63,303 nucleotides of DNA. Origin: Bacillota bacterium. GTDB taxonomy: Bacteria; Bacillota; Sulfobacillia; Sulfobacillales; Sulfobacillaceae. The notes under the pieces were generated by a model. That model searched no databases. It was not told where the DNA came from and saw only the letters and a list, made by a program, of their open reading frames with translations. The number at the start of each line of letters is the position of its first letter. The first letter of the stretch is position 1. The position numbers and the translations under genes were made by a program. The stretch is from NCBI GenBank assembly GCA_021799435.1, contig JAJZAN010000007.1, positions 1 through 63,303 of the forward strand. The letters run 5' to 3'. Below are positions 1 to 63,303 of the stretch, piece after piece.

Positions 1-229
1 ACGGGAGGATGCCGTCAACCACCGCGAGCCAGTTGACGCGGTCGGCCAGCCACCGGACGGCCAGACTCAGGCCGCTATTAGGAAATGTATTGGGATCTTG
101 CGCTAGCTCGACATCGCCATAAAAAGTCCTTTGCGAGACAATTCCGATATTATTAGGTAAAATGGTTCGGCTGCCACTATTTACCTGCGGAGACTGAGCT
201 GAGACACGAGAGCCATCGACATCCGGCAC
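1..229 (-). other. Possible partial reading frame running off the left edge
   Basis: On the minus strand a stop-free frame runs from the mutase stop codon at 311 to the window edge, about 103 codons. If it is coding, a GTG at 229, beyond the mutase terminator, could start it. The translation has ordinary amino-acid composition near the edge (for example WLADRVNWLAVVDGIL) but I recognise no family, and it does not resemble a B12-binding mutase subunit. Positions 80-190 are visibly AT-richer than the neighbouring genes. It may be the 5' end of a gene, a decayed remnant or chance. Confidence 0.2.
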
Positions 230-240
230 CAGAATCAAGC

Positions 241-281
241 AAAAAAGCGGCTCCCGCTCGTCGTCGCGAGCGAGAACCGCT
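241..281 (-). terminator. Intrinsic terminator of the mutase gene
   Basis: Read on the minus strand, AGCGG and GCTCG arms pair with CGAGC and CCGCT, and the hairpin is followed by TTTTTT. It lies 30 bases beyond the mutase stop codon, so the mutase is the last gene of its transcript. Confidence 0.85.
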
Positions 282-310
282 CTGAGAATTTTGGGATGTT
301 TAGGAAACCC

Positions 311-1948
311 CTAAAACACCGGACGCTCGCGCCAGGTCCCAAACACCTCTTTCATCGCCTGGGCAATCTCACCCTCTGTGGCCCCCTTGCGGACGCACTC
401 CACGATTTCCGGCATCAAAGGTGCGGACTCGTCTTGGCATGCTCGCTTCAACTGCGCCAAGTGGTGTTCTACCACCTGGTTGTCGCGGGCTCGACGCCGC
501 TGACCCAGAGTCCGACATTGCTCCTGTTCGATGGCCGGGTCGATCTTCAAAATCGGAAGTTTCTCCTCCTGCTGCTCCACGAAGGCATTCACGCCCACCA
601 TGATTTGCTGATGGGTCTCCAGTTCCTTCTGGTATCGGTAGGACGCCTCCGCGATCTCGCGCTGGAAGAACCCGTTTTCAATGCCGTCCAGCACACCGCC
701 CATTTCTTCGATGCGGGCAAAGTACTCTTCGGCTTGTCGCTCCATTTCATCGGTCAACGCCTCGACGAAGTATGAGCCTGCCAATGGGTCGACGGTGTTG
801 GCTACACCCGTCTCATACGCAAGAATCTGTTGGGTGCGCAGTGCGATTTTGACAGCCTTTTCAGTCGGCAAGGACAGAACCTCATCCATGGAATTGGTGT
901 GCAGCGACTGCGTCCCACCCAGCACCGCCGCCAGCGCTTCAAAGGCGGTACGGACAATGTTGTTCTCCGGCTGTTGAGCAGTCAGCGAACACCCCGCCGT
1001 CTGCGTGTGAAATCGCATCGTCCATGCCTTAGGATTGGTGGCGTGGTACTTCTCCTTAAGGTGTCGGGCCCAAATCCGGCGGGCCGCTCGGAACTTGGCA
1101 ATTTCCTCAAAGAAATCAATGTGGGAGTTAAAGAAGAACGAGAGTCTTGGGGCAAATTTGTTAACGTCCAGCCCTGCCTTAATTCCCGCCTCGACATAAG
1201 CGAAACCATCGGCCAGTGTGAAAGCGAGTTCCTGGGCTGCCGTCGAACCGGCCTCGCGGATGTGGTACCCACTAATGCTGATGGAGTTCCACTGCGGGAC
1301 GTGCTCGGTGGCAAAGGCCATCATGTCTACGATGACGCGCATCGACGGACGCGGCGGGAACAGCCACTCCTTCTGCGCGATGTACTCCTTCAAAATGTCG
1401 GCCTGCAGTGTACCCCGGAGCTGGTCCCAGGCAACGCCTTGGCGTTCAGCAGCCACAAGATACATAGCCCAAATGATGGGTGCCGGACCGTTAATGGTCA
1501 TGGAGGTGGATACCTGGGCAAGCGGAATGTTTTCGAACAGCCGCTCCATGTCGTCGATCGTGTCGATGGCCACACCTTCGCGGCCCACCTCGCCCAGGCT
1601 GTGCGGATGGTCGGAGTCATAACCCATCAAGGTCGGCATATCGAATGCGACCGACAGGCCGGTTTGGCCGTGCTCCAGCAGGTACCGAAACCGCTGATTG
1701 GTCTCCCGGGCCGTGCCGAACCCCGCAAATTGGCGCATGGTCCAAAACCGCCCGCGGTACATGGTTTCGTGGATTCCCCGAGTAAACGGATATTGTCCCG
1801 GCTCGCCAATCTCGCGGCCCTCCGGCAAGTCGCTTTCCGTGTATAAGGGTTTAATAGGTACTCCCGAAAGGGTGCGGAACTGCCGCTGTCCCCGATATGG
1901 ATCGAGGCTTTCCGACTCTCCCACACCTTTCCGATAATCGATGGCCAT
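311..1948 (-). CDS. icmA: B12-dependent acyl-CoA mutase large subunit, probably isobutyryl-CoA mutase
   Basis: The 545-residue protein is the substrate-binding TIM-barrel subunit of the methylmalonyl-CoA mutase family and lacks the C-terminal B12-binding domain, so it needs a separate small subunit not seen here. Family blocks include [19 protein letters not shown] near residue 97 and [11 protein letters not shown]. The residues that set specificity are Phe74 and Gln192, 118 apart. Methylmalonyl-CoA mutase has Tyr89/Arg207 and isobutyryl-CoA mutase Phe80/Gln198, both with the same spacing. I therefore infer interconversion of isobutyryl- and n-butyryl-CoA. The ATG at 1948 follows AAAGGGGG; an upstream in-frame start would place this ribosome site inside the gene. 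It follows a branched-chain amino-acid dehydrogenase, which fits valine breakdown. Family certain, substrate inferred. Confidence 0.9.
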
Positions 1949-1995
1949 TACATGTCCCCCTTTGTCCTGCAACACGATCCGGCGCACGGGGCGCG

Positions 1996-3063
1996 TCAGG
2001 CATGAATGCGATGAATGCGATGAATTGCGTCCAGTCGCTTGTGCACATGATCCAGTGCAACATCTGTGGTGGACCGATGGGTTTCGTCGGCCTCCTTGAA
2101 CACCGCCAGCAACAAATCGTATATAGCCTCAATTTGGTGACGGACACGATCCGGGTTGTACCCTTGAATCTCGTCCGCGACTTGAATGAGGCCCCCTGCG
2201 TTGGCAATGAAGTCCGGCGCATAGAGAATCTCCCGCTCGCGAAGCCGCGTCCCTAGTGCGTCATCCTCCAACTGGTTATTCGCCGAGCCAGCAATAATTT
2301 GACACTTCAAAGTCTCCACCGTGCTGTGGTTAATGACGTTGCCCAGCGCACAGGGCGCAAATACGTCGCAAGGCGTCTCCAGTACCGCCCACGGATCGGT
2401 CGGTTCGATGCCCAATTCAGAGGCCACCCGGCCTACCACATGCGGGTTAATGTCGGCCGCCACCACGGTGGCCCCCGCCTCCACCGCATGCCGGGCCACA
2501 TGGTAGCCCACCTTCCCGAGCCCTTGGACCGCAACCCGCCGCCCTTTCAAGGAGGTGCTGCCATAGCGGTGCATTAGTGCGGCATAGATGGCCTGCATGA
2601 CCCCTAAGGCGGTGTTGTCGCCGGTGTCGCCGGAACCGCCATAGGCAGTCGGCAACCCCACCAAAAACTTCGTTTCCCGCAAGGACTGCACAAAGTCATC
2701 TTCGGACGTTCCGACATCTTCCCCCGTGCGATAGCGGCCACCCAAGGTATCGATAAAGCGCCCCAAAGCGCGAAACAAGACTTCTGACTTGTCCGTGGCT
2801 GGGTCGCCCATAATCACCGTCTTGCCGCCTCCAAAATCCAAGCCCGCCGCGGCCGCTTTGTAAGTCATGCCTTCGGACAATCGCAGCACGTCAAGCAGCG
2901 CAGCCTCTTCACTGCTGTATGGCAACATACGGCAGCCACCCAGGGCTGGACCCAGGGTGGTGTCGTGAATGGCAATAATGGCTTTCAAGCCTGAGGCTCG
3001 ATCGTAATTGAAAATGACCTGCTCGTGACCTCTTCGTTCCATCTCGTCGAAAATGTTCATCAT
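1996..3063 (-). CDS. bcd: Leucine/valine (branched-chain amino acid) dehydrogenase
   Basis: This 355-residue protein belongs to the Glu/Leu/Phe/Val dehydrogenase superfamily and would oxidatively deaminate leucine, valine or isoleucine to 2-oxo acids with NAD+. The N-terminal domain carries [19 protein letters not shown] and the catalytic lysines in MTYKAA (Lys69) and GGGKTVI (Lys81). A Rossmann motif ([12 protein letters not shown]) and CALGNVIN follow. This pattern is closest to leucine dehydrogenase; phenylalanine dehydrogenase is the main alternative. I chose the ATG pair at 3063/3060 because leucine dehydrogenases begin close to the xxIFxxM segment, although no good ribosome site precedes it; a TTG at 3156 overlapping the upstream gene is possible. 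It lies between a CofE-like gene and the mutase in one probable operon. The C-terminus ends in an odd IHRIHRIHA repeat. Confidence 0.9.
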
Positions 3064-3152
3064 ATGCCGACCGGAGGTCGTGTCCTCACCGCCTTTTGAG
3101 GGGATTGACGGTCCTGCCAGACCGTCGTCACTGCCCCTATTATAGAACATCC

Positions 3153-4025
3153 TCAACTGGCAGGATCATCGCTCTGGTCCTCTGGCAGCATGGTGCAGTG
3201 CTGTGCAGCCCTCAAGCTGGCATCCGCGGATCCGCCCAAGGGCAAAATCCAACCATCCGCTAGACAAACCACGTTGCGCGGCCACTCAGAGGTGCGTTCG
3301 CCGGTAACGACGGCCCGCAAAACGGCCACGGGAGTTCCTTGCGCCCCCTGCCCCATGGGATTGTCGCGCATGAGGTCCTGGACCAACCGGTATTCTCCGT
3401 TCGGCACCGAAGCCGCGAGCACTTCACTGCCCACATCGTTGACGTCCACAACCGCCACACGACATCCAAACCGCTTCACCAGCGCCCCGATGACGTTCTC
3501 TGGACGGTCCGGAGCCAGGACAATATAACGGTTATAGGGCGGAATGGTCGTGGGACCCGGGCCGTCGATGGCCGCCACACGCCGACCGGCGATACGATAA
3601 AAATCGCCGGACCGGCCTGTCACCCGGTCCAGCGCCCCGGCTGCGGCGGCCACTAAGATGCGCAGGCTTCCCGCCTCCCGCATGGCCATTTCCATTGTCT
3701 CCGCTCGGCGCAAGCCCAATCCGTAGCCCAAGGGCCGCACATGGCGGGCCAAAAACCGCGCCAGCCGCCGCGGTTTGACGGCGTTCAAAAGCACCGCTCG
3801 GCCCTCCGCAATGGCCACAATCTTTTCGCTTAACACCAATATGTCGCCTGGGTGCAGACGTCCGGCCAAATATGGCGAAAGCGTCTTTTCGAGGCGCTCT
3901 CCGGGCCGCACCAGGTGGGTCTTAACGACAAACCGCCGATATAACTGACCATGGACCTCGCGCACTGGCTTTTCGATCCACCGACCGTAGGTTTCTTCGG
4001 GCACCTTTGTCGAATTTTCCGGCAC
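3153..4025 (-). CDS. F420-0:gamma-glutamyl ligase-like (CofE family) protein
   Basis: The 290-residue product resembles the CofE/F420_ligase family, which joins glutamate to a phosphorylated acceptor with GTP in F420 makers. Visible family traits are a GDILVLSEKIVAIAEGR block around residue 60, a VVDVNDVG segment and NPMGQGAQGTPVAVLR towards the C-terminus. Related proteins occur in many Firmicutes that do not make F420, so its acceptor is unknown. It starts with GTG at 4025, with GAGGGAG about ten bases upstream, and its stop abuts the frame of the dehydrogenase gene, which suggests co-transcription with the dehydrogenase and mutase. I do not assign a specific reaction. Confidence 0.7.
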   Translation of the reverse strand: MPENSTKVPEETYGRWIEKPVREVHGQLYRRFVVKTHLVRPGERLEKTLSPYLAGRLHPGDILVLSEKIVAIAEGRAVLLNAVKPRRLARFLARHVRPLGYGLGLRRAETMEMAMREAGSLRILVAAAAGALDRVTGRSGDFYRIAGRRVAAIDGPGPTTIPPYNRYIVLAPDRPENVIGALVKRFGCRVAVVDVNDVGSEVLAASVPNGEYRLVQDLMRDNPMGQGAQGTPVAVLRAVVTGERTSEWPRNVVCLADGWILPLGGSADASLRAAQHCTMLPEDQSDDPAS

Positions 4026-4166
4026 TGTGCATCGTCTCCCTCGCTTGATTGTCTCGGAACGGTCCCGCGCGGATTGCCCGAAAGACTACTGCACCGTATT
4101 CCGAAAACCGCCAAGTTGCGCCCCGTCGTTGGCCGGTAAATGTTTGGCGAGAATGCCATACCCAGG

Positions 4167-4203
4167 AAAAACCGCGCCCAACGGTTGTCCCCTCAGGCGC
4201 GGT
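4167..4203 (-). terminator. Intrinsic terminator after the class I aldolase gene
   Basis: Arms ACCGCGCC (4171-4178) and GGCGCGGT (4196-4203) are perfectly complementary. Read on the minus strand, the hairpin is followed by a run of T. It lies just downstream of the aldolase stop codon and separates this gene from the CofE-like operon. Confidence 0.85.
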
Positions 4204-4228
4204 ACGATTACGACGCGTTCCCTCTCAT

Positions 4229-5122
4229 TCAGGAAAACTGCTCCAACAATTGATGAATGGATTGGGATATTTCCAAGGCTTCATTCATGGGCCGCTGCCA
4301 CACGTTGCGTCCGAAAATCAGACCCGTCGCTCCGGCTTTCATACAATCTTCGGCCTTTCCCAATGCGGAACCTCCCGCACTCTTCTCGCCTCCCGCAAAG
4401 ATCACCAACGACCGGCCGGCGGAGCGAATCACCTGCTCTAAGGCCTCCTCGGCAGTCCAAGAGCGCTGGTAGGCCTTAGGCGCTTTGGCCAACTTATCGG
4501 CGTCGACCTTGGGCACGTTGAGCTTGATCACATCCGCGCCCAGTTCCTGAGCCACACGCGCCGCATAATCTACGGCGTACACACTATCCTTGCCGCCTTT
4601 GGCCTCGATAGCAGATCCGCGCGGATAGGACCAGACAATAATCGGCATGCCTAAGCGCTCGGCGTCTTCGCGAATCCGGCGAAACTGCGCGAAATCCTCG
4701 TCCTGGCGGGGGGACCCAATGTAGAGGGTATATCCCACCGCATCCGCCCCCAACCGCACAGCGTCCGCCACACTGGCAGTGACCGGGGACAACGGCGACT
4801 CGTCGGAGGGAATCTCCGTCTTCCCATTTAATTTGAGAATCAGCGGGATCTGCCCCGCTACCGAAGGATAGTACTTCTCAGCCAGCCCAATGTGGCAGGC
4901 GATGGCAGAAAAGCGCCCCTCCACCGCGATCCGAAATTGAAAGTGGGGATCCTGGCTTTCCGGCGCGTCAAAAAAGTCTCGGGGTCCATGCTCCAATCCT
5001 TGGTCAATGGGCAGAATCATGAGGGTTCCATTTGCAGGACCCGCCTGATACAAGAGCCGATGAAGACGTGCCTTTTTCCCGGCGGGCAGGTTTAAATCAT
5101 TCAAGTGGGGACGTTTCGCCAC
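4229..5122 (-). CDS. fbaB: Class I fructose-bisphosphate aldolase (DhnA type)
   Basis: The 297-residue protein is an archaeal/DhnA-type class I aldolase, which cleaves fructose 1,6-bisphosphate through a Schiff base without metal. It shows the PIDQGLEHG motif near residue 38, GADAVGYTLYIGS, and a beta strand with the likely Schiff-base lysine in ADVIKLNVPK. The phosphate-binding glycine-rich loops FAGGEKSAGG and GATGLIFGRNVWQR follow. It starts with GTG at 5122 after AGGAAAGGA. It is monocistronic, with its own extended -10 promoter and terminator. A role in glycolysis or gluconeogenesis is likely; other DhnA-fold aldolases such as ADH synthase are less likely given the length and motifs. Confidence 0.92.
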   Translation of the reverse strand: MAKRPHLNDLNLPAGKKARLHRLLYQAGPANGTLMILPIDQGLEHGPRDFFDAPESQDPHFQFRIAVEGRFSAIACHIGLAEKYYPSVAGQIPLILKLNGKTEIPSDESPLSPVTASVADAVRLGADAVGYTLYIGSPRQDEDFAQFRRIREDAERLGMPIIVWSYPRGSAIEAKGGKDSVYAVDYAARVAQELGADVIKLNVPKVDADKLAKAPKAYQRSWTAEEALEQVIRSAGRSLVIFAGGEKSAGGSALGKAEDCMKAGATGLIFGRNVWQRPMNEALEISQSIHQLLEQFS

Positions 5123-5179
5123 AGTGTTCCAGTCCTTTCCTGTCGAGTTCGCCGAGGGATTCGTGTCCTCGTTGGAAAA

Positions 5180-5190
5180 ATTGTACCATA
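5180..5190 (-). promoter_or_regulatory. Extended -10 promoter of the aldolase gene
   Basis: On the minus strand TATGG-TACAAT gives an extended -10 (TG-N-TACAAT), about 58 bases upstream of the aldolase GTG. No convincing -35 is visible. Confidence 0.45.
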
Positions 5191-5244
5191 GGTGATGAGA
5201 GACATTTCCAGCCTGCGCGATTCGACTTTGGAAGGAGACTCCTC

Positions 5245-7005
5245 ATGACTATGGCCTTGAGCGTCCGATATGGGCTTACCATGCCCGACCCGAGTTCCCA
5301 TTATTATCACGTCGAAATACAGTTTTCGGGTGCTCTGCCGGATATCCTGGAGGTCCGCATGCCGGTGTGGACGCCGGGATCCTACTTAGTGCGCGAATAT
5401 GCGCGTCATGTCACCGCAGTTCGCGCCGAGGGATCCGACGGTGTTGCCGATGCGGCTCGCCTCGACAAGGCCAGTTGGCAAGTGAGCCTGCCGCCCGGCT
5501 CCACGCACCTCACCTTCTCTTATGATGTATACGCCTATGATCTGACCGTGCGCACCAGCTACCTGGACCGTGACTACGGTCTTGTGAGCCCAACCAGTGT
5601 GTTCATGTATCCGCTCCATGCGGTGGAGGGCCCCTTGGAACTCCAAATTGTTCCTCCCGCCGGATGGGATATAGCCACTGGTCTTGAACCGGCCGGTACC
5701 ACGCCTGGATTATATCTGGCACCGGATTACGATACCCTGGCGGACGCGCCTATTCAGATGGGGCGACTGACACGCTACAGCTTCGAAGTCAGCGGCATCG
5801 TGCATACCGTGGCGGTGGGCGGTCAGGGACGCGATAGATTGCCGTCGCCGCAGTTCTTGGATCATCTGACGGCGATTGTGTCCCGCGCAGCGTCATTATT
5901 CGGGGGACTGCCCTATCGCCACTACACGTTTTTGGTAACCTTGGCGCAACAGGGCGGCGGAGGGCTGGAGCACCTGAACTCGGCCAACATTATTGTCAGC
6001 CGGGATCGCTGGATGGATCCCAAACACTATGCGAATCTGCTGAGCCTTTTTGCTCACGAGTTTTTCCATCTGTGGAACGTGAAGCGGCTCCGCCCATCCC
6101 AACTGGGACCGTTCGACTATCAAACTGAAGTCTACACCACCCTATTGTGGGCTCTCGAAGGGCTGACGGACTATTTCGCCCAATGGCTGCTGGCCCAGAG
6201 CGGGGTTGTCCCAGTATCAGAGGTTCTCAAAACCTGGGCGGACAACCTGGCTATCCTGGAAATGATGCCGGGCCGGTACGTGACCCCCCTGGATGAATCC
6301 TCACGCCTAACCTGGATTCGCCAATACCGCCCTGATGCCAACACACCCAACCTCACCGTGTCCTACTATCTCAAGGGTGCGTTAGCCGGCATCTTCCTGG
6401 ACTTGGAGCTGAGGCACGCCACCCGCGGGCAACAAACGCTCCCGGGCGTCTTTCGCAGCCTATGGGACCAATATGGCGATCGCGGGTATCCCGAAAGTTC
6501 CTTTGAAGCTGCATTGGTGGCAGCTGGCGGCGACGCTATGCGCCGCGCTCTCGAACGTTATGTTCACGGCACCCAAGACTTCGATGACAGCATCTTGGGC
6601 GATGTGGGCCTTGATTTGCAACGCAGCTTGGACCCGAACGACCAGGTTCGCGTGTGGCTCGGTCTCGACCTGGTCGAGCGCCAAGGGCGCTTATACGCGC
6701 GCTTCGTCGCCCGGGGCGGTCCAGCCGAGAGTGCCGGAATGGCTCCGGATGACGAAGTGGTTGCCGTCGACTCTGAGCGGGTGGCCACCATGGATCAGTG
6801 GCGTGCCAAGCTGTCCCGGTACCAAGCTGGAGACGCCATTCGCGTCGACATCTTCCATGACGGGATTCTCGGGTCACTCACCATAGCAGCCCATCCTCCT
6901 CGGCCCACACATTACCGGTTGCTTCCCCGGAACAACGCAAGCGAACAAGAGCGCCAAGCCTTTCATGCTTGGCTGGGATCGCCGCTTCCAAGCCCTTTGC
7001 CGTAG
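5245..7005 (+). CDS. M61 family aminopeptidase with PDZ domain
   Basis: The 586-residue protein is a glycyl-aminopeptidase-like M61 metallopeptidase. The N-terminal beta domain carries the family blocks MPVWTPGSYLVREY and SYDVYAYDLTVRTSYLD. The zinc-binding HEFFH is at residues 271-275, preceded by GGGLEHLNSANI and followed by LWNVKRLRP. A C-terminal PDZ domain covers roughly residues 470-555 (GLDLVERQGRL, GGPAESAGM, DEVVAVD). No signal peptide is seen, so it is probably cytoplasmic. The ATG at 5245 follows GAAGGAG. It is transcribed alone, divergent from the aldolase and convergent with the ferredoxin-NADP reductase gene. Confidence 0.93.
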   Translation: MTMALSVRYGLTMPDPSSHYYHVEIQFSGALPDILEVRMPVWTPGSYLVREYARHVTAVRAEGSDGVADAARLDKASWQVSLPPGSTHLTFSYDVYAYDLTVRTSYLDRDYGLVSPTSVFMYPLHAVEGPLELQIVPPAGWDIATGLEPAGTTPGLYLAPDYDTLADAPIQMGRLTRYSFEVSGIVHTVAVGGQGRDRLPSPQFLDHLTAIVSRAASLFGGLPYRHYTFLVTLAQQGGGGLEHLNSANIIVSRDRWMDPKHYANLLSLFAHEFFHLWNVKRLRPSQLGPFDYQTEVYTTLLWALEGLTDYFAQWLLAQSGVVPVSEVLKTWADNLAILEMMPGRYVTPLDESSRLTWIRQYRPDANTPNLTVSYYLKGALAGIFLDLELRHATRGQQTLPGVFRSLWDQYGDRGYPESSFEAALVAAGGDAMRRALERYVHGTQDFDDSILGDVGLDLQRSLDPNDQVRVWLGLDLVERQGRLYARFVARGGPAESAGMAPDDEVVAVDSERVATMDQWRAKLSRYQAGDAIRVDIFHDGILGSLTIAAHPPRPTHYRLLPRNNASEQERQAFHAWLGSPLPSPLP

Positions 7006-7013
7006 ACAGATCG

Positions 7014-7048
7014 AGAGGGCTCTCCGGCGCGACAGGGAGAGCCCCTCT
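7014..7048. terminator. Hairpin between convergent genes
   Basis: AGAGGGCTCTCC pairs with GGAGAGCCCCTCT (one bulged C). It lies in the 55-base gap between the convergent M61 peptidase and reductase genes. Neither side has a strong T run, so a bidirectional terminator is likely but not certain. Confidence 0.6.
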
Positions 7049-7060
7049 GTATCGCTGGGA

Positions 7061-8005
7061 TTATCGCCCCAAGTGCTCCTTGACAGCCTCGACGGCTGTG
7101 GCTACCTCGCCAAATCCTGTAGCAATCAGCTTGACCTTGCCCGGATAGGCGGCCATGTCGCCGGCGGCGTAAACTCCCGACAGATTGGTGCTCATATCGG
7201 TATTGACGGCGATGGCATCCCCTTGCATGTCGAGATTCCAATTGCGAAAGAGCGCGGTTCCGGGAATAAGCCCGATCGCCACAATAATCCGCTGAACATC
7301 GAACACCTCGGGCAATTCCCGACCCTCACCATCCGACAATATGGCTCCTTCCACCCGACCCTCACCCACCACCCGAACCAGTGAGCGGTTGGGCATGAGG
7401 GTCACTCGCGGATGAGTTTCCAATTTGGCCAGACTGTCCACGTGACATTGAAATCCGCTCCGGCGATGGATCATCGTCACGTGCCGAGCCCGGGCCGCCA
7501 CGGCCATGGTCCAGTCGGCGGCCGAGTCCCCACCGCCCACCACCAACACGCGCTGATCGGTGAAGTCATCCAATTCCTGTACCACGTAATACAAACCCTG
7601 CCCCTCATATGCGTCAATGGCGGGGTTCTGGTAGCGGCGCGGGATGAACTCCCCGATGCCAGCCGTGATAATCACGGTGCGCGTAGGTAACGTGCCCCCC
7701 GGTGTCAGCAAATTCCATCCGTTGTCACCAGGCCGCAGATCGGTTGCCTCCAGGCCGGTCATAATCTCCGCTGGATACTGAAAGGCCTGCTGCTTTAATC
7801 GTTCCACCAAGTCGCGGCCCGTTATGGATGGAAAGCCCCCCACGTCATAAATCGGCTTCTCGGGATAGAGGTGCTCTAGTTGCCCGCCAAGCCGATCCAG
7901 TCGTTCCACCAATCGCGCCTTCAAATGATGAAGCCCTGCACAATACAGTCCAAAAAGTCCGATCGGGCCGCCACCCACGATGGTGACGTCTGCCATTTCT
8001 GTCAT
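7061..8005 (-). CDS. Thioredoxin-reductase-like ferredoxin-NADP+ reductase
   Basis: The 314-residue flavoprotein has an FAD site at the N-terminus (VTIVGGGPIGLFGLY), an NAD(P) site near residue 155 (VLVVGGGDSAADWTM) and a C-terminal FAD block (GVYAAGDMAAYPGKVKLIATGFGE). The CxxC redox pair of thioredoxin reductase is absent, which marks the type 2 ferredoxin/flavodoxin-NADP+ reductase group of Firmicutes. It would pass electrons between NADPH and ferredoxin. An NAD(P)-dependent flavoprotein with another acceptor cannot be excluded. The ATG at 8005 has a weak ribosome site; the ATG three codons later is an alternative. It has its own promoter. Confidence 0.88.
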   Translation of the reverse strand: MTEMADVTIVGGGPIGLFGLYCAGLHHLKARLVERLDRLGGQLEHLYPEKPIYDVGGFPSITGRDLVERLKQQAFQYPAEIMTGLEATDLRPGDNGWNLLTPGGTLPTRTVIITAGIGEFIPRRYQNPAIDAYEGQGLYYVVQELDDFTDQRVLVVGGGDSAADWTMAVAARARHVTMIHRRSGFQCHVDSLAKLETHPRVTLMPNRSLVRVVGEGRVEGAILSDGEGRELPEVFDVQRIIVAIGLIPGTALFRNWNLDMQGDAIAVNTDMSTNLSGVYAAGDMAAYPGKVKLIATGFGEVATAVEAVKEHLGR

Positions 8006-8046
8006 GAATATCCCGCACTTTCGACCAAAGTAGGATTACTGGTCTC

Positions 8047-8075
8047 AGTGTACGTAAGGCGCCGAAGGGTGTCAA
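8047..8075 (-). promoter_or_regulatory. Sigma-A promoter of the ferredoxin-NADP reductase gene
   Basis: On the minus strand TTGACA (8075-8070), a 17-base spacer and TACACT (8052-8047) make a strong vegetative promoter about 42 bases upstream of the ATG. Confidence 0.75.
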
Positions 8076-8099
8076 AATCACCGGCGTCAGAGTTATAAT
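8070..8099 (+). promoter_or_regulatory. Promoter of the HD-domain gene
   Basis: A perfect -10 TATAAT (8094-8099) lies 29 bases before the GTG start. The only -35 at a suitable distance is TGTCAA (8070-8075, 18-base spacer), which is the reverse complement of the -35 of the divergent reductase promoter. Confidence 0.5.
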
Positions 8100-8128
8100 G
8101 GGGCAATTCACTCAAAGGAGGACTGCCT

Positions 8129-8701
8129 GTGTCCAGTCAATGGCCTTCCCGCGAACAGGCGTGGGAAATTCTGAATCGGTACACCAAAAATCCCAACTTG
8201 GTCAAGCACGGACTGGCCGTGGAAGCAGTCATGCGCGCTATCGCCCGTCAGCACGGGGAGGATGAGGACTTATTCGGCCTGGTGGGATTGCTGCACGACT
8301 TTGATTACGAGGTTTACCCGGAGATCGGGCAGCACACTATCGAGGGCGGCAAGATACTCTTGCAGGAAGGGTTCCATGAGCGCATTGTCGCAGCGATCCG
8401 CTCTCACGTGACGGAAAACGGACTGCCGCGGGACGGCTTGCTCGAAAAGGCGATTTTCGCTTCGGACGAGCTGACTGGCTTTATCGTCGCGGTCACGCTG
8501 GTTCGCCCAGATAAAAACTTGAGCGATGTCACTCCAAAATCAGTCATCAAAAAATTGAAAGATAAGGGGTTCGCCCGCGGAGTCAATCGGGCTGATGTGT
8601 ACGACGGCACGGCCGGCTTAGGCGTCGAGCTGGATCTATTCATCACCTTTATCGTCGACGCCTTAAAGCCCCATGCCGAAGCCATGGGCCTCAATCCCTA
8701 G
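8129..8701 (+). CDS. HD-domain metal-dependent phosphohydrolase
   Basis: The 190-residue protein is a single HD domain of the HDIG kind. Likely metal ligands are His27 (LVKHGLAVEAVM), His56-Asp57 (LLHDFDYE) and later His residues (GQHTIEGG, IRSHVTENG). Such proteins hydrolyse nucleotides or similar phosphoesters, but the substrate cannot be read from the sequence. The GTG start at 8129 is fixed by AAAGGAGG eight bases upstream. It is transcribed alone from its own promoter and its 3' end overlaps that of the convergent DUF2203 gene by four bases. Confidence 0.85.
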   Translation: MSSQWPSREQAWEILNRYTKNPNLVKHGLAVEAVMRAIARQHGEDEDLFGLVGLLHDFDYEVYPEIGQHTIEGGKILLQEGFHERIVAAIRSHVTENGLPRDGLLEKAIFASDELTGFIVAVTLVRPDKNLSDVTPKSVIKKLKDKGFARGVNRADVYDGTAGLGVELDLFITFIVDALKPHAEAMGLNP

Positions 8702-9120
8702 GCCGGGTTGGACCGTTGGGGCAGCGGCCGGCGACCCGCAAATCCTTCCTCGAGCCCGTGGTAATACCCCACCTCGGGCTCATCTTTCTGCCAGCACAAG
8801 TACACTGGAGAGCCGTCCACTTCGGCGGGAAAGTCAATGAGTCCGGTTTCTACGTCCGTGACACGGCACCCTCGCTGATTGATAGCGGTCAAAATCCGAT
8901 TCGCCTCAGCCACAATGCGATCGAAGTCCCGCTTGGTCTCCTGATAGTCGGACAGCATGATGAGATTGCCGTCGGGGCGATAACCCACCTCGCGGATGTC
9001 CCGCATCTCCTCATACTTTTGCCGCGCCTCTTGCTGCATGTTCTTCAACGCTTCCAGCTCCTGGCGCAGATCCGGGAGCAGCCGATTGACCTCGGTGATG
9101 GTAAACTGTCGAGCTTCCAT
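8698..9120 (-). CDS. DUF2203 family protein
   Basis: The 140-residue protein matches the DUF2203 family of unknown function. Traits are an N-terminal FTITEVNRLLPDLRQELEALK helix, a coiled-coil-like charged region, then the conserved tail: VTDVETGLIDFPAEVDG, YLCWQKDEPEVGYYHG and EEGFAGRRPL. The ATG at 9120 follows AAGGAGGAG, which rules out the longer in-frame extension. It sits 13 bases after the cobalamin adenosyltransferase gene on the same strand, so the two are probably co-transcribed. No function is proposed. Confidence 0.85.
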   Translation of the reverse strand: MEARQFTITEVNRLLPDLRQELEALKNMQQEARQKYEEMRDIREVGYRPDGNLIMLSDYQETKRDFDRIVAEANRILTAINQRGCRVTDVETGLIDFPAEVDGSPVYLCWQKDEPEVGYYHGLEEGFAGRRPLPQRSNPA

Positions 9121-9133
9121 GGCGTCTCCTCCT

Positions 9134-9679
9134 TTAGAACTCTGCCGCGGTGTCTGGCACACCAGCAAGTTGGTTGGCCCGGCGCGCTGCCATAAATAAG
9201 AAGTCGGAGAGGCGGTTCATATACTTCAAGTGTAGGGCGTAGCTGGGATCTTCCTGGACAAACGTGAGCAGGCGTCGTTCGGCACGGCGCGCCACCGTGC
9301 GGGCCAGATGCAGCATCGCCGAAGCTTTGGTGCCGCCCGGCAGGATAAATTGTTTGAGCGGGGGCAATTCCCCGTCCAACCGATCAATCCATGTCTCCAG
9401 TTGCACTACATCGTCCTCGCAAATCCGGTCTTGGCGCTCGGGGTTGATGTTCGATAAATCTGCACCTACGCCAAACAAGCGGTGTTGGCACCGCGCTAAC
9501 AGGCCATCTAACTCTTCCGAGCCTACCCCTTCAGCCCGTGCCGCTCCGATGACCGCATTCGTTTCGTCCACAGACCCGTATGCCTCGACACGGGCGGAAT
9601 TCTTTTGAGTGCGTTTGAGCCCCGCTTTGCCCCACAGCGACGTCTCGCCCAAATCTCCGGTTTTTGTGTAGATTTTCAT
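9134..9679 (-). CDS. pduO: Cob(I)alamin adenosyltransferase, PduO type
   Basis: The 181-residue ATP:cob(I)alamin adenosyltransferase would make adenosylcobalamin from reduced cobalamin and ATP. It shows the N-terminal TKTGDLGETSLWG motif, the VDETNAVIG segment, FILPGGTKASAMLHLAR followed by VARRAERR, and the C-terminal YMNRLSDFLFMAARRAN motif, all typical of PduO/MMAB trimers. The ATG at 9679 follows GAGGAG; a GTG three codons earlier would overlap that site. Its product is the cofactor required by the acyl-CoA mutase at 311-1948, although the genes are not linked. It lies between an EamA transporter and DUF2203. Confidence 0.95.
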   Translation of the reverse strand: MKIYTKTGDLGETSLWGKAGLKRTQKNSARVEAYGSVDETNAVIGAARAEGVGSEELDGLLARCQHRLFGVGADLSNINPERQDRICEDDVVQLETWIDRLDGELPPLKQFILPGGTKASAMLHLARTVARRAERRLLTFVQEDPSYALHLKYMNRLSDFLFMAARRANQLAGVPDTAAEF

Positions 9680-9703
9680 GTATCGCACTCCTCACGCCCT
9701 ATT

Positions 9704-10540
9704 TTACCCCATCCTTGCAGGTTGGCTAAAGAGCAGAATCACGGTTCCGACCGTCAACAGCAAGGCGGCGGCAACCTTCCTGCGCCCCCCTCCCTCGCGG
9801 AATATGACCACTCCCGCTACCGTGGCCAAGACTCCAGCCCAAGCGCTTACTGCCTCCACCATGGTGGGAGCAATCCGTCGCAACAGCGCCAGCACCGTCA
9901 GATACGAAACCGCATTGGTTATGCAAGCCAGCATCACCCAGCCGGCACGCTCCCGGACAATTGAGGCGACCTCCGGCCATTGACCGTATGCCGTCACCGG
10001 CACCAACAGCCACAGCACCACAGACGTGAAAAGGCTCGCGGCGTAGGGCAAGGGAGCCAAGGATTGATGGCTCACGTCCAAGAGCCTCCCCCCTACCAGG
10101 GCCACACCACTCAGCAACATCCACAGCACCGCCGGCGAAAAACCCTGCCGTCGCGGCAGGAGCACCATCGCACCAGCTCCAAAAAGAGCCATGCCGAGCA
10201 CCGACATGGCATCCCACTGTGGATCCAAGAAGAACAGCATAGGTACGGTCGCGTTGGCGAATCCGCTCACTACGCTGACCGGTCCCCGCACCAACGAGGC
10301 GGTGTAGAGCCCAAAAGAGGCTGCATAGACGGCGCCGGGCCAGAAGGCCTCTCCCACCCAGTGCGCTTGGCCGGTCCCGATTGCCGCCACCCACAAAAGC
10401 GCGGCAGCCCCTCCGTAGGCTACCGCAGTCGTCGCCAGCGGGCCATGCCCGCGCCCTAAACCATGAAACGCGACCCGCTCTCCACCCAATACACCCAGCC
10501 TCAATAAAATAATGCTCCAGAGTCCCAGTCCCTGACCCAC
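9704..10540 (-). CDS. EamA/DMT-superfamily transporter
   Basis: The product (278 residues) is almost entirely hydrophobic, with about nine to ten predicted membrane segments arranged as two similar halves, as in drug/metabolite transporters. The final half (SAWAGVLATVAGVVIF, then a charged patch and VAAALLLTVGTVILLF) is typical of the EamA C-terminus. The substrate is unknown. I prefer the GTG at 10540, after GGGGGGAT; a GTG at 10561 is possible but lacks a ribosome site. It lies just upstream of the adenosyltransferase, with a 24-base gap, so they may share a transcript. I see no evidence that it transports cobalamin. Confidence 0.7.
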   Translation of the reverse strand: MGQGLGLWSIILLRLGVLGGERVAFHGLGRGHGPLATTAVAYGGAAALLWVAAIGTGQAHWVGEAFWPGAVYAASFGLYTASLVRGPVSVVSGFANATVPMLFFLDPQWDAMSVLGMALFGAGAMVLLPRRQGFSPAVLWMLLSGVALVGGRLLDVSHQSLAPLPYAASLFTSVVLWLLVPVTAYGQWPEVASIVRERAGWVMLACITNAVSYLTVLALLRRIAPTMVEAVSAWAGVLATVAGVVIFREGGGRRKVAAALLLTVGTVILLFSQPARMG

Positions 10541-10596
10541 CGCGATCCCCCCGCGATTCACTCTATGAATCGTCGGGACAACCGCATGCTATGAGA

Positions 10597-11463
10597 CTAG
10601 GACGACTTTGGCCCCCTAGCCACAATCCGGGGACTTGGAAGGTATCGATCCACACCCAAGTTTCGGATTTCCGTGCCGGTGGGCGTTTTCACCTCCAGCC
10701 AGCTCTTCACAGTGACCCCGGTTTGGCCCGGCGCTAACACCTTAGTTTCGCCCGGCTTCAAGTCGGAATCCACTTTGGTAATGGTTCCAAATGGGGACTC
10801 GCTGAGAATCTGGTGCTTCACCACGATTTCGGGTCCAGGAGTCGCTCCCCACAGCGACACCGTCAGGTGCCGATTGCCGGCTTGGGCCGTGATTAGAACC
10901 GGAGTGGCACGGTTATTGCGGAAGCGAAAATTGAGATAGTCTGCGGCCACCGTGGCGTCCTCCCCAGGCGGCAAATACGGTACGGTGAGCCCATGCTGGT
11001 GGCGCTCCAGGACTTGCAGTCCCGTGCGCAAGACGGCCGAATAGAGGGTGCTCGACCCCTGGCAGACACCGCCGCCGATGGACGGAACGATTCGGTCGCC
11101 CACGAACATGCGTCCCCATCCGAACCCATTTTCCTTGGTGTAAGGTCCGACTCTCTGATAGTAGGAAAACACCTGCCCGGGCTGAACCACCGCGCCGTTC
11201 AGCCGCTGCGCGACCAATTCGATATTCTTCCCCTGCGACGGCGTGGCATGGTTGTAGTTGGTGGTCCGCGATGCCAGCAGGTAGGGCAGTTTCATGGCTT
11301 TGGCCTGCGACTCCCCCGGAGTTTTCTCAATCACGACTGGGACATCCTGATGGGCCCGTTCCACCTGCGCCCACAGGTTCCCCCCGTGGGGAGCCAAAAC
11401 ACTGGGCACAGGGGCATTAGGCAAAACCATCATCCAAAGACTCATAATCCAGAATCTGAGCAC
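10597..11463 (-). CDS. Secreted VanW-family protein
   Basis: The 288-residue protein has an N-terminal hydrophobic export signal and a VanW domain across roughly residues 60-190. Diagnostic motifs are NYNHATPSQGKNIELVAQRLNG, FSYYQRVGPYTKENGFG and IGGGVCQGSSTLYSAVLRTGL. A following beta-rich stretch (PFGTITKVDSDLKPGETKV) resembles a G5-like segment but is short. VanW proteins are linked to the cell wall, though their reaction is not known. The GTG at 11463 follows GGAAGGAG. It is divergent from another exported cell-wall-type protein. Confidence 0.85.
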   Translation of the reverse strand: MLRFWIMSLWMMVLPNAPVPSVLAPHGGNLWAQVERAHQDVPVVIEKTPGESQAKAMKLPYLLASRTTNYNHATPSQGKNIELVAQRLNGAVVQPGQVFSYYQRVGPYTKENGFGWGRMFVGDRIVPSIGGGVCQGSSTLYSAVLRTGLQVLERHQHGLTVPYLPPGEDATVAADYLNFRFRNNRATPVLITAQAGNRHLTVSLWGATPGPEIVVKHQILSESPFGTITKVDSDLKPGETKVLAPGQTGVTVKSWLEVKTPTGTEIRNLGVDRYLPSPRIVARGPKSS

Positions 11464-11549
11464 GACCTCGCTCCTTCCGCGAATCCGAATACAAAATGGC
11501 TGAAGCTCGAAGACTGACTGTTATAGCCTGTAAAAACGAAAGGACAATT

Positions 11550-12848
11550 ATGCGTCTTTACGTGTGGGCCCTGCCCCTGGCAGCCGCAGCCATGGCGTTC
11601 CTGGGAAGCTCCCCCCGCTATACGCCTGCGGCGGCGATTGGCTATGCCGACAGCCACTGGCGGTGGGCCGAAGGCACCGGTCGCCCAGGCCCTGTCGTTG
11701 ACGCCCAGCGAGTGCTTGTACGCCGCCAAGTGCCCGGCCCCGGCTGGTTTCAACCCAACTTCGAGTGTGCCGAGTTCGTCGGGCGCTCTCTCCACGCCGG
11801 CGGAGTACCGGTACCTGTCGTACCGGAGTCCAACCCGGCCTGGCCCAATTTGGTCAATGTTGACCGGTTGGCGTATTGGCTTCTGACCCGGGGATGGGCC
11901 GTCCCTACCACGCTGGGGCGCCTTCAGCCCGGTGACATAGTCATGTTCCGCTACCCGCGTTCCGGACAGTCCGCTTCTCCCAACGTATGGCAGCACATGG
12001 CCTTGGTTGTCCACCGCCATCCCCTGTTGCTAGATGCGCATAACCGCGCCCGCTATCACATTCCATTGTCTAGTTTGGCCCAGCCCGCCTATCAAGTACG
12101 GGCCTTGCACATCCTGCGCCACAGGGCCATTCGGACGTCCGCGATAGGAAAGCCGCTCCCGCCCGGGATCCCAGTCCAAGTCGCATGGCGCGATCTCTGG
12201 ACCTCATCACGAACGCATCTCTATTGGGGTCAGTTCTACCGTGTACACTCCGCCACACCGAGCTCCCTGTCTCTAAGCGGCGTATCCGGCGTTCTCCCGC
12301 CACAGGCTGTCGTTCGCGTTGCACCGACCCCTGAGGTACCCGCGCGGGGCCAGAATCGCATCGTGTTGGGCACGACCCGGAGAGGCAGAGCCCTCATCTC
12401 CACACCCGATTCGCCCATTCCTGGCTGGACCGGTCATTATCATCGATCGCAGAGCCGACGTGCCGCCCCAGGCTGGATAACCGTCAAGCCTCGCGCGGTC
12501 GAGACCGTGCGGTCCCTCGCCATCCAACCTTTGCCGGAGATGTGTCCGCTGCCCGCTGACTGGGCTCCGCGCGGAGCCGTGATGGTCATGGATGCCGAGG
12601 CCCAAGGCCTCTGGGCCCAGGTGCTCTGGGCGGGGTCGCCAACGGGATTCGGCTTCATCCCCCTGACTGATCTGCGCCCGGCACCCGGGCTGACGGTGAA
12701 GACAACCCGTCAGCGCGTCGCAATCCTTCTAGCGACCGGTCAACGGACCACTCTTGACCCGGGACATCTCTGGATTCCCGTGGGCTGCCAAACCTATTAC
12801 AGCGGTGTCCTGCGTCCGCTTGCGAGTTGCCCCAAAACCAGGACATGA
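11550..12848 (+). CDS. Exported amidase-like (NlpC/CHAP-related) protein
   Basis: The 432-residue protein starts with a signal peptide (MRLYVWALPLAAAAMAFLG) and carries a papain-like cysteine domain that resembles the amidase_6 group. Cys73 lies in FECAEFVGRSLHAGG, GDIVMFRYP follows, and a likely catalytic histidine lies in NVWQHMALVVHRH. The remaining 250 residues are beta-rich with proline and may be SH3-like wall-binding repeats, but I see no standard motif. It could cleave peptidoglycan peptides. The ATG at 11550 follows AAAGGA. It is divergent from the VanW gene; the 86-base gap must hold both promoters, neither of which I can identify. Confidence 0.6.
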   Translation: MRLYVWALPLAAAAMAFLGSSPRYTPAAAIGYADSHWRWAEGTGRPGPVVDAQRVLVRRQVPGPGWFQPNFECAEFVGRSLHAGGVPVPVVPESNPAWPNLVNVDRLAYWLLTRGWAVPTTLGRLQPGDIVMFRYPRSGQSASPNVWQHMALVVHRHPLLLDAHNRARYHIPLSSLAQPAYQVRALHILRHRAIRTSAIGKPLPPGIPVQVAWRDLWTSSRTHLYWGQFYRVHSATPSSLSLSGVSGVLPPQAVVRVAPTPEVPARGQNRIVLGTTRRGRALISTPDSPIPGWTGHYHRSQSRRAAPGWITVKPRAVETVRSLAIQPLPEMCPLPADWAPRGAVMVMDAEAQGLWAQVLWAGSPTGFGFIPLTDLRPAPGLTVKTTRQRVAILLATGQRTTLDPGHLWIPVGCQTYYSGVLRPLASCPKTRT

Positions 12849-12877
12849 TTAACATAGAAGCCAAGTGAGGTGTCGTG

Positions 12878-14011
12878 ATGAGTACCCTTCGGATCGGACT
12901 CTTGGGCTTAGGGACTGTGGGACAAGCTGTGGTTCAGCTCAACCAGCCGTTTGCTGGCCATGAGTTTATATTTACGCGGGCGTTGGTCCAACATCCCGCC
13001 CGTGCCAGACACGTCGAGGTTCCGCTCACTGTGGACGCGGCTGAGATTCTCAACGATCCCGCCATCGATATTGTGGTCGAGGCGTCGGGTGGGCGCGAAC
13101 CGGCCCGACACTGGATTCGTCAATCCTTGGAGAACGGAAAGGCCGTGGTGACGGCCAATAAAGAGGTGATGGCCTACCACGGCCGTGAACTCTTAGAGGT
13201 CAGCGAAAGCGCGCATGCTTTTTTGGGGTTCGAAGCAAGTGTAGCCGGCGGGATTCCGGTTCTTGACGCGCTGCGCTACCACCTTAGTGCCGCCCCCATC
13301 GATACCGTTTACGGCGTCATAAACGGAACCACAAACTACCTCCTAACCGCCATGGCTAACGGTCAGCCGTTCGAACAGGCCCTGGCCGAGGCCCAGAAGG
13401 CTGGGTATGCCGAGGCCGATCCCTCAGCGGATATTCGAGGATGGGACGCCGTTAGAAAGTTGGTCATTCTGATTTCTCTGGCCTTTGGGGTGTGGACTGA
13501 CCCAGACGCGATTCTCACGGAAGGTCTTCAGAGCTGGCCGCCATCCCTGTTCGAACGGCTGGCCTCAGCGGGTTGGACTCTTCGTTTGCTGGCCTTGGCC
13601 CGCCGCGCGTCGGACGGTACGGTCCAGGCACAGGTGCACCCGACGGCGGTTCCCCTCGACCACCCGTTGGGCCGCTTGACAGGACCCCAGAACGGTGTGG
13701 GCTTCGCCGGACAAGCCGGCAGTTACTGGCTGGAAGGTCCGGGGGCTGGAGGCGCGCCGACCGCCACCAGCATTTGGGCGGACATTCGGCGCAGCGTGAC
13801 CCGCCGCACTGAGGCTGTGTCTTTTCCTTTAGGCCAGGTGGTGCAGGGTGCCCAACCGGTGCGGCTGCCTCGCCTTGCCGTGGCACAAGATCCCGATCGG
13901 CGTATCGATGCCGCGCGTCCGCTCAATCCCACGGGCAGCATCGGCCTCATGACGAGCCTCTCCACCATCGAAGGCGTGTGGCAGTTTCCCGCGTTCGGAC
14001 ATGAGCCCTAG
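12878..14011 (+). CDS. hom: Homoserine dehydrogenase, short form without ACT domain
   Basis: The 377-residue enzyme reduces aspartate semialdehyde to homoserine on the route to threonine and methionine. It has the NAD(P) site GLLGLGTVGQAVV at the N-terminus, VVEASGG, TANKEVMA and the catalytic-domain signature FEASVAGGIPVLDALR with INGTTNYLLT. The substrate-binding AGYAEADPSADIRGWDAVRK follows. The regulatory ACT domain found in many homologues (about 430 residues) is absent, so threonine feedback by that domain is not expected. GAGGT precedes the ATG at 12878; a GTG one codon earlier is possible. No other threonine-pathway gene lies nearby. Confidence 0.93.
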   Translation: MSTLRIGLLGLGTVGQAVVQLNQPFAGHEFIFTRALVQHPARARHVEVPLTVDAAEILNDPAIDIVVEASGGREPARHWIRQSLENGKAVVTANKEVMAYHGRELLEVSESAHAFLGFEASVAGGIPVLDALRYHLSAAPIDTVYGVINGTTNYLLTAMANGQPFEQALAEAQKAGYAEADPSADIRGWDAVRKLVILISLAFGVWTDPDAILTEGLQSWPPSLFERLASAGWTLRLLALARRASDGTVQAQVHPTAVPLDHPLGRLTGPQNGVGFAGQAGSYWLEGPGAGGAPTATSIWADIRRSVTRRTEAVSFPLGQVVQGAQPVRLPRLAVAQDPDRRIDAARPLNPTGSIGLMTSLSTIEGVWQFPAFGHEP

Positions 14012-14046
14012 AAAAACCCAAGGCGGAGCACCCGGCTCCGCCTTGG
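14012..14046 (-). terminator. Intrinsic terminator of the spore-protein gene
   Basis: CCAAGGCGGAGC (14018-14029) and GCTCCGCCTTGG (14035-14046) form a perfect 12-bp stem. Read on the minus strand, TTTTT follows. It ends right at the stop codon of the convergent hom gene and may also help stop that transcript. Confidence 0.9.
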
Positions 14047-14054
14047 CCGGGGTG

Positions 14055-14219
14055 TCAGCTCCGGCTGAGTTCCTCTTCCGCCAATCGAATGGCTTCTCGC
14101 ACCAGCATGCCGCACTGTCGGGCGGGGACCCCGCCCCAACCCTCCTCGCGAACGATGTCATCGACGCCCAGTCGCTCGCCGAGCTTGAGTTTTGTCTCTT
14201 CGGACATCAACTTAGCCAA
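14055..14219 (-). CDS. Small acid-soluble spore protein, alpha/beta type (short form)
   Basis: This 54-residue protein resembles short alpha/beta-type spore DNA-coating proteins of Clostridia-like spore formers. Matching traits are LGERLGVDDIVREEGWGG, where GV and the WGG turn align with the family, and CGMLVREAIRLAEEEL, the conserved C-terminal helix. The start is probably TTG at 14219 with GGGGGTGG five bases upstream; an ATG at 14207 would shorten it by four residues. It has its own strong terminator. The usual glutamate-containing site cut by the germination protease is altered here (KLKLGERLGV). The gpr gene itself lies at 52717. Family assignment is from remembered motif similarity. Confidence 0.75.
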   Translation of the reverse strand: MAKLMSEETKLKLGERLGVDDIVREEGWGGVPARQCGMLVREAIRLAEEELSRS

Positions 14220-14235
14220 TGAGACCACCCCCGCA

Positions 14236-14805
14236 TCAGTGTTTGCGAAAGGTTAGCCAGCCATACATCCATCGATAGGTTTGTTCAAATTGTATGACCC
14301 GGCGCACGAAATTGGATGTCTCAGGATACGGGATGCGGCTGTAACCACTCTCCGACGGCGATAGAACGCCCTTTTGCAGCCACGTGTCCACAGTGGCCGG
14401 ACCGCCGTTATAGGCCGCTAAGGCCAATACCGGATTATTATGGTAAGTCTTCAGCAAATATTGTAAGTACCAAGTTCCCAGCCGAATATTCACTCGGGGG
14501 TCGGTCAGATCTGGGTGCATTGGAAGACCCGACTTGGAGGCTACCCATTCCGCGCTGGCGGGCATCAACTGCATAAGCCCCACGGCCCCGCGGCGGCTCA
14601 CTACCGTAGGCCGAAATCGGCTCTCCACGCGAACCACGGCAGCCACAAAGTATGGGCTGAGGTGGTTTCGACGTGCCGCGGCCACCACGGCCGCCCGGTA
14701 CGGAAACGGTGCCCAATACCCATAGAGAAATACCAGCACGGCGGCGACGGCAAGTCCCAGAACCAGCCGGGCCCGCACTATCCGGCGGACGCGACGCTTT
14801 GCCAT
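14236..14805 (-). CDS. Membrane-anchored lytic transglycosylase (SLT domain)
   Basis: The 189-residue protein has a positively charged N-terminus and one membrane anchor (residues 12-32), followed by a soluble lytic transglycosylase domain outside the cell. The catalytic glutamate lies in VVRVESRFRP, and the family motifs GAVGLMQLMPASAEWV, NIRLGTWYLQYLL and LALAAYNGGPATVDTWL are present. It cuts glycan strands of peptidoglycan to 1,6-anhydro ends. Its ATG lies 28 bases inside the coaE gene, so translation is probably coupled. The position after coaE is conserved in several spore-forming Firmicutes. Confidence 0.93.
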   Translation of the reverse strand: MAKRRVRRIVRARLVLGLAVAAVLVFLYGYWAPFPYRAAVVAAARRNHLSPYFVAAVVRVESRFRPTVVSRRGAVGLMQLMPASAEWVASKSGLPMHPDLTDPRVNIRLGTWYLQYLLKTYHNNPVLALAAYNGGPATVDTWLQKGVLSPSESGYSRIPYPETSNFVRRVIQFEQTYRWMYGWLTFRKH

Positions 14806-15377
14806 AATTTCTGGACCACTTCCTCCAATGCTGACGCAGGGCCGCGATTGTCAATAATCTGGTGGGCATAGGGCAACTTGTCCTTGAGCGGCATTTGCGC
14901 CCGAATCCTCTGCCATGCGGTCTCTTGGCTCACCCGGTCTCGATTTCGAATGCGCTCGACTTGTTGCTCCGCTTCCGCATACACAACCCAAACTTCGTCG
15001 ACAATGCGGTAAAGACCTCCCTCGATCAGAAGGGGCACGTCCAGCACAGCCACCGCACAGCCCTCGTCTCGGGCTTGTTGAATCTGGCTGCGAATCTCCG
15101 CTTGCACTGCTGGATGCACAATACCGTTCAAACGCGACCGCTCCCCGCTGTCATTGAACACCACGTGCCCTAGTCGCTTCCGGTCCAGCTCGCCATCAGA
15201 CGTCAACATCGGCCATCCGAACGCTTCCCAGATATGTCGCCAAACCAATTCACCCCGGCGTTCCAGTTGATGGGTAATGCGGTCAGCATCGATAATGCGC
15301 GCACCATGCTGCTGAAGCAGGCGGCTTACCGAACTCTTGCCGCTGCCGATACCTCCCGTGAGACCCACCAACCGCAT
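14778..15377 (-). CDS. coaE: Dephospho-CoA kinase
   Basis: The 199-residue kinase carries out the last step of coenzyme A synthesis, phosphorylating the ribose 3'-hydroxyl of dephospho-CoA. The P-loop GLTGGIGSGKSSVSRLL is at residues 5-21. IIDADRITHQL, the DVPLLIEGGLY segment and VYAEAEQQVERIRNRDRVS with the lid region follow. The ATG at 15377 comes after AAGGAGGG; an upstream in-frame start is not needed. It belongs to the run polA, mutM, 63-residue protein, solute-binding protein, coaE, transglycosylase, all on the minus strand with short gaps or overlaps. Confidence 0.95.
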   Translation of the reverse strand: MRLVGLTGGIGSGKSSVSRLLQQHGARIIDADRITHQLERRGELVWRHIWEAFGWPMLTSDGELDRKRLGHVVFNDSGERSRLNGIVHPAVQAEIRSQIQQARDEGCAVAVLDVPLLIEGGLYRIVDEVWVVYAEAEQQVERIRNRDRVSQETAWQRIRAQMPLKDKLPYAHQIIDNRGPASALEEVVQKLWQSVASAG

Positions 15378-15399
15378 CCGCGTCCCTCCTTGGTCCACT

Positions 15400-16683
15400 T
15401 TATGGTTTGACCGCAATGCTATGCCAATTAACCACGCCGTTGGCAAAGTCCCGCACCGGTCCCAACTGGGGATTTACCAGCCACAATTGCCGCAAAGGAG
15501 CCAAAGGCACCATCACCCCGGGCGACTTGAAGAGGTTTGCCTGACCGATATAGGCGTTAATGGTGCCTTGTTTGGCGAGCGACGCCAACTGCGCCTCCGG
15601 CACTAGTCGGACGGTTACCAGCGCGGGTCTCAGATGTTGCAGTGTCTGGGCCAACTGCACAGCTTCCGGCAAGGCCTGATTGACGTAGACGGTCATCCTC
15701 CGGGCGGCCGGTACAGAAGACGGCCAGGACCCGCCTAGACTAGGCACCCGACCCGCAAACGCCCGCTTCACCCATCCCGACACCGACTGGTCGGGATAAG
15801 CCGAAACCAACTTGGCCGCGCGGCGGTATACCAGATATAAGTCCCCAGGAACCGGCAGGGCCCGTATATCGGCCCGGACTGAACGCGGAACTCGGGTGAC
15901 CTGACTTGCCCCCACGGGGATCAGGTCCACGGCCTGGTTGCGAAAACTCATAACAGCCTGCTGGAAGCTCGGGAATACCGTCAACGTCATTTCTGCCGGC
16001 CCAGAACCGCTGCGCCGATGAAACGTCAGCGATCCATTAGGGACCCAGTTGGCTAACGCGTAGCCACCAGTGCCATCTAGGTTCTTCAATTGCCAATAGG
16101 GCCCGCCTCGCATTAAGTCCGAGGCGGGTACGATCGATAAAATCGGGTTGGCCAACACCTTGACGAACTGGGCCGTCACCGCATGGGTCAACTGAATGGT
16201 GAGCGTCTGCCTGCCATCTACCGTGATACCCGACAGGTACGGGGTCTTCCCACGCATCACGGCCTTGGCCCCCACAATGGCCCCGAGCAGTGCCCGGGCC
16301 GCGGACGAGTTGACACGGGGCCAGAGCGGCCGCGCCAAAGCCGCCGCCACCGTATCTGCTGTCAGGTGCCCGCCACCTACCAACGGCACCGGCCGGACGG
16401 TGAGTATCAGTTGCTTGCCAGAGAGCGAGTAGTGACTGACGAGACTTGGAACAACGCGACCATTTGGCGTCTCGCGGAACAAAGGCGCAAATACATTGCT
16501 GACCGCCGCCCAATCGCTGGCCGTGGAGGCCAGTGCCGGATCCAAGGTGTCGGGATTGGCAAAAATGGCCTCGCTGAAGCTCTGGGTCGGCGTCACACTC
16601 AACTGGCGGCGTGGCTTCTGTATCAACAGCGCTGGCACCAGAGCCAGAACCAGCAATAACCACGGCCACCAACGGCCGCGCAT
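15400..16683 (-). CDS. Family 5 extracytoplasmic solute-binding protein, short form
   Basis: The 427-residue protein has an N-terminal membrane signal (WWPWLLLVLALVPALLI) without a lipobox cysteine, so it is exported or held by an uncleaved anchor. The opening NPDTLDPALASTASDWAAVSNVFAPLF matches peptide/nickel-binding proteins of ABC importers, but the protein is about 100 residues shorter than usual and the middle is divergent. No permease or ATPase genes are adjacent. It sits between mutM (with the 63-residue protein) and coaE, one base after the 63-residue gene. A role other than nutrient import is possible. Confidence 0.75.
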   Translation of the reverse strand: MRGRWWPWLLLVLALVPALLIQKPRRQLSVTPTQSFSEAIFANPDTLDPALASTASDWAAVSNVFAPLFRETPNGRVVPSLVSHYSLSGKQLILTVRPVPLVGGGHLTADTVAAALARPLWPRVNSSAARALLGAIVGAKAVMRGKTPYLSGITVDGRQTLTIQLTHAVTAQFVKVLANPILSIVPASDLMRGGPYWQLKNLDGTGGYALANWVPNGSLTFHRRSGSGPAEMTLTVFPSFQQAVMSFRNQAVDLIPVGASQVTRVPRSVRADIRALPVPGDLYLVYRRAAKLVSAYPDQSVSGWVKRAFAGRVPSLGGSWPSSVPAARRMTVYVNQALPEAVQLAQTLQHLRPALVTVRLVPEAQLASLAKQGTINAYIGQANLFKSPGVMVPLAPLRQLWLVNPQLGPVRDFANGVVNWHSIAVKP

Positions 16684-16875
16684 TTAGTTCCGTTTCCCAG
16701 GCAGCTTGTCCATCTGCTGGGAACTGAGGTCCTTTTCCGCAGTGACGTCTAATTTATAGCGGCCGTCCATGGGCACCAACTCAATCTCTCCGCGGACTCC
16801 CCAAGTGTCCCACAAGAGTTGTACGGCCTCACGGGCCTCGGCTTCCGTCTCCACTAAAATACTGAATTTCTGCAT
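16684..16875 (-). CDS. Small protein of unknown function
   Basis: This 63-residue protein is acidic in its first half (ILVETEAEAREAVQLLWDTWG) and predicted to form a short beta-alpha-beta unit (KFSILVET, helix, IELVPMDGRYKLDV). It has no signal peptide or metal motif. It starts directly after the mutM stop codon and ends one base before the solute-binding protein gene, so it is almost certainly translated as part of this operon. I recognise no family. Confidence 0.6.
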   Translation of the reverse strand: MQKFSILVETEAEAREAVQLLWDTWGVRGEIELVPMDGRYKLDVTAEKDLSSQQMDKLPGKRN

Positions 16876-17724
16876 TTAATCCGCACTCCTTACAGTGATT
16901 GAGGGTTGCTGCGCCTGACAGCGGGGACAGAAATGACTCGAGCGTCCCCCCACGACGACTCGCTGAATCCGCTGCCGACATCGTCGACAGGGCTTTCCTT
17001 CCCGTCCATACACGTGCAGATAGGCCTGATTTTCTCCTGGATGGCCCAGCGCATCCACGTAGTCCGAGAACGACGTCCCTCGGTGCTCCAAAGACTGCCT
17101 CAACACATGCTTGACAGCCCGCGCCAGCCGCCTCATTTCCTCCACGGTGAGCGATCCCGCCGCCCGCTCCGGATGAATGTTTGCTCGAAACAGCGCTTCA
17201 TCGGCATAAATGTTGCCAAGTCCTGCGATGAGCTGCTGGTTGAGCAAGGCTGTCTTCACTGCCACCCGCCGACCGTGAAATGCGTCCTGCAGGGTCTTCG
17301 TTCCAAAATGGCGGGACAGTGGCTCCACGCCAAGCTGCACGTCGGGTTGAACGCCCTTCGGGACCCAAGCCACCCGCCCAAAGCGGCGAGGGTCGGTGAG
17401 GCGGACCTCCAGGTCCCCAAAGCGCAAAATAAGGTGCGTGTGAATGGGGACGGGCGCCTCTCGTGACTCTGCCACCAGGCGGCCGCTCATGCCCAAATGC
17501 AACAATAGCGCGTCGCCTGTGTCCATGCGGAGAAACAAAAACTTGCCCCTCCGATCTACGGCAATAACCTCGCGGCCACTCAGGAGGTTGGCGATCGCCT
17601 CGGCGTCCGCGGGCGAGCGTTTCACCATGCGAGGATCAATCCTCACCACGGCATCGATGCTCTTGCCGGGAAGCAAACCACCCAAGTAGCTGCGAATGGT
17701 TTCGACCTCGGGTAATTCAGGCAT
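16876..17724 (-). CDS. mutM: Formamidopyrimidine-DNA glycosylase (Fpg)
   Basis: The 282-residue enzyme removes 8-oxoguanine and ring-opened purines. It begins with PELPEVET, the N-terminal proline nucleophile and catalytic glutamate. The catalytic lysine lies in VDRRGKFLF, the ALLHLGMSGRL and GLGNIYADEALF motifs are present, and a C-terminal zinc finger (CRRC ... CPRC) closes the protein. The ATG overlaps the last eight bases of polA, which suggests translational coupling. polA followed by mutM is a common repair arrangement in Firmicutes. Confidence 0.97.
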   Translation of the reverse strand: MPELPEVETIRSYLGGLLPGKSIDAVVRIDPRMVKRSPADAEAIANLLSGREVIAVDRRGKFLFLRMDTGDALLLHLGMSGRLVAESREAPVPIHTHLILRFGDLEVRLTDPRRFGRVAWVPKGVQPDVQLGVEPLSRHFGTKTLQDAFHGRRVAVKTALLNQQLIAGLGNIYADEALFRANIHPERAAGSLTVEEMRRLARAVKHVLRQSLEHRGTSFSDYVDALGHPGENQAYLHVYGREGKPCRRCRQRIQRVVVGGRSSHFCPRCQAQQPSITVRSAD

Positions 17725-20260
17725 GCCGACGCCCCCACGGTTCCATGGCCTCCCAATTTGGGCCGCGCTTGAACTCGATAACCAACGGCACCGATAACGG
17801 AATGGCGTTGGCCATGTGGTTACGGGCCAACTCAACCAGGGCCTCCACCTCGTCGGGCAGCGCATCCCAAATCAACTCGTCGTGCACCTGCAGCAGCATA
17901 TCGCTCTTCAATCCCTGTTCCTTCATCCCCGCATCAATGCGCAGCATGGCTACCTTAATCAAATCGGCCGCACTGCCTTGAATGGCGGTATTCATGGCCA
18001 TGCGCTCAGCATATTGCCGGCGCACATGATTTTTGGACAAGATGTCCGGCAGCAGCCGCCGTCGGCCCAAGATGGTAGACACATATCCTTGACTCCGAGC
18101 CGTATCAATGACCCCGTCAAAGTACCGCTTCAGGTCGGGATAACGGCTGTAGTAGCGCGCAATGTAGTCCTTCGCTTCCGCCCGGCTGACACCGGTATCG
18201 CGGGCCAATCCGAAGTCCGAGATCCCGTAAATGATGCCAAAGTTCACAGCCTTAGCCCGGCTTCGCCAGGTGCTGTCCACCGCTTCAATGGGGATGTTGA
18301 AGATTTCCGACGCCGTGCGGCGGTGGATGTCTTCCTCATCCAAAAAGGCTTGCAGCAGATTGGCGTCGCCCGCCAGATGGGCCAGCACCCGCAGCTCGAT
18401 CTGCGAATAGTCAGCGGCCAACAGGCTCCGGCCGGGCGTCGGGATAAACACGCCTCGGACCCGGCGCCCCAACGGAACCCGCACCGGAATATTTTGCAGG
18501 TTCGGATCGCTGGATGACAACCGCCCCGTGGCTGCCACCGTCTGATGGAACGTGGTATGGATGCGCCCATTAGACTGGATGAGGGGAAGCAAGCCCTCTA
18601 CATAAGTACTTTGAATCTTTACCAATTGTCGATAGGCCAAAATTTGGTCCACGATGGCATGCAGGGGACGCAAAGCCTCCAAGGTGTCCGCGTCCGTGGA
18701 AAAGCCGGTTTTGGTCCTCTTCAATGCCGGAAGACCGAGCCGGTCAAACAGAATCTCCCCTAGCTGGCGCTGCGAGTTGATGTTGAACTCCGCCCCGGCC
18801 AACTCATAAATGGCCTTTTCTGTCTCTGCGATGGATGCGGTCAGCTCTCGCCCCAGCTTCTCGAGACCATCCCGATCCACCAGCACGCCCACGGCTTCCA
18901 TGGATGCGAGCACCTTGGCTAAAGGAAGCTCCACCTCCCTATAGAGACGTTCCAAGCTTCGCTCTCGCAACAGCTCCTGCTGGATTTCACTCAGTGCCCA
19001 GATAGCGGCGGCGCCTTTTGGCCCCTCAACCTCACCCACTTGGATCCCGGCATCGCCGGCCAGAGCCCAGAGGCCATAGTCCTTCCGCTCCGAGTCGAGC
19101 AGGTACGCTTCGAGCTTCACATCGGCTGCAAAAATAGGGAGCTCCAACCCTTCCTGGAAGGCCTCGCGATACGCCTCCTTGACGCCCCATGCAACCAGCG
19201 GCACGGATGGATAATCGCCCCGCTCGCGTCCAACGGCCACCTCTTGGCGAGCATCGAAAATCCACAAGACGTGGCCGTCATCATAAGCTGAATACAATGC
19301 GTTGGCATCCCACAGAAGTTCGGACTCCTCTACCACCTTGGGCGCCACCAGAGCCCGCCCGGGTTGAGGCGTTTGGCTTGGCGTTTTGGCGGTTTCCCCA
19401 AATCCCAAACGCCGGCGGATGGCCGACAGCTCCAGCTCGTCGAGAAGCTGGTGCAAGTCCTCTCCTATCCTCCACTGGAAAGGTTCCTCAATTGGCGGCC
19501 ATTCAACCGGCACCTCGGTCACGATGGTTGCTAGATCGCGATAGCGGCGAGCGTCATGCTCGTGGCCGCGAAGAGCGTTCTTCCACCGCGTATTGTCGAT
19601 GCTGTCGAGGTTGGCAATGATGGCCTCCACAGACCCATAACGGTCCATCAGCGCCAAGGCCGACTTTTGACCGATGCCCGCAACCCCGGGGATATTGTCG
19701 GATCCATCCCCCATCAACCCCTTGAGGTCGGGTACCTGCTCCGGCCAAACGCCCATTTTGGCCTTGACTCCGTCGCGATCCATGCGGTCCAGATCGGAGA
19801 TCCCAGTTCGCGAGGTCAAAAGCACGGTGATATCCTCGTCCACCAACTGCAACAGGTCCCGATCTCCCGTGACAATGAGGGATTGGTATCCGCGCGACGT
19901 TCCCATACGGGCCAAGGTGCCTAGGGTGTCGTCCGCCTCGAACCCGCCTATGGACAGCACAGGAACCCCAAGCCGCTCCAGTAGTTGCCTTAGCCATGGC
20001 ATTTGCTGGCGAAAGTCATCCGGAGCCTCTTCACGCTGGGCTTTATATTCCGCGTATTGCTCGTGTCGGAAGGTGGCTTGGGGAGCGTCAAACACGACCA
20101 CCACGCGGTCGGGATGTTCGTTTTCGACCACCTTCATCAGCATCGACGCAAACCCGTGAATAGCTCCTGTGGGCACTCCAGCCCGCGTGGTGAGAGGCGG
20201 AAGCGCGTGGTACGCACGAAACAGCAAGCTATGACCGTCAATTAATAGTTGGGTCGGCAT
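17717..20260 (-). CDS. polA: DNA polymerase I
   Basis: The 847-residue polymerase has an N-terminal 5'-3' exonuclease (IDGHSLLFRAYHAL, then GFEADDTLGTLA, TGDRDLLQL and GDGSDNIPGVAGIG). A central 3'-5' exonuclease-like region follows, then a family A polymerase domain (DYSQIELRVLAHLAGD, RSRAKAVNFGIIYGIS, LQVHDELIWDA). The central region lacks a visible DxE metal site, so proofreading is probably inactive, as in Bacillus and Thermus enzymes. It functions in repair and Okazaki fragment processing. I chose the ATG at 20260; AGGAG lies eleven bases upstream. It heads the repair operon with mutM. Confidence 0.97.
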   Translation of the reverse strand: MPTQLLIDGHSLLFRAYHALPPLTTRAGVPTGAIHGFASMLMKVVENEHPDRVVVVFDAPQATFRHEQYAEYKAQREEAPDDFRQQMPWLRQLLERLGVPVLSIGGFEADDTLGTLARMGTSRGYQSLIVTGDRDLLQLVDEDITVLLTSRTGISDLDRMDRDGVKAKMGVWPEQVPDLKGLMGDGSDNIPGVAGIGQKSALALMDRYGSVEAIIANLDSIDNTRWKNALRGHEHDARRYRDLATIVTEVPVEWPPIEEPFQWRIGEDLHQLLDELELSAIRRRLGFGETAKTPSQTPQPGRALVAPKVVEESELLWDANALYSAYDDGHVLWIFDARQEVAVGRERGDYPSVPLVAWGVKEAYREAFQEGLELPIFAADVKLEAYLLDSERKDYGLWALAGDAGIQVGEVEGPKGAAAIWALSEIQQELLRERSLERLYREVELPLAKVLASMEAVGVLVDRDGLEKLGRELTASIAETEKAIYELAGAEFNINSQRQLGEILFDRLGLPALKRTKTGFSTDADTLEALRPLHAIVDQILAYRQLVKIQSTYVEGLLPLIQSNGRIHTTFHQTVAATGRLSSSDPNLQNIPVRVPLGRRVRGVFIPTPGRSLLAADYSQIELRVLAHLAGDANLLQAFLDEEDIHRRTASEIFNIPIEAVDSTWRSRAKAVNFGIIYGISDFGLARDTGVSRAEAKDYIARYYSRYPDLKRYFDGVIDTARSQGYVSTILGRRRLLPDILSKNHVRRQYAERMAMNTAIQGSAADLIKVAMLRIDAGMKEQGLKSDMLLQVHDELIWDALPDEVEALVELARNHMANAIPLSVPLVIEFKRGPNWEAMEPWGRRHA

Positions 20261-20408
20261 ACCGGGGGAGACTCCTCTGACTCTGTATTTTGTCCCGAGT
20301 GCTTGCCGGCAGACGCATGATGAAACCGGCAATGTTATAGTCTATGTTAGCAAATGCGTAACCGCCGAGACAAGCGACGAGGCGGACTTCGTCTTGGGGA
20401 GTGGAAGC

Positions 20409-21089
20409 GTGGCGCACTGGTATTTAATTCATGGAGCGGCTTCATCGCGGTTGACGTGGACTAAGCAGCTCCGGGCACTGGCGTCGGTAGAGCGGGCCGC
20501 ACTGCCGGCTTTGGAGCATGTTTCGCCTGCGGACCTGATCGAAGCATGGGCAGACTGGTGCCTGGAACATTTAACCCAGCCTTCCATAATCGTGGGACAT
20601 TCGATGGGTGGAGCCATTGCGCAAACCATGGCCCTAAAGAACCCTGGTTTAGTGCAGGGGCTTGTGTTGGCAGGGACGGGGCCCCATCTTCCCGTCAATC
20701 CCGACTTGATCACGGCCCTAAGCGAAGAGCCGGACAAAGCCTTGAGCCGAATTACCCGCTGGTCGCTAGCTAAAACGGCCGATTCCACTCTGTTGGAACG
20801 AAGCCTTGAACAGGTGAAGAGTATCGATCCCAACCGAGCCCAACGGGAATTCTTGGCTTGCACCTATTTTGACGTGCGGGCCGAATTGAGCCAGATCACC
20901 TGCCCTAAGGCCGTTATCGCCGGCGCGGAGGACCGCATGACGCCCGCAGCGCTGACCGACTTGTTTAGGCAGGCATGGCCTGAGGCTCCTTATTTCACGA
21001 TTCCGGGGGCTGGTCACATGATGATGCTCGAACAACCGGAACGGTTTAACGAAGCGCTGGCGCAAATTGCTGATCAATTTAACTGGTAG
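20409..21089 (+). CDS. Alpha/beta hydrolase
   Basis: The 226-residue protein is a compact alpha/beta-fold hydrolase. The oxyanion region is WYLIHGAASSRLTW, the nucleophile elbow is GHSMGG (Ser near residue 75), the acid is probably the Asp in AGAEDRMTP, and the histidine lies in PGAGHMMMLEQPERF. It could be an esterase, lactonase or haloperoxidase-like enzyme; the substrate is not evident. The GTG at 20409 follows GGGGAGTGG. It is divergent from polA, and its last 11 bases overlap those of the convergent ArsR-type regulator. Confidence 0.85.
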   Translation: MAHWYLIHGAASSRLTWTKQLRALASVERAALPALEHVSPADLIEAWADWCLEHLTQPSIIVGHSMGGAIAQTMALKNPGLVQGLVLAGTGPHLPVNPDLITALSEEPDKALSRITRWSLAKTADSTLLERSLEQVKSIDPNRAQREFLACTYFDVRAELSQITCPKAVIAGAEDRMTPAALTDLFRQAWPEAPYFTIPGAGHMMMLEQPERFNEALAQIADQFNW

Positions 21090-21510
21090 GTTTTCGGGAT
21101 AAGCCCACGTTCACCGACACAGCCTGCAGACGGCCCCTCATTTCGCCATGGGAGCTCTGCCACCGATACAGAAGGGCTTTGATCTCGTTCACCAACTGTC
21201 CAGTCTCGGCGACGCTGAGCCATAAGTCCATAGACATATCGAGCAGGTCGGCTTGAGGCGGATGAAGTCCGGCTGGCGCCTGAGCGGCAGCCAGACGATA
21301 TCGCTTGTCCACCCCGCCGGTTGCATTGGGGATGTCATCGCTGTCTAGAACTCCACCGGCGACCAGCCGTTGCAAATGGTAATGGGCATTGCCCACGGTG
21401 GCCCCCAGTTCCAGGGCCACCTCTTTGGCCGTCAGAGGGCGATCCATGACCAGAGCGACCATTCGTTCGCGCAATGGGTGAATCAAAAGCTTCCGGGTAT
21501 CTTCAGGCAT
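21079..21510 (-). CDS. ArsR-like winged-helix transcriptional regulator
   Basis: The 143-residue protein has an N-terminal winged helix-turn-helix (LIHPLRERMVALVMDRPLTAKEVALELGATVGNAHYHLQRL) like the ArsR/HTH_20 group, with a recognition helix near residues 40-53. No metal-binding cysteines are visible. The C-terminal helical part (QADLLDMSMDLWLSVAETGQLVNEIKALLYRW) probably dimerises or binds an effector. It lies downstream of the tRNA-Leu terminator and is convergent with the hydrolase. The target is unknown. Confidence 0.75.
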   Translation of the reverse strand: MPEDTRKLLIHPLRERMVALVMDRPLTAKEVALELGATVGNAHYHLQRLVAGGVLDSDDIPNATGGVDKRYRLAAAQAPAGLHPPQADLLDMSMDLWLSVAETGQLVNEIKALLYRWQSSHGEMRGRLQAVSVNVGLSRKPTS

Positions 21511-21533
21511 ATGGTCACTCCTGTTCCGATAAT

Positions 21534-21558
21534 AAAAAGCGGCCCGTGAAGGGCCGCT
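21534..21558 (-). terminator. Intrinsic terminator after tRNA-Leu
   Basis: AGCGGCCC (21538-21545) and GGGCCGCT (21551-21558) form an 8-bp stem. Read on the minus strand it is followed by TTTTT. It ends the tRNA transcript, seven bases past its CCA end. Confidence 0.9.
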
Positions 21559-21565
21559 AATCTTT

Positions 21566-21653
21566 TGGTGCCGAAGGCCGGACTTGAACCGGCACGAGGG
21601 ATCACCTCACGCGATTTTGAGTCGCGCGCGTCTGCCTATTCCGCCACTTCGGC
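21566..21653 (-). tRNA. tRNA-Leu (anticodon CAA)
   Basis: The acceptor stem GCCGAAG pairs with CTTCGGC, followed by discriminator A and an encoded CCA. The anticodon stem CGCGA/TCGCG holds loop CTCAAAA, giving anticodon CAA, which reads UUG. A long variable arm (TGAGGTGATCCCTCG) is typical of leucine tRNA, and the T arm contains GGTTCAAGTCC. The gene is 88 bases and single, transcribed from its own promoter, with a terminator right behind. Confidence 0.97.
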
Positions 21654-21665
21654 GCCGACTAGATC

Positions 21666-21694
21666 ATTATATCGAAGGTCGGCCTCCATTTCAA
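21666..21694 (-). promoter_or_regulatory. Promoter of tRNA-Leu
   Basis: On the minus strand TTGAAA (21694-21689), a 17-base spacer and TATAAT (21671-21666) form a near-consensus promoter starting about six bases before the mature tRNA. It occupies the gap after the glnA stop codon. Confidence 0.8.
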
Positions 21695-21698
21695 GTGG

Positions 21699-23114
21699 TT
21701 AACTGTTGAAGTAGAGTTCAAACTCCATCGGATGGGGCCGCAGGTTGACCACATCCACCTCATTCTTGCGCTTGAAGTCAATCCAAGTCTGTACGACATC
21801 CTCAGTAAACACGTTTCCCGCCGTCAACCATTCGTGATCGCGCTGCAGATGGTCGAGTGCTTCCCCGAGCGACCCGGGAACACTGCCGATTTCTTCCAGC
21901 TCGGCTGGACTTAAGGCGTAGATGTTGCGGTCCACGGGACCAAAACCGAGTTTGACCGGATCCAGTTTCTTTTGAATCCCATCCAATCCCGCCAACAAAA
22001 TGGCGGCAAACGCCAAATACGGATTCGAGGTCGCATCCGGCGTCCGGAACTCGATGCGGCTGGCCTTAGGCGAAACGGACTTTGGAATGCGGATTGCAGC
22101 CGAGCGGTTGCCATGCGAGAACACGATGTTGACCGGCGCCTCATAGCCTGGAACAAGGCGGCGGTATGAGTTCGTCGACGGGTTAGTCAGGGCCAACAGA
22201 GCGGGTGCATGGTGAAGAATCCCGGCAATGTAATGCAGAGCCAGCGGCGAGAGGTGCGCATAGCCCGATTCATCAAAAAACAACGGTTCTTGACCCTTCC
22301 ACAACGATTGGTGCACATGCATGCCGTTGCCGTTGTCGCCGAAAAGCGGTTTGGGCATGAAGGTAATCGCCTTACCATGCTGAAACGCCACGTTTTTCAA
22401 GATGTATTTGTACATCATAACCGTATCAGCCTGGCGGGTCAGGGTCGAAAACCGCAAGTCGATTTCCCCTTGGCCTCCGCTGGCAACCTCATGATGGTGC
22501 ATTTCCACCCGGATCCCCACAGCTTGCAGAGCCTTAACCATGGCCGTGCGGATGTGGTGCGTTTGGTCAACTGGGCTGGGCGGAAAGTAACCTTCCTTGG
22601 GGCGGATAGTTAATCCGAGTCCGCCTTCCTTGCCGGAGTTCCAGTAACCTTCGGACGAGTCTAAGTGGTAAAAAGCTTCATGGCCCTGATTGGAAAAACG
22701 CGCGGAATCAAACAAAAAGAACTCCAATTCCGGGCCCCAGAATGAGGTGTCCGCAATGCCCGTGGACTTGAGGTATGCCTCAGCTCGGCGTGCAATCTGG
22801 CGCGGGTCCCGCTCATATGGCACCCCGTCGGGGTCCGTAACATCACAGATAATACTTAGGGTGGGGACGTTGTGAAACTGGTCGACTACAGCTGTTTCGG
22901 GGTCCGGAACCATGATCATGTCGCTCTCTTCGATGCCGCGAAACCCCCGAATTGAGGACCCATCGAAGGGAATGCCGCGGGTCAGCGTCTCTTCGTCGAT
23001 TTCCGATACCGGCAAGGTGACGTGCTGCCACGTCCCCGGCAAATCCACAATGTGAAAGTCCACCATTTCAATGTTCTTTTCCTTAATTAGCCGTAAAACA
23101 TCCTCAACCTTCAC
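21699..23114 (-). CDS. glnA: Glutamine synthetase type I
   Basis: The 471-residue enzyme makes glutamine from glutamate, ammonia and ATP. Conserved blocks are FDGSSIRGFRGIEESDM, FWGPELEFFLFD, NGNGMHVHQSLW, NPSTNSYRRLVPGYEAPV and RIEFRTPD. The length, the STGIADTSFWGPELEFF region and a tyrosine at 399 (RNIYALSPAEL), aligned with the adenylylated Tyr of the E. coli enzyme, place it nearer the GSI-beta group than the 444-residue GSI-alpha enzyme of Bacillus. Whether an adenylyltransferase exists in this organism is unknown. The GTG at 23114 follows GGAGGGG. Its promoter carries a long imperfect inverted repeat. Confidence 0.95.
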   Translation of the reverse strand: MKVEDVLRLIKEKNIEMVDFHIVDLPGTWQHVTLPVSEIDEETLTRGIPFDGSSIRGFRGIEESDMIMVPDPETAVVDQFHNVPTLSIICDVTDPDGVPYERDPRQIARRAEAYLKSTGIADTSFWGPELEFFLFDSARFSNQGHEAFYHLDSSEGYWNSGKEGGLGLTIRPKEGYFPPSPVDQTHHIRTAMVKALQAVGIRVEMHHHEVASGGQGEIDLRFSTLTRQADTVMMYKYILKNVAFQHGKAITFMPKPLFGDNGNGMHVHQSLWKGQEPLFFDESGYAHLSPLALHYIAGILHHAPALLALTNPSTNSYRRLVPGYEAPVNIVFSHGNRSAAIRIPKSVSPKASRIEFRTPDATSNPYLAFAAILLAGLDGIQKKLDPVKLGFGPVDRNIYALSPAELEEIGSVPGSLGEALDHLQRDHEWLTAGNVFTEDVVQTWIDFKRKNEVDVVNLRPHPMEFELYFNS

Positions 23115-23181
23115 AATATGTCCCCTCCGTTTGTCCGGTTCTCTGTCAGGTTTGCCCGCAAAATCTAACAAACACAATCCG

Positions 23182-23211
23182 ATTATATGAATACCTGCGA
23201 AAAGGTGTCAA
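23182..23211 (-). promoter_or_regulatory. Sigma-A promoter of glnA
   Basis: On the minus strand TTGACA (23211-23206), an 18-base spacer and TATAAT (23187-23182) match the consensus exactly, about 68 bases before the GTG start. Confidence 0.85.
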
Positions 23212-23244
23212 TTCACAATGTAAGTTTCTCCGTGAAAGTTGACA
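23206..23244. promoter_or_regulatory. Candidate operator over the glnA -35
   Basis: An imperfect inverted repeat has outer arms TGTCAA (23206-23211) and TTGACA (23239-23244) and inner arms TTCAC (23212-23216) and GTGAA (23232-23236). One arm is the -35 hexamer itself, so a bound protein would block or recruit polymerase. It does not fit the GlnR/TnrA consensus spacing. Confidence 0.45.
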
Positions 23245-23255
23245 GATTGGACGAA

Positions 23256-24197
23256 TTACTCCCGGTGCGCCGTGACAGCCACCGCCAAAGCACCCTTCAA
23301 GCCCGAATCGCCACCCAATTGAGCCGGAACCAGCTCCACCACCGCTGCCATCGTTTTCAGCGACCAGAGGGTCGCCGCATTCCACACTCGTTCCCGATAG
23401 GTGGCCGGCGCATGGGTAGCCACGCCGCCTCCCAAAATAATCTTCTCCGGATTGAACAAATCTATTAAATATGACAGGCCCAGACCGAGCCGATCCGCTG
23501 CTTCCTCAATAATGGCGCGGCACACGGCGTCCCCCGCCTCATAGCCGTCAAACACGTCTTTGGTCTCTACGGCCTCAAGACGCGTCAAGTAGGCGCTCTG
23601 AGGCTGTTTGGCCTGCCCCTGCCGACGGATGGCAGTGCCGGACGCCATACTCTCCAAGCACCCCTTGTGTCCTGCGGGGCACTCGGGTCCGGACGGATCC
23701 ATCACGATATGTCCGAATTCGCCCGCATTGCCGCGCGAACCGGCATAAAGACGGCCGCTCGCCACGATGCCGGCCCCAATCCCGGTGGAAACCGTCACAT
23801 AGATGCAGTTCTCGGTGCCACGACCGGCCCCGTACAGCCATTCTCCCAGCCCGGCGGCGGTGGCGTCATTTTGAACCGAAACGGGGAGATTCAGCCGGGA
23901 AGCGAGCCCCGTCTCCCAATTCAATCCCATCCAGCTGTGCAGGTTGCTGGTCTCCAAAAGGCGCGGGCCGTCCAAAGGCCCCGGCGACCCCAGCCCTAAT
24001 CGCATCAGTTGGCCGCGCTCCACCCCAGTCTCCGACACCAGTTGATTGACCGTCTCGGCGATGTGATCCAAAACCTTATCCTGAGACCACGCGGTGTCAG
24101 TAGACAAGACCGATGTTCCCAAAAACCCGCCCGACTCTTCCCCGATACCCACGGCAATTTTTGTGCCGCCGACGTCCACTGCCACGTATTTCCTCAC
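23256..24197 (-). CDS. glk: ROK-family glucokinase
   Basis: The 313-residue kinase phosphorylates glucose to glucose 6-phosphate. The N-terminal phosphate loop is VAVDVGGTKIAVGI, the sugar-binding segment is VSVQNDATAAGLGEW, and a second ATP motif is TVSTGIGAGIV. The ROK zinc motif appears as GHIVMDPSGPECPAGHKGCLES, with one cysteine of the usual CxCG replaced (CPAGHKGC). Most ROK members act on glucose; N-acetyl sugars are possible. It is divergent from the pentose-phosphate operon, whose substrate it would supply, and lies downstream of no same-strand gene within 170 bases. Confidence 0.9.
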   Translation of the reverse strand: MRKYVAVDVGGTKIAVGIGEESGGFLGTSVLSTDTAWSQDKVLDHIAETVNQLVSETGVERGQLMRLGLGSPGPLDGPRLLETSNLHSWMGLNWETGLASRLNLPVSVQNDATAAGLGEWLYGAGRGTENCIYVTVSTGIGAGIVASGRLYAGSRGNAGEFGHIVMDPSGPECPAGHKGCLESMASGTAIRRQGQAKQPQSAYLTRLEAVETKDVFDGYEAGDAVCRAIIEEAADRLGLGLSYLIDLFNPEKIILGGGVATHAPATYRERVWNAATLWSLKTMAAVVELVPAQLGGDSGLKGALAVAVTAHRE

Positions 24198-24253
24198 CGG
24201 TCATCCTCCCCATGGTATACGCCCGCCTAAATCCGGTCCTGTCCGCCCTCGGA

Positions 24254-24268
24254 CAGTCAGTTTGACTG
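24254..24268. promoter_or_regulatory. Palindrome upstream of the pentose-phosphate promoter
   Basis: CAGTCA-GTT-TGACTG is a perfect 6-bp inverted repeat that ends seven bases before the -35 of the tkt promoter. Its position suits an activator or a repressor of the divergent glk-tkt region. Confidence 0.35.
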
Positions 24269-24275
24269 GGTCGCG

Positions 24276-24304
24276 TTGCCAGTATGAACCATGTTCTCTA
24301 CAAT
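24276..24304 (+). promoter_or_regulatory. Sigma-A promoter of the pentose-phosphate operon
   Basis: TTGCCA (24276-24281), a 17-base spacer and TACAAT (24299-24304) form a good vegetative promoter about 70 bases before the transketolase ATG. No other promoter is obvious before 34057. Confidence 0.7.
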
Positions 24305-24325
24305 AACCCTAAGAAAACGAAACGT

Positions 24326-24352
24326 CCGGGTCAACACGAGAGTTTGACCCGG
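24326..24352 (+). promoter_or_regulatory. Perfect 9-bp inverted repeat in the tkt leader
   Basis: CCGGGTCAA and TTGACCCGG, separated by nine bases, lie just after the expected transcription start and two bases before the GGAGGAGG ribosome site. As DNA it would be a roadblock operator; as RNA it would fold next to the ribosome site. Confidence 0.55.
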
Positions 24353-24373
24353 CCGGAGGAGGCGCCTGGGTAT

Positions 24374-26368
24374 ATGGAGCAAGATCATTTGCAACAACGG
24401 GCAATAAACGCCATCCGTGCTTTGGCAATTGATGGAGTAGAGCAGGCGAATTCCGGCCATCCAGGTTTGCCGCTGGGCGCCGCGCCCATGGCATACACCC
24501 TATGGACTCGGTTTTTGCATCACAATCCTCACAATCCGCACTGGCAGAATCGCGACCGCTTCGTTCTGTCGGCGGGCCACGGTTCTATGTTGTTATACTC
24601 CTTGCTGCATCTGACCGGCTACGACTTGCCATTAGAAGAATTGAAACGGTTCCGCCAGTGGGGCTCCAAAACCCCCGGCCATCCTGAGTACGGCCTTACC
24701 CCGGGAGTGGAAACGACAACCGGGCCCCTGGGGCAAGGATTCGCCACCGGCGTGGGCATGGCCATGGCCGAGCGATGGCTGGCGGAGCATTACAACACCC
24801 AAGACTTTCGCGTCATCGATCATTTCACCTACGCCATCGTGTCGGACGGCGACCTCATGGAAGGTGTCGCCTCGGAGGCGGCATCGCTTGCCGGAACCCT
24901 CAAACTGGGAAAGTTAATTTACCTGTATGACGACAACCACGTTTCCATCGAAGGACATACCGACATCGCCTTCCAAGAGGATGTGTTGAAACGCTTCCAA
25001 GCCTACGGGTGGCACACCGAGCATGTCGCCGACGGAAACGACGTCGAAGCGGTCGCGGCCGCCATCCAACGGGCCCAAGCCGACGAGCGGCCTTCCCTAA
25101 TCGGGGTGCGCACCATCATCGGCTATGGAAGCCCCAACCGGCAGGACACCCCCAAAGCTCACGGGGAAGCTTTAGGGCCCGAAGAGATTAAACTGACCAA
25201 GGAGTTTCTGGGTTGGCCCACTGATAAATCCTTTTTCATTCCCGAAGATGTGTTGGCTCACTTCCGCCAGGCCGTCGCGAATGGCTCGGAGTGGGAAGCG
25301 GAGTGGAACCGCACGTGGAAACAGTACCAGAGCCAAGAGCCCGACAAGGCAGCCCAACTGTCCTTAGCTTGGGAGCGCCGCATGCCCGAAGGGGTCTTGG
25401 AGGACCTGCCTGAGTGGGTACCCGGACAGTCCTTGGCTACCCGAGCTGCTTCTGGAGAAGTGCTCAACCGTATTGCCCAGCGTTTACCGACCTTGGTCGG
25501 CGGCTCGGCTGACTTAGCGCCCTCCAACAACACCAACATCAAAGGCGGCGGCGACTACAGCTCCTGGGAATACGGAGGGCGGAACTTCCACTTTGGTGTG
25601 CGCGAGCATGCCATGGGCGCTGCCCTGAACGGTCTTACCCTGCATGGTGGACTGCGCGCCTTCGGCGGAACTTTTCTTATTTTCTCGGACTACATGCGTC
25701 CCGCCATTCGGCTTGCCAGCCTCATGCATCAGCCGGTCATCTACATTTTTACGCATGATTCCATTGGTCTCGGGGAAGACGGTCCTACCCACCAGCCTAT
25801 TGAGCAATTGGCCGCGCTTCGCGCCATTCCCGGCCTGTACGTGGTCCGTCCAGCCGATCCCAACGAAACCCGGGAAGCGTGGAAGCTGGCGTTGTCGCTG
25901 GGCGACCATCCCACGGCCCTGGCGCTGACTCGGCAAAAAGTGTCCGCCATCCCTTCTGAGAAGGCTCAGGGATTGCATCGAGGAGCATACACCCTGTGGG
26001 AAAACCACCGCCAACCCGAACTCATCCTCATGGCGTCCGGATCAGAGGTTGGACTCGCCCAAACGGCCGGCCAAAAACTGGCCGCCGACGGCATGCGGGT
26101 GCGCGTGGTCTCTTTCCCCTGTTGGGAACGGTTTGACGAACAGGATGCCGCGTACCAGAACGATGTGCTGCCGACTGGTACCAAGCGCATCGCTGTCGAA
26201 GCCGCCTCCCCCATGGGATGGGCCAAGTACGTGGGCCCGGACGGTGTGGTGATCGGTCTCAATCACTTTGGGGCGTCAGCGCCAGCCGAAGAGTTGTTCC
26301 GGCAATTTGGGTTTACCCCCGAACATATCGTATCAGCCGCTCACCAACTCATGGGCCAAGGCAATTAG
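24374..26368 (+). CDS. tkt: Transketolase
   Basis: The 664-residue thiamine-diphosphate enzyme transfers two-carbon units in the non-oxidative pentose-phosphate pathway. It shows [17 protein letters not shown], the substrate and cofactor site [41 protein letters not shown], the ThDP motif [18 protein letters not shown] followed by DDNHVSIEG, and the C-terminal-half motifs [11 protein letters not shown] and [20 protein letters not shown]. The ATG at 24374 is preceded by GGAGGAGG twelve bases upstream. It is the first gene of the operon; the next gene starts 17 bases after its stop. Confidence 0.97.
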
Positions 26369-26384
26369 GAGAGGAGGCTTTACG

Positions 26385-29144
26385 TTGAACGCCATTCGCG
26401 AAATTCAAAAGCTCGGTCAAAGCCTGTGGTATGACAACATCCGCCGGGGTCTGATTGACTCCGGCGAATTGGCTCAATTAATCGCCCAAGGCATAACCGG
26501 GATTACGTCGAATCCCACCATTTTCGAGAAAGCCATTGACGGGTCGTCCGACTACGATGCGGCAATCCGCGCCCTCAGCCAAAAAACTGAGTCTGTAGAC
26601 GAGTTGTATGATGCCTTGGTTCTAGAGGACATCGCCCGGGGAGCAGACCTGCTACTGCCCGTCTACCAGTCTTCGCACGGCAAAGATGGGTATATCAGCA
26701 TCGAGGTTCCGCCCACGATGGCCGAACACACCGATGCGACCATCGCGGAAGCCCATCGGCTTTTCCGGGCACTGAACCGGCCCAACATCATGATCAAGGT
26801 GCCGGCGACGCCAGAAGGCATTCCGGCCATCCGCCGGCTTATCGCCGACGGCATCAACGTCAACGTGACGCTGATCTTTAGTCTCGACGCCTACCGCGAC
26901 GTCATCGAAGCCTACCTGGCGGGATTGGAGGAGCGGCTCAGCAAAAACCTAGCCTTGGACCATGTTGCCTCGGTGGCCAGCTTCTTTGTCAGCCGGGTGG
27001 ACACTCTGGTAGACCGGCTCCTCGATGAAAAGAAGGCAAACTCGGCTCTGAAGGGCAAGGCCGCCATCGCTAACGCTAAGATGGCTTATCAAGTTTTCCT
27101 GCAACACTTTCAGGATGCGCGATTCCAACGCTTGCGCGAGCACGGCGCCATGGTTCAGCGGCCGTTATGGGCTTCCACGAGCACGAAGAATCCGAACTAC
27201 CCCGATCTGTTGTATGTAGAAGCTCTAATCGGCCCCGACACCGTCGATACTTTGCCCCCTGCCACCGTCGACGCCATCCTAGATCATGGACGGGCGGAAC
27301 GTGGCATTGAGCAAGGGTTGGAGGAGGCCCGGCAAGTGCTGAGCCAGTTGGAGGCTCAAGGGATTGCCATGAAGACGGTAACGGACCAACTGCTGAAGGA
27401 GGGGGTGGAGAGCTTCCACCAGTCGTTCGTGACGCTCCGAGAAAGCTTAGAGAAGAAACGGACGCAGCGTCCCGTCCAAGACGGTACTTTCCACCTGAAG
27501 TCCTTTCAGACGGTATGGGAGACGACCCTAGACCAATTGAATCACGACCGAGCCCTGCCCAGGTTATGGGAACACGACGCGTCTCTGTGGTCCACCGAGC
27601 CTGCACACGTAAAAATCATCGAAGGTGCTTTGGGCTGGTTGAACGTGGCAGAACGCGTTTTCGAGGATGTTCCCGGCCTCAAACGGTTTTTCCAGCAGGC
27701 TGTATTGGACGGATTCGAACATGCGGTCGTGCTCGGCATGGGCGGCAGCAGTCTAGTCTCGGACGTCTTGATTCACAGTTTCCCGCCCGGCAAACCCGGC
27801 TTGGCTCTCTCAGTGTTGGACACCACTAATCCGAATGCCATCGACGAACTAACGCGCCAACTCCCGTTGGACAAAACCTTATTCCTGGTCGCTAGCAAGT
27901 CTGGCACCACCACTGAACCCAATGCCTTCTACCATTACTTCTGGGATATCGTGAGCCGCAAGGGGCTCGACCCCGCCCGACAGTTCGTCGCCATTACCGA
28001 CCCCGGTACAGCCATGGTGGCGGAGGCAGAAGGACATCACTTCCGGCATATCTTTTTGAACCCGGCAGACATCGGAGGGCGCTATTCCGCTCTATCTTGG
28101 TTCGGCATGGTGCCGGCCACTCTGTACGGATTGGATACCGCGCGACTCCTGCAAGAAGCCTTGACGATGACAAATGCCTGCCAAAGACCTGACGCACGCA
28201 GCAATCCTGGCGCGCTTTTGGGTGCGGCGTTAGGCACACTGGCCCGCCAGGGGCGCGACAAGGTCACGCTCGTCATGCCGGAATCTATCAGCCATTTTGG
28301 CGATTGGCTGGAGCAACTGCTGGCGGAGTCGACGGGAAAGCTCGGGACTGGCCTTATTCCGGTAGCCCACGAACCCTCGTATGCCCCCAACCACTACAGC
28401 CAGGACCGGGTATTTGTAGTCTATCAAGAGAGTCCCGGAAATGCGCCTATTGACATCCAAGCCCTGCAAGACGCCGGTCATCCAGTAATTGTGTACACAC
28501 TCTCCGACCCCTACAGCTTGGGTCAAGAGTTCTATCGCTGGGAGATTGCCACGGCGATAGCTGGCTCGCTGCTCCACATCGACGCCTTCGACCAGCCCAA
28601 CGTGCAGGAAAGCAAAGACAATACCAAGGCGATTCTGGGTCGTTTGACAGACGGCAAGCTGCCTGCCGAAGATGCAGCCATCCAAGGTGATCTCCAATGG
28701 ACGGCTTCGGATGCTCTGCGAAAGGATTCACTTGAAGCATCCATCAAGTCCTTGTTGGCTATGGCGGGCCCATCCAGCTATGTGGCGGTGATGGCTTATC
28801 TAAACCCGTCTCAGACGCTCGATGGGGCGCTCGGGCAGCTTCGTCGAACCATCACCGACCGCACCGGGAGTCCCACAACAATGGGGTACGGTCCACGCTT
28901 TTTGCACAGCACGGGACAATTGCATAAAGGCGGCCCAGCCACCGGCTTGTACCTTCAGCTAGTAGGTTCGAACGGACCGCATCTGCCGGTTCCCCGGGAC
29001 GGTTACGACTTTTCGACGCTCATGCATGCGCAGGCGCTGGGAGACTTCCAGTCCCTAATTGCTCATGGGCGGGCCGTTGTCCGCATCATTCTGCCAGAAC
29101 CGGGGGCGGAATCCGTAGCAATGTTGACCAGTTGGCTAGAGTAA
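26385..29144 (+). CDS. tal-pgi: Bifunctional transaldolase / glucose-6-phosphate isomerase
   Basis: This 919-residue fusion joins transaldolase (residues 1 to about 365) to phosphoglucose isomerase (about 385 to 919). The transaldolase half shows GITSNPTIFEKAIDGSSDYD, the Schiff-base Lys138 in MIKVPATPEG, and SVASFFVSRVDTLVDRLL. The isomerase half has VVLGMGGSSLVSDVL, VASKSGTTTEPNAFYHYFW, GGRYSALSWFGMVP and the late GPRFLHSTGQLHKGGP. Such fusions are known in a few lineages and join sedoheptulose/fructose-6-P chemistry to glucose-6-P supply for Zwf. It starts with TTG at 26385, preceded by AGGAGAGGAGG, 17 bases after tkt. Confidence in both activities is high. Confidence 0.95.
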   Translation: MNAIREIQKLGQSLWYDNIRRGLIDSGELAQLIAQGITGITSNPTIFEKAIDGSSDYDAAIRALSQKTESVDELYDALVLEDIARGADLLLPVYQSSHGKDGYISIEVPPTMAEHTDATIAEAHRLFRALNRPNIMIKVPATPEGIPAIRRLIADGINVNVTLIFSLDAYRDVIEAYLAGLEERLSKNLALDHVASVASFFVSRVDTLVDRLLDEKKANSALKGKAAIANAKMAYQVFLQHFQDARFQRLREHGAMVQRPLWASTSTKNPNYPDLLYVEALIGPDTVDTLPPATVDAILDHGRAERGIEQGLEEARQVLSQLEAQGIAMKTVTDQLLKEGVESFHQSFVTLRESLEKKRTQRPVQDGTFHLKSFQTVWETTLDQLNHDRALPRLWEHDASLWSTEPAHVKIIEGALGWLNVAERVFEDVPGLKRFFQQAVLDGFEHAVVLGMGGSSLVSDVLIHSFPPGKPGLALSVLDTTNPNAIDELTRQLPLDKTLFLVASKSGTTTEPNAFYHYFWDIVSRKGLDPARQFVAITDPGTAMVAEAEGHHFRHIFLNPADIGGRYSALSWFGMVPATLYGLDTARLLQEALTMTNACQRPDARSNPGALLGAALGTLARQGRDKVTLVMPESISHFGDWLEQLLAESTGKLGTGLIPVAHEPSYAPNHYSQDRVFVVYQESPGNAPIDIQALQDAGHPVIVYTLSDPYSLGQEFYRWEIATAIAGSLLHIDAFDQPNVQESKDNTKAILGRLTDGKLPAEDAAIQGDLQWTASDALRKDSLEASIKSLLAMAGPSSYVAVMAYLNPSQTLDGALGQLRRTITDRTGSPTTMGYGPRFLHSTGQLHKGGPATGLYLQLVGSNGPHLPVPRDGYDFSTLMHAQALGDFQSLIAHGRAVVRIILPEPGAESVAMLTSWLE

Positions 29145-29162
29145 TCCTTGGAGGTGGATTCG

Positions 29163-30059
29163 ATGAAGTTAGCAATGATCGGTTTAGGACGCATGGGTGG
29201 CAACATGGCGGAACGGTTGATCAACGGAGGCCACGAAGTCGTAGCTTTCGACCCCAGCGAAGAAGCCCGTACACAGGTCGCTGCCAAAGGCGCCGTCGCG
29301 GCGGCCAGCCTTGAAGAGGCCGTCGAGAAGCTTTCCCATCCCCGCGTCGTGTGGGTCATGGTTCCCGCCGGCCGTATCACTGAGGAGACCATCGCCACAT
29401 TGGTTGAACGGCTCTCTCCGGGAGACATCATCATTGACGGCGGCAACTCCAATTTCCGTGACTCCATGCGCCGGGCCGAATTGGCCCGTGCCCGCCAAAT
29501 TGAATTTGTTGACTGCGGGACCAGCGGCGGCGTGTGGGGACTGGCCAATGGCTACTGCCTCATGGTGGGTGGCAGCGATGATGCCGTTCACACCGCTGAG
29601 CCCGTGTTTCGTACCCTCGCACCCGAGGACGGCTACCTGCACACCGGACCCGTGGGGTCGGGCCATTTCGTCAAAATGGTGCATAACGGCATAGAATACG
29701 GCATGCTTCAGGCTTATGGAGAAGGCTTCGAAATCCTTGAGAAGTCTCAATTTGACTTGAACTTGGGTGCCGTCGCCGAAGTGTGGCGGCATGGCAGTGT
29801 GGTGCGCAGCTGGCTGCTGGACCTTTTGACTGACGCGTACCAGGAGAACCCCACTTTGGAACACATCCGCGGATACGTCGACGATTCAGGAGAAGGACGA
29901 TGGACTGTGCAAGAGGCCATCAACGAGAACGTGCCAGCACCCGTCATCACCCTGTCTCTTCTGGCTCGGCTCTCCTCGCGACAGGACGAGTCCTATTCTG
30001 CTAAAGTCATTGCCGCTCTTAGGAACCAGTTTGGCGGTCACGCGATGCATAACGAGTAA
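29163..30059 (+). CDS. gnd: 6-phosphogluconate dehydrogenase (short form)
   Basis: The 298-residue enzyme oxidatively decarboxylates 6-phosphogluconate to ribulose 5-phosphate. It shows the Rossmann motif MIGLGRMGGNMAERL, the substrate motif FVDCGTSGGVWGLANGYCLMVGG and the catalytic KMVHNGIEYGMLQAYGEGFE. It is the short GntZ/YqeC-like form rather than the 470-residue form. The second beta strand ends in an aspartate (VVAFDPSEEA), which usually favours NAD+ over NADP+. The ATG at 29163 follows GGAGGT, 18 bases after tal-pgi. Confidence 0.95.
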   Translation: MKLAMIGLGRMGGNMAERLINGGHEVVAFDPSEEARTQVAAKGAVAAASLEEAVEKLSHPRVVWVMVPAGRITEETIATLVERLSPGDIIIDGGNSNFRDSMRRAELARARQIEFVDCGTSGGVWGLANGYCLMVGGSDDAVHTAEPVFRTLAPEDGYLHTGPVGSGHFVKMVHNGIEYGMLQAYGEGFEILEKSQFDLNLGAVAEVWRHGSVVRSWLLDLLTDAYQENPTLEHIRGYVDDSGEGRWTVQEAINENVPAPVITLSLLARLSSRQDESYSAKVIAALRNQFGGHAMHNE

Positions 30060-30082
30060 ACAAGAACGGGGACAACAAAAAT

Positions 30083-31612
30083 ATGATGGACACGGTGTTG
30101 CAAGAAAATCCACTAAAAGAAGGACTGGGCGGCCGCCGCCGCCCTGATCCGTTCACGTTTGTGATTTTTGGTGCCGCTGGCGACCTGGCTCACCGCAAGC
30201 TTTTCCCGGCTCTGTACAACCTCATGGTGGACAACTGGCTGGGAACTGATTGCCGCATCATAGGCGTCGCGCGCCGGCCGTACGATGACGGCGAATTCCG
30301 CCGTGAGGTCGCGCAGGCCATTGAGGAGCATTCCCGTCGAAAGCCCGACCCTGCCATCTTGAATCGGCTTATGGAAAACACCCGTTACGTGACGGCTGAC
30401 TTCAACGACCAAGACCAATACCAGTCGCTGCGCGAACAGATCACCGGGCCAGACTTCCCGAAAAACTATCTTTTTTACTTGGCGACTCCGCCCGCGGCCT
30501 ACCCCGTAATCGCCGCCCATCTAGGTGCGGTCGGCTTGGCACACGCCGAAAGTCCCGAACATTGGGTGCGCATTATTGTAGAAAAGCCGTTCGGACACGA
30601 CTTGGAATCGGCCGTCGCCCTGAACCACCAGCTTCATCAGGTCTTTGACGAGTCGCAAATCTACCGCATCGACCATTACTTGGGGAAAGAAACCGTCCAG
30701 AACATTCTGGTGTTTCGCTTTGCCAACGGTATCTTTGAGCCCCTGTGGACCCGGCAATATATCGACAACGTGCAAATCACCGTGGCGGAGTCGCTCGGTG
30801 TGGCCGGCCGCGGCTCGTACTACGACCATGCCGGTGCTCTCCGAGACATGGTGCAAAACCACATGCTTCAGCTGGTCTCCCTGATCGCCATGGAGCCTCC
30901 GGTGGCATTCGAGGCCGACGCGGTACGCGATGAAAAAGTGAAAGTGCTGCGCTCGATTCGCCCATTCAGCACGCGTGACGTGGCAGACTACACGGTTCGG
31001 GCGCAATATGAAGCGGGCTCCATTGATGGCGAGATGGTGCCCGGCTACTTAGACGAACCCGACATCGCCTCTGACAGTCGTACCGAATCCTATGTTGCCA
31101 TGCGGCTCCTCATTGATAACTGGCGCTGGGCAGGAGTGCCGTTTTACCTGCGGACCGGCAAGCGCTTAGCCAAGCGCGCCACAGAGATTGCCATCCAGTT
31201 TAAGACCGCGCCGCATCGATTCTTCCAACAGACCGAAACCCCGGAGCTGTCGCCCAATCTGCTGACCCTGAAAATTCAGCCGGATGAAGGGATTTCGCTC
31301 CGGTTTGGGGCCAAGGTTCCTGGTCCCGAAATTAGGGTCCGCACGGTCAACATGGAATTTCTCTACGGCACGTCCTTTGCCGGTGCGCCGCCCGAAGCGT
31401 ACGAGCGGTTGCTTTTAGACGCCATGATTGGCGACTCGACTCTGTTCACCCGCAAAGATGAGGTGGAGGCCGCTTGGACACTAGTGTCCTCGATTTTACA
31501 CGGGTGGCAGAGGGCGCGTGGTCCCATTCCCACCTACGAATCCGGCACCTGGGGCCCGGAAGAAGCTGACACATTGATTCAACAGAACGGATTCCACTGG
31601 CGCCGGCCTTAA
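30083..31612 (+). CDS. zwf: Glucose-6-phosphate 1-dehydrogenase
   Basis: The 509-residue enzyme oxidises glucose 6-phosphate to 6-phosphogluconolactone. The coenzyme site FVIFGAAGDLAHRKLFPAL is at residues 26-44 and the active-site block RIDHYLGKETVQNILVFRFANGIFEPLW near residue 194. WAGVPFYLRTGKRL and LEYFLYGTSF-like segments (MEFLYGTSFAGAPPEAYERLL) follow. The ATG at 30083 has a modest GGGGA ribosome site. It is followed immediately by opcA, whose product assists Zwf assembly or redox control in cyanobacteria and actinobacteria. Confidence 0.97.
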   Translation: MMDTVLQENPLKEGLGGRRRPDPFTFVIFGAAGDLAHRKLFPALYNLMVDNWLGTDCRIIGVARRPYDDGEFRREVAQAIEEHSRRKPDPAILNRLMENTRYVTADFNDQDQYQSLREQITGPDFPKNYLFYLATPPAAYPVIAAHLGAVGLAHAESPEHWVRIIVEKPFGHDLESAVALNHQLHQVFDESQIYRIDHYLGKETVQNILVFRFANGIFEPLWTRQYIDNVQITVAESLGVAGRGSYYDHAGALRDMVQNHMLQLVSLIAMEPPVAFEADAVRDEKVKVLRSIRPFSTRDVADYTVRAQYEAGSIDGEMVPGYLDEPDIASDSRTESYVAMRLLIDNWRWAGVPFYLRTGKRLAKRATEIAIQFKTAPHRFFQQTETPELSPNLLTLKIQPDEGISLRFGAKVPGPEIRVRTVNMEFLYGTSFAGAPPEAYERLLLDAMIGDSTLFTRKDEVEAAWTLVSSILHGWQRARGPIPTYESGTWGPEEADTLIQQNGFHWRRP

Positions 31613-31636
31613 CTCTGTCTTCACGGAGGTGACGTG

Positions 31637-32656
31637 ATGTCCCGCCGCACCATCCGGTGGCAAAAGCAGCATCTTAGCGGGCCGGCCTTTATGACCGTTT
31701 GGCCCGAAATCATCCCGCAAGCGCTGGATGGTGCGGTCCCCATGAGCGCCGCCGTCATGACGCTCGGGATTTATGCCGATGCGGACACACCGCTGGACTG
31801 GCACTCGATTGAGCAGGTCACAGAGCAGCACCCTGCCCGGATCCTGATCATTCAGCGCAGAGAGTCATCCGCTTCATTCGACGGACTGGACGTCGAACTG
31901 CGGGCGGAAGTCGAACAGCCCGATGACAGCGGGCGTCCGCCTTTGCTGTTCTCGGAATGCCTCGCTATGACCTTGTCGGGCAAAACGGCTGCCTACTGGA
32001 TCGACTGGGTGCAGGCCCTCATTCGCTCTAATATTCCCGCCTATCTGTGGTGGGCCGGGAGTCCGCCGGACGACGACTTTCGCTGGGACCTGCTAAGTCA
32101 GTCCTTCCAAGCCCTGATCCTGGACAGCCGTAAACTCTCGCTTGGCGAGTGGCATCAACTGGCAGAGTCGGCGTCGCATGCCCACATGTCCATCATGGAC
32201 CTCGACTGGGCCCGGGGCTTGCCGCCACGCCGGTTGCTGGCCGAGGCCTGTGACGACCCAACCGTCCTCAGCGTGTTGAGCCAACCCCACCATATCTCCG
32301 TTGCCTCGCCGTCCACAGACCACCTGATGCTGCCCAGCACATGGCTGTGGCTGTCATGGCGACTAGGATGGGATTTGGGCCTGCCTCCCTGCGGTCGTCC
32401 CGGGCTGGCGGTGGAGGTCACATTTGGCGCCACTCCCTCCTGGACCTTTGACGGACCAGATGGCTCACTGCGTTTGACGGCATCCGATTCTTGGGTGTTA
32501 GGGTGGTCGCCGTCCGTGGGTGGGGGACTCTCTTGGTCCCACACGCTGCCGGAGAACCCCGGCTTGTCCCGGGATTTGACCGATCTCTTGGAAATAGGCC
32601 TGGACCCGCTGTATGAACAGCTATTGCGCCAGGCCGTTTTGGGAAGGAGCCAATAA
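31637..32656 (+). CDS. opcA: Glucose-6-phosphate dehydrogenase assembly protein OpcA
   Basis: The 339-residue protein matches OpcA, an accessory subunit that promotes oligomerisation and activity of Zwf in cyanobacteria and actinobacteria. Traits are VMTLGIYADA and HPARILIIQRRE in the N-terminal domain, and the SNIPAYLWWAGSPP motif near residue 136, followed by LILDSRK and a beta-rich C-terminal half. OpcA is uncommon in Firmicutes. GGAGGTGAC precedes both GTG (31634) and ATG (31637); I use the ATG for spacing. It lies 24 bases after zwf and 5 before pgl. Confidence 0.9.
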   Translation: MSRRTIRWQKQHLSGPAFMTVWPEIIPQALDGAVPMSAAVMTLGIYADADTPLDWHSIEQVTEQHPARILIIQRRESSASFDGLDVELRAEVEQPDDSGRPPLLFSECLAMTLSGKTAAYWIDWVQALIRSNIPAYLWWAGSPPDDDFRWDLLSQSFQALILDSRKLSLGEWHQLAESASHAHMSIMDLDWARGLPPRRLLAEACDDPTVLSVLSQPHHISVASPSTDHLMLPSTWLWLSWRLGWDLGLPPCGRPGLAVEVTFGATPSWTFDGPDGSLRLTASDSWVLGWSPSVGGGLSWSHTLPENPGLSRDLTDLLEIGLDPLYEQLLRQAVLGRSQ

Positions 32657-32661
32657 TTATC

Positions 32662-33369
32662 ATGGCGCAAGAACCGGTAATCCATATCACCGAATCGAAG
32701 GACGCCGCGGCTGACAGTCTGAGCTCTTGGATGGCAGAAGCCGCCCAAGAAGATATACGCGACCACCGCCTGAGCAGTTGGGCCTTATCCGGCGGCAGCA
32801 CACCCATTTTGCTGTACCAGCGTCTGGCCCGTCGCAGTGATGTCCCCTGGGGCCAAGTGGCCCTGTACCTGGTGGATGAACGAGACGTCTTTCAGACGGA
32901 TCCCCTCAGCAATGCCCGTATGATTCAGGATACCTTGTTGAGCCACCTCACTTCTGGACCCCAGTGGCATCCCTGGCTCACGGTGGCCGAACCCAGGGAG
33001 TCTCTGGCCCGCTATCGGCACGGGTTAGCCTCCCTGCCTCGTTCTCCACAGGGGTTTCCATCGCTGGATTTGGCGCTCATGGGCATGGGCGACGACGGGC
33101 ACACGGCATCGGTATTTCCCGGCTCGCCGCAACAGCAGGTCAACGACTGGGCCGCGTTTGGCCCGGGCCCCAATGCCGCCCGACTCACCCTCACCCTGCC
33201 CCTTTTGGCCCAAGCCCGACGAACGATTTTTTTGGTCACGGGTCCTGAGAAGGCGGCGCGCGTGGCCGAGTGTCTGCGCACCGACGCCGACCTGCCGGCA
33301 GCATGGCTCAGCCGTCATGCCCACAATGTGCATTGGTTTCTCGACCGAGACAGCGCCAGTGCTCTCTGA
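32662..33369 (+). CDS. pgl: 6-phosphogluconolactonase
   Basis: The 235-residue enzyme hydrolyses 6-phosphogluconolactone. It is the DevB/SOL type related to NagB, with ALSGGSTPILLYQRL near residue 42, LYLVDERDV, and the signature LDLALMGMGDDGHTASVFPGSP. It completes the oxidative branch between Zwf and Gnd. The ATG at 32662 lies five bases after opcA, with GGAAGGAG inside the end of that gene. Its stop codon overlaps the start of the HAD gene. Confidence 0.95.
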   Translation: MAQEPVIHITESKDAAADSLSSWMAEAAQEDIRDHRLSSWALSGGSTPILLYQRLARRSDVPWGQVALYLVDERDVFQTDPLSNARMIQDTLLSHLTSGPQWHPWLTVAEPRESLARYRHGLASLPRSPQGFPSLDLALMGMGDDGHTASVFPGSPQQQVNDWAAFGPGPNAARLTLTLPLLAQARRTIFLVTGPEKAARVAECLRTDADLPAAWLSRHAHNVHWFLDRDSASAL

Positions 33370-34057
33370 TAAACCTGTCCTGGTGTGGGATATCGATGGC
33401 ACGTTGCTGGAACCCAAACCCGTGGGTCGCCAGGCTCTCAACATGACGTTCCAGCAGCGTTATCACATTGCTGGGGCATTTGACAGTCTCGACTTTTCCG
33501 GCGCGACCGACCATGCGCTGTGGGATCAAGTTTCTCAGCAATATCCCCACCTGGGTCTTACGACCAGCGAGGCGGATGGCTTCTTCGGCCATTATGTTGG
33601 CGTTCTCGAAACCTTGTTGGCCCAGAACCCGCTCTATCCCCTGCCGTCGGTTTCCACCCTCATTCCCCTTCTGTCCGCTCGAGGCTGGCCTCTGGCATTG
33701 GCTACCGGGAATGTGCGGGCTGGAGCCTTCACGAAGCTCGGAGCTGCCGGCCTGGCTCCCTACTTTCCCTGCGGCGGGTACTCCCGTCCCCATGTCGACC
33801 GATTAGGGTTGCTTCGGCAAGTGACACGGTTTTTTCCCAACCGGCTGCTTGTCGTCATTGGGGACACGCCCCGGGACATTGAAGCGGCCCAACTCATCGG
33901 CGCATTGTCCATCGGTACCGCCACCGGTCGGCATGCGTCCTCCGTTTTGCAAGCCCACGGCGCAGACATCGTCTTCGATAGACTGCCTGATGCCGTCGTG
34001 TTTCTGAAAACCCTCACAGACCTCATCATGCGGAAAGCTCAGGAGAGAAACTCCTGA
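33359..34057 (+). CDS. HAD-superfamily phosphatase (PGP-like)
   Basis: The 232-residue protein is a phosphoglycolate-phosphatase-like haloacid dehalogenase hydrolase. Motif I is VWDIDGTLLEP, motif II the Thr in LATGNVRAGAF, and motif III/IV VVIGDTPRDIEAAQ. A helical cap lies between the first two. The GTG at 33359 overlaps the pgl stop by 11 bases, which suggests coupling; longer starts inside pgl are possible. In this operon it may remove inhibitory sugar phosphates, phosphoglycolate or a damaged metabolite; this role is inferred from context only. Confidence 0.85.
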   Translation: MLSDKPVLVWDIDGTLLEPKPVGRQALNMTFQQRYHIAGAFDSLDFSGATDHALWDQVSQQYPHLGLTTSEADGFFGHYVGVLETLLAQNPLYPLPSVSTLIPLLSARGWPLALATGNVRAGAFTKLGAAGLAPYFPCGGYSRPHVDRLGLLRQVTRFFPNRLLVVIGDTPRDIEAAQLIGALSIGTATGRHASSVLQAHGADIVFDRLPDAVVFLKTLTDLIMRKAQERNS

Positions 34058-34061
34058 GCTT
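34035..34061. terminator. Hairpin ending the pentose-phosphate operon
   Basis: AAGCTCAGGAG and CTCCTGAGCTT form a perfect 11-bp stem with a 5-base loop. It overlaps the HAD stop codon and the last base pair of the convergent pilin-like gene. The T run is short on both sides, so it is probably a weak bidirectional terminator. Confidence 0.6.
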
Positions 34062-34383
34062 ATGTGGCGGCCGCCACAGTCTCTGGTTGGGCTCCTGCCC
34101 ATGTGGGCCAGAACCAGAGGTGTACAGAGGCCTCAACCGTAACTGACCACAGCTGACCCGTTGGGGAAAAGCTGACCACATGGACGCCCGACACAGCGCC
34201 GTCTTGGTCCACGAGACTCACAAGTTGGGCGGTGTTGGTATTGTTCGCCGCTTGCATGACGGCCACGGCGTTGTCCAGCGCGTCTTGCAGGTTTTGCTGT
34301 GCCGCCCAAACTTGTCCCAAAGCGGTCACCGCGCCGGCCATGACCAAGCCCACCAGCACCAACCCGAGTCCCATTAAACTCAC
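34060..34383 (-). CDS. Tad-type pilus-associated protein (TadG/pseudopilin-like)
   Basis: The 107-residue protein has one N-terminal hydrophobic helix (MGLGLVLVGLVMAGAVTALG) followed by a Gln/Asn-rich helix and a short beta region, the layout of Tad pseudopilins. The glutamate at position +5 of the prepilin motif is missing, so processing by prepilin peptidase is uncertain. GTG at 34383 (one base past the stop of the preceding gene) or ATG at 34374 could be the start. It is the last of three small genes in a Tad-like group and has no close family match that I can name. Confidence 0.5.
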   Translation of the reverse strand: MSLMGLGLVLVGLVMAGAVTALGQVWAAQQNLQDALDNAVAVMQAANNTNTAQLVSLVDQDGAVSGVHVVSFSPTGQLWSVTVEASVHLWFWPTWAGAQPETVAAAT

Positions 34384-34384
34384 G

Positions 34385-34792
34385 CTACCACATCGGAAAG
34401 TGATGATAGATAATCGTCGTGCCACCACCGCCACCCCCGCCGCCCGTGGTTACCTGGGGCGGCGGGCTCTGGCCCGGCGCCGGCAAGCTCGCCATGGAAC
34501 GCGAGGCTGTCACCGTGGCAGTCTTCCCAGTGTTCCAGAGCCTCACCGGAACCGCCACCGTCAGGGTGCGGACATTGCCGCTCCGCGACGCCGTAATGGA
34601 CGCTCCAGAGACCCCCTGGCTAGCCAAGACTCGGTTCACGTCTGCTTCCGCCCCGCGAGAACTTTGTCCCGCTGCCCACGTTTGAATCCCCTGTTGCGCG
34701 GCCTGACCGACCGCCACATGGTCCAGAAACAATCCACCGACCGTCGCCAAACCCAGGAACACGACCATCAGCACCGGCAGTACCAGCATCAT
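34385..34792 (-). CDS. TadE-like pilus protein
   Basis: The protein (135 residues from ATG 34792) has the TadE layout: a single hydrophobic helix (MMLVLPVLMVVFLGLATVGGLF) followed by VGQAAQQGIQTWAAG and a C-terminal domain ending in a poly-glycine stretch. Upstream and in frame lies GNAYIE, a class III prepilin-peptidase site with glycine before the cut and glutamate at +5. However, no ATG, GTG or TTG lies between that motif and a point well inside the preceding gene. The true start may be an ATA that overlaps the preceding TAG (ATAG), or the ATG given here. Family call is good, start is not. Confidence 0.6.
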   Translation of the reverse strand: MMLVLPVLMVVFLGLATVGGLFLDHVAVGQAAQQGIQTWAAGQSSRGAEADVNRVLASQGVSGASITASRSGNVRTLTVAVPVRLWNTGKTATVTASRSMASLPAPGQSPPPQVTTGGGGGGGGTTIIYHHFPMW

Positions 34793-34812
34793 CTCAATAT
34801 AGGCGTTGCCGG

Positions 34813-35007
34813 CTATTGAATGGTGCTGAGGTTGTTGGTAATTTGCCCGAAGGCGGTCACCAAGGCGTTTCTGAGTGCTTCGATGGGCATAATCATCGCC
34901 AATACCACGACGATAATCCAGATTCCGTTCTCGATAAACACGTTGCCCTCTCGTTTGGCGAAACGCGCGACAAACCGTCCGCCCCACAGTCTTAGCCATA
35001 GTGTCAC
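34813..35007 (-). CDS. Flp/Fap-type type IVb pilin
   Basis: The 64-residue protein has a basic leader (LWGGRFVARFAKREG), a prepilin cleavage motif G-NVFIE with glutamate at +5, and a hydrophobic helix (NGIWIIVVVLAMIMPIEAL) followed by a short tail. This is the plan of Flp pilins that build Tad adhesion pili. GTG at 35007 has an excellent AGGAGGAG site. No assembly ATPase, peptidase or secretin genes lie nearby, so the machinery must be encoded elsewhere. Confidence 0.65.
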   Translation of the reverse strand: MTLWLRLWGGRFVARFAKREGNVFIENGIWIIVVVLAMIMPIEALRNALVTAFGQITNNLSTIQ

Positions 35008-35243
35008 AAAATCTCCTCCTGCCTCCGATTCCGCGCATCGGCGCGGTAGGCACAGGATAGCGAAAAAGTCGGGGAGGAATCGGGTCAATCCCTCGACACG
35101 ACTCCACCGCCCTGTGCGGGAAAGTGTGGGGTAGTCACCATTTCCCGTTGCGACCTAAAACGACAGCTTTACAGGGATCATGGCACCATTTTCCAAGGCC
35201 GGAATAGAATGGTTTGACCCTTACTAGAGAGGAGGTTTCTCGG
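35008..35243. other. Intergenic region between the pilin and holin-like genes
   Basis: This 236-base stretch separates two divergent genes and should hold both promoters. I see no near-consensus promoter, RNA gene or perfect hairpin. A TTGACC at 35071-35076 on the minus strand lacks a -10 at the right distance. Frames crossing it are not gene-like. Confidence 0.4.
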
Positions 35244-35549
35244 ATGAATGGCGTGGTCCCATACCTGGCTGCGGCATACGTGTCGCAAACGGTCTCGAAG
35301 GCCATCGCAAGCCTCATTCCCCTAAACTCATCACGATGGGCTGGCTTGCTCCGCGAGTGGTCCGCCACGGGATCTGGGGTGGCTATGGCTTTCGCGGCCC
35401 GCATGGATATCTTAGGCGACATCGGGCTGGACTTGGGCATCGAGCCTTTAGGCTATGTCATTACCGGGCTCATTTTGGGCCACGGAGTACAATACACGAT
35501 TAGCTTTCTCAGCAATGGCCCCAGAGGCGGTCAGACCCCCGCCGCGTGA
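35244..35549 (+). CDS. Small holin-like membrane-associated protein
   Basis: The 101-residue protein has a moderately hydrophobic first half (VVPYLAAAYVSQTVSKAIASLI) and a final hydrophobic segment with glycines (GYVITGLILGHGVQYTISFL). The last part resembles small holin-like proteins with a TGL-x-GRG motif found in spore formers, but the match is weak. The ATG at 35244 follows GAGGAGG. It lies 85 bases upstream of the lipoprotein gene on the same strand. Function unknown. Confidence 0.5.
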   Translation: MNGVVPYLAAAYVSQTVSKAIASLIPLNSSRWAGLLREWSATGSGVAMAFAARMDILGDIGLDLGIEPLGYVITGLILGHGVQYTISFLSNGPRGGQTPAA

Positions 35550-35556
35550 TTTCCAC

Positions 35557-35626
35557 ACTCCCTTCGTAAATAATTTCTGCCTACTCGGGGAAATTAAGGC
35601 CAAATCATCGCGATTACGAAGGGAGT
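35557..35626 (+). promoter_or_regulatory. Nested hairpin that sequesters the lipoprotein ribosome site
   Basis: An outer perfect 13-bp stem pairs ACTCCCTTCGTAA (35557-35569) with TTACGAAGGGAGT (35614-35626). Inside it a second perfect 7-bp stem pairs TAATTTC (35571-35577) with GAAATTA (35590-35596). The right outer arm contains AAGGGAG, the ribosome site of the lipoprotein gene that starts nine bases later. If transcribed, the folded form would hide that site. Confidence 0.65.
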
Positions 35627-35634
35627 CTCCTATC

Positions 35635-36654
35635 ATGCGGACATCCAAAGTCACCGCCGGAATGGCTCTGCTCTCAACGGCTGTCATACTCGCCGCCTGC
35701 GGAACCAATCCCGCGCCCTCACACGGGGGCAACACGACCACGGGCGCTTCGGGCACCAAGCACACCACCGGAGGCAATGCCAACAAAGCGGCCTTGGGCG
35801 GTGGAATCAAAAAAACAGCCGGATCCAATAACCCCGGGGGAACCACTGCCACTGCCAAAAACGGCAGCAACACCTCCAACGCGTCAACGACCAAAGCGGC
35901 AGGCACCCCTATTGCGCTTACAACTCTTCCTGCGATAACCGCCGTCGAGCCATTCAATCCGGCTTACAAGTCATACCACGCTGTCTCCTCGTTTGTTAAC
36001 GAAATGGGTTTTCACTGGATGACTCAGGCACCAGGCATTGTCTACATGACCAACAATCACAATCAAATCACGGGCGTGGAGGCTACTTTCCCGCAAAACC
36101 ACGGGAACTACCCATGGTACGACCCAGCCACGCCACCCAGCATTTTGAATGCCAGCCTGGCGTTCTACAGCGAACATCTGTACTTTGTTCCCCCGACAAG
36201 CATTACCCCTGGCATGTCGGCTGCCACCACCAGCGACCTCACGTCATGGACGTCATTCGTGACGGTCAATACCCGCTTGCAGGCCTATGTCAAAGAGCCC
36301 AGCACCTACAAAGGCTATACCATATACGGTCCTCCCCATGGATTGGGCATCAAGGTGCTGGTCAGCCCTGCGGGACTGGTGTCCGGGTTCATGGTGGGCG
36401 AACCGGCCGCTTGGGGATGGTCTCCAGTGTACGCTGAACCCCAGGGGCAACCGGTCGTGTCCCGGAATTTTGGCAAAGCCTACCTGAGCGTGTTCATGGT
36501 GGAACCAGCGACAGCTTCCTCCGCATCAGCCGCGGGAACCGCGTCCAACACGTCTTCGAACAATATCAGCAGCAACACAACCACTAAGGGCGGAAGCACC
36601 ACCGGCACCAAGGGGGGCGGCACCACTCGCACCAAGGGCGGAAACAAAAGCTAG
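35635..36654 (+). CDS. Lipoprotein with Thr/Gly/Asn-rich linkers
   Basis: The 339-residue protein has a lipoprotein signal with lipobox LAAC (Cys22), so it is anchored to the outer face of the membrane. Residues 23-95 and 300-339 are low-complexity Thr, Gly, Ser, Asn and Lys sequence. The central domain (about 100-295) includes AVSSFVNEMGFHWMTQAPG, NHNQITGVEATFPQN and GPPHGLGIKVLVSPAGLVSGFMVGEP, which I cannot assign to a family. The ATG at 35635 follows AAGGGAG, which lies in a long hairpin. Its stop overlaps the end of a small convergent membrane peptide gene. Confidence 0.8.
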   Translation: MRTSKVTAGMALLSTAVILAACGTNPAPSHGGNTTTGASGTKHTTGGNANKAALGGGIKKTAGSNNPGGTTATAKNGSNTSNASTTKAAGTPIALTTLPAITAVEPFNPAYKSYHAVSSFVNEMGFHWMTQAPGIVYMTNNHNQITGVEATFPQNHGNYPWYDPATPPSILNASLAFYSEHLYFVPPTSITPGMSAATTSDLTSWTSFVTVNTRLQAYVKEPSTYKGYTIYGPPHGLGIKVLVSPAGLVSGFMVGEPAAWGWSPVYAEPQGQPVVSRNFGKAYLSVFMVEPATASSASAAGTASNTSSNNISSNTTTKGGSTTGTKGGGTTRTKGGNKS

Positions 36655-36755
36655 CGAATAAAGTAGCCAATGACCGCCGCGGCCAGCACCAACCCGACCA
36701 CAATCATGGCCAGGTAGGGCGGACGCGGTGCGTCTTCTTTGCGATTCTGAGACAT
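36651..36755 (-). CDS. 34-residue single-pass membrane peptide
   Basis: The short frame encodes a charged N-terminus (SQNRKEDAPRPP) and one hydrophobic helix (YLAMIVVGLVLAAAVIGYF) ending in IR. The ATG at 36755 is preceded by GGGAGGA at ideal spacing, which is the main reason to accept it. Its stop codon overlaps the lipoprotein stop by four bases in convergent orientation. Function unknown; it may be a small membrane regulator or a subunit. Confidence 0.55.
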   Translation of the reverse strand: MSQNRKEDAPRPPYLAMIVVGLVLAAAVIGYFIR

Positions 36756-36842
36756 TCAGGTTCCTCCCAACAATTCGGCCTTCTCATCATACCGCGAAGC
36801 CGCGGCCACATGAAACTCAGGTTAACCGGCCATGCTAAACCA

Positions 36843-38039
36843 ATGCGACCGTTTTGGCACACCGGCACCTTTTGGGCTTTCGCCCTGGGCTTGTTTCTCA
36901 ATGCCTATGTTTATGGAATTGCTGCGGTGGCTCTGCTCCGGTCGGCTCTCTTCGGCTCATTGGCCACGCTAGGCATGGCATGGGCTCCGGCCGGGTTCCT
37001 CGTCGGCATCGTTGCCGGCGGGGTGGCGGCCGATCGTTATGGGCGACGGATTATTTTGGCATGGGGTCCCTTGGGCTACGTGACAGGATTGTTAGGTCTC
37101 TTGTGGGCGGGCGGCCCGTCGATGGTGCTGGCATCCTCGCTTGTCCTGCTAGTCACCGCCGGAGTGGAGAGCAACACAATTCTCACCTATTCGCAGGAGC
37201 TTTTGCCTCTCGCTACCCGACGGCAGGCCATGTACGCGGAACTAAACTTTGTCAATCTTGGAGGGCTGGCCCTGGCGGCGGTGGCACTGGCCGGCCACCG
37301 ATCCGCCCCCCCCTTGCACCACTTGCTCTCCCTGGTGCCAGTGGGCATGGCGCTCCTGTCATGGCCCCTGCGCACCCGCCTTTCCGAGTCGCGCTTGTGG
37401 CGGGAAAGCCGCCTTCGCACCCGTCAGACCTTGCCTCATGATTACAGGCTTAGGTTCTTAGTGGCCGCGGCCTTTTCATTTTCCAACACCGCCGGTTTCT
37501 CTCTCCTAGCTTATGCCTTCGGGCACGAGTTCCTGCCCGATCACTTTCACCATCTTCTATTCGTCTCCACATTAAGTGCGTTTCTGGCCGGACTTCTGGC
37601 CCGCTGGTTTGGCCGTCTTTCTCCCAAGTTCCTGCTGTTGCTCGGTTATGGGATGGCATCGCTCAGCGCGTTCCTGATTCTACAAATTCAAACACCGCAC
37701 CGCCCGGAGTTTTGGGCTGCATTGCTCGTCTTAAGTGCCTTCACCTCACTGAGCTACTTAGCCGAGGACACGTTCAAATCAGATCTTTGGCCATCGGCAG
37801 TCCGCGCTCGGGTAATCGCCGCCGTGCGAGCCATCGGCATGGCTGGATACCTGGGGTTGCTGTTATGGGAGCAACGCGCGCCGCTGTCTCACTTCGTGCC
37901 CGTGATGGTAGGCACCTGGGGACTGGGTTTCATCGCCGCCGTGGTATGGTGGCTCGCAGGCCGGCTCACGTTTCAGCATGACCGCCCGGTATCCGAGAAT
38001 CGGCTCACGCACCGTTCGCGACACAACAAGCTCCGCTGA
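36843..38039 (+). CDS. MFS transporter
   Basis: The 398-residue protein has about twelve hydrophobic segments. The major-facilitator motif between helices 2 and 3 is GGVAADRYGRRIILAWG, and a helix 4/5 segment TAGVESNTILTYSQELLP resembles the sugar-porter/metabolite-symporter branch. The substrate is unknown. I chose the ATG at 36843; a start at 36810 is possible, and neither has a strong ribosome site. The last 177 bases overlap the convergent methyltransferase gene, which is unusual. Confidence 0.85.
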   Translation: MRPFWHTGTFWAFALGLFLNAYVYGIAAVALLRSALFGSLATLGMAWAPAGFLVGIVAGGVAADRYGRRIILAWGPLGYVTGLLGLLWAGGPSMVLASSLVLLVTAGVESNTILTYSQELLPLATRRQAMYAELNFVNLGGLALAAVALAGHRSAPPLHHLLSLVPVGMALLSWPLRTRLSESRLWRESRLRTRQTLPHDYRLRFLVAAAFSFSNTAGFSLLAYAFGHEFLPDHFHHLLFVSTLSAFLAGLLARWFGRLSPKFLLLLGYGMASLSAFLILQIQTPHRPEFWAALLVLSAFTSLSYLAEDTFKSDLWPSAVRARVIAAVRAIGMAGYLGLLLWEQRAPLSHFVPVMVGTWGLGFIAAVVWWLAGRLTFQHDRPVSENRLTHRSRHNKLR

Positions 38040-38879
38040 TCCAGCTAATCGACATAAGTCTGCCAACTGATAGGTACGTCCCTCCGGTAGATTGAGGGCC
38101 ACGTGCAGGGCAAACATGCGCGCCTCCTCCGACACCTCATCAAAGTACCCGGCCAGCACGATGACGCCTTCCGGCTTCAAATGCTGGCGACACGTCTCCA
38201 ACAGCGCCCGCACCTGATTTTCGGGAAAGCTTTCCACAAATCGCAACAGAGAAATCCCGTCGTACTGGCCGTCCGGAAACCTTTCGAATACATTCCGCTG
38301 TATGCAATGCACCCCCGACGGAGGAGGGTTGCCACCAAACACGACATCGACCATGACTGCGTGTGCCCCGTTCGCGTGCAGTGCGCGAGAGAATTGACCG
38401 CGACCAGCACCAATGTCCAACCAAGTCTTCTCCCGCACTGGCAAGACCTCCCCTATAAGCCAGTTCACGAGTGTTTCGGATCGACCGGCCAACACCTCCT
38501 GCTCAACCAGCCCCGGAACGCGCTCCGAAGCCTGTCTGTAGAGCAGTTTCGGCAGGGCATGCCAACCTTGGTCCATGCCCATTCCGGGATGCTCCCACCA
38601 GGTCGTTCCTCCCGTCCAATACCACTTTTGGGCGTGGCCTTGCCGCACCCATCCCCACCACTGCAGAACGCGCAACAACGGCCTTACCAATTTGGCGTCG
38701 AAACCGGCCTCACTCAAATCCTGCTCAGATGCTCCATCGGCCAGCCAACACGGCAAATCGGAAGTCTTAAGCGCTTCAATAATGCACGAACGATAATATT
38801 CACGCGGATTGGATGCCCAGTCTGCCCACACCTGCCATTCGCCTCCCCGAGATTCCTGTGGGGCGTACTCTATGCTCAT
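37863..38879 (-). CDS. Class I SAM-dependent methyltransferase
   Basis: The 338-residue protein resembles O-methyltransferases. An N-terminal helical winged-helix-like part (residues 1-110) precedes the SAM-binding fold with motif I TWLDIGAGRGQFSRAL near residue 155, VMVDVVFGG, and FERFPDGQYDGISLLRFVESFP. A post-motif region with VIVLAGYFDEVSEEAR follows. The natural end of the fold is near GYRAVMLKR; the final ~35 residues are not typical and lie within the overlap with the MFS gene. The acceptor is unknown. It follows pxpA by 33 bases on the same strand and may be the last gene of that operon. Confidence 0.75.
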   Translation of the reverse strand: MSIEYAPQESRGGEWQVWADWASNPREYYRSCIIEALKTSDLPCWLADGASEQDLSEAGFDAKLVRPLLRVLQWWGWVRQGHAQKWYWTGGTTWWEHPGMGMDQGWHALPKLLYRQASERVPGLVEQEVLAGRSETLVNWLIGEVLPVREKTWLDIGAGRGQFSRALHANGAHAVMVDVVFGGNPPPSGVHCIQRNVFERFPDGQYDGISLLRFVESFPENQVRALLETCRQHLKPEGVIVLAGYFDEVSEEARMFALHVALNLPEGRTYQLADLCRLAGSAELVVSRTVREPILGYRAVMLKREPACEPPYHGGDETQSPGAYHHGHEVRQRRALLP

Positions 38880-38912
38880 GGAGATTTGTCGGCGCCTGGC
38901 CCAGCCGCATCC

Positions 38913-39683
38913 TTATCGGCTGGATAGCACTTCCTTCATGGGGCGAACTTGGACACCCGCCGCTTCCAGTCCAGCCCTCACCTGGGCAGCGAGAGACGCG
39001 GCGCCTGGTGTATCACCGTGGATGCAAATGGTGTCCGGAACGATTTCTAGTGTACCGCCGTCGATGCTCTCGATGCGACGCTCGACGACCATCCGCACCG
39101 CCCGTTGGACCACAATCTCGGGATCGGCAATAACCGAGCCCGGGACTTTGCGAGACACCAAAAGGCCGCTTTGGTGGTAGGCCCGGTCGGCGTACACCTC
39201 TTGAGCGATTCTCAGTCCCCGCAGTTGTGCAGCTCGCAGCAGTTCCCCTCCATAGGTCACCATAATGAGCGCAGGGTCGTATGCATAGACAGCATCGACA
39301 ATAGCCTCAGCCAGGTCTGGACGGGTCATGGCCAAGTTGTTCAACTGCCCATGTGGCTTCACATGTTGCATGGGCACTCGATGCCGGCGGCAAAACCCTT
39401 CTAGGGCTCCGACTTGGTATAGTACGTCGGTGAAGGCCTCATCCGGGCTAACCGCCAGATCCCGCCGTCCAAATCCCACCAAGTCGGGAAAGGCAGGATG
39501 GGCGCCAATGCCGATACCCAGTCGAGCCGCCGCCTCTACCGTTCGATCCATGACCCGGGGATCCCCTCCATGAAATCCGCACGCCACGTTCGCCGAACTG
39601 ATGGACGGCAAGACGTGCTCGTCATCCCCCATCGTCCATGCCCCGAAACTCTCACCCATGTCGCAGTTCAAATCCACCATCAT
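38913..39683 (-). CDS. pxpA: 5-oxoprolinase subunit A (LamB/YcsF family)
   Basis: The 256-residue subunit, with PxpB and PxpC, hydrolyses 5-oxoproline (pyroglutamate) to glutamate with ATP. It starts with the family signature VDLNCDMGESFGAW and shows SANVACGFHGGDPRVM, GAHPAFPDLVGFGRR and VKPHGQLNNLA, with ICIHGDTPGA near the end. The ATG pair at 39683/39680 lies 32 bases inside pxpC, behind an internal AAGGAG, so translation is coupled. Confidence 0.96.
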   Translation of the reverse strand: MMVDLNCDMGESFGAWTMGDDEHVLPSISSANVACGFHGGDPRVMDRTVEAAARLGIGIGAHPAFPDLVGFGRRDLAVSPDEAFTDVLYQVGALEGFCRRHRVPMQHVKPHGQLNNLAMTRPDLAEAIVDAVYAYDPALIMVTYGGELLRAAQLRGLRIAQEVYADRAYHQSGLLVSRKVPGSVIADPEIVVQRAVRMVVERRIESIDGGTLEIVPDTICIHGDTPGAASLAAQVRAGLEAAGVQVRPMKEVLSSR

Positions 39684-40833
39684 TGGTTAGCGCTCCTTTC
39701 ATGGTCATCATCGTTTCTCCCTTACCGAGCCACTGCCCTAAAGGACCCACCCGTTCCAACACCCCCGCGCCGCTTGCCACCACATCAAAGACCTGGCCCG
39801 TCGACGCGATCCGTGCCACGCACTGCCCTCGCCATACCGAGTCCCCAGCGCCGGGCAAACGGCGACCGTACCGATCCCGGTCCATCATCCAGCCCGCATA
39901 CGGCATAGCCAGGCGTTTCGATGTAGGCTCCCCTGCAGGAAACTGCCAAGCCTCGGCGAGGGCCGTCTGGGCTTCTTCGGCGTCCACACTCTCGAATACC
40001 ACCCAGTCGCCGGGCGCCAATTGGGCCATGACCGGCCAATCCGCCCGAATGACATGGGCCAAGGGCGGATATCCCCCCAAACTGCCGCGCCCTTTCATCA
40101 ACAACAGCAAATGGCCGCTGGGCGGACACTCAATGCTGCCTATGGCCATGCCTTCAGACGGCCAATCTCCCCGAGGACTGGCGATGGGTTCTCCCGTGAG
40201 CCGCAGTCCGATGCCGTTGGAATCCGCCGAGACAGTGAATTCGCGCGTCAAAAGCTGAGCATAGGATGACGCGGGGAAACGGTCCCGCCGCACGCCCGGC
40301 ATGACCCGCAACACGTGTCCGGCCCGCATCGTGGGCCAGCGCGTGCTGGTCTGGGTTGCAGCGTGGGTGGTGGATCGCAGGCAATCCCCGGCGGCTAAGG
40401 GACGTCCGCCCAGTCCCCCAATCTCCGACGCCCAGTCCGTCGACCGGCTTCCAAGCACCGCGGGCACGTCGATGCCCCCAGGAAACGCCAAATAGGCACG
40501 AAATCCGCTGCGCCGGGTGCCAAAGCGGATCCGAGCGCCGGCTTCCATGAACCGAGCAGTTCCGGAAGGCCACGCGTGACCATCGACGACGGCTGACAGC
40601 TCAGCACCAGCTAAGGCCAGAGGCCCTTCCTCGAGAACTTCCAATTCGGGACCAATGGCCGTCATCTCCACCGCCGCCTGGTCGTCGCAATTGCCCACAA
40701 GACGGTTCGCCCATGCCAAGGCCCACTCATCCTGGGCGCCGCCAACCATCACTCCCCAATGCTCATACCCCCACCGGCCCGTATCCTGGACAGAGGTCAA
40801 GAGGCCCGGCCGCGCCACCCGCACGGCTGTCAT
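39652..40833 (-). CDS. pxpC: 5-oxoprolinase subunit C (KipA/biotin-dependent carboxylase-like fold)
   Basis: The 393-residue protein matches PxpC/KipA. Motifs are VARPGLLTSVQDTGRWGYEHWGV at the N-terminus, GGAQDEWALAWANRLVGN, LAFPGGIDVPAVLGSRSTD, and the later GLRLTGEPIASPRGDWPSEGMAIGSIECPPSGHLLLLM. It forms the catalytic complex with PxpB. Its start overlaps the pxpB stop by four bases (ATGA). The C-terminus is slightly longer than usual (LGKGETMMTMKGAL). Confidence 0.95.
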   Translation of the reverse strand: MTAVRVARPGLLTSVQDTGRWGYEHWGVMVGGAQDEWALAWANRLVGNCDDQAAVEMTAIGPELEVLEEGPLALAGAELSAVVDGHAWPSGTARFMEAGARIRFGTRRSGFRAYLAFPGGIDVPAVLGSRSTDWASEIGGLGGRPLAAGDCLRSTTHAATQTSTRWPTMRAGHVLRVMPGVRRDRFPASSYAQLLTREFTVSADSNGIGLRLTGEPIASPRGDWPSEGMAIGSIECPPSGHLLLLMKGRGSLGGYPPLAHVIRADWPVMAQLAPGDWVVFESVDAEEAQTALAEAWQFPAGEPTSKRLAMPYAGWMMDRDRYGRRLPGAGDSVWRGQCVARIASTGQVFDVVASGAGVLERVGPLGQWLGKGETMMTMKGALTNDGGFELRHG

Positions 40834-41558
40834 TCGCGCACCTCACATAGGCGCACCGGACTCGTGGATGCCTTCAACGCGTGATATTCCTCCTCAGACA
40901 CGGCCCGAAAGCGCAGCCGATCCCCAGGACGATACAGACAGGGGGGCGTGTCTTGCCAGTCAAAGAGCACCACTGGCGTGCGTCCGATGAGATGCCAACC
41001 GCCAGGAGTAGCCAAAGGATAAATGCCGGTCTGGGCCCCCGCGATGGCGACCGCACCGGGGTAGACGCGGGTCCGCGGGATGGCACGCCGTGGAAGGCGC
41101 AGAGCTGGCGTCAGAAGCCCGGCCAAGGGAAATCCCGGCGCAAAACCGATGCAGTAGATCCGATAGATCTGAGCTCCATGCAATGAAACCACTTCGTCGG
41201 GCCGGAGGCCCAATTGAGACGCCGCCACTTCCAAATCTGGCCCCGCATTGCCGCCATAAAGCACCGGAACATCCCAAGTACGGGCGGAGCGCGGCCTGGA
41301 TCGGCCCATGGGCAGAACTTGGAGCCACTCCAGAAGTTGCTCGGCCGTCAGACGCCGGGCATCGTACTCCACCAAGAGCGTAGTAAAGGCCGGCACTACG
41401 CCAACCACCCCAGCGAATTGGGCATCGAGGACGGCCTCGGCAACCTGATGGACCCGGTCATTGCTGTCTTCACCGAGATCCGTACCAAATTGCAACAACA
41501 GTCCGGCATCGCCAACCCGATGCACAGCGGTCCACGGCCGGGCAATCTCTTTATGCAT
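40830..41558 (-). CDS. pxpB: 5-oxoprolinase subunit B (KipI family)
   Basis: The 242-residue protein matches PxpB/KipI. It shows RVGDAGLLLQFG near the N-terminus, TTLLVEYDARRLT, DVPVLYGGNAGPDLE and the signature IYCIGFAPGFPLAGLL, followed by PRRAIPRTRVYPGAVAIAGAQTGIYPLATPGGWHLIGRT. In Bacillus KipI also inhibits a sporulation kinase, but operon context here indicates 5-oxoprolinase. I use the ATG at 41558, which overlaps the upstream lyase stop by eight bases (ATGCATAA); a TTG at 41585 is possible. Confidence 0.95.
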   Translation of the reverse strand: MHKEIARPWTAVHRVGDAGLLLQFGTDLGEDSNDRVHQVAEAVLDAQFAGVVGVVPAFTTLLVEYDARRLTAEQLLEWLQVLPMGRSRPRSARTWDVPVLYGGNAGPDLEVAASQLGLRPDEVVSLHGAQIYRIYCIGFAPGFPLAGLLTPALRLPRRAIPRTRVYPGAVAIAGAQTGIYPLATPGGWHLIGRTPVVLFDWQDTPPCLYRPGDRLRFRAVSEEEYHALKASTSPVRLCEVRE

Positions 41559-42729
41559 GGTCGACTGATGCTGCCGCTTGGGCAAAATCCCTAATCAGGT
41601 CCGCAGCGTTTTCGATTCCCACCGAAACGCGCAGAACGCTCGGATCAATTAAGACCGCCTCCTGCTCGTCCGGCGTTAGTTCACGATGCGACGCCACGAC
41701 CGGATGCGAGATGGTCGTCATGACATCTCCCAAACTAGGGACAAAAGGCACCAGCTTCAAGGATCGCGCCAAACGCTCCGCTCCCTCGCGGCCTCGGGCC
41801 ACCCGGAGGGCCAGTATGGCACCATAGCCGTTTTCCAACAGTCTCTTAGCATGTCCATGATCCGGGTGGCGGGTGAGCCCGGGATAGGAGACCTCCTCGA
41901 TCTGGGGGATCTGTACCAAGGCCTCTGCCAAAGCCAACGCGTTGGCACTCGCTCGCTCCATGCGAAGCGCCATCGTGCGCGCCCCCCGGAACGCCAACCA
42001 GCTGGCGAAGGGGTCCGGGGTCATGCCGACCAGGTCGATAACCTGCGACACCTTTTGGATTAATTCTTCCGGCCCCGCCACCGCGCCTAAAATCAAATCG
42101 CTGTGCCCCCCGATGAACTTGGTCACGGAATGGACCACGAGGTCTGCCCCCCAGGCCAGCGGCCGTGCATGGTAGGGGGTCGCAAAGGTGTTGTCAACGA
42201 CCACCCGGCTATTCAACTGCTGCGCCACCCGAATGACCTCATCGACTGGGCAAACCCGCCCCAACGGATTGGACATGCTCTCCAAGACCACAATTCCTGG
42301 GCCTGTCGTCGACAGCGCCTGTTCGACCGTTCCCAAATTGTGCGTGTCAATCCATGTAAATGGATAACCCAACGGATCAAGGATGCGCCGTGCCAACCCC
42401 GCTGTGCCGCCATAAATTTCCCGCGCCACATAAACCGGTCCCGGGGTCGGCTGAAGCGCCAGGATAGCCGCTGCCACAGCTCCCATGCCCGAGGCAGCGA
42501 TGACTCCCGCCGGCGCGTCCTCCATATCGGCGATAAGCTGAGCCAGGGCCTTGGTCGTGGGATTTCCCCCGCGTGTGTAAGTGTAGCCCTCCTCTTCGCC
42601 GCGAAATACCCGATCAGCCTGCTCAAGGCTGTGATACGCATAGGCGGCCGTTTGATACAACGGAGGAACGACCGAATTTTGCGGCCAAGCCACGTCCGGG
42701 ATCTGCACGCTTTTGGTATGAATGTCCAC
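41551..42729 (-). CDS. PLP-dependent C-S lyase (cystathionine/methionine gamma-lyase family)
   Basis: The 392-residue enzyme is a Cys/Met-metabolism PLP enzyme. It has PPLYQTAAYAYHSLEQADRVF, YTYTRGGNPTTKALAQLIADME, ASGMGAVAAAIL, the PLP lysine in VVHSVTKFIGGHSDLILGA, and SLGDVMTTISHPVVASHRELTPDEQ. Motifs fit gamma-lyases better than synthases, but methionine gamma-lyase, cystathionine gamma-lyase and O-acetylhomoserine sulfhydrylase are hard to separate by eye. GTG at 42729 follows GGAGG. It lies between a dipeptidase and the 5-oxoprolinase genes, with an 8-base overlap to pxpB. Confidence 0.88.
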   Translation of the reverse strand: MDIHTKSVQIPDVAWPQNSVVPPLYQTAAYAYHSLEQADRVFRGEEEGYTYTRGGNPTTKALAQLIADMEDAPAGVIAASGMGAVAAAILALQPTPGPVYVAREIYGGTAGLARRILDPLGYPFTWIDTHNLGTVEQALSTTGPGIVVLESMSNPLGRVCPVDEVIRVAQQLNSRVVVDNTFATPYHARPLAWGADLVVHSVTKFIGGHSDLILGAVAGPEELIQKVSQVIDLVGMTPDPFASWLAFRGARTMALRMERASANALALAEALVQIPQIEEVSYPGLTRHPDHGHAKRLLENGYGAILALRVARGREGAERLARSLKLVPFVPSLGDVMTTISHPVVASHRELTPDEQEAVLIDPSVLRVSVGIENAADLIRDFAQAAASVDHA

Positions 42730-42746
42730 GATCTCTGCCTCCGTCT

Positions 42747-42770
42747 GGGGCCGTTGACTGCAACGGCCCC
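42747..42770 (-). other. Hairpin between dipeptidase and lyase genes
   Basis: GGGGCCGTT and AACGGCCCC form a perfect 9-bp stem with a six-base loop directly downstream of the dipeptidase stop codon. There is no T run, so it may set mRNA stability or attenuate transcription into the lyase-pxp genes. Confidence 0.5.
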
Positions 42771-42775
42771 GTCGA

Positions 42776-44140
42776 TTAGTCTTCGGTTTCCGCCAGTGCC
42801 TTCAGTATCTCCGCCGAGGCGGCGATGCCGCGCTCAAACAAATCGATCCGCATATTCTCGTTGGGTCCGTGGTTGGCCTCATCTTGATTGGCCAGAGGTA
42901 TAATGAAGGAAGGCACACCCAGCAGATCTGTAAAGACATAATCGGGCAAGCTCCCGCCCATGGCGGGTTCGATATAGGGGGCCAGGCCGTAGGCTCTCTC
43001 AACGGCTCTGCGCAGGCGTTCAATGGCGGGATGCCCGGGATCCGTTCGGGAGGGGGCCATCCAACCTGGATGAATGACGCATTCTACGTCCGGAAACTCC
43101 TTCGCCATAAAAGCACTCAATGCCGCAGCAATGCGCTCAGGTTTTTGATCCGCTGCCAGCCGGAATTCACAGCGCACTTCGGCCTCAGCGGGTATGATGC
43201 TCTTCTGGCCTGAGCCCACGTAACCGGAATGCATGCCCGTAATAGAAAAGCTCGGCATCATCAGCCTGCGATAGTATTCCATCGCGTCCCATCCCGCCAA
43301 TCGATCCTCAGTGACACCCAAAGTCACGGCCAGGCGCTGCGGATCAAACGGCAATCGGCTGATGAATTCCCGGTCCCGCACTCCCAAGGGAACCACATCG
43401 TCGTAAAACCCGGGCAGGTTTACCCGACCATCGTCGGTCTTCAAGGCTGTGAGCACCTCTACCAGGCGCCAAGCCGGATTTGGCACCACATTGCCTTTGT
43501 GTCCGGAATGATTGTCGAATCGCGCCCCTCTGGCCCGCAAGGCAAAACTCAAAATCCCCCGCACCCCTAACCGGATCACCGGGTGGTCTGAGAGACCCAT
43601 GGGCCCATCGGAGGTAATGGCATAATCTGCGGCTATGTCCGATCGGTAGCGCTGGATGACGTCGGCCAAATGCGGACTTCCGGACTCCTCCTCCCCCTCC
43701 AGAAGGATTTTTACCCGAAGGGGCAGCACGCCTCCACACCGCTCCTTCAACGCCATGATTCCAAAAATGTGAGCCAAGTGCTGGCCCTTGTTATCCCCCG
43801 TGCCCCGGCCAAACAACCGCCCCTCCCGCTCGCTGGGTTCAAAGGGCGCCGAATCCCAGCCATCCGCCATCTCGGCCGGTTGGACGTCATAATGGCCGTA
43901 AATGAGGACCGTCGGCACCTGACCGCCCTCCGGCCCGTCTTCCGCAAGAAGGACGGGCTGACCCGGATTGTCCAACTCTCGCACGGTGAACCCGTGCGAA
44001 ACCATCAATGCGGTCAGCCACTCGCGCATCTGCTGCATGGCAGCGGCGTCTGTCACGAGGCTGGGTATCCGTAGAGCCTCCTCCCACAGCCCCCGCCATT
44101 CGTGAAACCGTGCCCGAATCATGGAGTCAAACTCTGACAT
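42776..44140 (-). CDS. M20-family metallo-dipeptidase
   Basis: The 454-residue zinc peptidase is of the carnosinase/PepV-like M20 group. Metal-site motifs are LIYGHYDVQPAEMADGWDSAPF, GRGTGDNKGQHLAH with the bridging Asp, and LEGEEESGSPHL with the catalytic Glu-Glu pair. The lid domain carries FDNHSGHKGNVVPNPAWRLVE. It probably cleaves dipeptides such as Cys-Gly or other Xaa-Gly. The ATG at 44140 follows GGGAGGG. It is the first gene of the minus-strand operon that continues to the C-S lyase and 5-oxoprolinase genes, divergent from the acetamidase gene. Confidence 0.92.
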   Translation of the reverse strand: MSEFDSMIRARFHEWRGLWEEALRIPSLVTDAAAMQQMREWLTALMVSHGFTVRELDNPGQPVLLAEDGPEGGQVPTVLIYGHYDVQPAEMADGWDSAPFEPSEREGRLFGRGTGDNKGQHLAHIFGIMALKERCGGVLPLRVKILLEGEEESGSPHLADVIQRYRSDIAADYAITSDGPMGLSDHPVIRLGVRGILSFALRARGARFDNHSGHKGNVVPNPAWRLVEVLTALKTDDGRVNLPGFYDDVVPLGVRDREFISRLPFDPQRLAVTLGVTEDRLAGWDAMEYYRRLMMPSFSITGMHSGYVGSGQKSIIPAEAEVRCEFRLAADQKPERIAAALSAFMAKEFPDVECVIHPGWMAPSRTDPGHPAIERLRRAVERAYGLAPYIEPAMGGSLPDYVFTDLLGVPSFIIPLANQDEANHGPNENMRIDLFERGIAASAEILKALAETED

Positions 44141-44312
44141 GACTGTACCCTCCCGTCCTAGCCTTCATCGTAGCAAATCCCAGGCCTGCCGCGGACGCAA
44201 ACCGCAGGAAATCCTTTCGGCTCGCCCCAGCAGGAATTTGCGGAATTGTCGCGAATCTCTGCTCACTGTCCCAGACAACGGGCAGAGTCCCCCACTGAAA
44301 GAAGGCGTGTTC

Positions 44313-45242
44313 ATGGCATCCTTTCATTTATCCCGCACCCAGGCGCACTGGAGCTGGAATCGGCTCCAGCCCCCGATGGTGCGAGTCCAGCCCGGATCTA
44401 CGGTCACCGTGGAAATCGCCAACGCGTCCGGAGGTCAATTGGACCGGCATTCCTTGACGTCGGATGTGGCCACACTCGATTTTAGCCGTGTAAACCCAGT
44501 GACTGGACCTATCTGGGTCGAAGGCGCCGAGCCCGGGGATGCTGTGATTGCAGAAGTCCTCGCCATCGACTTGGACGATTGGGGATGGACCGCCAATATC
44601 CCAGGATTTGGGCTTTTGGCCGATGAATTCCCCGAGCCGCATCTCCGGATCTCGCGGGTAACTCGGCAATACGCCGAACTGCTCCCCGGCCTGCGCATTC
44701 CCGTGCAGCCATTTATCGGCACCATTGGACTTGCTCCCAGCGAACCCGGCGATCACCCCTTGGTGCCGCCGGGACCGCATGGAGGCAATATGGACATGCG
44801 GCAGGTTACAGCTGGCTCTCGTTTGTGGCTTCCTGTCGCGGTACCCGGAGCACTGCTCTCGCTGGGCGATTCGCACGCCGCTCAAGGGGACGGAGAAGTA
44901 TGCGGGACAGCCATAGAGACCAGTTCCGCAGTCACCCTTCGCGTGCACCTCAAAAAGGGCGTAAACATGGCGACCCCGCGTCTCGAGAGCCACCCACTGT
45001 CCCGTCGCACGGGGGCCGCCTGGGTCACCACAGGAATCGGCCCGGATTTGCGGGAAGCAGCTCGCCAAGCCACCCGAGAAATGATTGGCTGGATTCAGGA
45101 CTTAGCGGGACTGTCTCGAGAGGACGCTTACCTCGTCACCAGTACGGCAGGTGACTTAGTGATTTCGGAAATTGTCGATGCCCCCAACTGGGTGATAAGC
45201 ATGCACATGCCAAAGGACATTTTAGGAGGTGGCGGTTTGTGA
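44313..45242 (+). CDS. Acetamidase/formamidase family protein
   Basis: The 309-residue protein belongs to the FmdA/AmdA family, which hydrolyses short amides to carboxylate and ammonia. Motifs are NPVTGPIWVEGAEPGDAVIAEVLAIDL, QPFIGTIGLAP, PHGGNMDMRQVTAGSRLWLPVAVPGALLSLGDSHAAQGDGEVCGTAIE and a C-terminal DAYLVTSTAGDLVISEIVD. The ATG at 44313 follows GAAAGAAGG. It overlaps the following permease gene by four bases (GTGA), so the two form an operon. Confidence 0.93.
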   Translation: MASFHLSRTQAHWSWNRLQPPMVRVQPGSTVTVEIANASGGQLDRHSLTSDVATLDFSRVNPVTGPIWVEGAEPGDAVIAEVLAIDLDDWGWTANIPGFGLLADEFPEPHLRISRVTRQYAELLPGLRIPVQPFIGTIGLAPSEPGDHPLVPPGPHGGNMDMRQVTAGSRLWLPVAVPGALLSLGDSHAAQGDGEVCGTAIETSSAVTLRVHLKKGVNMATPRLESHPLSRRTGAAWVTTGIGPDLREAARQATREMIGWIQDLAGLSREDAYLVTSTAGDLVISEIVDAPNWVISMHMPKDILGGGGL

Positions 45243-46609
45243 ACGGTCTCAAACGCGAATTAGGCATCTGGGAAGCGGCAGCCCTATCCATTGCCATTAT
45301 GGCTCCCACAGCAGCCATGGCCTTGAACGGCTCGTTGGCCGCCTCCATCGCCGGCACTGCCGTGCCCTTGGCGTTTCTGGGAGCCCTGGTGACCATTGCG
45401 CTGGTCTCCTATTCCTTCATCGAGTTCAGTCGCACCTATGCGCACGCCGGATCTGTTTATGCATTCAATGGCCGTGGTTTGGGGGCCCGGTACGGATTTT
45501 TGTCGGGGTGGGCTCTTCTGCTCACCTACATTGCCTTTACGGGTGCCTCGATGGCGGAAGTAGGGCTGTTCTTTCAGACCTTTTTGGCATTCCTGAACGT
45601 GCATATTCCATGGATTGTCCCGGCCCTCGCGGCGGGCGCGGGGCTGTGGTATCTGTCTTTTCGCGACGTTCGGCTCTCAGCCCGGGTGACCATGGTATTC
45701 GAAGGAGTGTCCATCATCCTGATTCTCATCCTCACAGCGGTCATTCTGGCGCATGGCGGAGCCCACGGTCTATCCTTCAAGCCCTTCACGGTCGGCAAGG
45801 CGGGCATCTCCGCTGTGGGGCTGGCCAGTGTCTTTGCCTTTCTTTCCTTCGCAGGATTTGAGGGAGCGGCCACACTGGGCGAGGAAACCGCATCGCCGAA
45901 ACGCTCCATTCCGCGCGCTATCGCGATGGCGGTGTTTCTCACCGGCGCCTTTTATCTGCTCGTCAGCTACACTCAGAGCGAAGGTTTCGGGCTCAGCGCC
46001 AAGGGCGTCGCCGCATTTGCGTCCTCCACCGCTCCATTGGGAACGCTGGCAAAAACCTTTGTGGGCAGTGCCATGGCCGCTGTGATTATGTTCGGAGCCA
46101 CCATATCGGCATTTTCCTCCGCCTTGGGCACCGCCACTGCCGGATCGCGCATCCTGTTTGCCATGGGTCGTGACGAATTTGGACCGAAAGCGCTCGGCGA
46201 GGCTCACAGCCGCCATGGATCACCGCACCGGGCATTGGCTGTCGTCATGGTGGTCGCGTTCGTTCTCAATCTGCTGCTGGTGGTTCAATCCCCCGCCAAC
46301 GTCTTCGGCTGGCTGGGCACCATAGGCGTGTTGTCCTTGCTGTTGGTGTACCTGGTCACTCAGGTCGCGGCGATCCGCTTGTTCGGCCAGAACGGCCGCT
46401 GGAAGGGTTGGAAATTTGCCATCCCGGTACTGGCCATCCTGCTCTTGGCCTACACTCTCTGGTCCAACATCTTTCCCGTACCGGCGGCGCCGTACAACTA
46501 CTTCCCTTATGTGGTGCTGGTATGGATCGCGGTGGGCGTTGGAATCGTCCTGCGATCCCCCAAAGCCGCCGCCCGACTCGGCGAGAGCTTTATCGATCAA
46601 AGTCTGTAG
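45239..46609 (+). CDS. APC-family amino acid/amide permease
   Basis: The 456-residue membrane protein has about twelve helices and the APC-superfamily signature near the N-terminus (LGIWEAAALSIAIMAPTAAMALN), an AYAHAGSVYAFNGRGLGARYGFLSGWALLLTY segment and FLSFAGFEGAATLGEETASPKRSIPRA in the middle. The GTG at 45239 follows GGAGGTGG and overlaps the acetamidase stop. The substrate is not fixed by sequence; coupling to the amidase suggests an amide or amino acid, perhaps 5-oxoproline given the divergent pxp operon. Confidence 0.9.
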   Translation: MNGLKRELGIWEAAALSIAIMAPTAAMALNGSLAASIAGTAVPLAFLGALVTIALVSYSFIEFSRTYAHAGSVYAFNGRGLGARYGFLSGWALLLTYIAFTGASMAEVGLFFQTFLAFLNVHIPWIVPALAAGAGLWYLSFRDVRLSARVTMVFEGVSIILILILTAVILAHGGAHGLSFKPFTVGKAGISAVGLASVFAFLSFAGFEGAATLGEETASPKRSIPRAIAMAVFLTGAFYLLVSYTQSEGFGLSAKGVAAFASSTAPLGTLAKTFVGSAMAAVIMFGATISAFSSALGTATAGSRILFAMGRDEFGPKALGEAHSRHGSPHRALAVVMVVAFVLNLLLVVQSPANVFGWLGTIGVLSLLLVYLVTQVAAIRLFGQNGRWKGWKFAIPVLAILLLAYTLWSNIFPVPAAPYNYFPYVVLVWIAVGVGIVLRSPKAAARLGESFIDQSL

Positions 46610-46626
46610 GCGCGCGTTTTTAAAGA

Positions 46627-46650
46627 CCCCGGCTCGTCTGCGAGCCGGGG
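46627..46650 (+). terminator. Terminator of the acetamidase-permease operon
   Basis: CCCCGGCTCG and CGAGCCGGGG form a perfect 10-bp stem with a TCTG loop, 18 bases after the permease stop. The following ATTGGTT is only weakly T-rich. Confidence 0.75.
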
Positions 46651-46734
46651 ATTGGTTATAAAATGGGCTTTTCGTTCGTTCCGCGGGTGAGAGATTTTTC
46701 CCATTCTATATTGTTTCGGCAATGGAGGCTACGT

Positions 46735-47301
46735 ATGGCAGCGCTGTGGGGCAGCATTTTAGGACTGTGGATTCGTATCGGCACACGTTTATTTCCACCG
46801 GTGATTCATCCCATGATGGTCCACTTCCCAATCGTACTCCTATGGGGCAGTTTCTTGACAGCGCTATTGGGTCTGGTCTGGCGCACTCAGGACCGATTTC
46901 TGGACCGGGCGAGTTTTTGGCTGGCTGTCCTCGGATTCATCGCTGGAGTTGTCACGGCAGCCACCGGGGTGATCTCCGAACAGTTTGTGAAGTGGAACCC
47001 CACCACCAGTGCCCTCCTGCAAACGCATCAGGCATACGCCATACTGACTGGCCTGTTTACCTTCCTGCTCGTCGTGTCGCGAATGGTGGCACGCTATCCG
47101 CGAACCCACTCGGACCGCCAATGGTCCCTGTTTCGGTCGGGCCGCGGGCGATCCACGCTCCTATCCCTCATCTTCGGACTCGGAGCCGTGGTCATGGTGA
47201 CCATGACAGCCTCGATTGGCGGGACCATGGTGTACCAATACGGCACAGGAGTCCATGGGGTCGCGTTCCACACCCCGCACTTCGGCCCGCATCATCCGTA
47301 A
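46735..47301 (+). CDS. DUF2231 membrane protein
   Basis: The 188-residue protein has four hydrophobic segments and the DUF2231 opening HPMMVHFPIVLLWGSFL near residue 23. Other traits are FWLAVLGFIAGVVTAATG and the QTHQAYAILTGLF histidine. The tail is rich in histidine (HGVAFHTPHFGPHHP), possibly metal-binding. Members of this family are often linked to haem or redox proteins, but no function is established. The ATG at 46735 follows GGAGG. It is flanked by terminators on both sides, so it is monocistronic. Confidence 0.85.
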   Translation: MAALWGSILGLWIRIGTRLFPPVIHPMMVHFPIVLLWGSFLTALLGLVWRTQDRFLDRASFWLAVLGFIAGVVTAATGVISEQFVKWNPTTSALLQTHQAYAILTGLFTFLLVVSRMVARYPRTHSDRQWSLFRSGRGRSTLLSLIFGLGAVVMVTMTASIGGTMVYQYGTGVHGVAFHTPHFGPHHP

Positions 47302-47314
47302 GGAATCCATTCTG

Positions 47315-47349
47315 GCGCCTCGATTGCGAAATCGAGGCGCTTTCTCTTT
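47315..47349 (+). terminator. Intrinsic terminator after the DUF2231 gene
   Basis: GCGCCTCGATT (47315-47325) and AATCGAGGCGC (47330-47340) make a perfect 11-bp stem, followed by TTTCTCTTT. Confidence 0.92.
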
Positions 47350-47390
47350 CCCATCGGGATAAACTAGGATAGATGATGAGGAGCACTGGT

Positions 47391-47942
47391 ATGGCGAAGT
47401 TGACGCGAGAGCAGGTTGTCCAGCACCTGACCCCCCCTAAAGGCATTGTCATGGCACCCTATCCGGCCTGGCGGGACCGCATATATCGGGGGTCTCTCCT
47501 GAGTATTGGCCCGTCCCTGCTGTTCGTGGCCACAGCCGAGTCTCTGTCAAAGGCCCCACTGCTCCAAGCGGCCCACTGGTTGAGCGCCGCGGCTGTGGTA
47601 CTGGCAGCTTTGTTCTTTCTCGTCTGGCTGGCCAGTTGGCGCTACGCAGTCTGGGCTCTAGCCATAGGAGGCCTAGTGGCCATCCCCTTGCAGACAACCG
47701 CAGCCTGGGCGTTAACCCTGGCGGCAGGCAGCGTCATGGCGGCCAAAGAAACGCATTGCTTTCACTTTCAAGCGGGTCGCATTATTCCCTGGTGGTCCGT
47801 TGCCACGGGCCTGACATGGCTGTTTGTTCCCCACTCGTGGATGATGACTGGGTGCTGGGCGATCCTTGGAGGTCTTTGGATTTGGCTCGCCTGGGACCGC
47901 CAGTCTCTGCCGCTCTTCGACATTTCGGGCACCCGGGGATAA
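47391..47942 (+). CDS. DUF2301-like integral membrane protein
   Basis: The 183-residue protein has an N-terminal soluble segment (LTREQVVQHLTPPKG) and about five hydrophobic segments. The motif KETHCFHFQAGRIIPWW near residue 125 resembles the conserved KE-CF segment of DUF2301 proteins, which are mostly described from cyanobacteria. Function unknown. The ATG at 47391 follows GAGGAG; an upstream ATG at 47373 is less well placed. It precedes the aminotransferase gene, and the two may be co-transcribed. Confidence 0.6.
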   Translation: MAKLTREQVVQHLTPPKGIVMAPYPAWRDRIYRGSLLSIGPSLLFVATAESLSKAPLLQAAHWLSAAAVVLAALFFLVWLASWRYAVWALAIGGLVAIPLQTTAAWALTLAAGSVMAAKETHCFHFQAGRIIPWWSVATGLTWLFVPHSWMMTGCWAILGGLWIWLAWDRQSLPLFDISGTRG

Positions 47943-48007
47943 TCATGGCACAGGATTCTTTTGCCGAGGTCGCGAATAGAGCTTTACCATCCAGAGGAGG
48001 ACACGCC

Positions 48008-49153
48008 ATGCATTGGGCTTTGAGTGACAACCTGCCAAGTTCCGGAATCCGAGAGATATTAAATCTAGCGCTCCAAAAACCGGGCACCATTCGTCTTGAG
48101 ACAGGCGAACCGGACTTCCCACCGCCGCCCCACGTCTTGGACGCTTACGTCGAGGCATCTCGCGGCGGAAAAAACCGTTACACCGCCACCGAAGGGATTC
48201 CCGCCTTGCGCCAGGCTCTGGCTCGAAAACTACACTCCATTAACCATATCAATCGCTCCGCGGACGAGGTTCTTGTCACACCAGGCGGAATTCCCGCACT
48301 ATTTCTCGCCTTCATGGGAACCTCCGGGAGCGGCAGTCAAATTCTAGTGCCCGACCCAGGCTGGCCCGACTACCTGGGAGGCATGGTAAGCCTCGGCATT
48401 GAGCCGGTACCCTATCCACTATCCGCGCCCGATTATGTTCCTGACCTGAATTCCTTGACCCGGCTCTTGACACCGCGCACCCGAGCTCTGGTCCTCAATT
48501 CGCCGGGAAACCCCACCGGCCGCATTGTTTCCGAACCCTTGGTGCGCCAGTTGTGCCAATGGGCCGAAGAACACGACCTCTGGATTATATCGGACGAAGT
48601 CTATGACCAGATGGTGTTCCTCGGATCGCCCATCTCCCCAGCGCGATTTGCCCCGGAGCGAACCTTGTCGGCATACAGTTTTTCGAAGACTTACGCCATG
48701 ACCGGATGGCGCTTGGGCTATCTCGCTGGACCGCGCCCAGCGGTGACCTCGCTGACGCGGGTGGCCATGGGGGCCTGGTCATCCGTTTCGGAGCCTTTGC
48801 AGTACGCCGGGCTGGCCGCCTTGGAGGGACCTCAGGATGTGGTGGACACCATGCGAATGGCCTATCTGCGCCGCCGCAACCTGGCTATGGATTTGCTGGC
48901 CAGCTTCGGTGTCACCACCAGCAATCCCGATGGCGCCTTCTATCTCTTGGCCGACGTGCGACCCGTCGAGGCGTCGTCTCGCGACTTTGCCCTGAATCTG
49001 CTTCGGGATGCGGGCGTGGCAGTTGCACCAGGTTCCGCCTTTGGGCAAGAGGCGGAGGGATGGGTTCGCATTTCGCTCGCGTCCTCCGATGCCGACCTCA
49101 CCGAAGGGCTTACTCGATTGGGCCAGAAAGTCCGGGACGGGATGCGGCGATAA
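48008..49153 (+). CDS. Class I/II aminotransferase
   Basis: The 381-residue PLP enzyme belongs to fold type I, aspartate/alanine aminotransferase subgroup. It shows LETGEPDFPPPPHV, RYTATEGIPALRQALARKL, VTPGGIPALFLAF, LNSPGNPTGRIV, SDEVYDQMVF and the PLP lysine in SFSKTYAMTGWRLGYLAGP. The C-terminal arginine that binds the substrate carboxylate is in EGWVRISLASS. The substrate is not certain. The ATG at 48008 has a strong AGAGGAGGA site; an earlier ATG at 47945 would add 21 residues. The 3' end overlaps the convergent ybaK gene by 44 bases. Confidence 0.9.
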   Translation: MHWALSDNLPSSGIREILNLALQKPGTIRLETGEPDFPPPPHVLDAYVEASRGGKNRYTATEGIPALRQALARKLHSINHINRSADEVLVTPGGIPALFLAFMGTSGSGSQILVPDPGWPDYLGGMVSLGIEPVPYPLSAPDYVPDLNSLTRLLTPRTRALVLNSPGNPTGRIVSEPLVRQLCQWAEEHDLWIISDEVYDQMVFLGSPISPARFAPERTLSAYSFSKTYAMTGWRLGYLAGPRPAVTSLTRVAMGAWSSVSEPLQYAGLAALEGPQDVVDTMRMAYLRRRNLAMDLLASFGVTTSNPDGAFYLLADVRPVEASSRDFALNLLRDAGVAVAPGSAFGQEAEGWVRISLASSDADLTEGLTRLGQKVRDGMRR

Positions 49154-49616
49154 CCAGATGGGCTACATGGGCTTGGGTTGCCGCGACTAAATCCGCGCCC
49201 TTCAACCATATTTGAAGGCCTCTCTGACCCGCGCTAATACTGATGCATTCCTGATGTTCGATGCCGCTTTGTGCATAGACGGGCAATATACGGCGTCCGC
49301 CTAATGGGGAGACGCCTCCGCGGATATAACCGGTCACCGACTCCAACTCTTTGACGGGAAGAAGCGCGACACGCTTCTCCCCCACCAGTTGGGCCGCCGC
49401 CTTAAGGTCCAACTGGTCCGGTCCGGGAATGACGGCCATAAACCAGCCGCGCGGTCCCCCGACCACCACCAGCGTCTTATAAACCATCGTCTCGGGGATA
49501 TCCAGCAGGTGCGCCACATGCTGGGCCTCCAGTTTGTCCGGGTCTACCGGATAACTGTGCACCTCGTAGGGAATACCCGCCTTGTCAAGCATACGCATGG
49601 CCTGGGTTTTTTTCAT
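49110..49616 (-). CDS. ybaK: YbaK/EbsC-type Cys-tRNA(Pro) deacylase
   Basis: The 168-residue protein is a trans-editing aminoacyl-tRNA deacylase. It shows MRMLDKAGIPYEVHSYPVD at the N-terminus, the catalytic lysine in TMVYKTLVVVGG, VALLPVKELESVTGYIRGGVSPLG and the C-terminal GADLVAATQAHVAHL. Members clear mischarged Cys-tRNA(Pro). The ATG at 49616 follows GGAGGAGG and overlaps the LD-carboxypeptidase stop by four bases (ATGA). Confidence 0.93.
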   Translation of the reverse strand: MKKTQAMRMLDKAGIPYEVHSYPVDPDKLEAQHVAHLLDIPETMVYKTLVVVGGPRGWFMAVIPGPDQLDLKAAAQLVGEKRVALLPVKELESVTGYIRGGVSPLGGRRILPVYAQSGIEHQECISISAGQRGLQIWLKGADLVAATQAHVAHLVIAASRPGLSGPIE

Positions 49617-50464
49617 TCCACCACCTCCTCCAGCAGATGGAACCCGTCCGCATCTAGGCGGCCACGAATCCCGATGGGAATGGGAAAGACTGGGTCGGTA
49701 TGACCAAAGTCGCACTCGGCCAGCACAGGAAGCCGACGCGGGGCGGTCCAGAATCGGATCACATCGAAGAGCGTCTCCCGCTCTTCGGCCGGATAGCGGT
49801 ATAACCGGCCCACTAATACGCCTGAAATTTGGTCGAAAACCCCCATGTTGGCGTAATCTCCAAGTATGGCATCCACCCGAGCGGGCGACGGCAGCTCTTC
49901 GGATAGTTCGAAGAAGAACAAGGCACCGTGCCAATCGGGCCAATATTCGGTGCCCCGCAAGTGCTCCAGAGATTCCAGCCTTCCACCCAGCAGGATGCCC
50001 TCAGCCGAACCACGTCTAAGCCACACGGGGCCGGCGTTAGCCGCCCAGGTTGGACCGTAGATGCCCACCAATCCTGTTTGCACGTACATTGCCAGCGGCA
50101 GCAGGCCTGCATCGGATGCCCCGATCACGATTTTCCTGGCACCAGCCAAGCGGTCCCAGTCTAAGTACGGAAACATCTGGGCGGTGTGATGACCGCCGAT
50201 GGCGGCCACCAAACCCTTCACCTCGGGCGCCCGACTCAAGTGGTGCAAGTCCTCCGCGCGCAAATCGGCCGATGCAGACACCCAGCCCGATGCCATGCAG
50301 GCGGCATCGCCATATCGAGTGCGCAAGCCAAGCTGGGTTTGGGCATTCATGGCTGCTTGTTCCAAACGGCGGGGAAACCATGCGGCCGCGGGGGCGCTGG
50401 GGGAAAAGATGCCGAGCATATCGCCGCGTCGAAGCCTTCGCGGTTTAATGGGGGGATTTACCAT
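49613..50464 (-). CDS. S66-family LD-carboxypeptidase (MccF-like)
   Basis: The 283-residue serine peptidase belongs to family S66, which cleaves L,D bonds in murein peptides or inactivates microcin C-like compounds. The nucleophile is probably the Ser in VIGASDAGLL, the glutamate lies in LLGGRLESLEHL and the histidine in CDFGHTDPVFPIPIG, so the triad is complete. The sequence is divergent from E. coli LdcA (GASD instead of GYSD). The ATG start lies 4 bp coupled to ybaK at its end. It follows the citrate synthase terminator. Confidence 0.88.
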   Translation of the reverse strand: MVNPPIKPRRLRRGDMLGIFSPSAPAAAWFPRRLEQAAMNAQTQLGLRTRYGDAACMASGWVSASADLRAEDLHHLSRAPEVKGLVAAIGGHHTAQMFPYLDWDRLAGARKIVIGASDAGLLPLAMYVQTGLVGIYGPTWAANAGPVWLRRGSAEGILLGGRLESLEHLRGTEYWPDWHGALFFFELSEELPSPARVDAILGDYANMGVFDQISGVLVGRLYRYPAEERETLFDVIRFWTAPRRLPVLAECDFGHTDPVFPIPIGIRGRLDADGFHLLEEVVE

Positions 50465-50471
50465 TTAAGCG

Positions 50472-50493
50472 AGAAAGGGGGCGCGAGCCCCCC
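50472..50493 (-). terminator. Intrinsic terminator of citrate synthase
   Basis: GGGGGC and GCCCCC form a 6-bp stem with a four-base loop; read on the minus strand TTTCTC follows, 13 bases beyond the citrate synthase stop. Confidence 0.75.
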
Positions 50494-50505
50494 TCTCCTC
50501 CTATT

Positions 50506-51633
50506 CTAGCGATTCTCGAGCGGGACGAAGTCCCGGTGCGTAGCACCCGTGTACTCGGCGCGCGGACGAATCAGTCGGTTGTTCTGGTACTGCTCCAAGA
50601 TGTGGGCCGTCCATCCGGATACTCGACTCACGGCAAACACCGGCGTGAATATGTCGGTCGGAATGCCCATCTGCGCATAGACCGAACCCGAATAGAAGTC
50701 GACGTTGGGATACAAATTCTTGGACCCCATAATCGATTCGCGGACTTCGTTGAGCATGTGGTACCAGCGCAGGTCGCCAGCATCTTCACCGACTTCTTTG
50801 GAAAGCCGACGCAGAATGATGGCACGCGGGTCCTCAGTGCGGTAAACACGGTGCCCAAATCCCATAATCTTTTCCTTGCGGTCCAGTGCCCCCTCAATCC
50901 ACGGTTTGGCGTTCTCCACCGTACCAATCTTCTCCAGCATGTACATAACCTGCTCATTGGCCCCACCGTGCAACGGCCCCTTCAGCGTTCCCACCGCCGA
51001 CGTCACCGCCGAATAAATATCGGACAAGGTGCCGGCCGTGACACGCGCCGAAAAGGTCGACGCATTGAGTTCGTGGTCCGCATGCAGGATAAGTGCGGTG
51101 TTGAAGACCCGGGCATGAAGCGCTTTGGGACGATCGCCATGCAGCATGTACAAGAAGTTTTCGGCCAGCCCGAGAGCCGGGTTGGGAGAGACAGGCTCCC
51201 GACCGCTACGAACCTGGTCAAAAGCAGCTACCATTGTGGGGACCTGCGCGACCAATCTCACCGCCTTGCGGTGGTTAGCTTCCGGAGTCATCGCATTTCC
51301 GTCGGGATCATAAATCCCTGCCACACTGACCGCCGACCGAAGAGCATCCATCGGGTGCGTGTCCTTTGGCAGGGACTTGATGAGGTCCATCACGGGCTTG
51401 GCCAGTTCGGCTGACTCCGCCAACTCCTTTTTCAGGTGGTCTAGCTCTTGGCGGTTGGGTAAGTTCCCCTTCCACAAGAGATACACCACTTCCTCAAAAC
51501 TTGTGGTCTCAGCCAAATCTGCCACGTTATATCCGCGGTAGACAAGGCGACCTTCATGTCCATCAATGAAACAGATTTCCGATGTGTTGGCTACCACATC
51601 TTCCAGTCCAGCTTTGAATCCTTGAGTTGCCAT
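50506..51633 (-). CDS. gltA: Citrate synthase
   Basis: The 375-residue enzyme condenses oxaloacetate and acetyl-CoA. It has the short Gram-positive/archaeal form. Active-site motifs are LHADHELNASTFSARV, GPLHGGANEQVM with the catalytic His, GFGHRVYRTEDPRA and the late Asp region VDFYSGSVYAQMG. A 2-methylcitrate synthase is possible, but no propionate genes are nearby. The ATG at 51633 follows AAGGAGG, which rejects the longer frame. It is divergent from the Nudix gene. Confidence 0.95.
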   Translation of the reverse strand: MATQGFKAGLEDVVANTSEICFIDGHEGRLVYRGYNVADLAETTSFEEVVYLLWKGNLPNRQELDHLKKELAESAELAKPVMDLIKSLPKDTHPMDALRSAVSVAGIYDPDGNAMTPEANHRKAVRLVAQVPTMVAAFDQVRSGREPVSPNPALGLAENFLYMLHGDRPKALHARVFNTALILHADHELNASTFSARVTAGTLSDIYSAVTSAVGTLKGPLHGGANEQVMYMLEKIGTVENAKPWIEGALDRKEKIMGFGHRVYRTEDPRAIILRRLSKEVGEDAGDLRWYHMLNEVRESIMGSKNLYPNVDFYSGSVYAQMGIPTDIFTPVFAVSRVSGWTAHILEQYQNNRLIRPRAEYTGATHRDFVPLENR

Positions 51634-51800
51634 GTTGCGCCTCCTTGAATGTTCAGTATGTATAGACCGGCTCGCGCCAATTCGGGGCACACCCAAATTG
51701 TACTCCTCTCTCCGACAAAAGGATCCCCCTAATTCTTCATAAAACGCCGACGTTCCCTAGGCCAGTCCGAGACCGCCCTTCCGTATTCGCGACGCCTATT

Positions 51801-51808
51801 GCTATAAT
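51801..51808 (+). promoter_or_regulatory. Extended -10 promoter of the Nudix gene
   Basis: TGCTATAAT gives a consensus extended -10 (TG-N-TATAAT), 33 bases before the TTG start. No good -35 is visible. Confidence 0.55.
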
Positions 51809-51841
51809 GGCCGTAACAGAGTGCGTGGAGGAGCCAACAAT

Positions 51842-52378
51842 TTGTTAAGAAACCGTATCCGAAAGGTGCCCGTGACCGTTCGCGGAACCCACTATATCCA
51901 TGAGTATTTGGTCCTGCCGGACGTATGTGCCGTCATTGCCGAAGTCGAAGACGGCATTGTGTTGGTCGAACAGTTTCGTCCCGCCCTGGGCCGCCGCATC
52001 TTGGAACTGCCCGCCGGACGGTTGCGTCGGGGTGAAGAGCCGGTGCAAGGAGCGCGTCGCGAGTTGGCCGAAGAGACCGGATACCAAGCCGGCGATTTGC
52101 GGCTGATATCCCGCTTCTACCCGTCTGTCGGGCTGTCCCGGCACAAGGTCCACTTATACTACACCGTGAATCCCACTCCGGGGGAGACACACTGGGATGC
52201 CACCGAGGAAATCGACGTCAAAATTATCCCGGTCAGCGAAGTGCCCAACCTCCTCATTGAGGGCCGGGCTGCCGATGCCAAAACCCACCTGGGACTGGTG
52301 TACTTTTTAAACGCAAGGGGTTGGCTGATGCAGCGCGGCCGATGGCGTCCGACCGAATTGGCCGAACGCCGCAATTAG
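51842..52378 (+). CDS. Nudix hydrolase, ADP-ribose pyrophosphatase type
   Basis: The 178-residue protein contains a complete Nudix box (G-x5-E-x7-REL-x-EE-x-G at GRLRRGEEPVQGARRELAEETGY, near residues 66-88). It is preceded by VCAVIAEVEDGIVLVEQFRPALG, the ADP-ribose pyrophosphatase layout, and followed by FYPSVGLSRHKVHLYY with the proline typical of that group. It probably clears ADP-ribose. TTG at 51842 has GGAGGAG at good spacing; a GTG at 51821 would place that site inside the gene. Confidence 0.93.
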   Translation: MLRNRIRKVPVTVRGTHYIHEYLVLPDVCAVIAEVEDGIVLVEQFRPALGRRILELPAGRLRRGEEPVQGARRELAEETGYQAGDLRLISRFYPSVGLSRHKVHLYYTVNPTPGETHWDATEEIDVKIIPVSEVPNLLIEGRAADAKTHLGLVYFLNARGWLMQRGRWRPTELAERRN

Positions 52379-52459
52379 CTTCGATCAAGACAAAAAATTC
52401 CGTATACAGCGCCTAAAAATCCGCTAAAATGGCCTTACAAGGATTGAAAGGGGGCGCCT

Positions 52460-52711
52460 CTGACGATCTGCGAACATTGCGGAGCCAAAGTGGTAGACGG
52501 TGGGAACGTGTGTGCAGCCTGCGGTATGGCTGCCGGTCCAATTGATCCGCGTCCCAAGCCCTTGGCGAAAGTCGTTCCGTTTAAATCCAAGCGACGGCCG
52601 CACGAGCGCCCGCCGCAAGGCAAGCCCCCCCGCCGCCGTGCGTCAGCGGTGACGTGGTGGATTGTGGCCATTATCGCTATCTGCCTGCTCTTGCCATACG
52701 TGCGGCTGTAG
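52460..52711 (+). CDS. Zinc-ribbon membrane protein with probable CTG start
   Basis: The 83-residue protein has an N-terminal zinc ribbon (ICEHC ... VCAAC, two CxxC pairs ten residues apart), a basic proline-rich linker (KSKRRPHERPPQGKPPRRR) and one C-terminal membrane helix (VTWWIVAIIAICLLLPYV). The first cysteine pair lies upstream of every in-frame ATG or GTG. The frame is closed by TGA just before AAAGGGGG, so the start must be CTG at 52460, five bases after that ribosome site, or an even rarer codon. It is convergent with gpr. Function unknown. Confidence 0.7.
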   Translation: MTICEHCGAKVVDGGNVCAACGMAAGPIDPRPKPLAKVVPFKSKRRPHERPPQGKPPRRRASAVTWWIVAIIAICLLLPYVRL

Positions 52712-52716
52712 CCGCC

Positions 52717-53694
52717 TTAGTTCCATTCATTAGTGCTGAGATGCGGCTGCAGACTGCGGTTGAGACTCTCGGCCAGTACTTCAGCCATGTCGTCGATTAG
52801 GATGTCGATTTCTTTTGGCGTGACCATCAATTCACTGAATCGCGCTCCCAGCACCTCGTCGATGAGTCCTCGCTGCTCCGATGGAGCCATCTGCTTCAAG
52901 ATATCGTAAAATGCCATGTCATCGGCCAACTGGTTAGCTAACTGACGAATGGCTTCCTGGGCAATGCTGACTGACTGGACCACGGTACACACACCGATGG
53001 CGATGACCGGTACGCCCACGCTGGACTCGGTTAGTCCCTGCCGCCGGTTGCCCACGCCCGATCCCGGGTGAATCCCGGTGTCGGCAATCTGGACACTGCC
53101 AAGGAGACGGTCCAAATTGCGAGCCGCAAGCGCGTCAATGGCCACGACCAGATCGGGTTCCGCTTCGCGGGCGATTCCACGGATAATATCCAAGGTCTCA
53201 ATTCCGGTCGTTCCCAACACTCCGGGCGCCACGGCTGCCACGGGCCGCATTTTCTCCCTGATGTCCTCGGATACCACGGACCCTAGATGGCGCGTCACCA
53301 GCAGCCGTTCCACCACGCGCGGTCCCAGGGCGTCGGGAGTTGCGTTCCAATTGCCCAAACCGACCACCAGCACACTCTTGTGGGTATCTTGCGGAATGAG
53401 TTGCTTTAACTGATCCGTCAGTTGCTCCATGAGGTGGGTCTTCAAATCGGCGTCCCGATTTTTAAAGGTTGGAACATCCAGGGTCACGTAGTGGCCGCGG
53501 GGTTTCCCCATCAGCCGCTCGGCTGATTCTTCATAAATCTCCACCTCGGTCACAATCACGCCGCCGCTCTTGCTCTCCTTAACCCGAACCCCAGGAACTT
53601 CTTCCTTAGCGTCGCCGCGTACAATATCGCGCGCCTCGATCGCCATGTCGGTATACACCTGTATAGGAACAAATGTGGCCTTGTGCTCCGCCAA
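52717..53694 (-). CDS. gpr: Spore germination protease GPR
   Basis: The 325-residue aspartic-like protease degrades small acid-soluble spore proteins at germination. It shows YTDMAIEARDIV, which resembles the propeptide cleavage region, VIVTEVEIYEESAERLMGKPRGHYVTLDVP, SVLVVGLGNWNATPDALGPRVVERL, APGVLGTTGIET and AIDALAARNLDRLLGSVQIADTGIHPGSGVGN, all family hallmarks. It starts with TTG at 53694 behind GGCGGAGAG. It proves a sporulation pathway. Its substrate type is present at 14055. It should be expressed in the forespore, but I could not identify a sigma-F or sigma-G promoter with confidence. Confidence 0.97.
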   Translation of the reverse strand: MAEHKATFVPIQVYTDMAIEARDIVRGDAKEEVPGVRVKESKSGGVIVTEVEIYEESAERLMGKPRGHYVTLDVPTFKNRDADLKTHLMEQLTDQLKQLIPQDTHKSVLVVGLGNWNATPDALGPRVVERLLVTRHLGSVVSEDIREKMRPVAAVAPGVLGTTGIETLDIIRGIAREAEPDLVVAIDALAARNLDRLLGSVQIADTGIHPGSGVGNRRQGLTESSVGVPVIAIGVCTVVQSVSIAQEAIRQLANQLADDMAFYDILKQMAPSEQRGLIDEVLGARFSELMVTPKEIDILIDDMAEVLAESLNRSLQPHLSTNEWN

Positions 53695-53798
53695 TAGCTC
53701 TCCGCCTCCGGTCAGGTAGCCCTGTGATAACCGTAGGCTTGCCGCCCGTTTGGGGCTTTATGCACTGCCGCCCGCGCGCCAGCTTAGATGGCCTGGAT

Positions 53799-54545
53799 TC
53801 AGTTTTTAAGGTGGAGTGGTGCATGGTAGGCATGGCGTGCTTGCCGAGACGTGATTTGGTGGTCCGCGACCATGCTCTGCAGTACCAAGCGCTGGCGTTC
53901 CTTGGCTAACCGGAAATGAATGAAGGGATTGTAGCTGCTAGGCGCCTGGGGCAAGCCCGCCAACAACGCGGCTTGAGGAAGGGTCAACCGGGCCGGCGAC
54001 ACACCAAAATACCGCTCAGCAGCCGAATCGACGCCGAATGCCCCGTCGCCCAGATAGACCTGGTTCAGATACAAACTTAGAATCTGATTTTTGCTATACA
54101 ACACCGTCATCATCACTGCCAAGAGCGCCTCCGCCACTTTGCGCCGAAATCGTTTAACGGGCGACAACATCGTATTGCGCGCCAACTCTTGGGTGATGGT
54201 GCTGCCGCCTTGGGCAAAGGTCCCGCTCTTCAAGTCTACGACCAGGGCGCGGCCGATACCCTCGAAGCTCACGCCGAGGTTGGAATAGAAGCTGCGGTCC
54301 TCGGTGGCGATGATCGCCTTCGTCATCCACGGAGAAATGCGACGCAAAGACGTCCAATCTCCCCCCGATTGGCTTTCGCGATAGATGACCACGGAAGGGA
54401 TGGAGCGCAGGCGCACCCAATAGCTCTGATAGAAACGGGCAATCGGCACTGCACTCACCATGAGCACGATGCTGATCGAAATGGCTATAATGCCCGTGCC
54501 GCCTCTCATCCTTGCCGACAAGCAAGATCCCGTCCCTTCACACAT
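53799..54545 (-). CDS. Monofunctional peptidoglycan glycosyltransferase (GT51)
   Basis: The 248-residue protein has one N-terminal membrane anchor (IIAISISIVLMVSAVPIA) and a GT51 transglycosylase domain without a penicillin-binding transpeptidase domain. Motifs are AIIATEDRSFYSNLGVSFEGIGRAL with the catalytic Glu, QGGSTITQELARN, RRKVAEALLAVMM and YLNQVYLGDGAFGVDSAAERYFG. It polymerises lipid II into glycan strands. The start is uncertain: ATG at 54545 lacks a ribosome site and ATG at 54509 is possible. It is divergent from spoVB, 24 bases away. Confidence 0.92.
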   Translation of the reverse strand: MCEGTGSCLSARMRGGTGIIAISISIVLMVSAVPIARFYQSYWVRLRSIPSVVIYRESQSGGDWTSLRRISPWMTKAIIATEDRSFYSNLGVSFEGIGRALVVDLKSGTFAQGGSTITQELARNTMLSPVKRFRRKVAEALLAVMMTVLYSKNQILSLYLNQVYLGDGAFGVDSAAERYFGVSPARLTLPQAALLAGLPQAPSSYNPFIHFRLAKERQRLVLQSMVADHQITSRQARHAYHAPLHLKN

Positions 54546-54569
54546 ACAAGTAATCGGGAGGGATGGACA

Positions 54570-56075
54570 ATGCAGCCTCGGACCAGAAAGTCGCTGTGGT
54601 GGGGAACCCTGACACTGACCTCGGCTGCCCTGGCCTCCCGTGGCTTGGGCCTCATTTACCGCATGCTCCTGGCCCGGTTCCTTGGCGGCGAGGGATTAGG
54701 CCTCTTCCAGATGGTGTTCCCGCTGTACGTGGCTTTAGTCACCATCTGCGTTGCCGGAACGCCGGTCGCTATCTCTCAAATGCTCGCCGAAGGCACGGCA
54801 CCGCCCGGGCGTTTGTTGCGCGTCGCCACCCTCATTGTATTAACGATTAGTTTGCCACTAATCGTACTGGTGGTTCTTTGGGCCCGCCCCCTGGCATTAG
54901 CTCTGTACCACGACGAAATCTTTGTGCCAATGCTATGGGCCTTGGCACCGGCACTGCTGGCCGTAGCATTTTCCAGTGTCCTTAGAGGTTACTTTATCGG
55001 TCGCCAGGAGATGGAATATCCCGCCGCATCCCAGGTGGCCGAGCAGATGGCCCGGGTTGTCATCTTATTCGCCCTGCTCAACCTGGTAGGGCGTCACCTG
55101 TTCCGCAATCCGCCTCTTGTGGCCGTGTTGCTAATCCCTCTCGGCGAAGGCATCAGCCTCATGATTTTAGCCCTGGGCTACTGGCGAAGCCGACCCAGCA
55201 CGCGTTCCGGGGAAACGCCTTCGGGAGGATTGGCACGGGCTATTTTAAAGCTCTCGGTGCCTGTGACCATGAGCCGTCTCTTGGGATCCGCCATTGCGGT
55301 GATTGAGGCGAGCCTCATCCCCCTGCGTCTTCAATTGTCAGGCATGTCCCGCGCCAGCGCGGTGCGCTATTTCGGCCAGTTGACAGGCATGGCGCTTCCT
55401 TTGATTTTGTTTCCGACGGCTCTTACGGTGTCCTTGTCCACCAACCTTATCCCCGCCATCGCCGCCGCATCTAGTTCAGGACAAACACAACGAGTGCATA
55501 AATACGTGGTGGACAGTATCGGGGCCACAGCCCTGTTGACGGTGCCCGTCACCTTTGTCCTGTTGACATTGGGACTGCCGCTGGACGACTTGTTTTTCCA
55601 CGCTGCAATCCAACCCACGGTGTTTATTCCACTGGTCATCGGCGGGTTCTTCCTCTACTTCGACATCGCCTTTGCCGGGATTCTGCGCGGTCTGGGACGT
55701 ACCGATTTGCCCTTGTGGAACGACCTGGTTGCGAGCCTCTTGGAGATCGCCTTGATTTGGGTCCTGGCCACCCATGCGGGGCGCGGCCGTGAAGGCATCG
55801 CGATTGCGGTGGCTTCTGGATTCATAGGTTCGTCTATCCTCAATCTTTACTATGTACTCAAAATGACACGCGTCCGGGTCCCCTGGATGCGAATTTTTGG
55901 GAAACCGATTTTGGCAGCTTTCCCCATCTGGTTGGTGACCCCCCTGTGGCAAAGCTGGATGCGGCACCTGCACGCAACCCATGTGGCCATTCTTATCAGC
56001 AGTGTGGCGGTGTCGTGCATCATTTACTTTGCAGCTTTGGCGTCAACCGGCACCCGGCTGACCCGATTACTCTAG
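54570..56075 (+). CDS. spoVB: SpoVB/MurJ-like polysaccharide exporter
   Basis: The 501-residue integral membrane protein has about fourteen helices and belongs to the MVF/MATE-like lipid flippase group. Traits are ASRGLGLIYRMLLARFLGGEGLGLFQMVFPLY, which is the SpoVB opening, and FFLYFDIAFAGILRGLGRTDLPLWNDL in the second half. SpoVB acts in spore cortex formation; related members flip lipid II or teichoic precursors. The ATG at 54570 follows GGGAGGG. Its stop codon abuts that of the convergent thioredoxin-like gene. Confidence 0.88.
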   Translation: MQPRTRKSLWWGTLTLTSAALASRGLGLIYRMLLARFLGGEGLGLFQMVFPLYVALVTICVAGTPVAISQMLAEGTAPPGRLLRVATLIVLTISLPLIVLVVLWARPLALALYHDEIFVPMLWALAPALLAVAFSSVLRGYFIGRQEMEYPAASQVAEQMARVVILFALLNLVGRHLFRNPPLVAVLLIPLGEGISLMILALGYWRSRPSTRSGETPSGGLARAILKLSVPVTMSRLLGSAIAVIEASLIPLRLQLSGMSRASAVRYFGQLTGMALPLILFPTALTVSLSTNLIPAIAAASSSGQTQRVHKYVVDSIGATALLTVPVTFVLLTLGLPLDDLFFHAAIQPTVFIPLVIGGFFLYFDIAFAGILRGLGRTDLPLWNDLVASLLEIALIWVLATHAGRGREGIAIAVASGFIGSSILNLYYVLKMTRVRVPWMRIFGKPILAAFPIWLVTPLWQSWMRHLHATHVAILISSVAVSCIIYFAALASTGTRLTRLL

Positions 56076-56642
56076 CTAGGCGATGGCGGGATTAATCTGT
56101 TTAAGGTAGTGCAGCGCCTGGCTCGGATTTTGAAACGCTCCCTCGTACACTGCCTTGATCACGCCATTGGGCGCAATAAACACTTGAGTTGGAAGCCCAT
56201 TAATACCGTAATTGGCCGCCACGCTTCCTTGGGAATCCAGAGCGATGGGATAAGTGAGGCCCAAGCTCTGAGCAAACTGCTGGACCTTAGCCCGAGACTC
56301 TTGCACATCCACGCCGACAATGTCCACCTTGTTCCCGTACACACGCTGCTCCTGCTCCACAATCGGCAATTCCTGCTTGCAGTGCGGACACCATGTAGCC
56401 CAGAAGTTCAGCCACACGCCGTGACCGCGCAAGGAGGCCAAGGTGACCGTTTTGCCGGCGGTAGTCTGAAGGGTGAAACTGGGCGCCACGTCGCCAGGCA
56501 AGAAGCCCACTTGCGCGTGCTGGAGACGGGATTGTCCGCCTGCCGTCGCATGCGGCACACCGATTGACCGGTGCACCAAAAACCCCGAATACACTACAGC
56601 CAGTCCCACTACGGTCCACGTGGCCACCTTGCGAACGTCCAA
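56076..56642 (-). CDS. TlpA/ResA-like membrane-anchored thioredoxin
   Basis: The 188-residue protein has an N-terminal membrane anchor (WTVVGLAVVYSGFLV) and an extracytoplasmic thioredoxin fold with active site WCPHC (Cys85, Cys88) in WLNFWATWCPHCKQEL. The cis-proline lies in INGLPTQVFI. ResA-type proteins reduce apocytochrome c or other secreted thiols; the acceptor here is not shown. It starts with TTG at 56642, behind AGGAGGGG. It is not part of the clpB operon by distance alone (24 bases downstream of clpB on the same strand), although read-through is possible. Confidence 0.9.
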   Translation of the reverse strand: MDVRKVATWTVVGLAVVYSGFLVHRSIGVPHATAGGQSRLQHAQVGFLPGDVAPSFTLQTTAGKTVTLASLRGHGVWLNFWATWCPHCKQELPIVEQEQRVYGNKVDIVGVDVQESRAKVQQFAQSLGLTYPIALDSQGSVAANYGINGLPTQVFIAPNGVIKAVYEGAFQNPSQALHYLKQINPAIA

Positions 56643-56665
56643 TCCGACCCCTCCTGCCGAATAGT

Positions 56666-59260
56666 TTATCCTACGTGTTGCTCCACCGCCAGTTCAACAC
56701 CGTCACCGGCCGCGCGAACCCGCACTTCAGACCCATCCGGAATGTGTCCTGCCAACATCTGCACGGCCAGCGGATCTTCCAAATAGCGCCGTATCACCCG
56801 TTTCATAGGCCTGGCCCCGAACTCAGGTTCATAGCCCCGTTTGGCCAAGTAGTCGAGTGCATCGTCCTCGATGACAAGCCGCACTCGGCGTTCGGCCAGG
56901 CGCTTTTCCAACTGCTCCAGCTGAAGTCGGATGATCATGCGCAATTCGTTGGCCGTCAACCGGGCAAACGTGATTACCTCATCGATACGGTTAAGGAACT
57001 CCGGACGGAAACTTTGCCTGAGGACTCCGGCCACCAGGGTTTCGCGGCGAGTGGGATCTTCTTCCTCCAGAATGATCTCGCTCCCCAAGTTGGAGGTCAT
57101 GATGATGACCGTATTGCGAAAGTCTACCGTTCGCCCTTGACCGTCCGTTAAACGTCCGTCATCCAATACCTGCAACAGAACATTGAACACCTCGGGGTTG
57201 GCCTTTTCGATTTCGTCCAACAGAATGACGGAGTAAGGTCGACGGCGCACAGCCTCCGTCAATTGTCCCCCCTCCTCATATCCCACATATCCGGGCGGAG
57301 CCCCCACCAGCCGCGACACCGTGTGCCGCTCCATATACTCCGACATATCGATGCGGATCAGAGCGTTTTCGTCATCGAACAAGAATTCCGCCAGCGACTT
57401 GGCCAACTCTGTTTTGCCCACCCCGGTTGGACCCAAAAAGAGAAATGATCCCATCGGCCGTCTTGGATCGGAGAGGCCAGCGCGCGCCCGTCGGACGGCA
57501 TTGGCCACCGCCCGCACAGCCTCCTGCTGGCCGATGACACGGTTCGCCAAGCGCGCTTCCATCTGTACCAGCTTCTCGCGTTCGCCCTCCATGAGGCGCG
57601 ACACCGGGACCCCCGTCCACTTCGCAACAATAGCGGCGATATCCTGTTCCGTCACCTCTTCACGCAACATGCGTGCGGGTCCGTGGGTTTGCTCCACTGC
57701 GGATTGCGCTTCGTCTAATTCGCGCTCCAACTGCAAGAGCACGCCATAACGCAACTCGGCCGCCCGTTCCAAATTGCCCTGGCGCTCCGCTTGCGCTTCC
57801 TCCGTGCGGGCCTGGTCAATGCGGCTTTTGACATCCCGGACTTGGTCAACCAGTCCCTTTTCTTGCTCCCAGCGGGCCTTCAAGGCAATGCGCGACTCGT
57901 TAAGGTTCCCCAGCTCCTCCTCCAAGCGCGACAATCGCTCCGCGGTGGCGGGATCGTCCCCTTCCTTGGCGAGCGCTTGACGTTCGATTTCCAACTGGAT
58001 GCGACGCCGCTCCAACTCATCCAGTTCCTCCGGCATGGAATCCATTTCGACCCGGAGGTGCGATGCGGCTTCATCCACCAGATCGAGGGCCTTGTCCGGC
58101 AAGAAACGGTCGCTGATATAGCGATGGCTGAGTTGGGCCGCCGCGACTAGAGCGCTGTCGCGAATCCGCACGCCGTGGTGCACCTCATAGCGCTCCTTCA
58201 AGCCACGCAAAATGGCAACCGTGTCCTCCACCGACGGTTCCGATACATAGACCGGCTGAAATCTACGCTCGAGCGCCGCGTCTTTCTCGATATAGGTGCG
58301 GTATTCGTCCAATGTTGTCGCGCCCACCGCCCGGAGTTCACCCCGAGCCAGAGCCGGCTTAAGCAAGTTGGCCGCGTCGACCGCGCCCTCGGCCTTGCCG
58401 GCCCCCACTAACGTGTGCAACTCGTCGATGAAAAGAATGACCGCCCCCTCGGCCGCCTCTACTTCCTTAAGAACAGCTTTCAAACGGTCCTCAAATTCAC
58501 CCCGGAACTTACTGCCCGCGATGAGGGATCCCATGTCCAAGGCCAGCACGCGCTTTTCCTTCAATCCTTCTGGCACATCGTTGGCGACAATGCGCTGCGC
58601 CAACCCCTCCACGATGGCGGTTTTGCCAACGCCGGGCTCCCCAATCAGAACCGGATTATTTTTGGTGCGGCGGGACAGCACTTGGATAACTCGACGAATT
58701 TCTTCGTCTCGTCCGATAACGGGATCGAGCTTGCCGCGACGGGCCAAATCGGTCAAATCCTTGCTGTACCGGGCTAACGCCTGATACTTGTCTTCGGGAT
58801 TTTGGTCGGTCACCCGGGCGCTGCCGCGCACGTCTTTTAGCGCCCGCATCAAGCCGTCGCGGTTGACGGCATAATCCTGCAGCAGGGCTTTGAGCCGGCC
58901 ATGGGCGTGCGTGGATAAGGCCAACAGCAAATGCTCCGTTGACGTGTATTCGTCTTTAAGCTGCTGAGCTTCCTGTTCGGCTGCCTCAATGACCTGCACC
59001 AGGTCCGGAGCAAGATAGGCGCCGCTTTGAGTGCCTGACACCCGCGGCAGGGCGTCAATGAGCTCGCCAACCCGCTGCGAGAGCGGGTTAAGCGGCACGC
59101 CCAGCTTCTCCAGCAACGGACGCACCACCCCATCTGGCTGATCGGTGAGGGCTTTCATGAGGTGAACTGTTTCGACAGCTTGCTGCCCGCGGTCGCGGGC
59201 CAAATTCTGGGCCTCTTGCAAGGCCTCTTGAGACTTGACGGTCAGTTTATCGAGGCGCAT
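56666..59260 (-). CDS. clpB: ATP-dependent disaggregase ClpB
   Basis: The 864-residue AAA+ chaperone dissolves protein aggregates with DnaK. It has an N-terminal Clp domain ([15 protein letters not shown]), the first ATPase (Walker [14 protein letters not shown], Walker [16 protein letters not shown]), a long coiled-coil middle domain (about 400-525) and the second ATPase ([31 protein letters not shown]). The ATG at 59260 follows AGGAGGGG, overlapping the dnaJ end by 14 bases, so it is the last gene of the heat-shock operon. Confidence 0.98.
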
Positions 59261-60185
59261 GGATTTCCCCTCCTGGTTCGCCATGAAGGTTCTTCAGTTG
59301 GTCATACAAGGCATCATCTTGGTCGGTGAAAGGCTCGGGAAAGCGGAGCGCAACCTCCAGCAGCATGTCTCCCTTGACCGTGGTCCCACGGTGCGGCAGC
59401 CCCATGCCTTTTAGGCGCAGCAGCTTGCCGTGATTGGTATGGCGCGGGATTTTCACCATCACCGGGTCACCCGCCAAGGGCTGAACCGGTACCTCGCCTC
59501 CGCTAGCCGCCATCGGAACCGCGACCATGACACGGCCACGCAGATTGTCGCCCTGCCGAATAAATCTCGGATGCGGCGCGATCTCGACCTTCAAGCGCGC
59601 GTACTCGCCCACCCGAAGTACGGTCCCGTCCTCCACACCGGCCGGAATCGACACGTCGAATCGGCGTGGTTCAGCGACCTGGCCCAGACCGCCGCAGCGG
59701 GGGCAGGTGCGGTCAGTCCCATGACATACGACGCACTCCTTGACATCCTCGACCGTAAGACTGACCGTGCGTCCCTGCGCGACATCCTCTAGTGTGATAC
59801 GGACGGTTTCCTCCGGCACGGCGCGGGTCGATTCGGGACGATGGGCCTCACGACCGGCGCCCGAGAACAAGTCCTCGAAAATGGACCCGAATCCGCCGAA
59901 ATCCTCGGGACTCCAGTCATGGCTGACCCGCTCGAATCCGGCTCCATGACGGCGGGACTGATGTGTGGCATAGCCACGCCGGAGGCTGTCATATTCTGCG
60001 CGCCGCTTCGGGTCCGACAGCACCTCGTAAGCTTCGTTAATCTCTTTAAACTTGTCTTCACTGCCCTGGCCGCCCACATCCGGGTGATATTGGCGGGCCA
60101 ACTGGTGATATGCCTTTTTAATCTTTGCCGCATCAGCCTTTTCATCAACGCCTAAAACCTTGTAGTAGTCCTTGGGTGCCGCCAC
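59247..60185 (-). CDS. dnaJ: DnaJ-like co-chaperone with a reduced zinc domain
   Basis: The 312-residue Hsp40 has an N-terminal J domain with HPD ([14 protein letters not shown]), a short G/F-rich linker ([15 protein letters not shown]) and the C-terminal substrate domains. The zinc region has only two cysteine pairs (CVVCHG and CPRCGGLG) instead of four repeats, so at most one zinc can bind. This is intermediate between DnaJ and CbpA types. The GTG at 60185 has GGGAGG eight bases upstream; the earlier GTG at 60194 is too close to it. It stimulates DnaK ATPase. No grpE gene is present in this operon. Confidence 0.93.
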
Positions 60186-60209
60186 CGAGCTCACCTCCCG
60201 TACGGTACA

Positions 60210-60236
60210 ACAGGCGAGGGAGCGTCCCTCGCCTGT
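60210..60236 (-). other. Hairpin between dnaK and dnaJ
   Basis: ACAGGCGAGGGA and TCCCTCGCCTGT form a perfect 12-bp stem with a GCG loop. There is no T run, so it could be an mRNA processing or stabilising element that lowers dnaJ-clpB relative to dnaK. Confidence 0.6.
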
Positions 60237-60259
60237 AGTGTCAGCCTAACCCAGCTCCC

Positions 60260-62158
60260 TCATTCGCTGGGGCGAAAGTCAGCGTCAATCACGTCGCCGT
60301 CGTCACCGCCCGCGGCGTCCCCCGGAGGCGGGGTGTTGTCCGGGCCAGATGGGGATTGGCTTTGGTACAACTGTTCGGCCAGCTTGTGGGCACTCGCTTC
60401 CAGCTTTGTGAGAGCCTCCTCGATGGCGGCTTTGTCCTCACCATTCATAGCCGTTCGGACCGCCTGAACCGCGGATTCAGCCTCCGATCGATCTGCCGCA
60501 CTCACCTTGTCGCCCAGGTCCTTCAGCGACTTCTCGGTGGCATAGACCATGGACTCGGCTCGGTTGCGGACGTCTGCCAAGTCGCGCTTTTTCTCGTCCT
60601 CGGCCGCCTTCTCCTGAGCCTCCCGGACCATCCGGTCTACGTCCTCTTTACTGAGTTGCGTGGAGGCGGTCACCGTCACCCGCTGCTCTTTGCCAGTCCC
60701 CAGGTCCTTGGCCGACACGTTGACGATGCCGTTGGCATCAATGTCGAACGTCACCTCAATCTGGGGAATGCCGCGCGGTGCCGGCGGAATGTCCGTCAGG
60801 CTGAACCGGGCCAGTGTCCGGTTGTCGCCAGCCATGGGCCGCTCGCCCTGCAGCACGTGAATTTCCACGCTGGTTTGGTTGTCGGCCGCCGTGGTGTATA
60901 CCTGGCTCTTCCGGGTGGGGATGGTGGTGTTGCGGTCGATGAGCTTGTTAAACACCCCGCCCAAGGTCTCGATGCCTAATGACAGCGGCGTCACGTCCAA
61001 GAGAATGACGTCTTTGACCTCGCCCGCCAACACGCCGCCTTGAATGGCGGCACCAATAGCCACCACCTCGTCCGGGTTGACGCCGCGATGCGGCTCCTTT
61101 CCAGTCAAGCGCTTGACCAGTTCCTGGATTACCGGCATGCGGGTCGATCCGCCCACCAAAATAACCTCATCGATTTGCCCTTCGTTTAACTTGGCATCGG
61201 CCAAGGCCTGCTTGAAGGGGCCGACGCAGCGTTCGGTCAAATCCTGCGTGAGCTCCTCAAACTTGGCTCGGGTGATTTTCTGCTCCAAGTGCTTGGGACC
61301 CGTCTGATCTGCGGTAATGAACGGCAGTGACACTTGGGTTTCAGTGACCGAAGACAATTCGATTTTGGCCTTTTCGGCGGCTTCAATGAGGCGCTGCAGG
61401 GCCTGACGGTCCTTGCGCAGGTCGATGCCGTACTCTTTCTGAAACTGCTCGGCTATGTAGTCCACCAGTTTCATGTCATAGTCGTCACCGCCCAGGTGGG
61501 TATCACCGGAAGTGGACTTGACCTCAAACACGCCGTCGCCTACCTCCAGCACGGATACGTCGAACGTGCCGCCGCCCAAATCCCACACCAGGATGGTCTC
61601 GTTTTTGTTCTTGTCGAGGCCATAGGCGAGCGCGGCCGCAGTGGGCTCGTTGATGATGCGGAGCACTTCCAAGCCGGCAATTCGCCCCGCGTCCTTGGTA
61701 GCTTGGCGTTGGGCATCATTGAAATAGGCCGGCACGGTAATAACGGCTTGGGTGATAGTCTCGCCCAAGTATTTTTCGGTGTCAGCCTTGAGTTTGGCCA
61801 ACACCATGGCCGAGATTTGCTCGGGGGTCAAATTCTCCCCCGCGCTGGGCAACTCCACCCTCACTTGACTATTGGGCCCGCTGACCACGTGATAGGGAAC
61901 ACGGGTCCGTTCCTGAGAGACCTCGTCGTAGCGCCGCCCGATAAAACGCTTGATGGAGAACACCGTGTTCTCCGGATTCATGACAGCCTGACGGCGGGCC
62001 AACTGCCCCACCAGCCGTTCTCCGTTTTTGCTGAATCCCACCACAGAAGGCGTTAGGCGGCTCCCTTCGGTATTCAGCACCACGGTCGGCTGACCGCCTT
62101 CCATGACGGCAATGACCGAATTGGTTGTGCCTAAGTCAATCCCTACTACTTTCGCCAT
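60260..62158 (-). CDS. dnaK: Hsp70 chaperone DnaK
   Basis: The 632-residue chaperone has the complete ATPase domain ([68 protein letters not shown]), the interdomain linker [19 protein letters not shown] and the substrate-binding domain, followed by a helical lid and an acidic Gly/Asp tail ([16 protein letters not shown]). The ATG at 62158 follows GGTGAGGA and overlaps the end of the hspR-like gene by 23 bases. Confidence 0.99.
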
Positions 62159-62429
62159 ACGTCCTCACCCTCGCTTTGGGGCCGGTATCACCGGCACCTC
62201 CTAAAATTGCGCGGATCCCAGCCGGGTTTATGCCTTGTCCCGCTAAATCTCGGATCCGGATAAGCTGATGGAAGTCATTCTCCGAGTACAGCCGATTGTT
62301 GGTGTCCGTCCGATGCGGATTGATGAGCAACTCCCGCTCCCATGTCCGCAGAGTCTGCGGCGTGACCCCCACCAGCCGAGCCATAACGCCTATTGTGTAA
62401 ACCGGTTCATCCGGACCATGAATGGGCAT
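62136..62429 (-). CDS. hspR: HspR-like MerR-family heat-shock regulator
   Basis: The 97-residue protein has a MerR-type winged helix ([22 protein letters not shown]) followed by [32 protein letters not shown], a close match to the HspR pattern of actinobacteria. It lacks a long effector domain. HspR represses dnaK operons, with DnaK as co-repressor, through HAIR sites. Here it is the first gene of the operon. I chose ATG at 62429, nine bases after GAGGAA; a GTG at 62438 is possible. It probably autoregulates from the three 22-bp-spaced repeats upstream; the classical HAIR inverted repeat is not seen. Confidence 0.88.
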
Positions 62430-62462
62430 GGATATCACTTCCTCTACCGGAGTCCACCCTCT

Positions 62463-62491
62463 ATATTAAGAACCCTTCGTCCGGCGATCAA
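62463..62491 (-). promoter_or_regulatory. Promoter of the hspR-dnaK-dnaJ-clpB operon
   Basis: On the minus strand TTGATC (62491-62486), a 17-base spacer and TAATAT (62468-62463) lie about 30 bases before the hspR start. Both hexamers overlap the 22-bp direct repeats. Confidence 0.6.
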
Positions 62492-62516
62492 GAATCCTTC
62501 TCCCACTCGATAAGAA
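62465..62516 (-). repeat. Three direct repeats with exact 22-bp period
   Basis: On the minus strand TTCTTATC (62516-62509), TTCTTGAT (62494-62487) and TTCTTAAT (62472-62465) are spaced exactly 22 bases, two helical turns, so a protein would bind one face of the DNA. They cover and extend upstream of the heat-shock promoter. Confidence 0.65.
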
Positions 62517-62660
62517 ATATCCCGCCCTCCTATGGCGTCGGTCTCCCCTAGTCTACTTCCCGCTCCCCCACAGCATACCCGCATAGGCGCAGATTCGATA
62601 TACTAGAAAGAAGTCCGGGATTAGGATCGGGGCCCGCTCGGTCATCCTGCGAAAGGATCG

Positions 62661-63035
62661 ATGCATATCCTGCTACACATATTACTGGTCTTCCTGGGCG
62701 GATCGCTCGGAGCCGCAGCCCGTTACGGGCTTGGTCAATGGATAAACGCCCGAACTTTGGGATCCTTTCCTTGGGGAACCTTTGTCGTCAATATCTCCGG
62801 CTGTTTGGCGATTGGCGTGGTGAGCGCCCGGGCCGCCCAACTGGGAGGCCCGGCATTTCTTCTAATTGATGTGGGATTTGTGGGCGCCTACACCACCTTT
62901 TCTTCGCTTAGCTTCGAAACTCTCCGCCTCATCTCGAACGAGGGTTGGGCGCGCGGACTGCTCAACCCGCTGGCAAGCCTGGTTGTGGGTGTGGCGGCCG
63001 TGTGGGCTGGCGTCCGCTTAGGGGTGTGGGCGTGA
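62661..63035 (+). CDS. crcB: CrcB-family fluoride channel, first subunit
   Basis: The 124-residue protein has four hydrophobic helices with the Fluc signatures GGSLGAAARYGLGQWI, GTFVVNISGCLAIGV and VGAYTTFSSLSFE. Fluc channels export fluoride as dual-topology dimers. The second gene overlaps it by four bases (GTGA), so the pair probably forms a heterodimer of fixed opposite topologies. GAAAGGA precedes the ATG at 62661. I see no fluoride riboswitch in the 140 bases upstream. Confidence 0.95.
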   Translation: MHILLHILLVFLGGSLGAAARYGLGQWINARTLGSFPWGTFVVNISGCLAIGVVSARAAQLGGPAFLLIDVGFVGAYTTFSSLSFETLRLISNEGWARGLLNPLASLVVGVAAVWAGVRLGVWA

Positions 63036-63303
63036 GAGAGTGGCTTTCCGTGTGCCTCGGCGGCGGTCTTGGGGCTTTGGCTCGCTATGGCCTGTTGGGC
63101 CTCATTCCTGCCAGCAGCCTGCCCATCAACGTGCTGTCCATTAATATCCTGGGCAGTCTTTTCATCGGCATCGTAATGGCGCTGGCTCTGGAATTCGGCC
63201 GCGCTTCGGAACAGACCCGCTTGTTTCTCGCGGTAGGGATAGCTGGCGGGTTCACCACCTTCTCCACGTTTGCTTTAGGGACATATGCCTTGCTGGCGCT
63301 GGC
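63032..63303 (+). CDS. crcB: CrcB-family fluoride channel, second subunit (cut by window end)
   Basis: Ninety residues are visible before the window ends. They show CLGGGLGALARYGLLGLI, SINILGSLFIGIVM and VGIAGGFTTFSTFALGTYALL, the Fluc filter motif in its canonical GG-TTFSTF form. The GTG start overlaps the first crcB stop codon, and the ribosome site GGGGTGTGGGC lies inside that gene. Confidence 0.93.
   Translation, partial: MREWLSVCLGGGLGALARYGLLGLIPASSLPINVLSINILGSLFIGIVMALALEFGRASEQTRLFLAVGIAGGFTTFSTFALGTYALLAL

Follow-up and report, generated by a model that had tools for sequence, protein, structure and literature searches.

The window analysed here is the whole of a 63,303-nucleotide stretch of bacterial DNA. 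In it, a hairpin in front of a lipoprotein gene probably serves as a read-through insulator, carrying a putative forespore-type promoter in its loop and silencing only those messages that come from the upstream gene. The lipoprotein gene would be transcribed from its own sigma-F-like forespore promoter inside this loop, giving an mRNA that, with its start near 35603, would be without the left arm, leave its Shine-Dalgarno sequence (SD) open and be translated. Polymerase arriving from the upstream gene (35244-35549), which is without a terminator, would make a longer mRNA with both arms. We infer that such read-through mRNA exists and is repressed, in that it would fold, bury the SD and yield no lipoprotein. 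Production of the protein would be confined to the times and cells in which its own promoter is active and, should the upstream gene belong to the mother cell, the hairpin would keep the protein out of that cell. The features of the locus are as follows.

35182 to 35210, + strand: candidate promoter, of mother-cell type, for the upstream gene, GGCACC-N-AATAGAAT (AC-N16-[CA]ATA)
35244 to 35549, + strand: upstream gene, 101 aa, of an uncharacterised family; its stop lies 7 nt before the left arm
35557 to 35569, + strand: left (5′) arm of the 13-bp stem, complementing the SD; it precedes the predicted start and is hence in read-through mRNA only
35568 to 35572, + strand: predicted -35 element AAATA (RCATA in relatives), from conservation and as the matrix's rank 1 site in the window
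35571 to 35577, + strand: 5′ arm of the inner stem, overlapping the end of the -35 region
35587 to 35596, + strand: predicted -10 element GGGGAAATTA, from conservation and the matrix; fits the sigma-F -10 GGnnAnAHTR
35590 to 35596, + strand: 3′ arm of the inner stem, within the -10 element
35603, + strand: predicted start of transcription, to within some 2 nt, placed from the -10 position; downstream of the left arm
35614 to 35626, + strand: right (3′) arm of the 13-bp stem, with the SD inside it
35619 to 35625, + strand: SD of the lipoprotein gene, AAGGGAG
35635 to 36654, + strand: lipoprotein gene, 339 aa, with lipobox C22 and an uncharacterised conserved C-terminal domain

An earlier note on this DNA had described a 13-bp stem with a 7-bp stem nested inside it and had judged the pair unlikely to arise by chance; both points hold. 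The left arm, ACTCCCTTCGTAA (35557-35569), pairs exactly with TTACGAAGGGAGT (35614-35626), as does TAATTTC (35571-35577) with GAAATTA (35590-35596). Among perfect inverted repeats in the 63-kb window with loops of up to 60 nt, the 13-bp stem is the longest. Moreover, the region 35540-35650 folds at -40.7 kcal/mol in RNAfold (z = -5.85), with 0 of 200 shuffles as good. The palindromic look of the inner stem is partly that of the promoter itself, because the stem overlaps conserved promoter elements. No intrinsic terminator is found at the hairpin: there is no U run after 35626 and a scan returned none. RNAfold of a 111-nt piece also gave another, outer stem of 9 bp covering the start codon, which had a probability of 0 in the 505-nt read-through context and was discounted.

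The proposal that this structure hides the ribosome site of the lipoprotein gene is supported by the predicted opening energies. In the long RNA, opening the SD costs 18.9 kcal/mol, against 6.6 kcal/mol in the RNA predicted from the gene's own promoter. When the sequence upstream of the predicted start was shuffled, the cost was 6.7 ± 1.6 kcal/mol and none of 200 shuffles was as high. Of the 54 SD candidates in the window, that of the lipoprotein gene is the most closed (19.2 kcal/mol, compared with a mean of 4.8 and a next highest value of 12.4). In a 505-nt read-through RNA, most of the 13-bp stem forms with a probability near 1. The earlier note had counted a transcription start downstream of 35570 against its hairpin, and the conserved promoter motif predicts such a start at about 35603. 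Since this start would lie downstream of the left arm, the hairpin would act only on mRNA from upstream.

The conserved part of the hairpin region is its loop, which carries a putative forespore promoter motif of the sigma-F type, AAATA-N14-GGGGAAATTA (35568-35596). All seven genus members that have the lipoprotein gene, and two family members, carry the motif at the corresponding position. Upstream regions of the orthologues share ACATAattttt-N-GGGGAAnTTA at a roughly constant distance from the SD, whether or not the hairpin is there. The sigma-F consensus has GYATA at -35 and GGnnAnAHTR at -10; the loop motif matches the -10 in full, has an imperfect -35 (AAATA) and a spacer of 14. Sigma-F promoters have a spacer of 15, or 14 in sigG (PMC5942855), and those of C. 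difficile are marked by a G upstream of the -10 (PMC3789822). The putative start site and sigma factor of the lipoprotein gene are both read from this motif.

A promoter matrix was trained on seven relatives, excluding the window itself and G002, its closest relative, and both strands of the window were scanned. The loop site scored highest (21.6), followed by a site at 15.9. The region upstream of gpr, a known forespore gene encoding the SASP protease (52747-53652, - strand), was among the top five rows in the window, with a sigma-F-like, promoter-like site at 53732-53764 (- strand). Within 3.2 kb around one SASP gene, the top site sits directly in front of the gene; at other SASP genes, -10 boxes of the CATACTA-like sigma-G kind are found instead. 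In the same genome, the promoter region of sigG gave no high score with the matrix. An exact search of the genome for RYATA-N13 to 16-GGGGANNTTA returned one further site (G000 C94:4080-4109, - strand; locus L037). It lies directly before an SD and an ORF of about 35 codons for a membrane mini-protein, possibly an unannotated spore mini-protein.

The upstream gene is codirectional with the lipoprotein gene, and a scan of 34900-36900 found no terminator-like sites, so none lies between the two genes. Homologues of the upstream gene were found in 11 of 34 family genomes, and its product has no convincing Pfam or NCBIfam family. Five of its orthologues have GG[CA]AC-N16 to 19-[CA]ATA in common, and sigma-K promoters in C. 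difficile are marked by an AC in the -35 element (PMC3789822). These are hints that the upstream gene may be a mother-cell gene, a weak assignment of which the main insulator conclusion is independent. A GHGVQY motif within the 101-aa family (35244-35549, + strand) is invariant in five genus members.

A clear hairpin together with the gene pair was found in three genomes (G000, G002 and G006), of which G000 and G002 are nearly identical. In G002, 12 pairs are kept with the sequence nearly unchanged, and SD opening costs 16.2 kcal/mol in the long RNA against 5.0 in the short. In G006, CTCCCTTCC/GGAAGGGAG are kept (9 bp) and the inner pairs resume past a mismatch and a bulge. Among the outer 12 pairs in G006 two are compensated, both sides having changed, one is broken, and there are four extra inner pairs, as counted on a hand alignment (MAFFT misplaced the G006 left arm). 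SD opening in G006 costs 9.2 kcal/mol in the long RNA against 3.1 in the short. Taken alone, the G006 signal is weak, being reached by 35 of 1000 shuffles in one test and 23 of 200 in another.

Significant SD burial was not found by shuffle test in G003, G004, G005, G013 or G021. G004 has the gene pair without the hairpin, with AATCCCC-TCTCGCTA-GGGGATCTTTT in between, which by eye reads as terminator-like. In G005 the upstream gene sits on a different contig, with an intrinsic terminator, GGCCAGCCT...AGGCTGGCCTTTCT, immediately after it; the lipoprotein gene there has no significant SD hairpin. In G001 and G018, which have other codirectional neighbours, burial is weaker and was reached by 2 and 5 of 200 shuffles respectively. 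In G022 and G031 the SD is buried by a different pairing and the closest gene upstream lies on the opposite strand. Hairpin and gene order are therefore well but not strictly linked, because these last two genomes bury the SD behind an opposite-strand neighbour. Just upstream of the orthologue in both (L019 and L020), CCCTCACACAT is complementary to the SD region ATGTGGAGG and sits inside a sigma-G-like promoter, GTATA-N17-CATACTTTA, a similar logic with another pairing.

A stable, nested structure that sequesters the SD could also belong to a regulated leader, and the earlier note had suggested a thermosensor, a metabolite-sensing leader or a site for an antisense or protein regulator. As here, the SD of the ROSE and fourU RNA thermometers lies within a helix. 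Those helices are imperfect and melt near growth temperature, whereas the present one is perfect and is predicted not to do so, with SD opening in the read-through RNA put at 18.2 kcal/mol at 37°C and still 13.5 kcal/mol at 55°C. A riboswitch fares no better: no Rfam match is found in the hairpin region at gathering score, and the conserved loop corresponds to a promoter motif, not an aptamer, and is also found in relatives without the hairpin. No evidence was found for an antisense or protein site, and a regulated leader of any of these kinds seems to us extremely doubtful. The short distance from the upstream stop to the left arm, 6 to 8 nt in all three hairpin genomes, would suit translational coupling, in which ribosomes ending the upstream gene melt the helix, so that a shared mRNA yields the lipoprotein in a fixed ratio. 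However, judged by standard footprints, a ribosome at the upstream stop would mask no more than two or three pairs at the beginning of the stem, and in read-through RNA without the arm's first two bases SD opening still costs 12.8 kcal/mol. Given also the separate promoter motif in the loop, coupling is unlikely.

The perfect inverted arms bracket the promoter motif, and might on this ground be a DNA operator that binds a dimeric or looping regulator. We consider this very unlikely, as the spacing between the arms varies (it is about 13 bp longer in G006 than in the window), the changes in the G006 arms are compensating bases, and relatives keep the promoter without the arms. There is similarly little to recommend the absence of any regulatory role, with the hairpin arising by chance or stabilising the 3′ end of the upstream mRNA and SD burial incidental. 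The occurrence of the hairpin in three genomes only would fit this, and a 13-bp repeat anywhere in 63 kb is by estimate only moderately rare, but the arm falls exactly on the most closed SD of the 54 and the structure is kept in G006 with compensated pairs. The read-through insulator, which we prefer, also has points against it, namely the imperfect -35, the low matrix score of the sigG region, the small number of genomes with a clear hairpin, the G004 pair that lacks one, and the burial in G022 and G031 despite an opposite-strand neighbour.

On prediction, the proposed insulator would work like two systems already known in kind. In bacteriophage T4, the long early RNA of gene e (lysozyme) is structured and silent, and late promoters near the ribosome site give an open RNA; the leaders of soc, 49 and I-TevI are grouped with it as close known systems (PMC3014915). 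As proposed here, the SD of gene e is buried by a helix in long transcripts started upstream, and mRNA from the late promoter, without the 5′ part of the structure, is well translated, which parallels the own mRNA predicted for the lipoprotein gene. Unlike the present case, with its putative spore-type promoter in a bacterium and evidence drawn from sequence, gene e is a phage gene with T4 late promoters and experimental proof. A large hairpin has also been proposed for spoIIG read-through transcripts of B. subtilis sigG (PMC5942855). There too, RNA started at the gene's own sigma-F/G promoter is unable to form the hairpin, and the promoter spacing is 14 nt in both. The genes are unrelated, sigG encoding a sigma factor and the gene studied here an uncharacterised lipoprotein.

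If the proposed insulator is real, it would be a further example of a promoter-in-loop insulator, far from Bacillus and at unrelated genes, in which expression is set by which promoter fired. Read-through insulation might then be a recurring solution at the borders of tightly packed sporulation genes. We raise as a tentative and rather doubtful extension that mother-cell and forespore genes stand head to tail here, with the boundary enforced at translation by the promoter-in-loop hairpin, and that hairpin and terminator are interchangeable insulators across the relatives. The case would also advise caution, as a buried ribosome site need not imply a sensor, and it makes a sporulation role probable for the uncharacterised lipoprotein.

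Lastly, we sought the identity of the lipoprotein and the character of its host. Homologues were found in 23 of 61 genomes, the own genome counted, spread over genus, family and order, and the lipobox Cys22 is invariant. Searches of Pfam, NCBIfam, PADLOC and PDB sequences found nothing convincing as to its identity, with no Pfam family and no PDB sequence relative. An AlphaFold model of middling confidence (mean pLDDT 69) gave no confident fold match. Protein searches returned, among other relatives, Sulfobacillus MAGs and Sulfobacillus harzensis, which is the nearest relative in culture (genome G006). The host genome (3.97 Mb in 228 contigs) contains sporulation-type sigma genes, spoIIR, gpr, SASPs and spoIVA and is therefore genetically equipped for spore formation. 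Elsewhere in the window, a small gene at 34060-34434 (- strand) encodes a Tad pilus-type (TadE/G-like) domain, and further pilin-like ORFs adjoin it.
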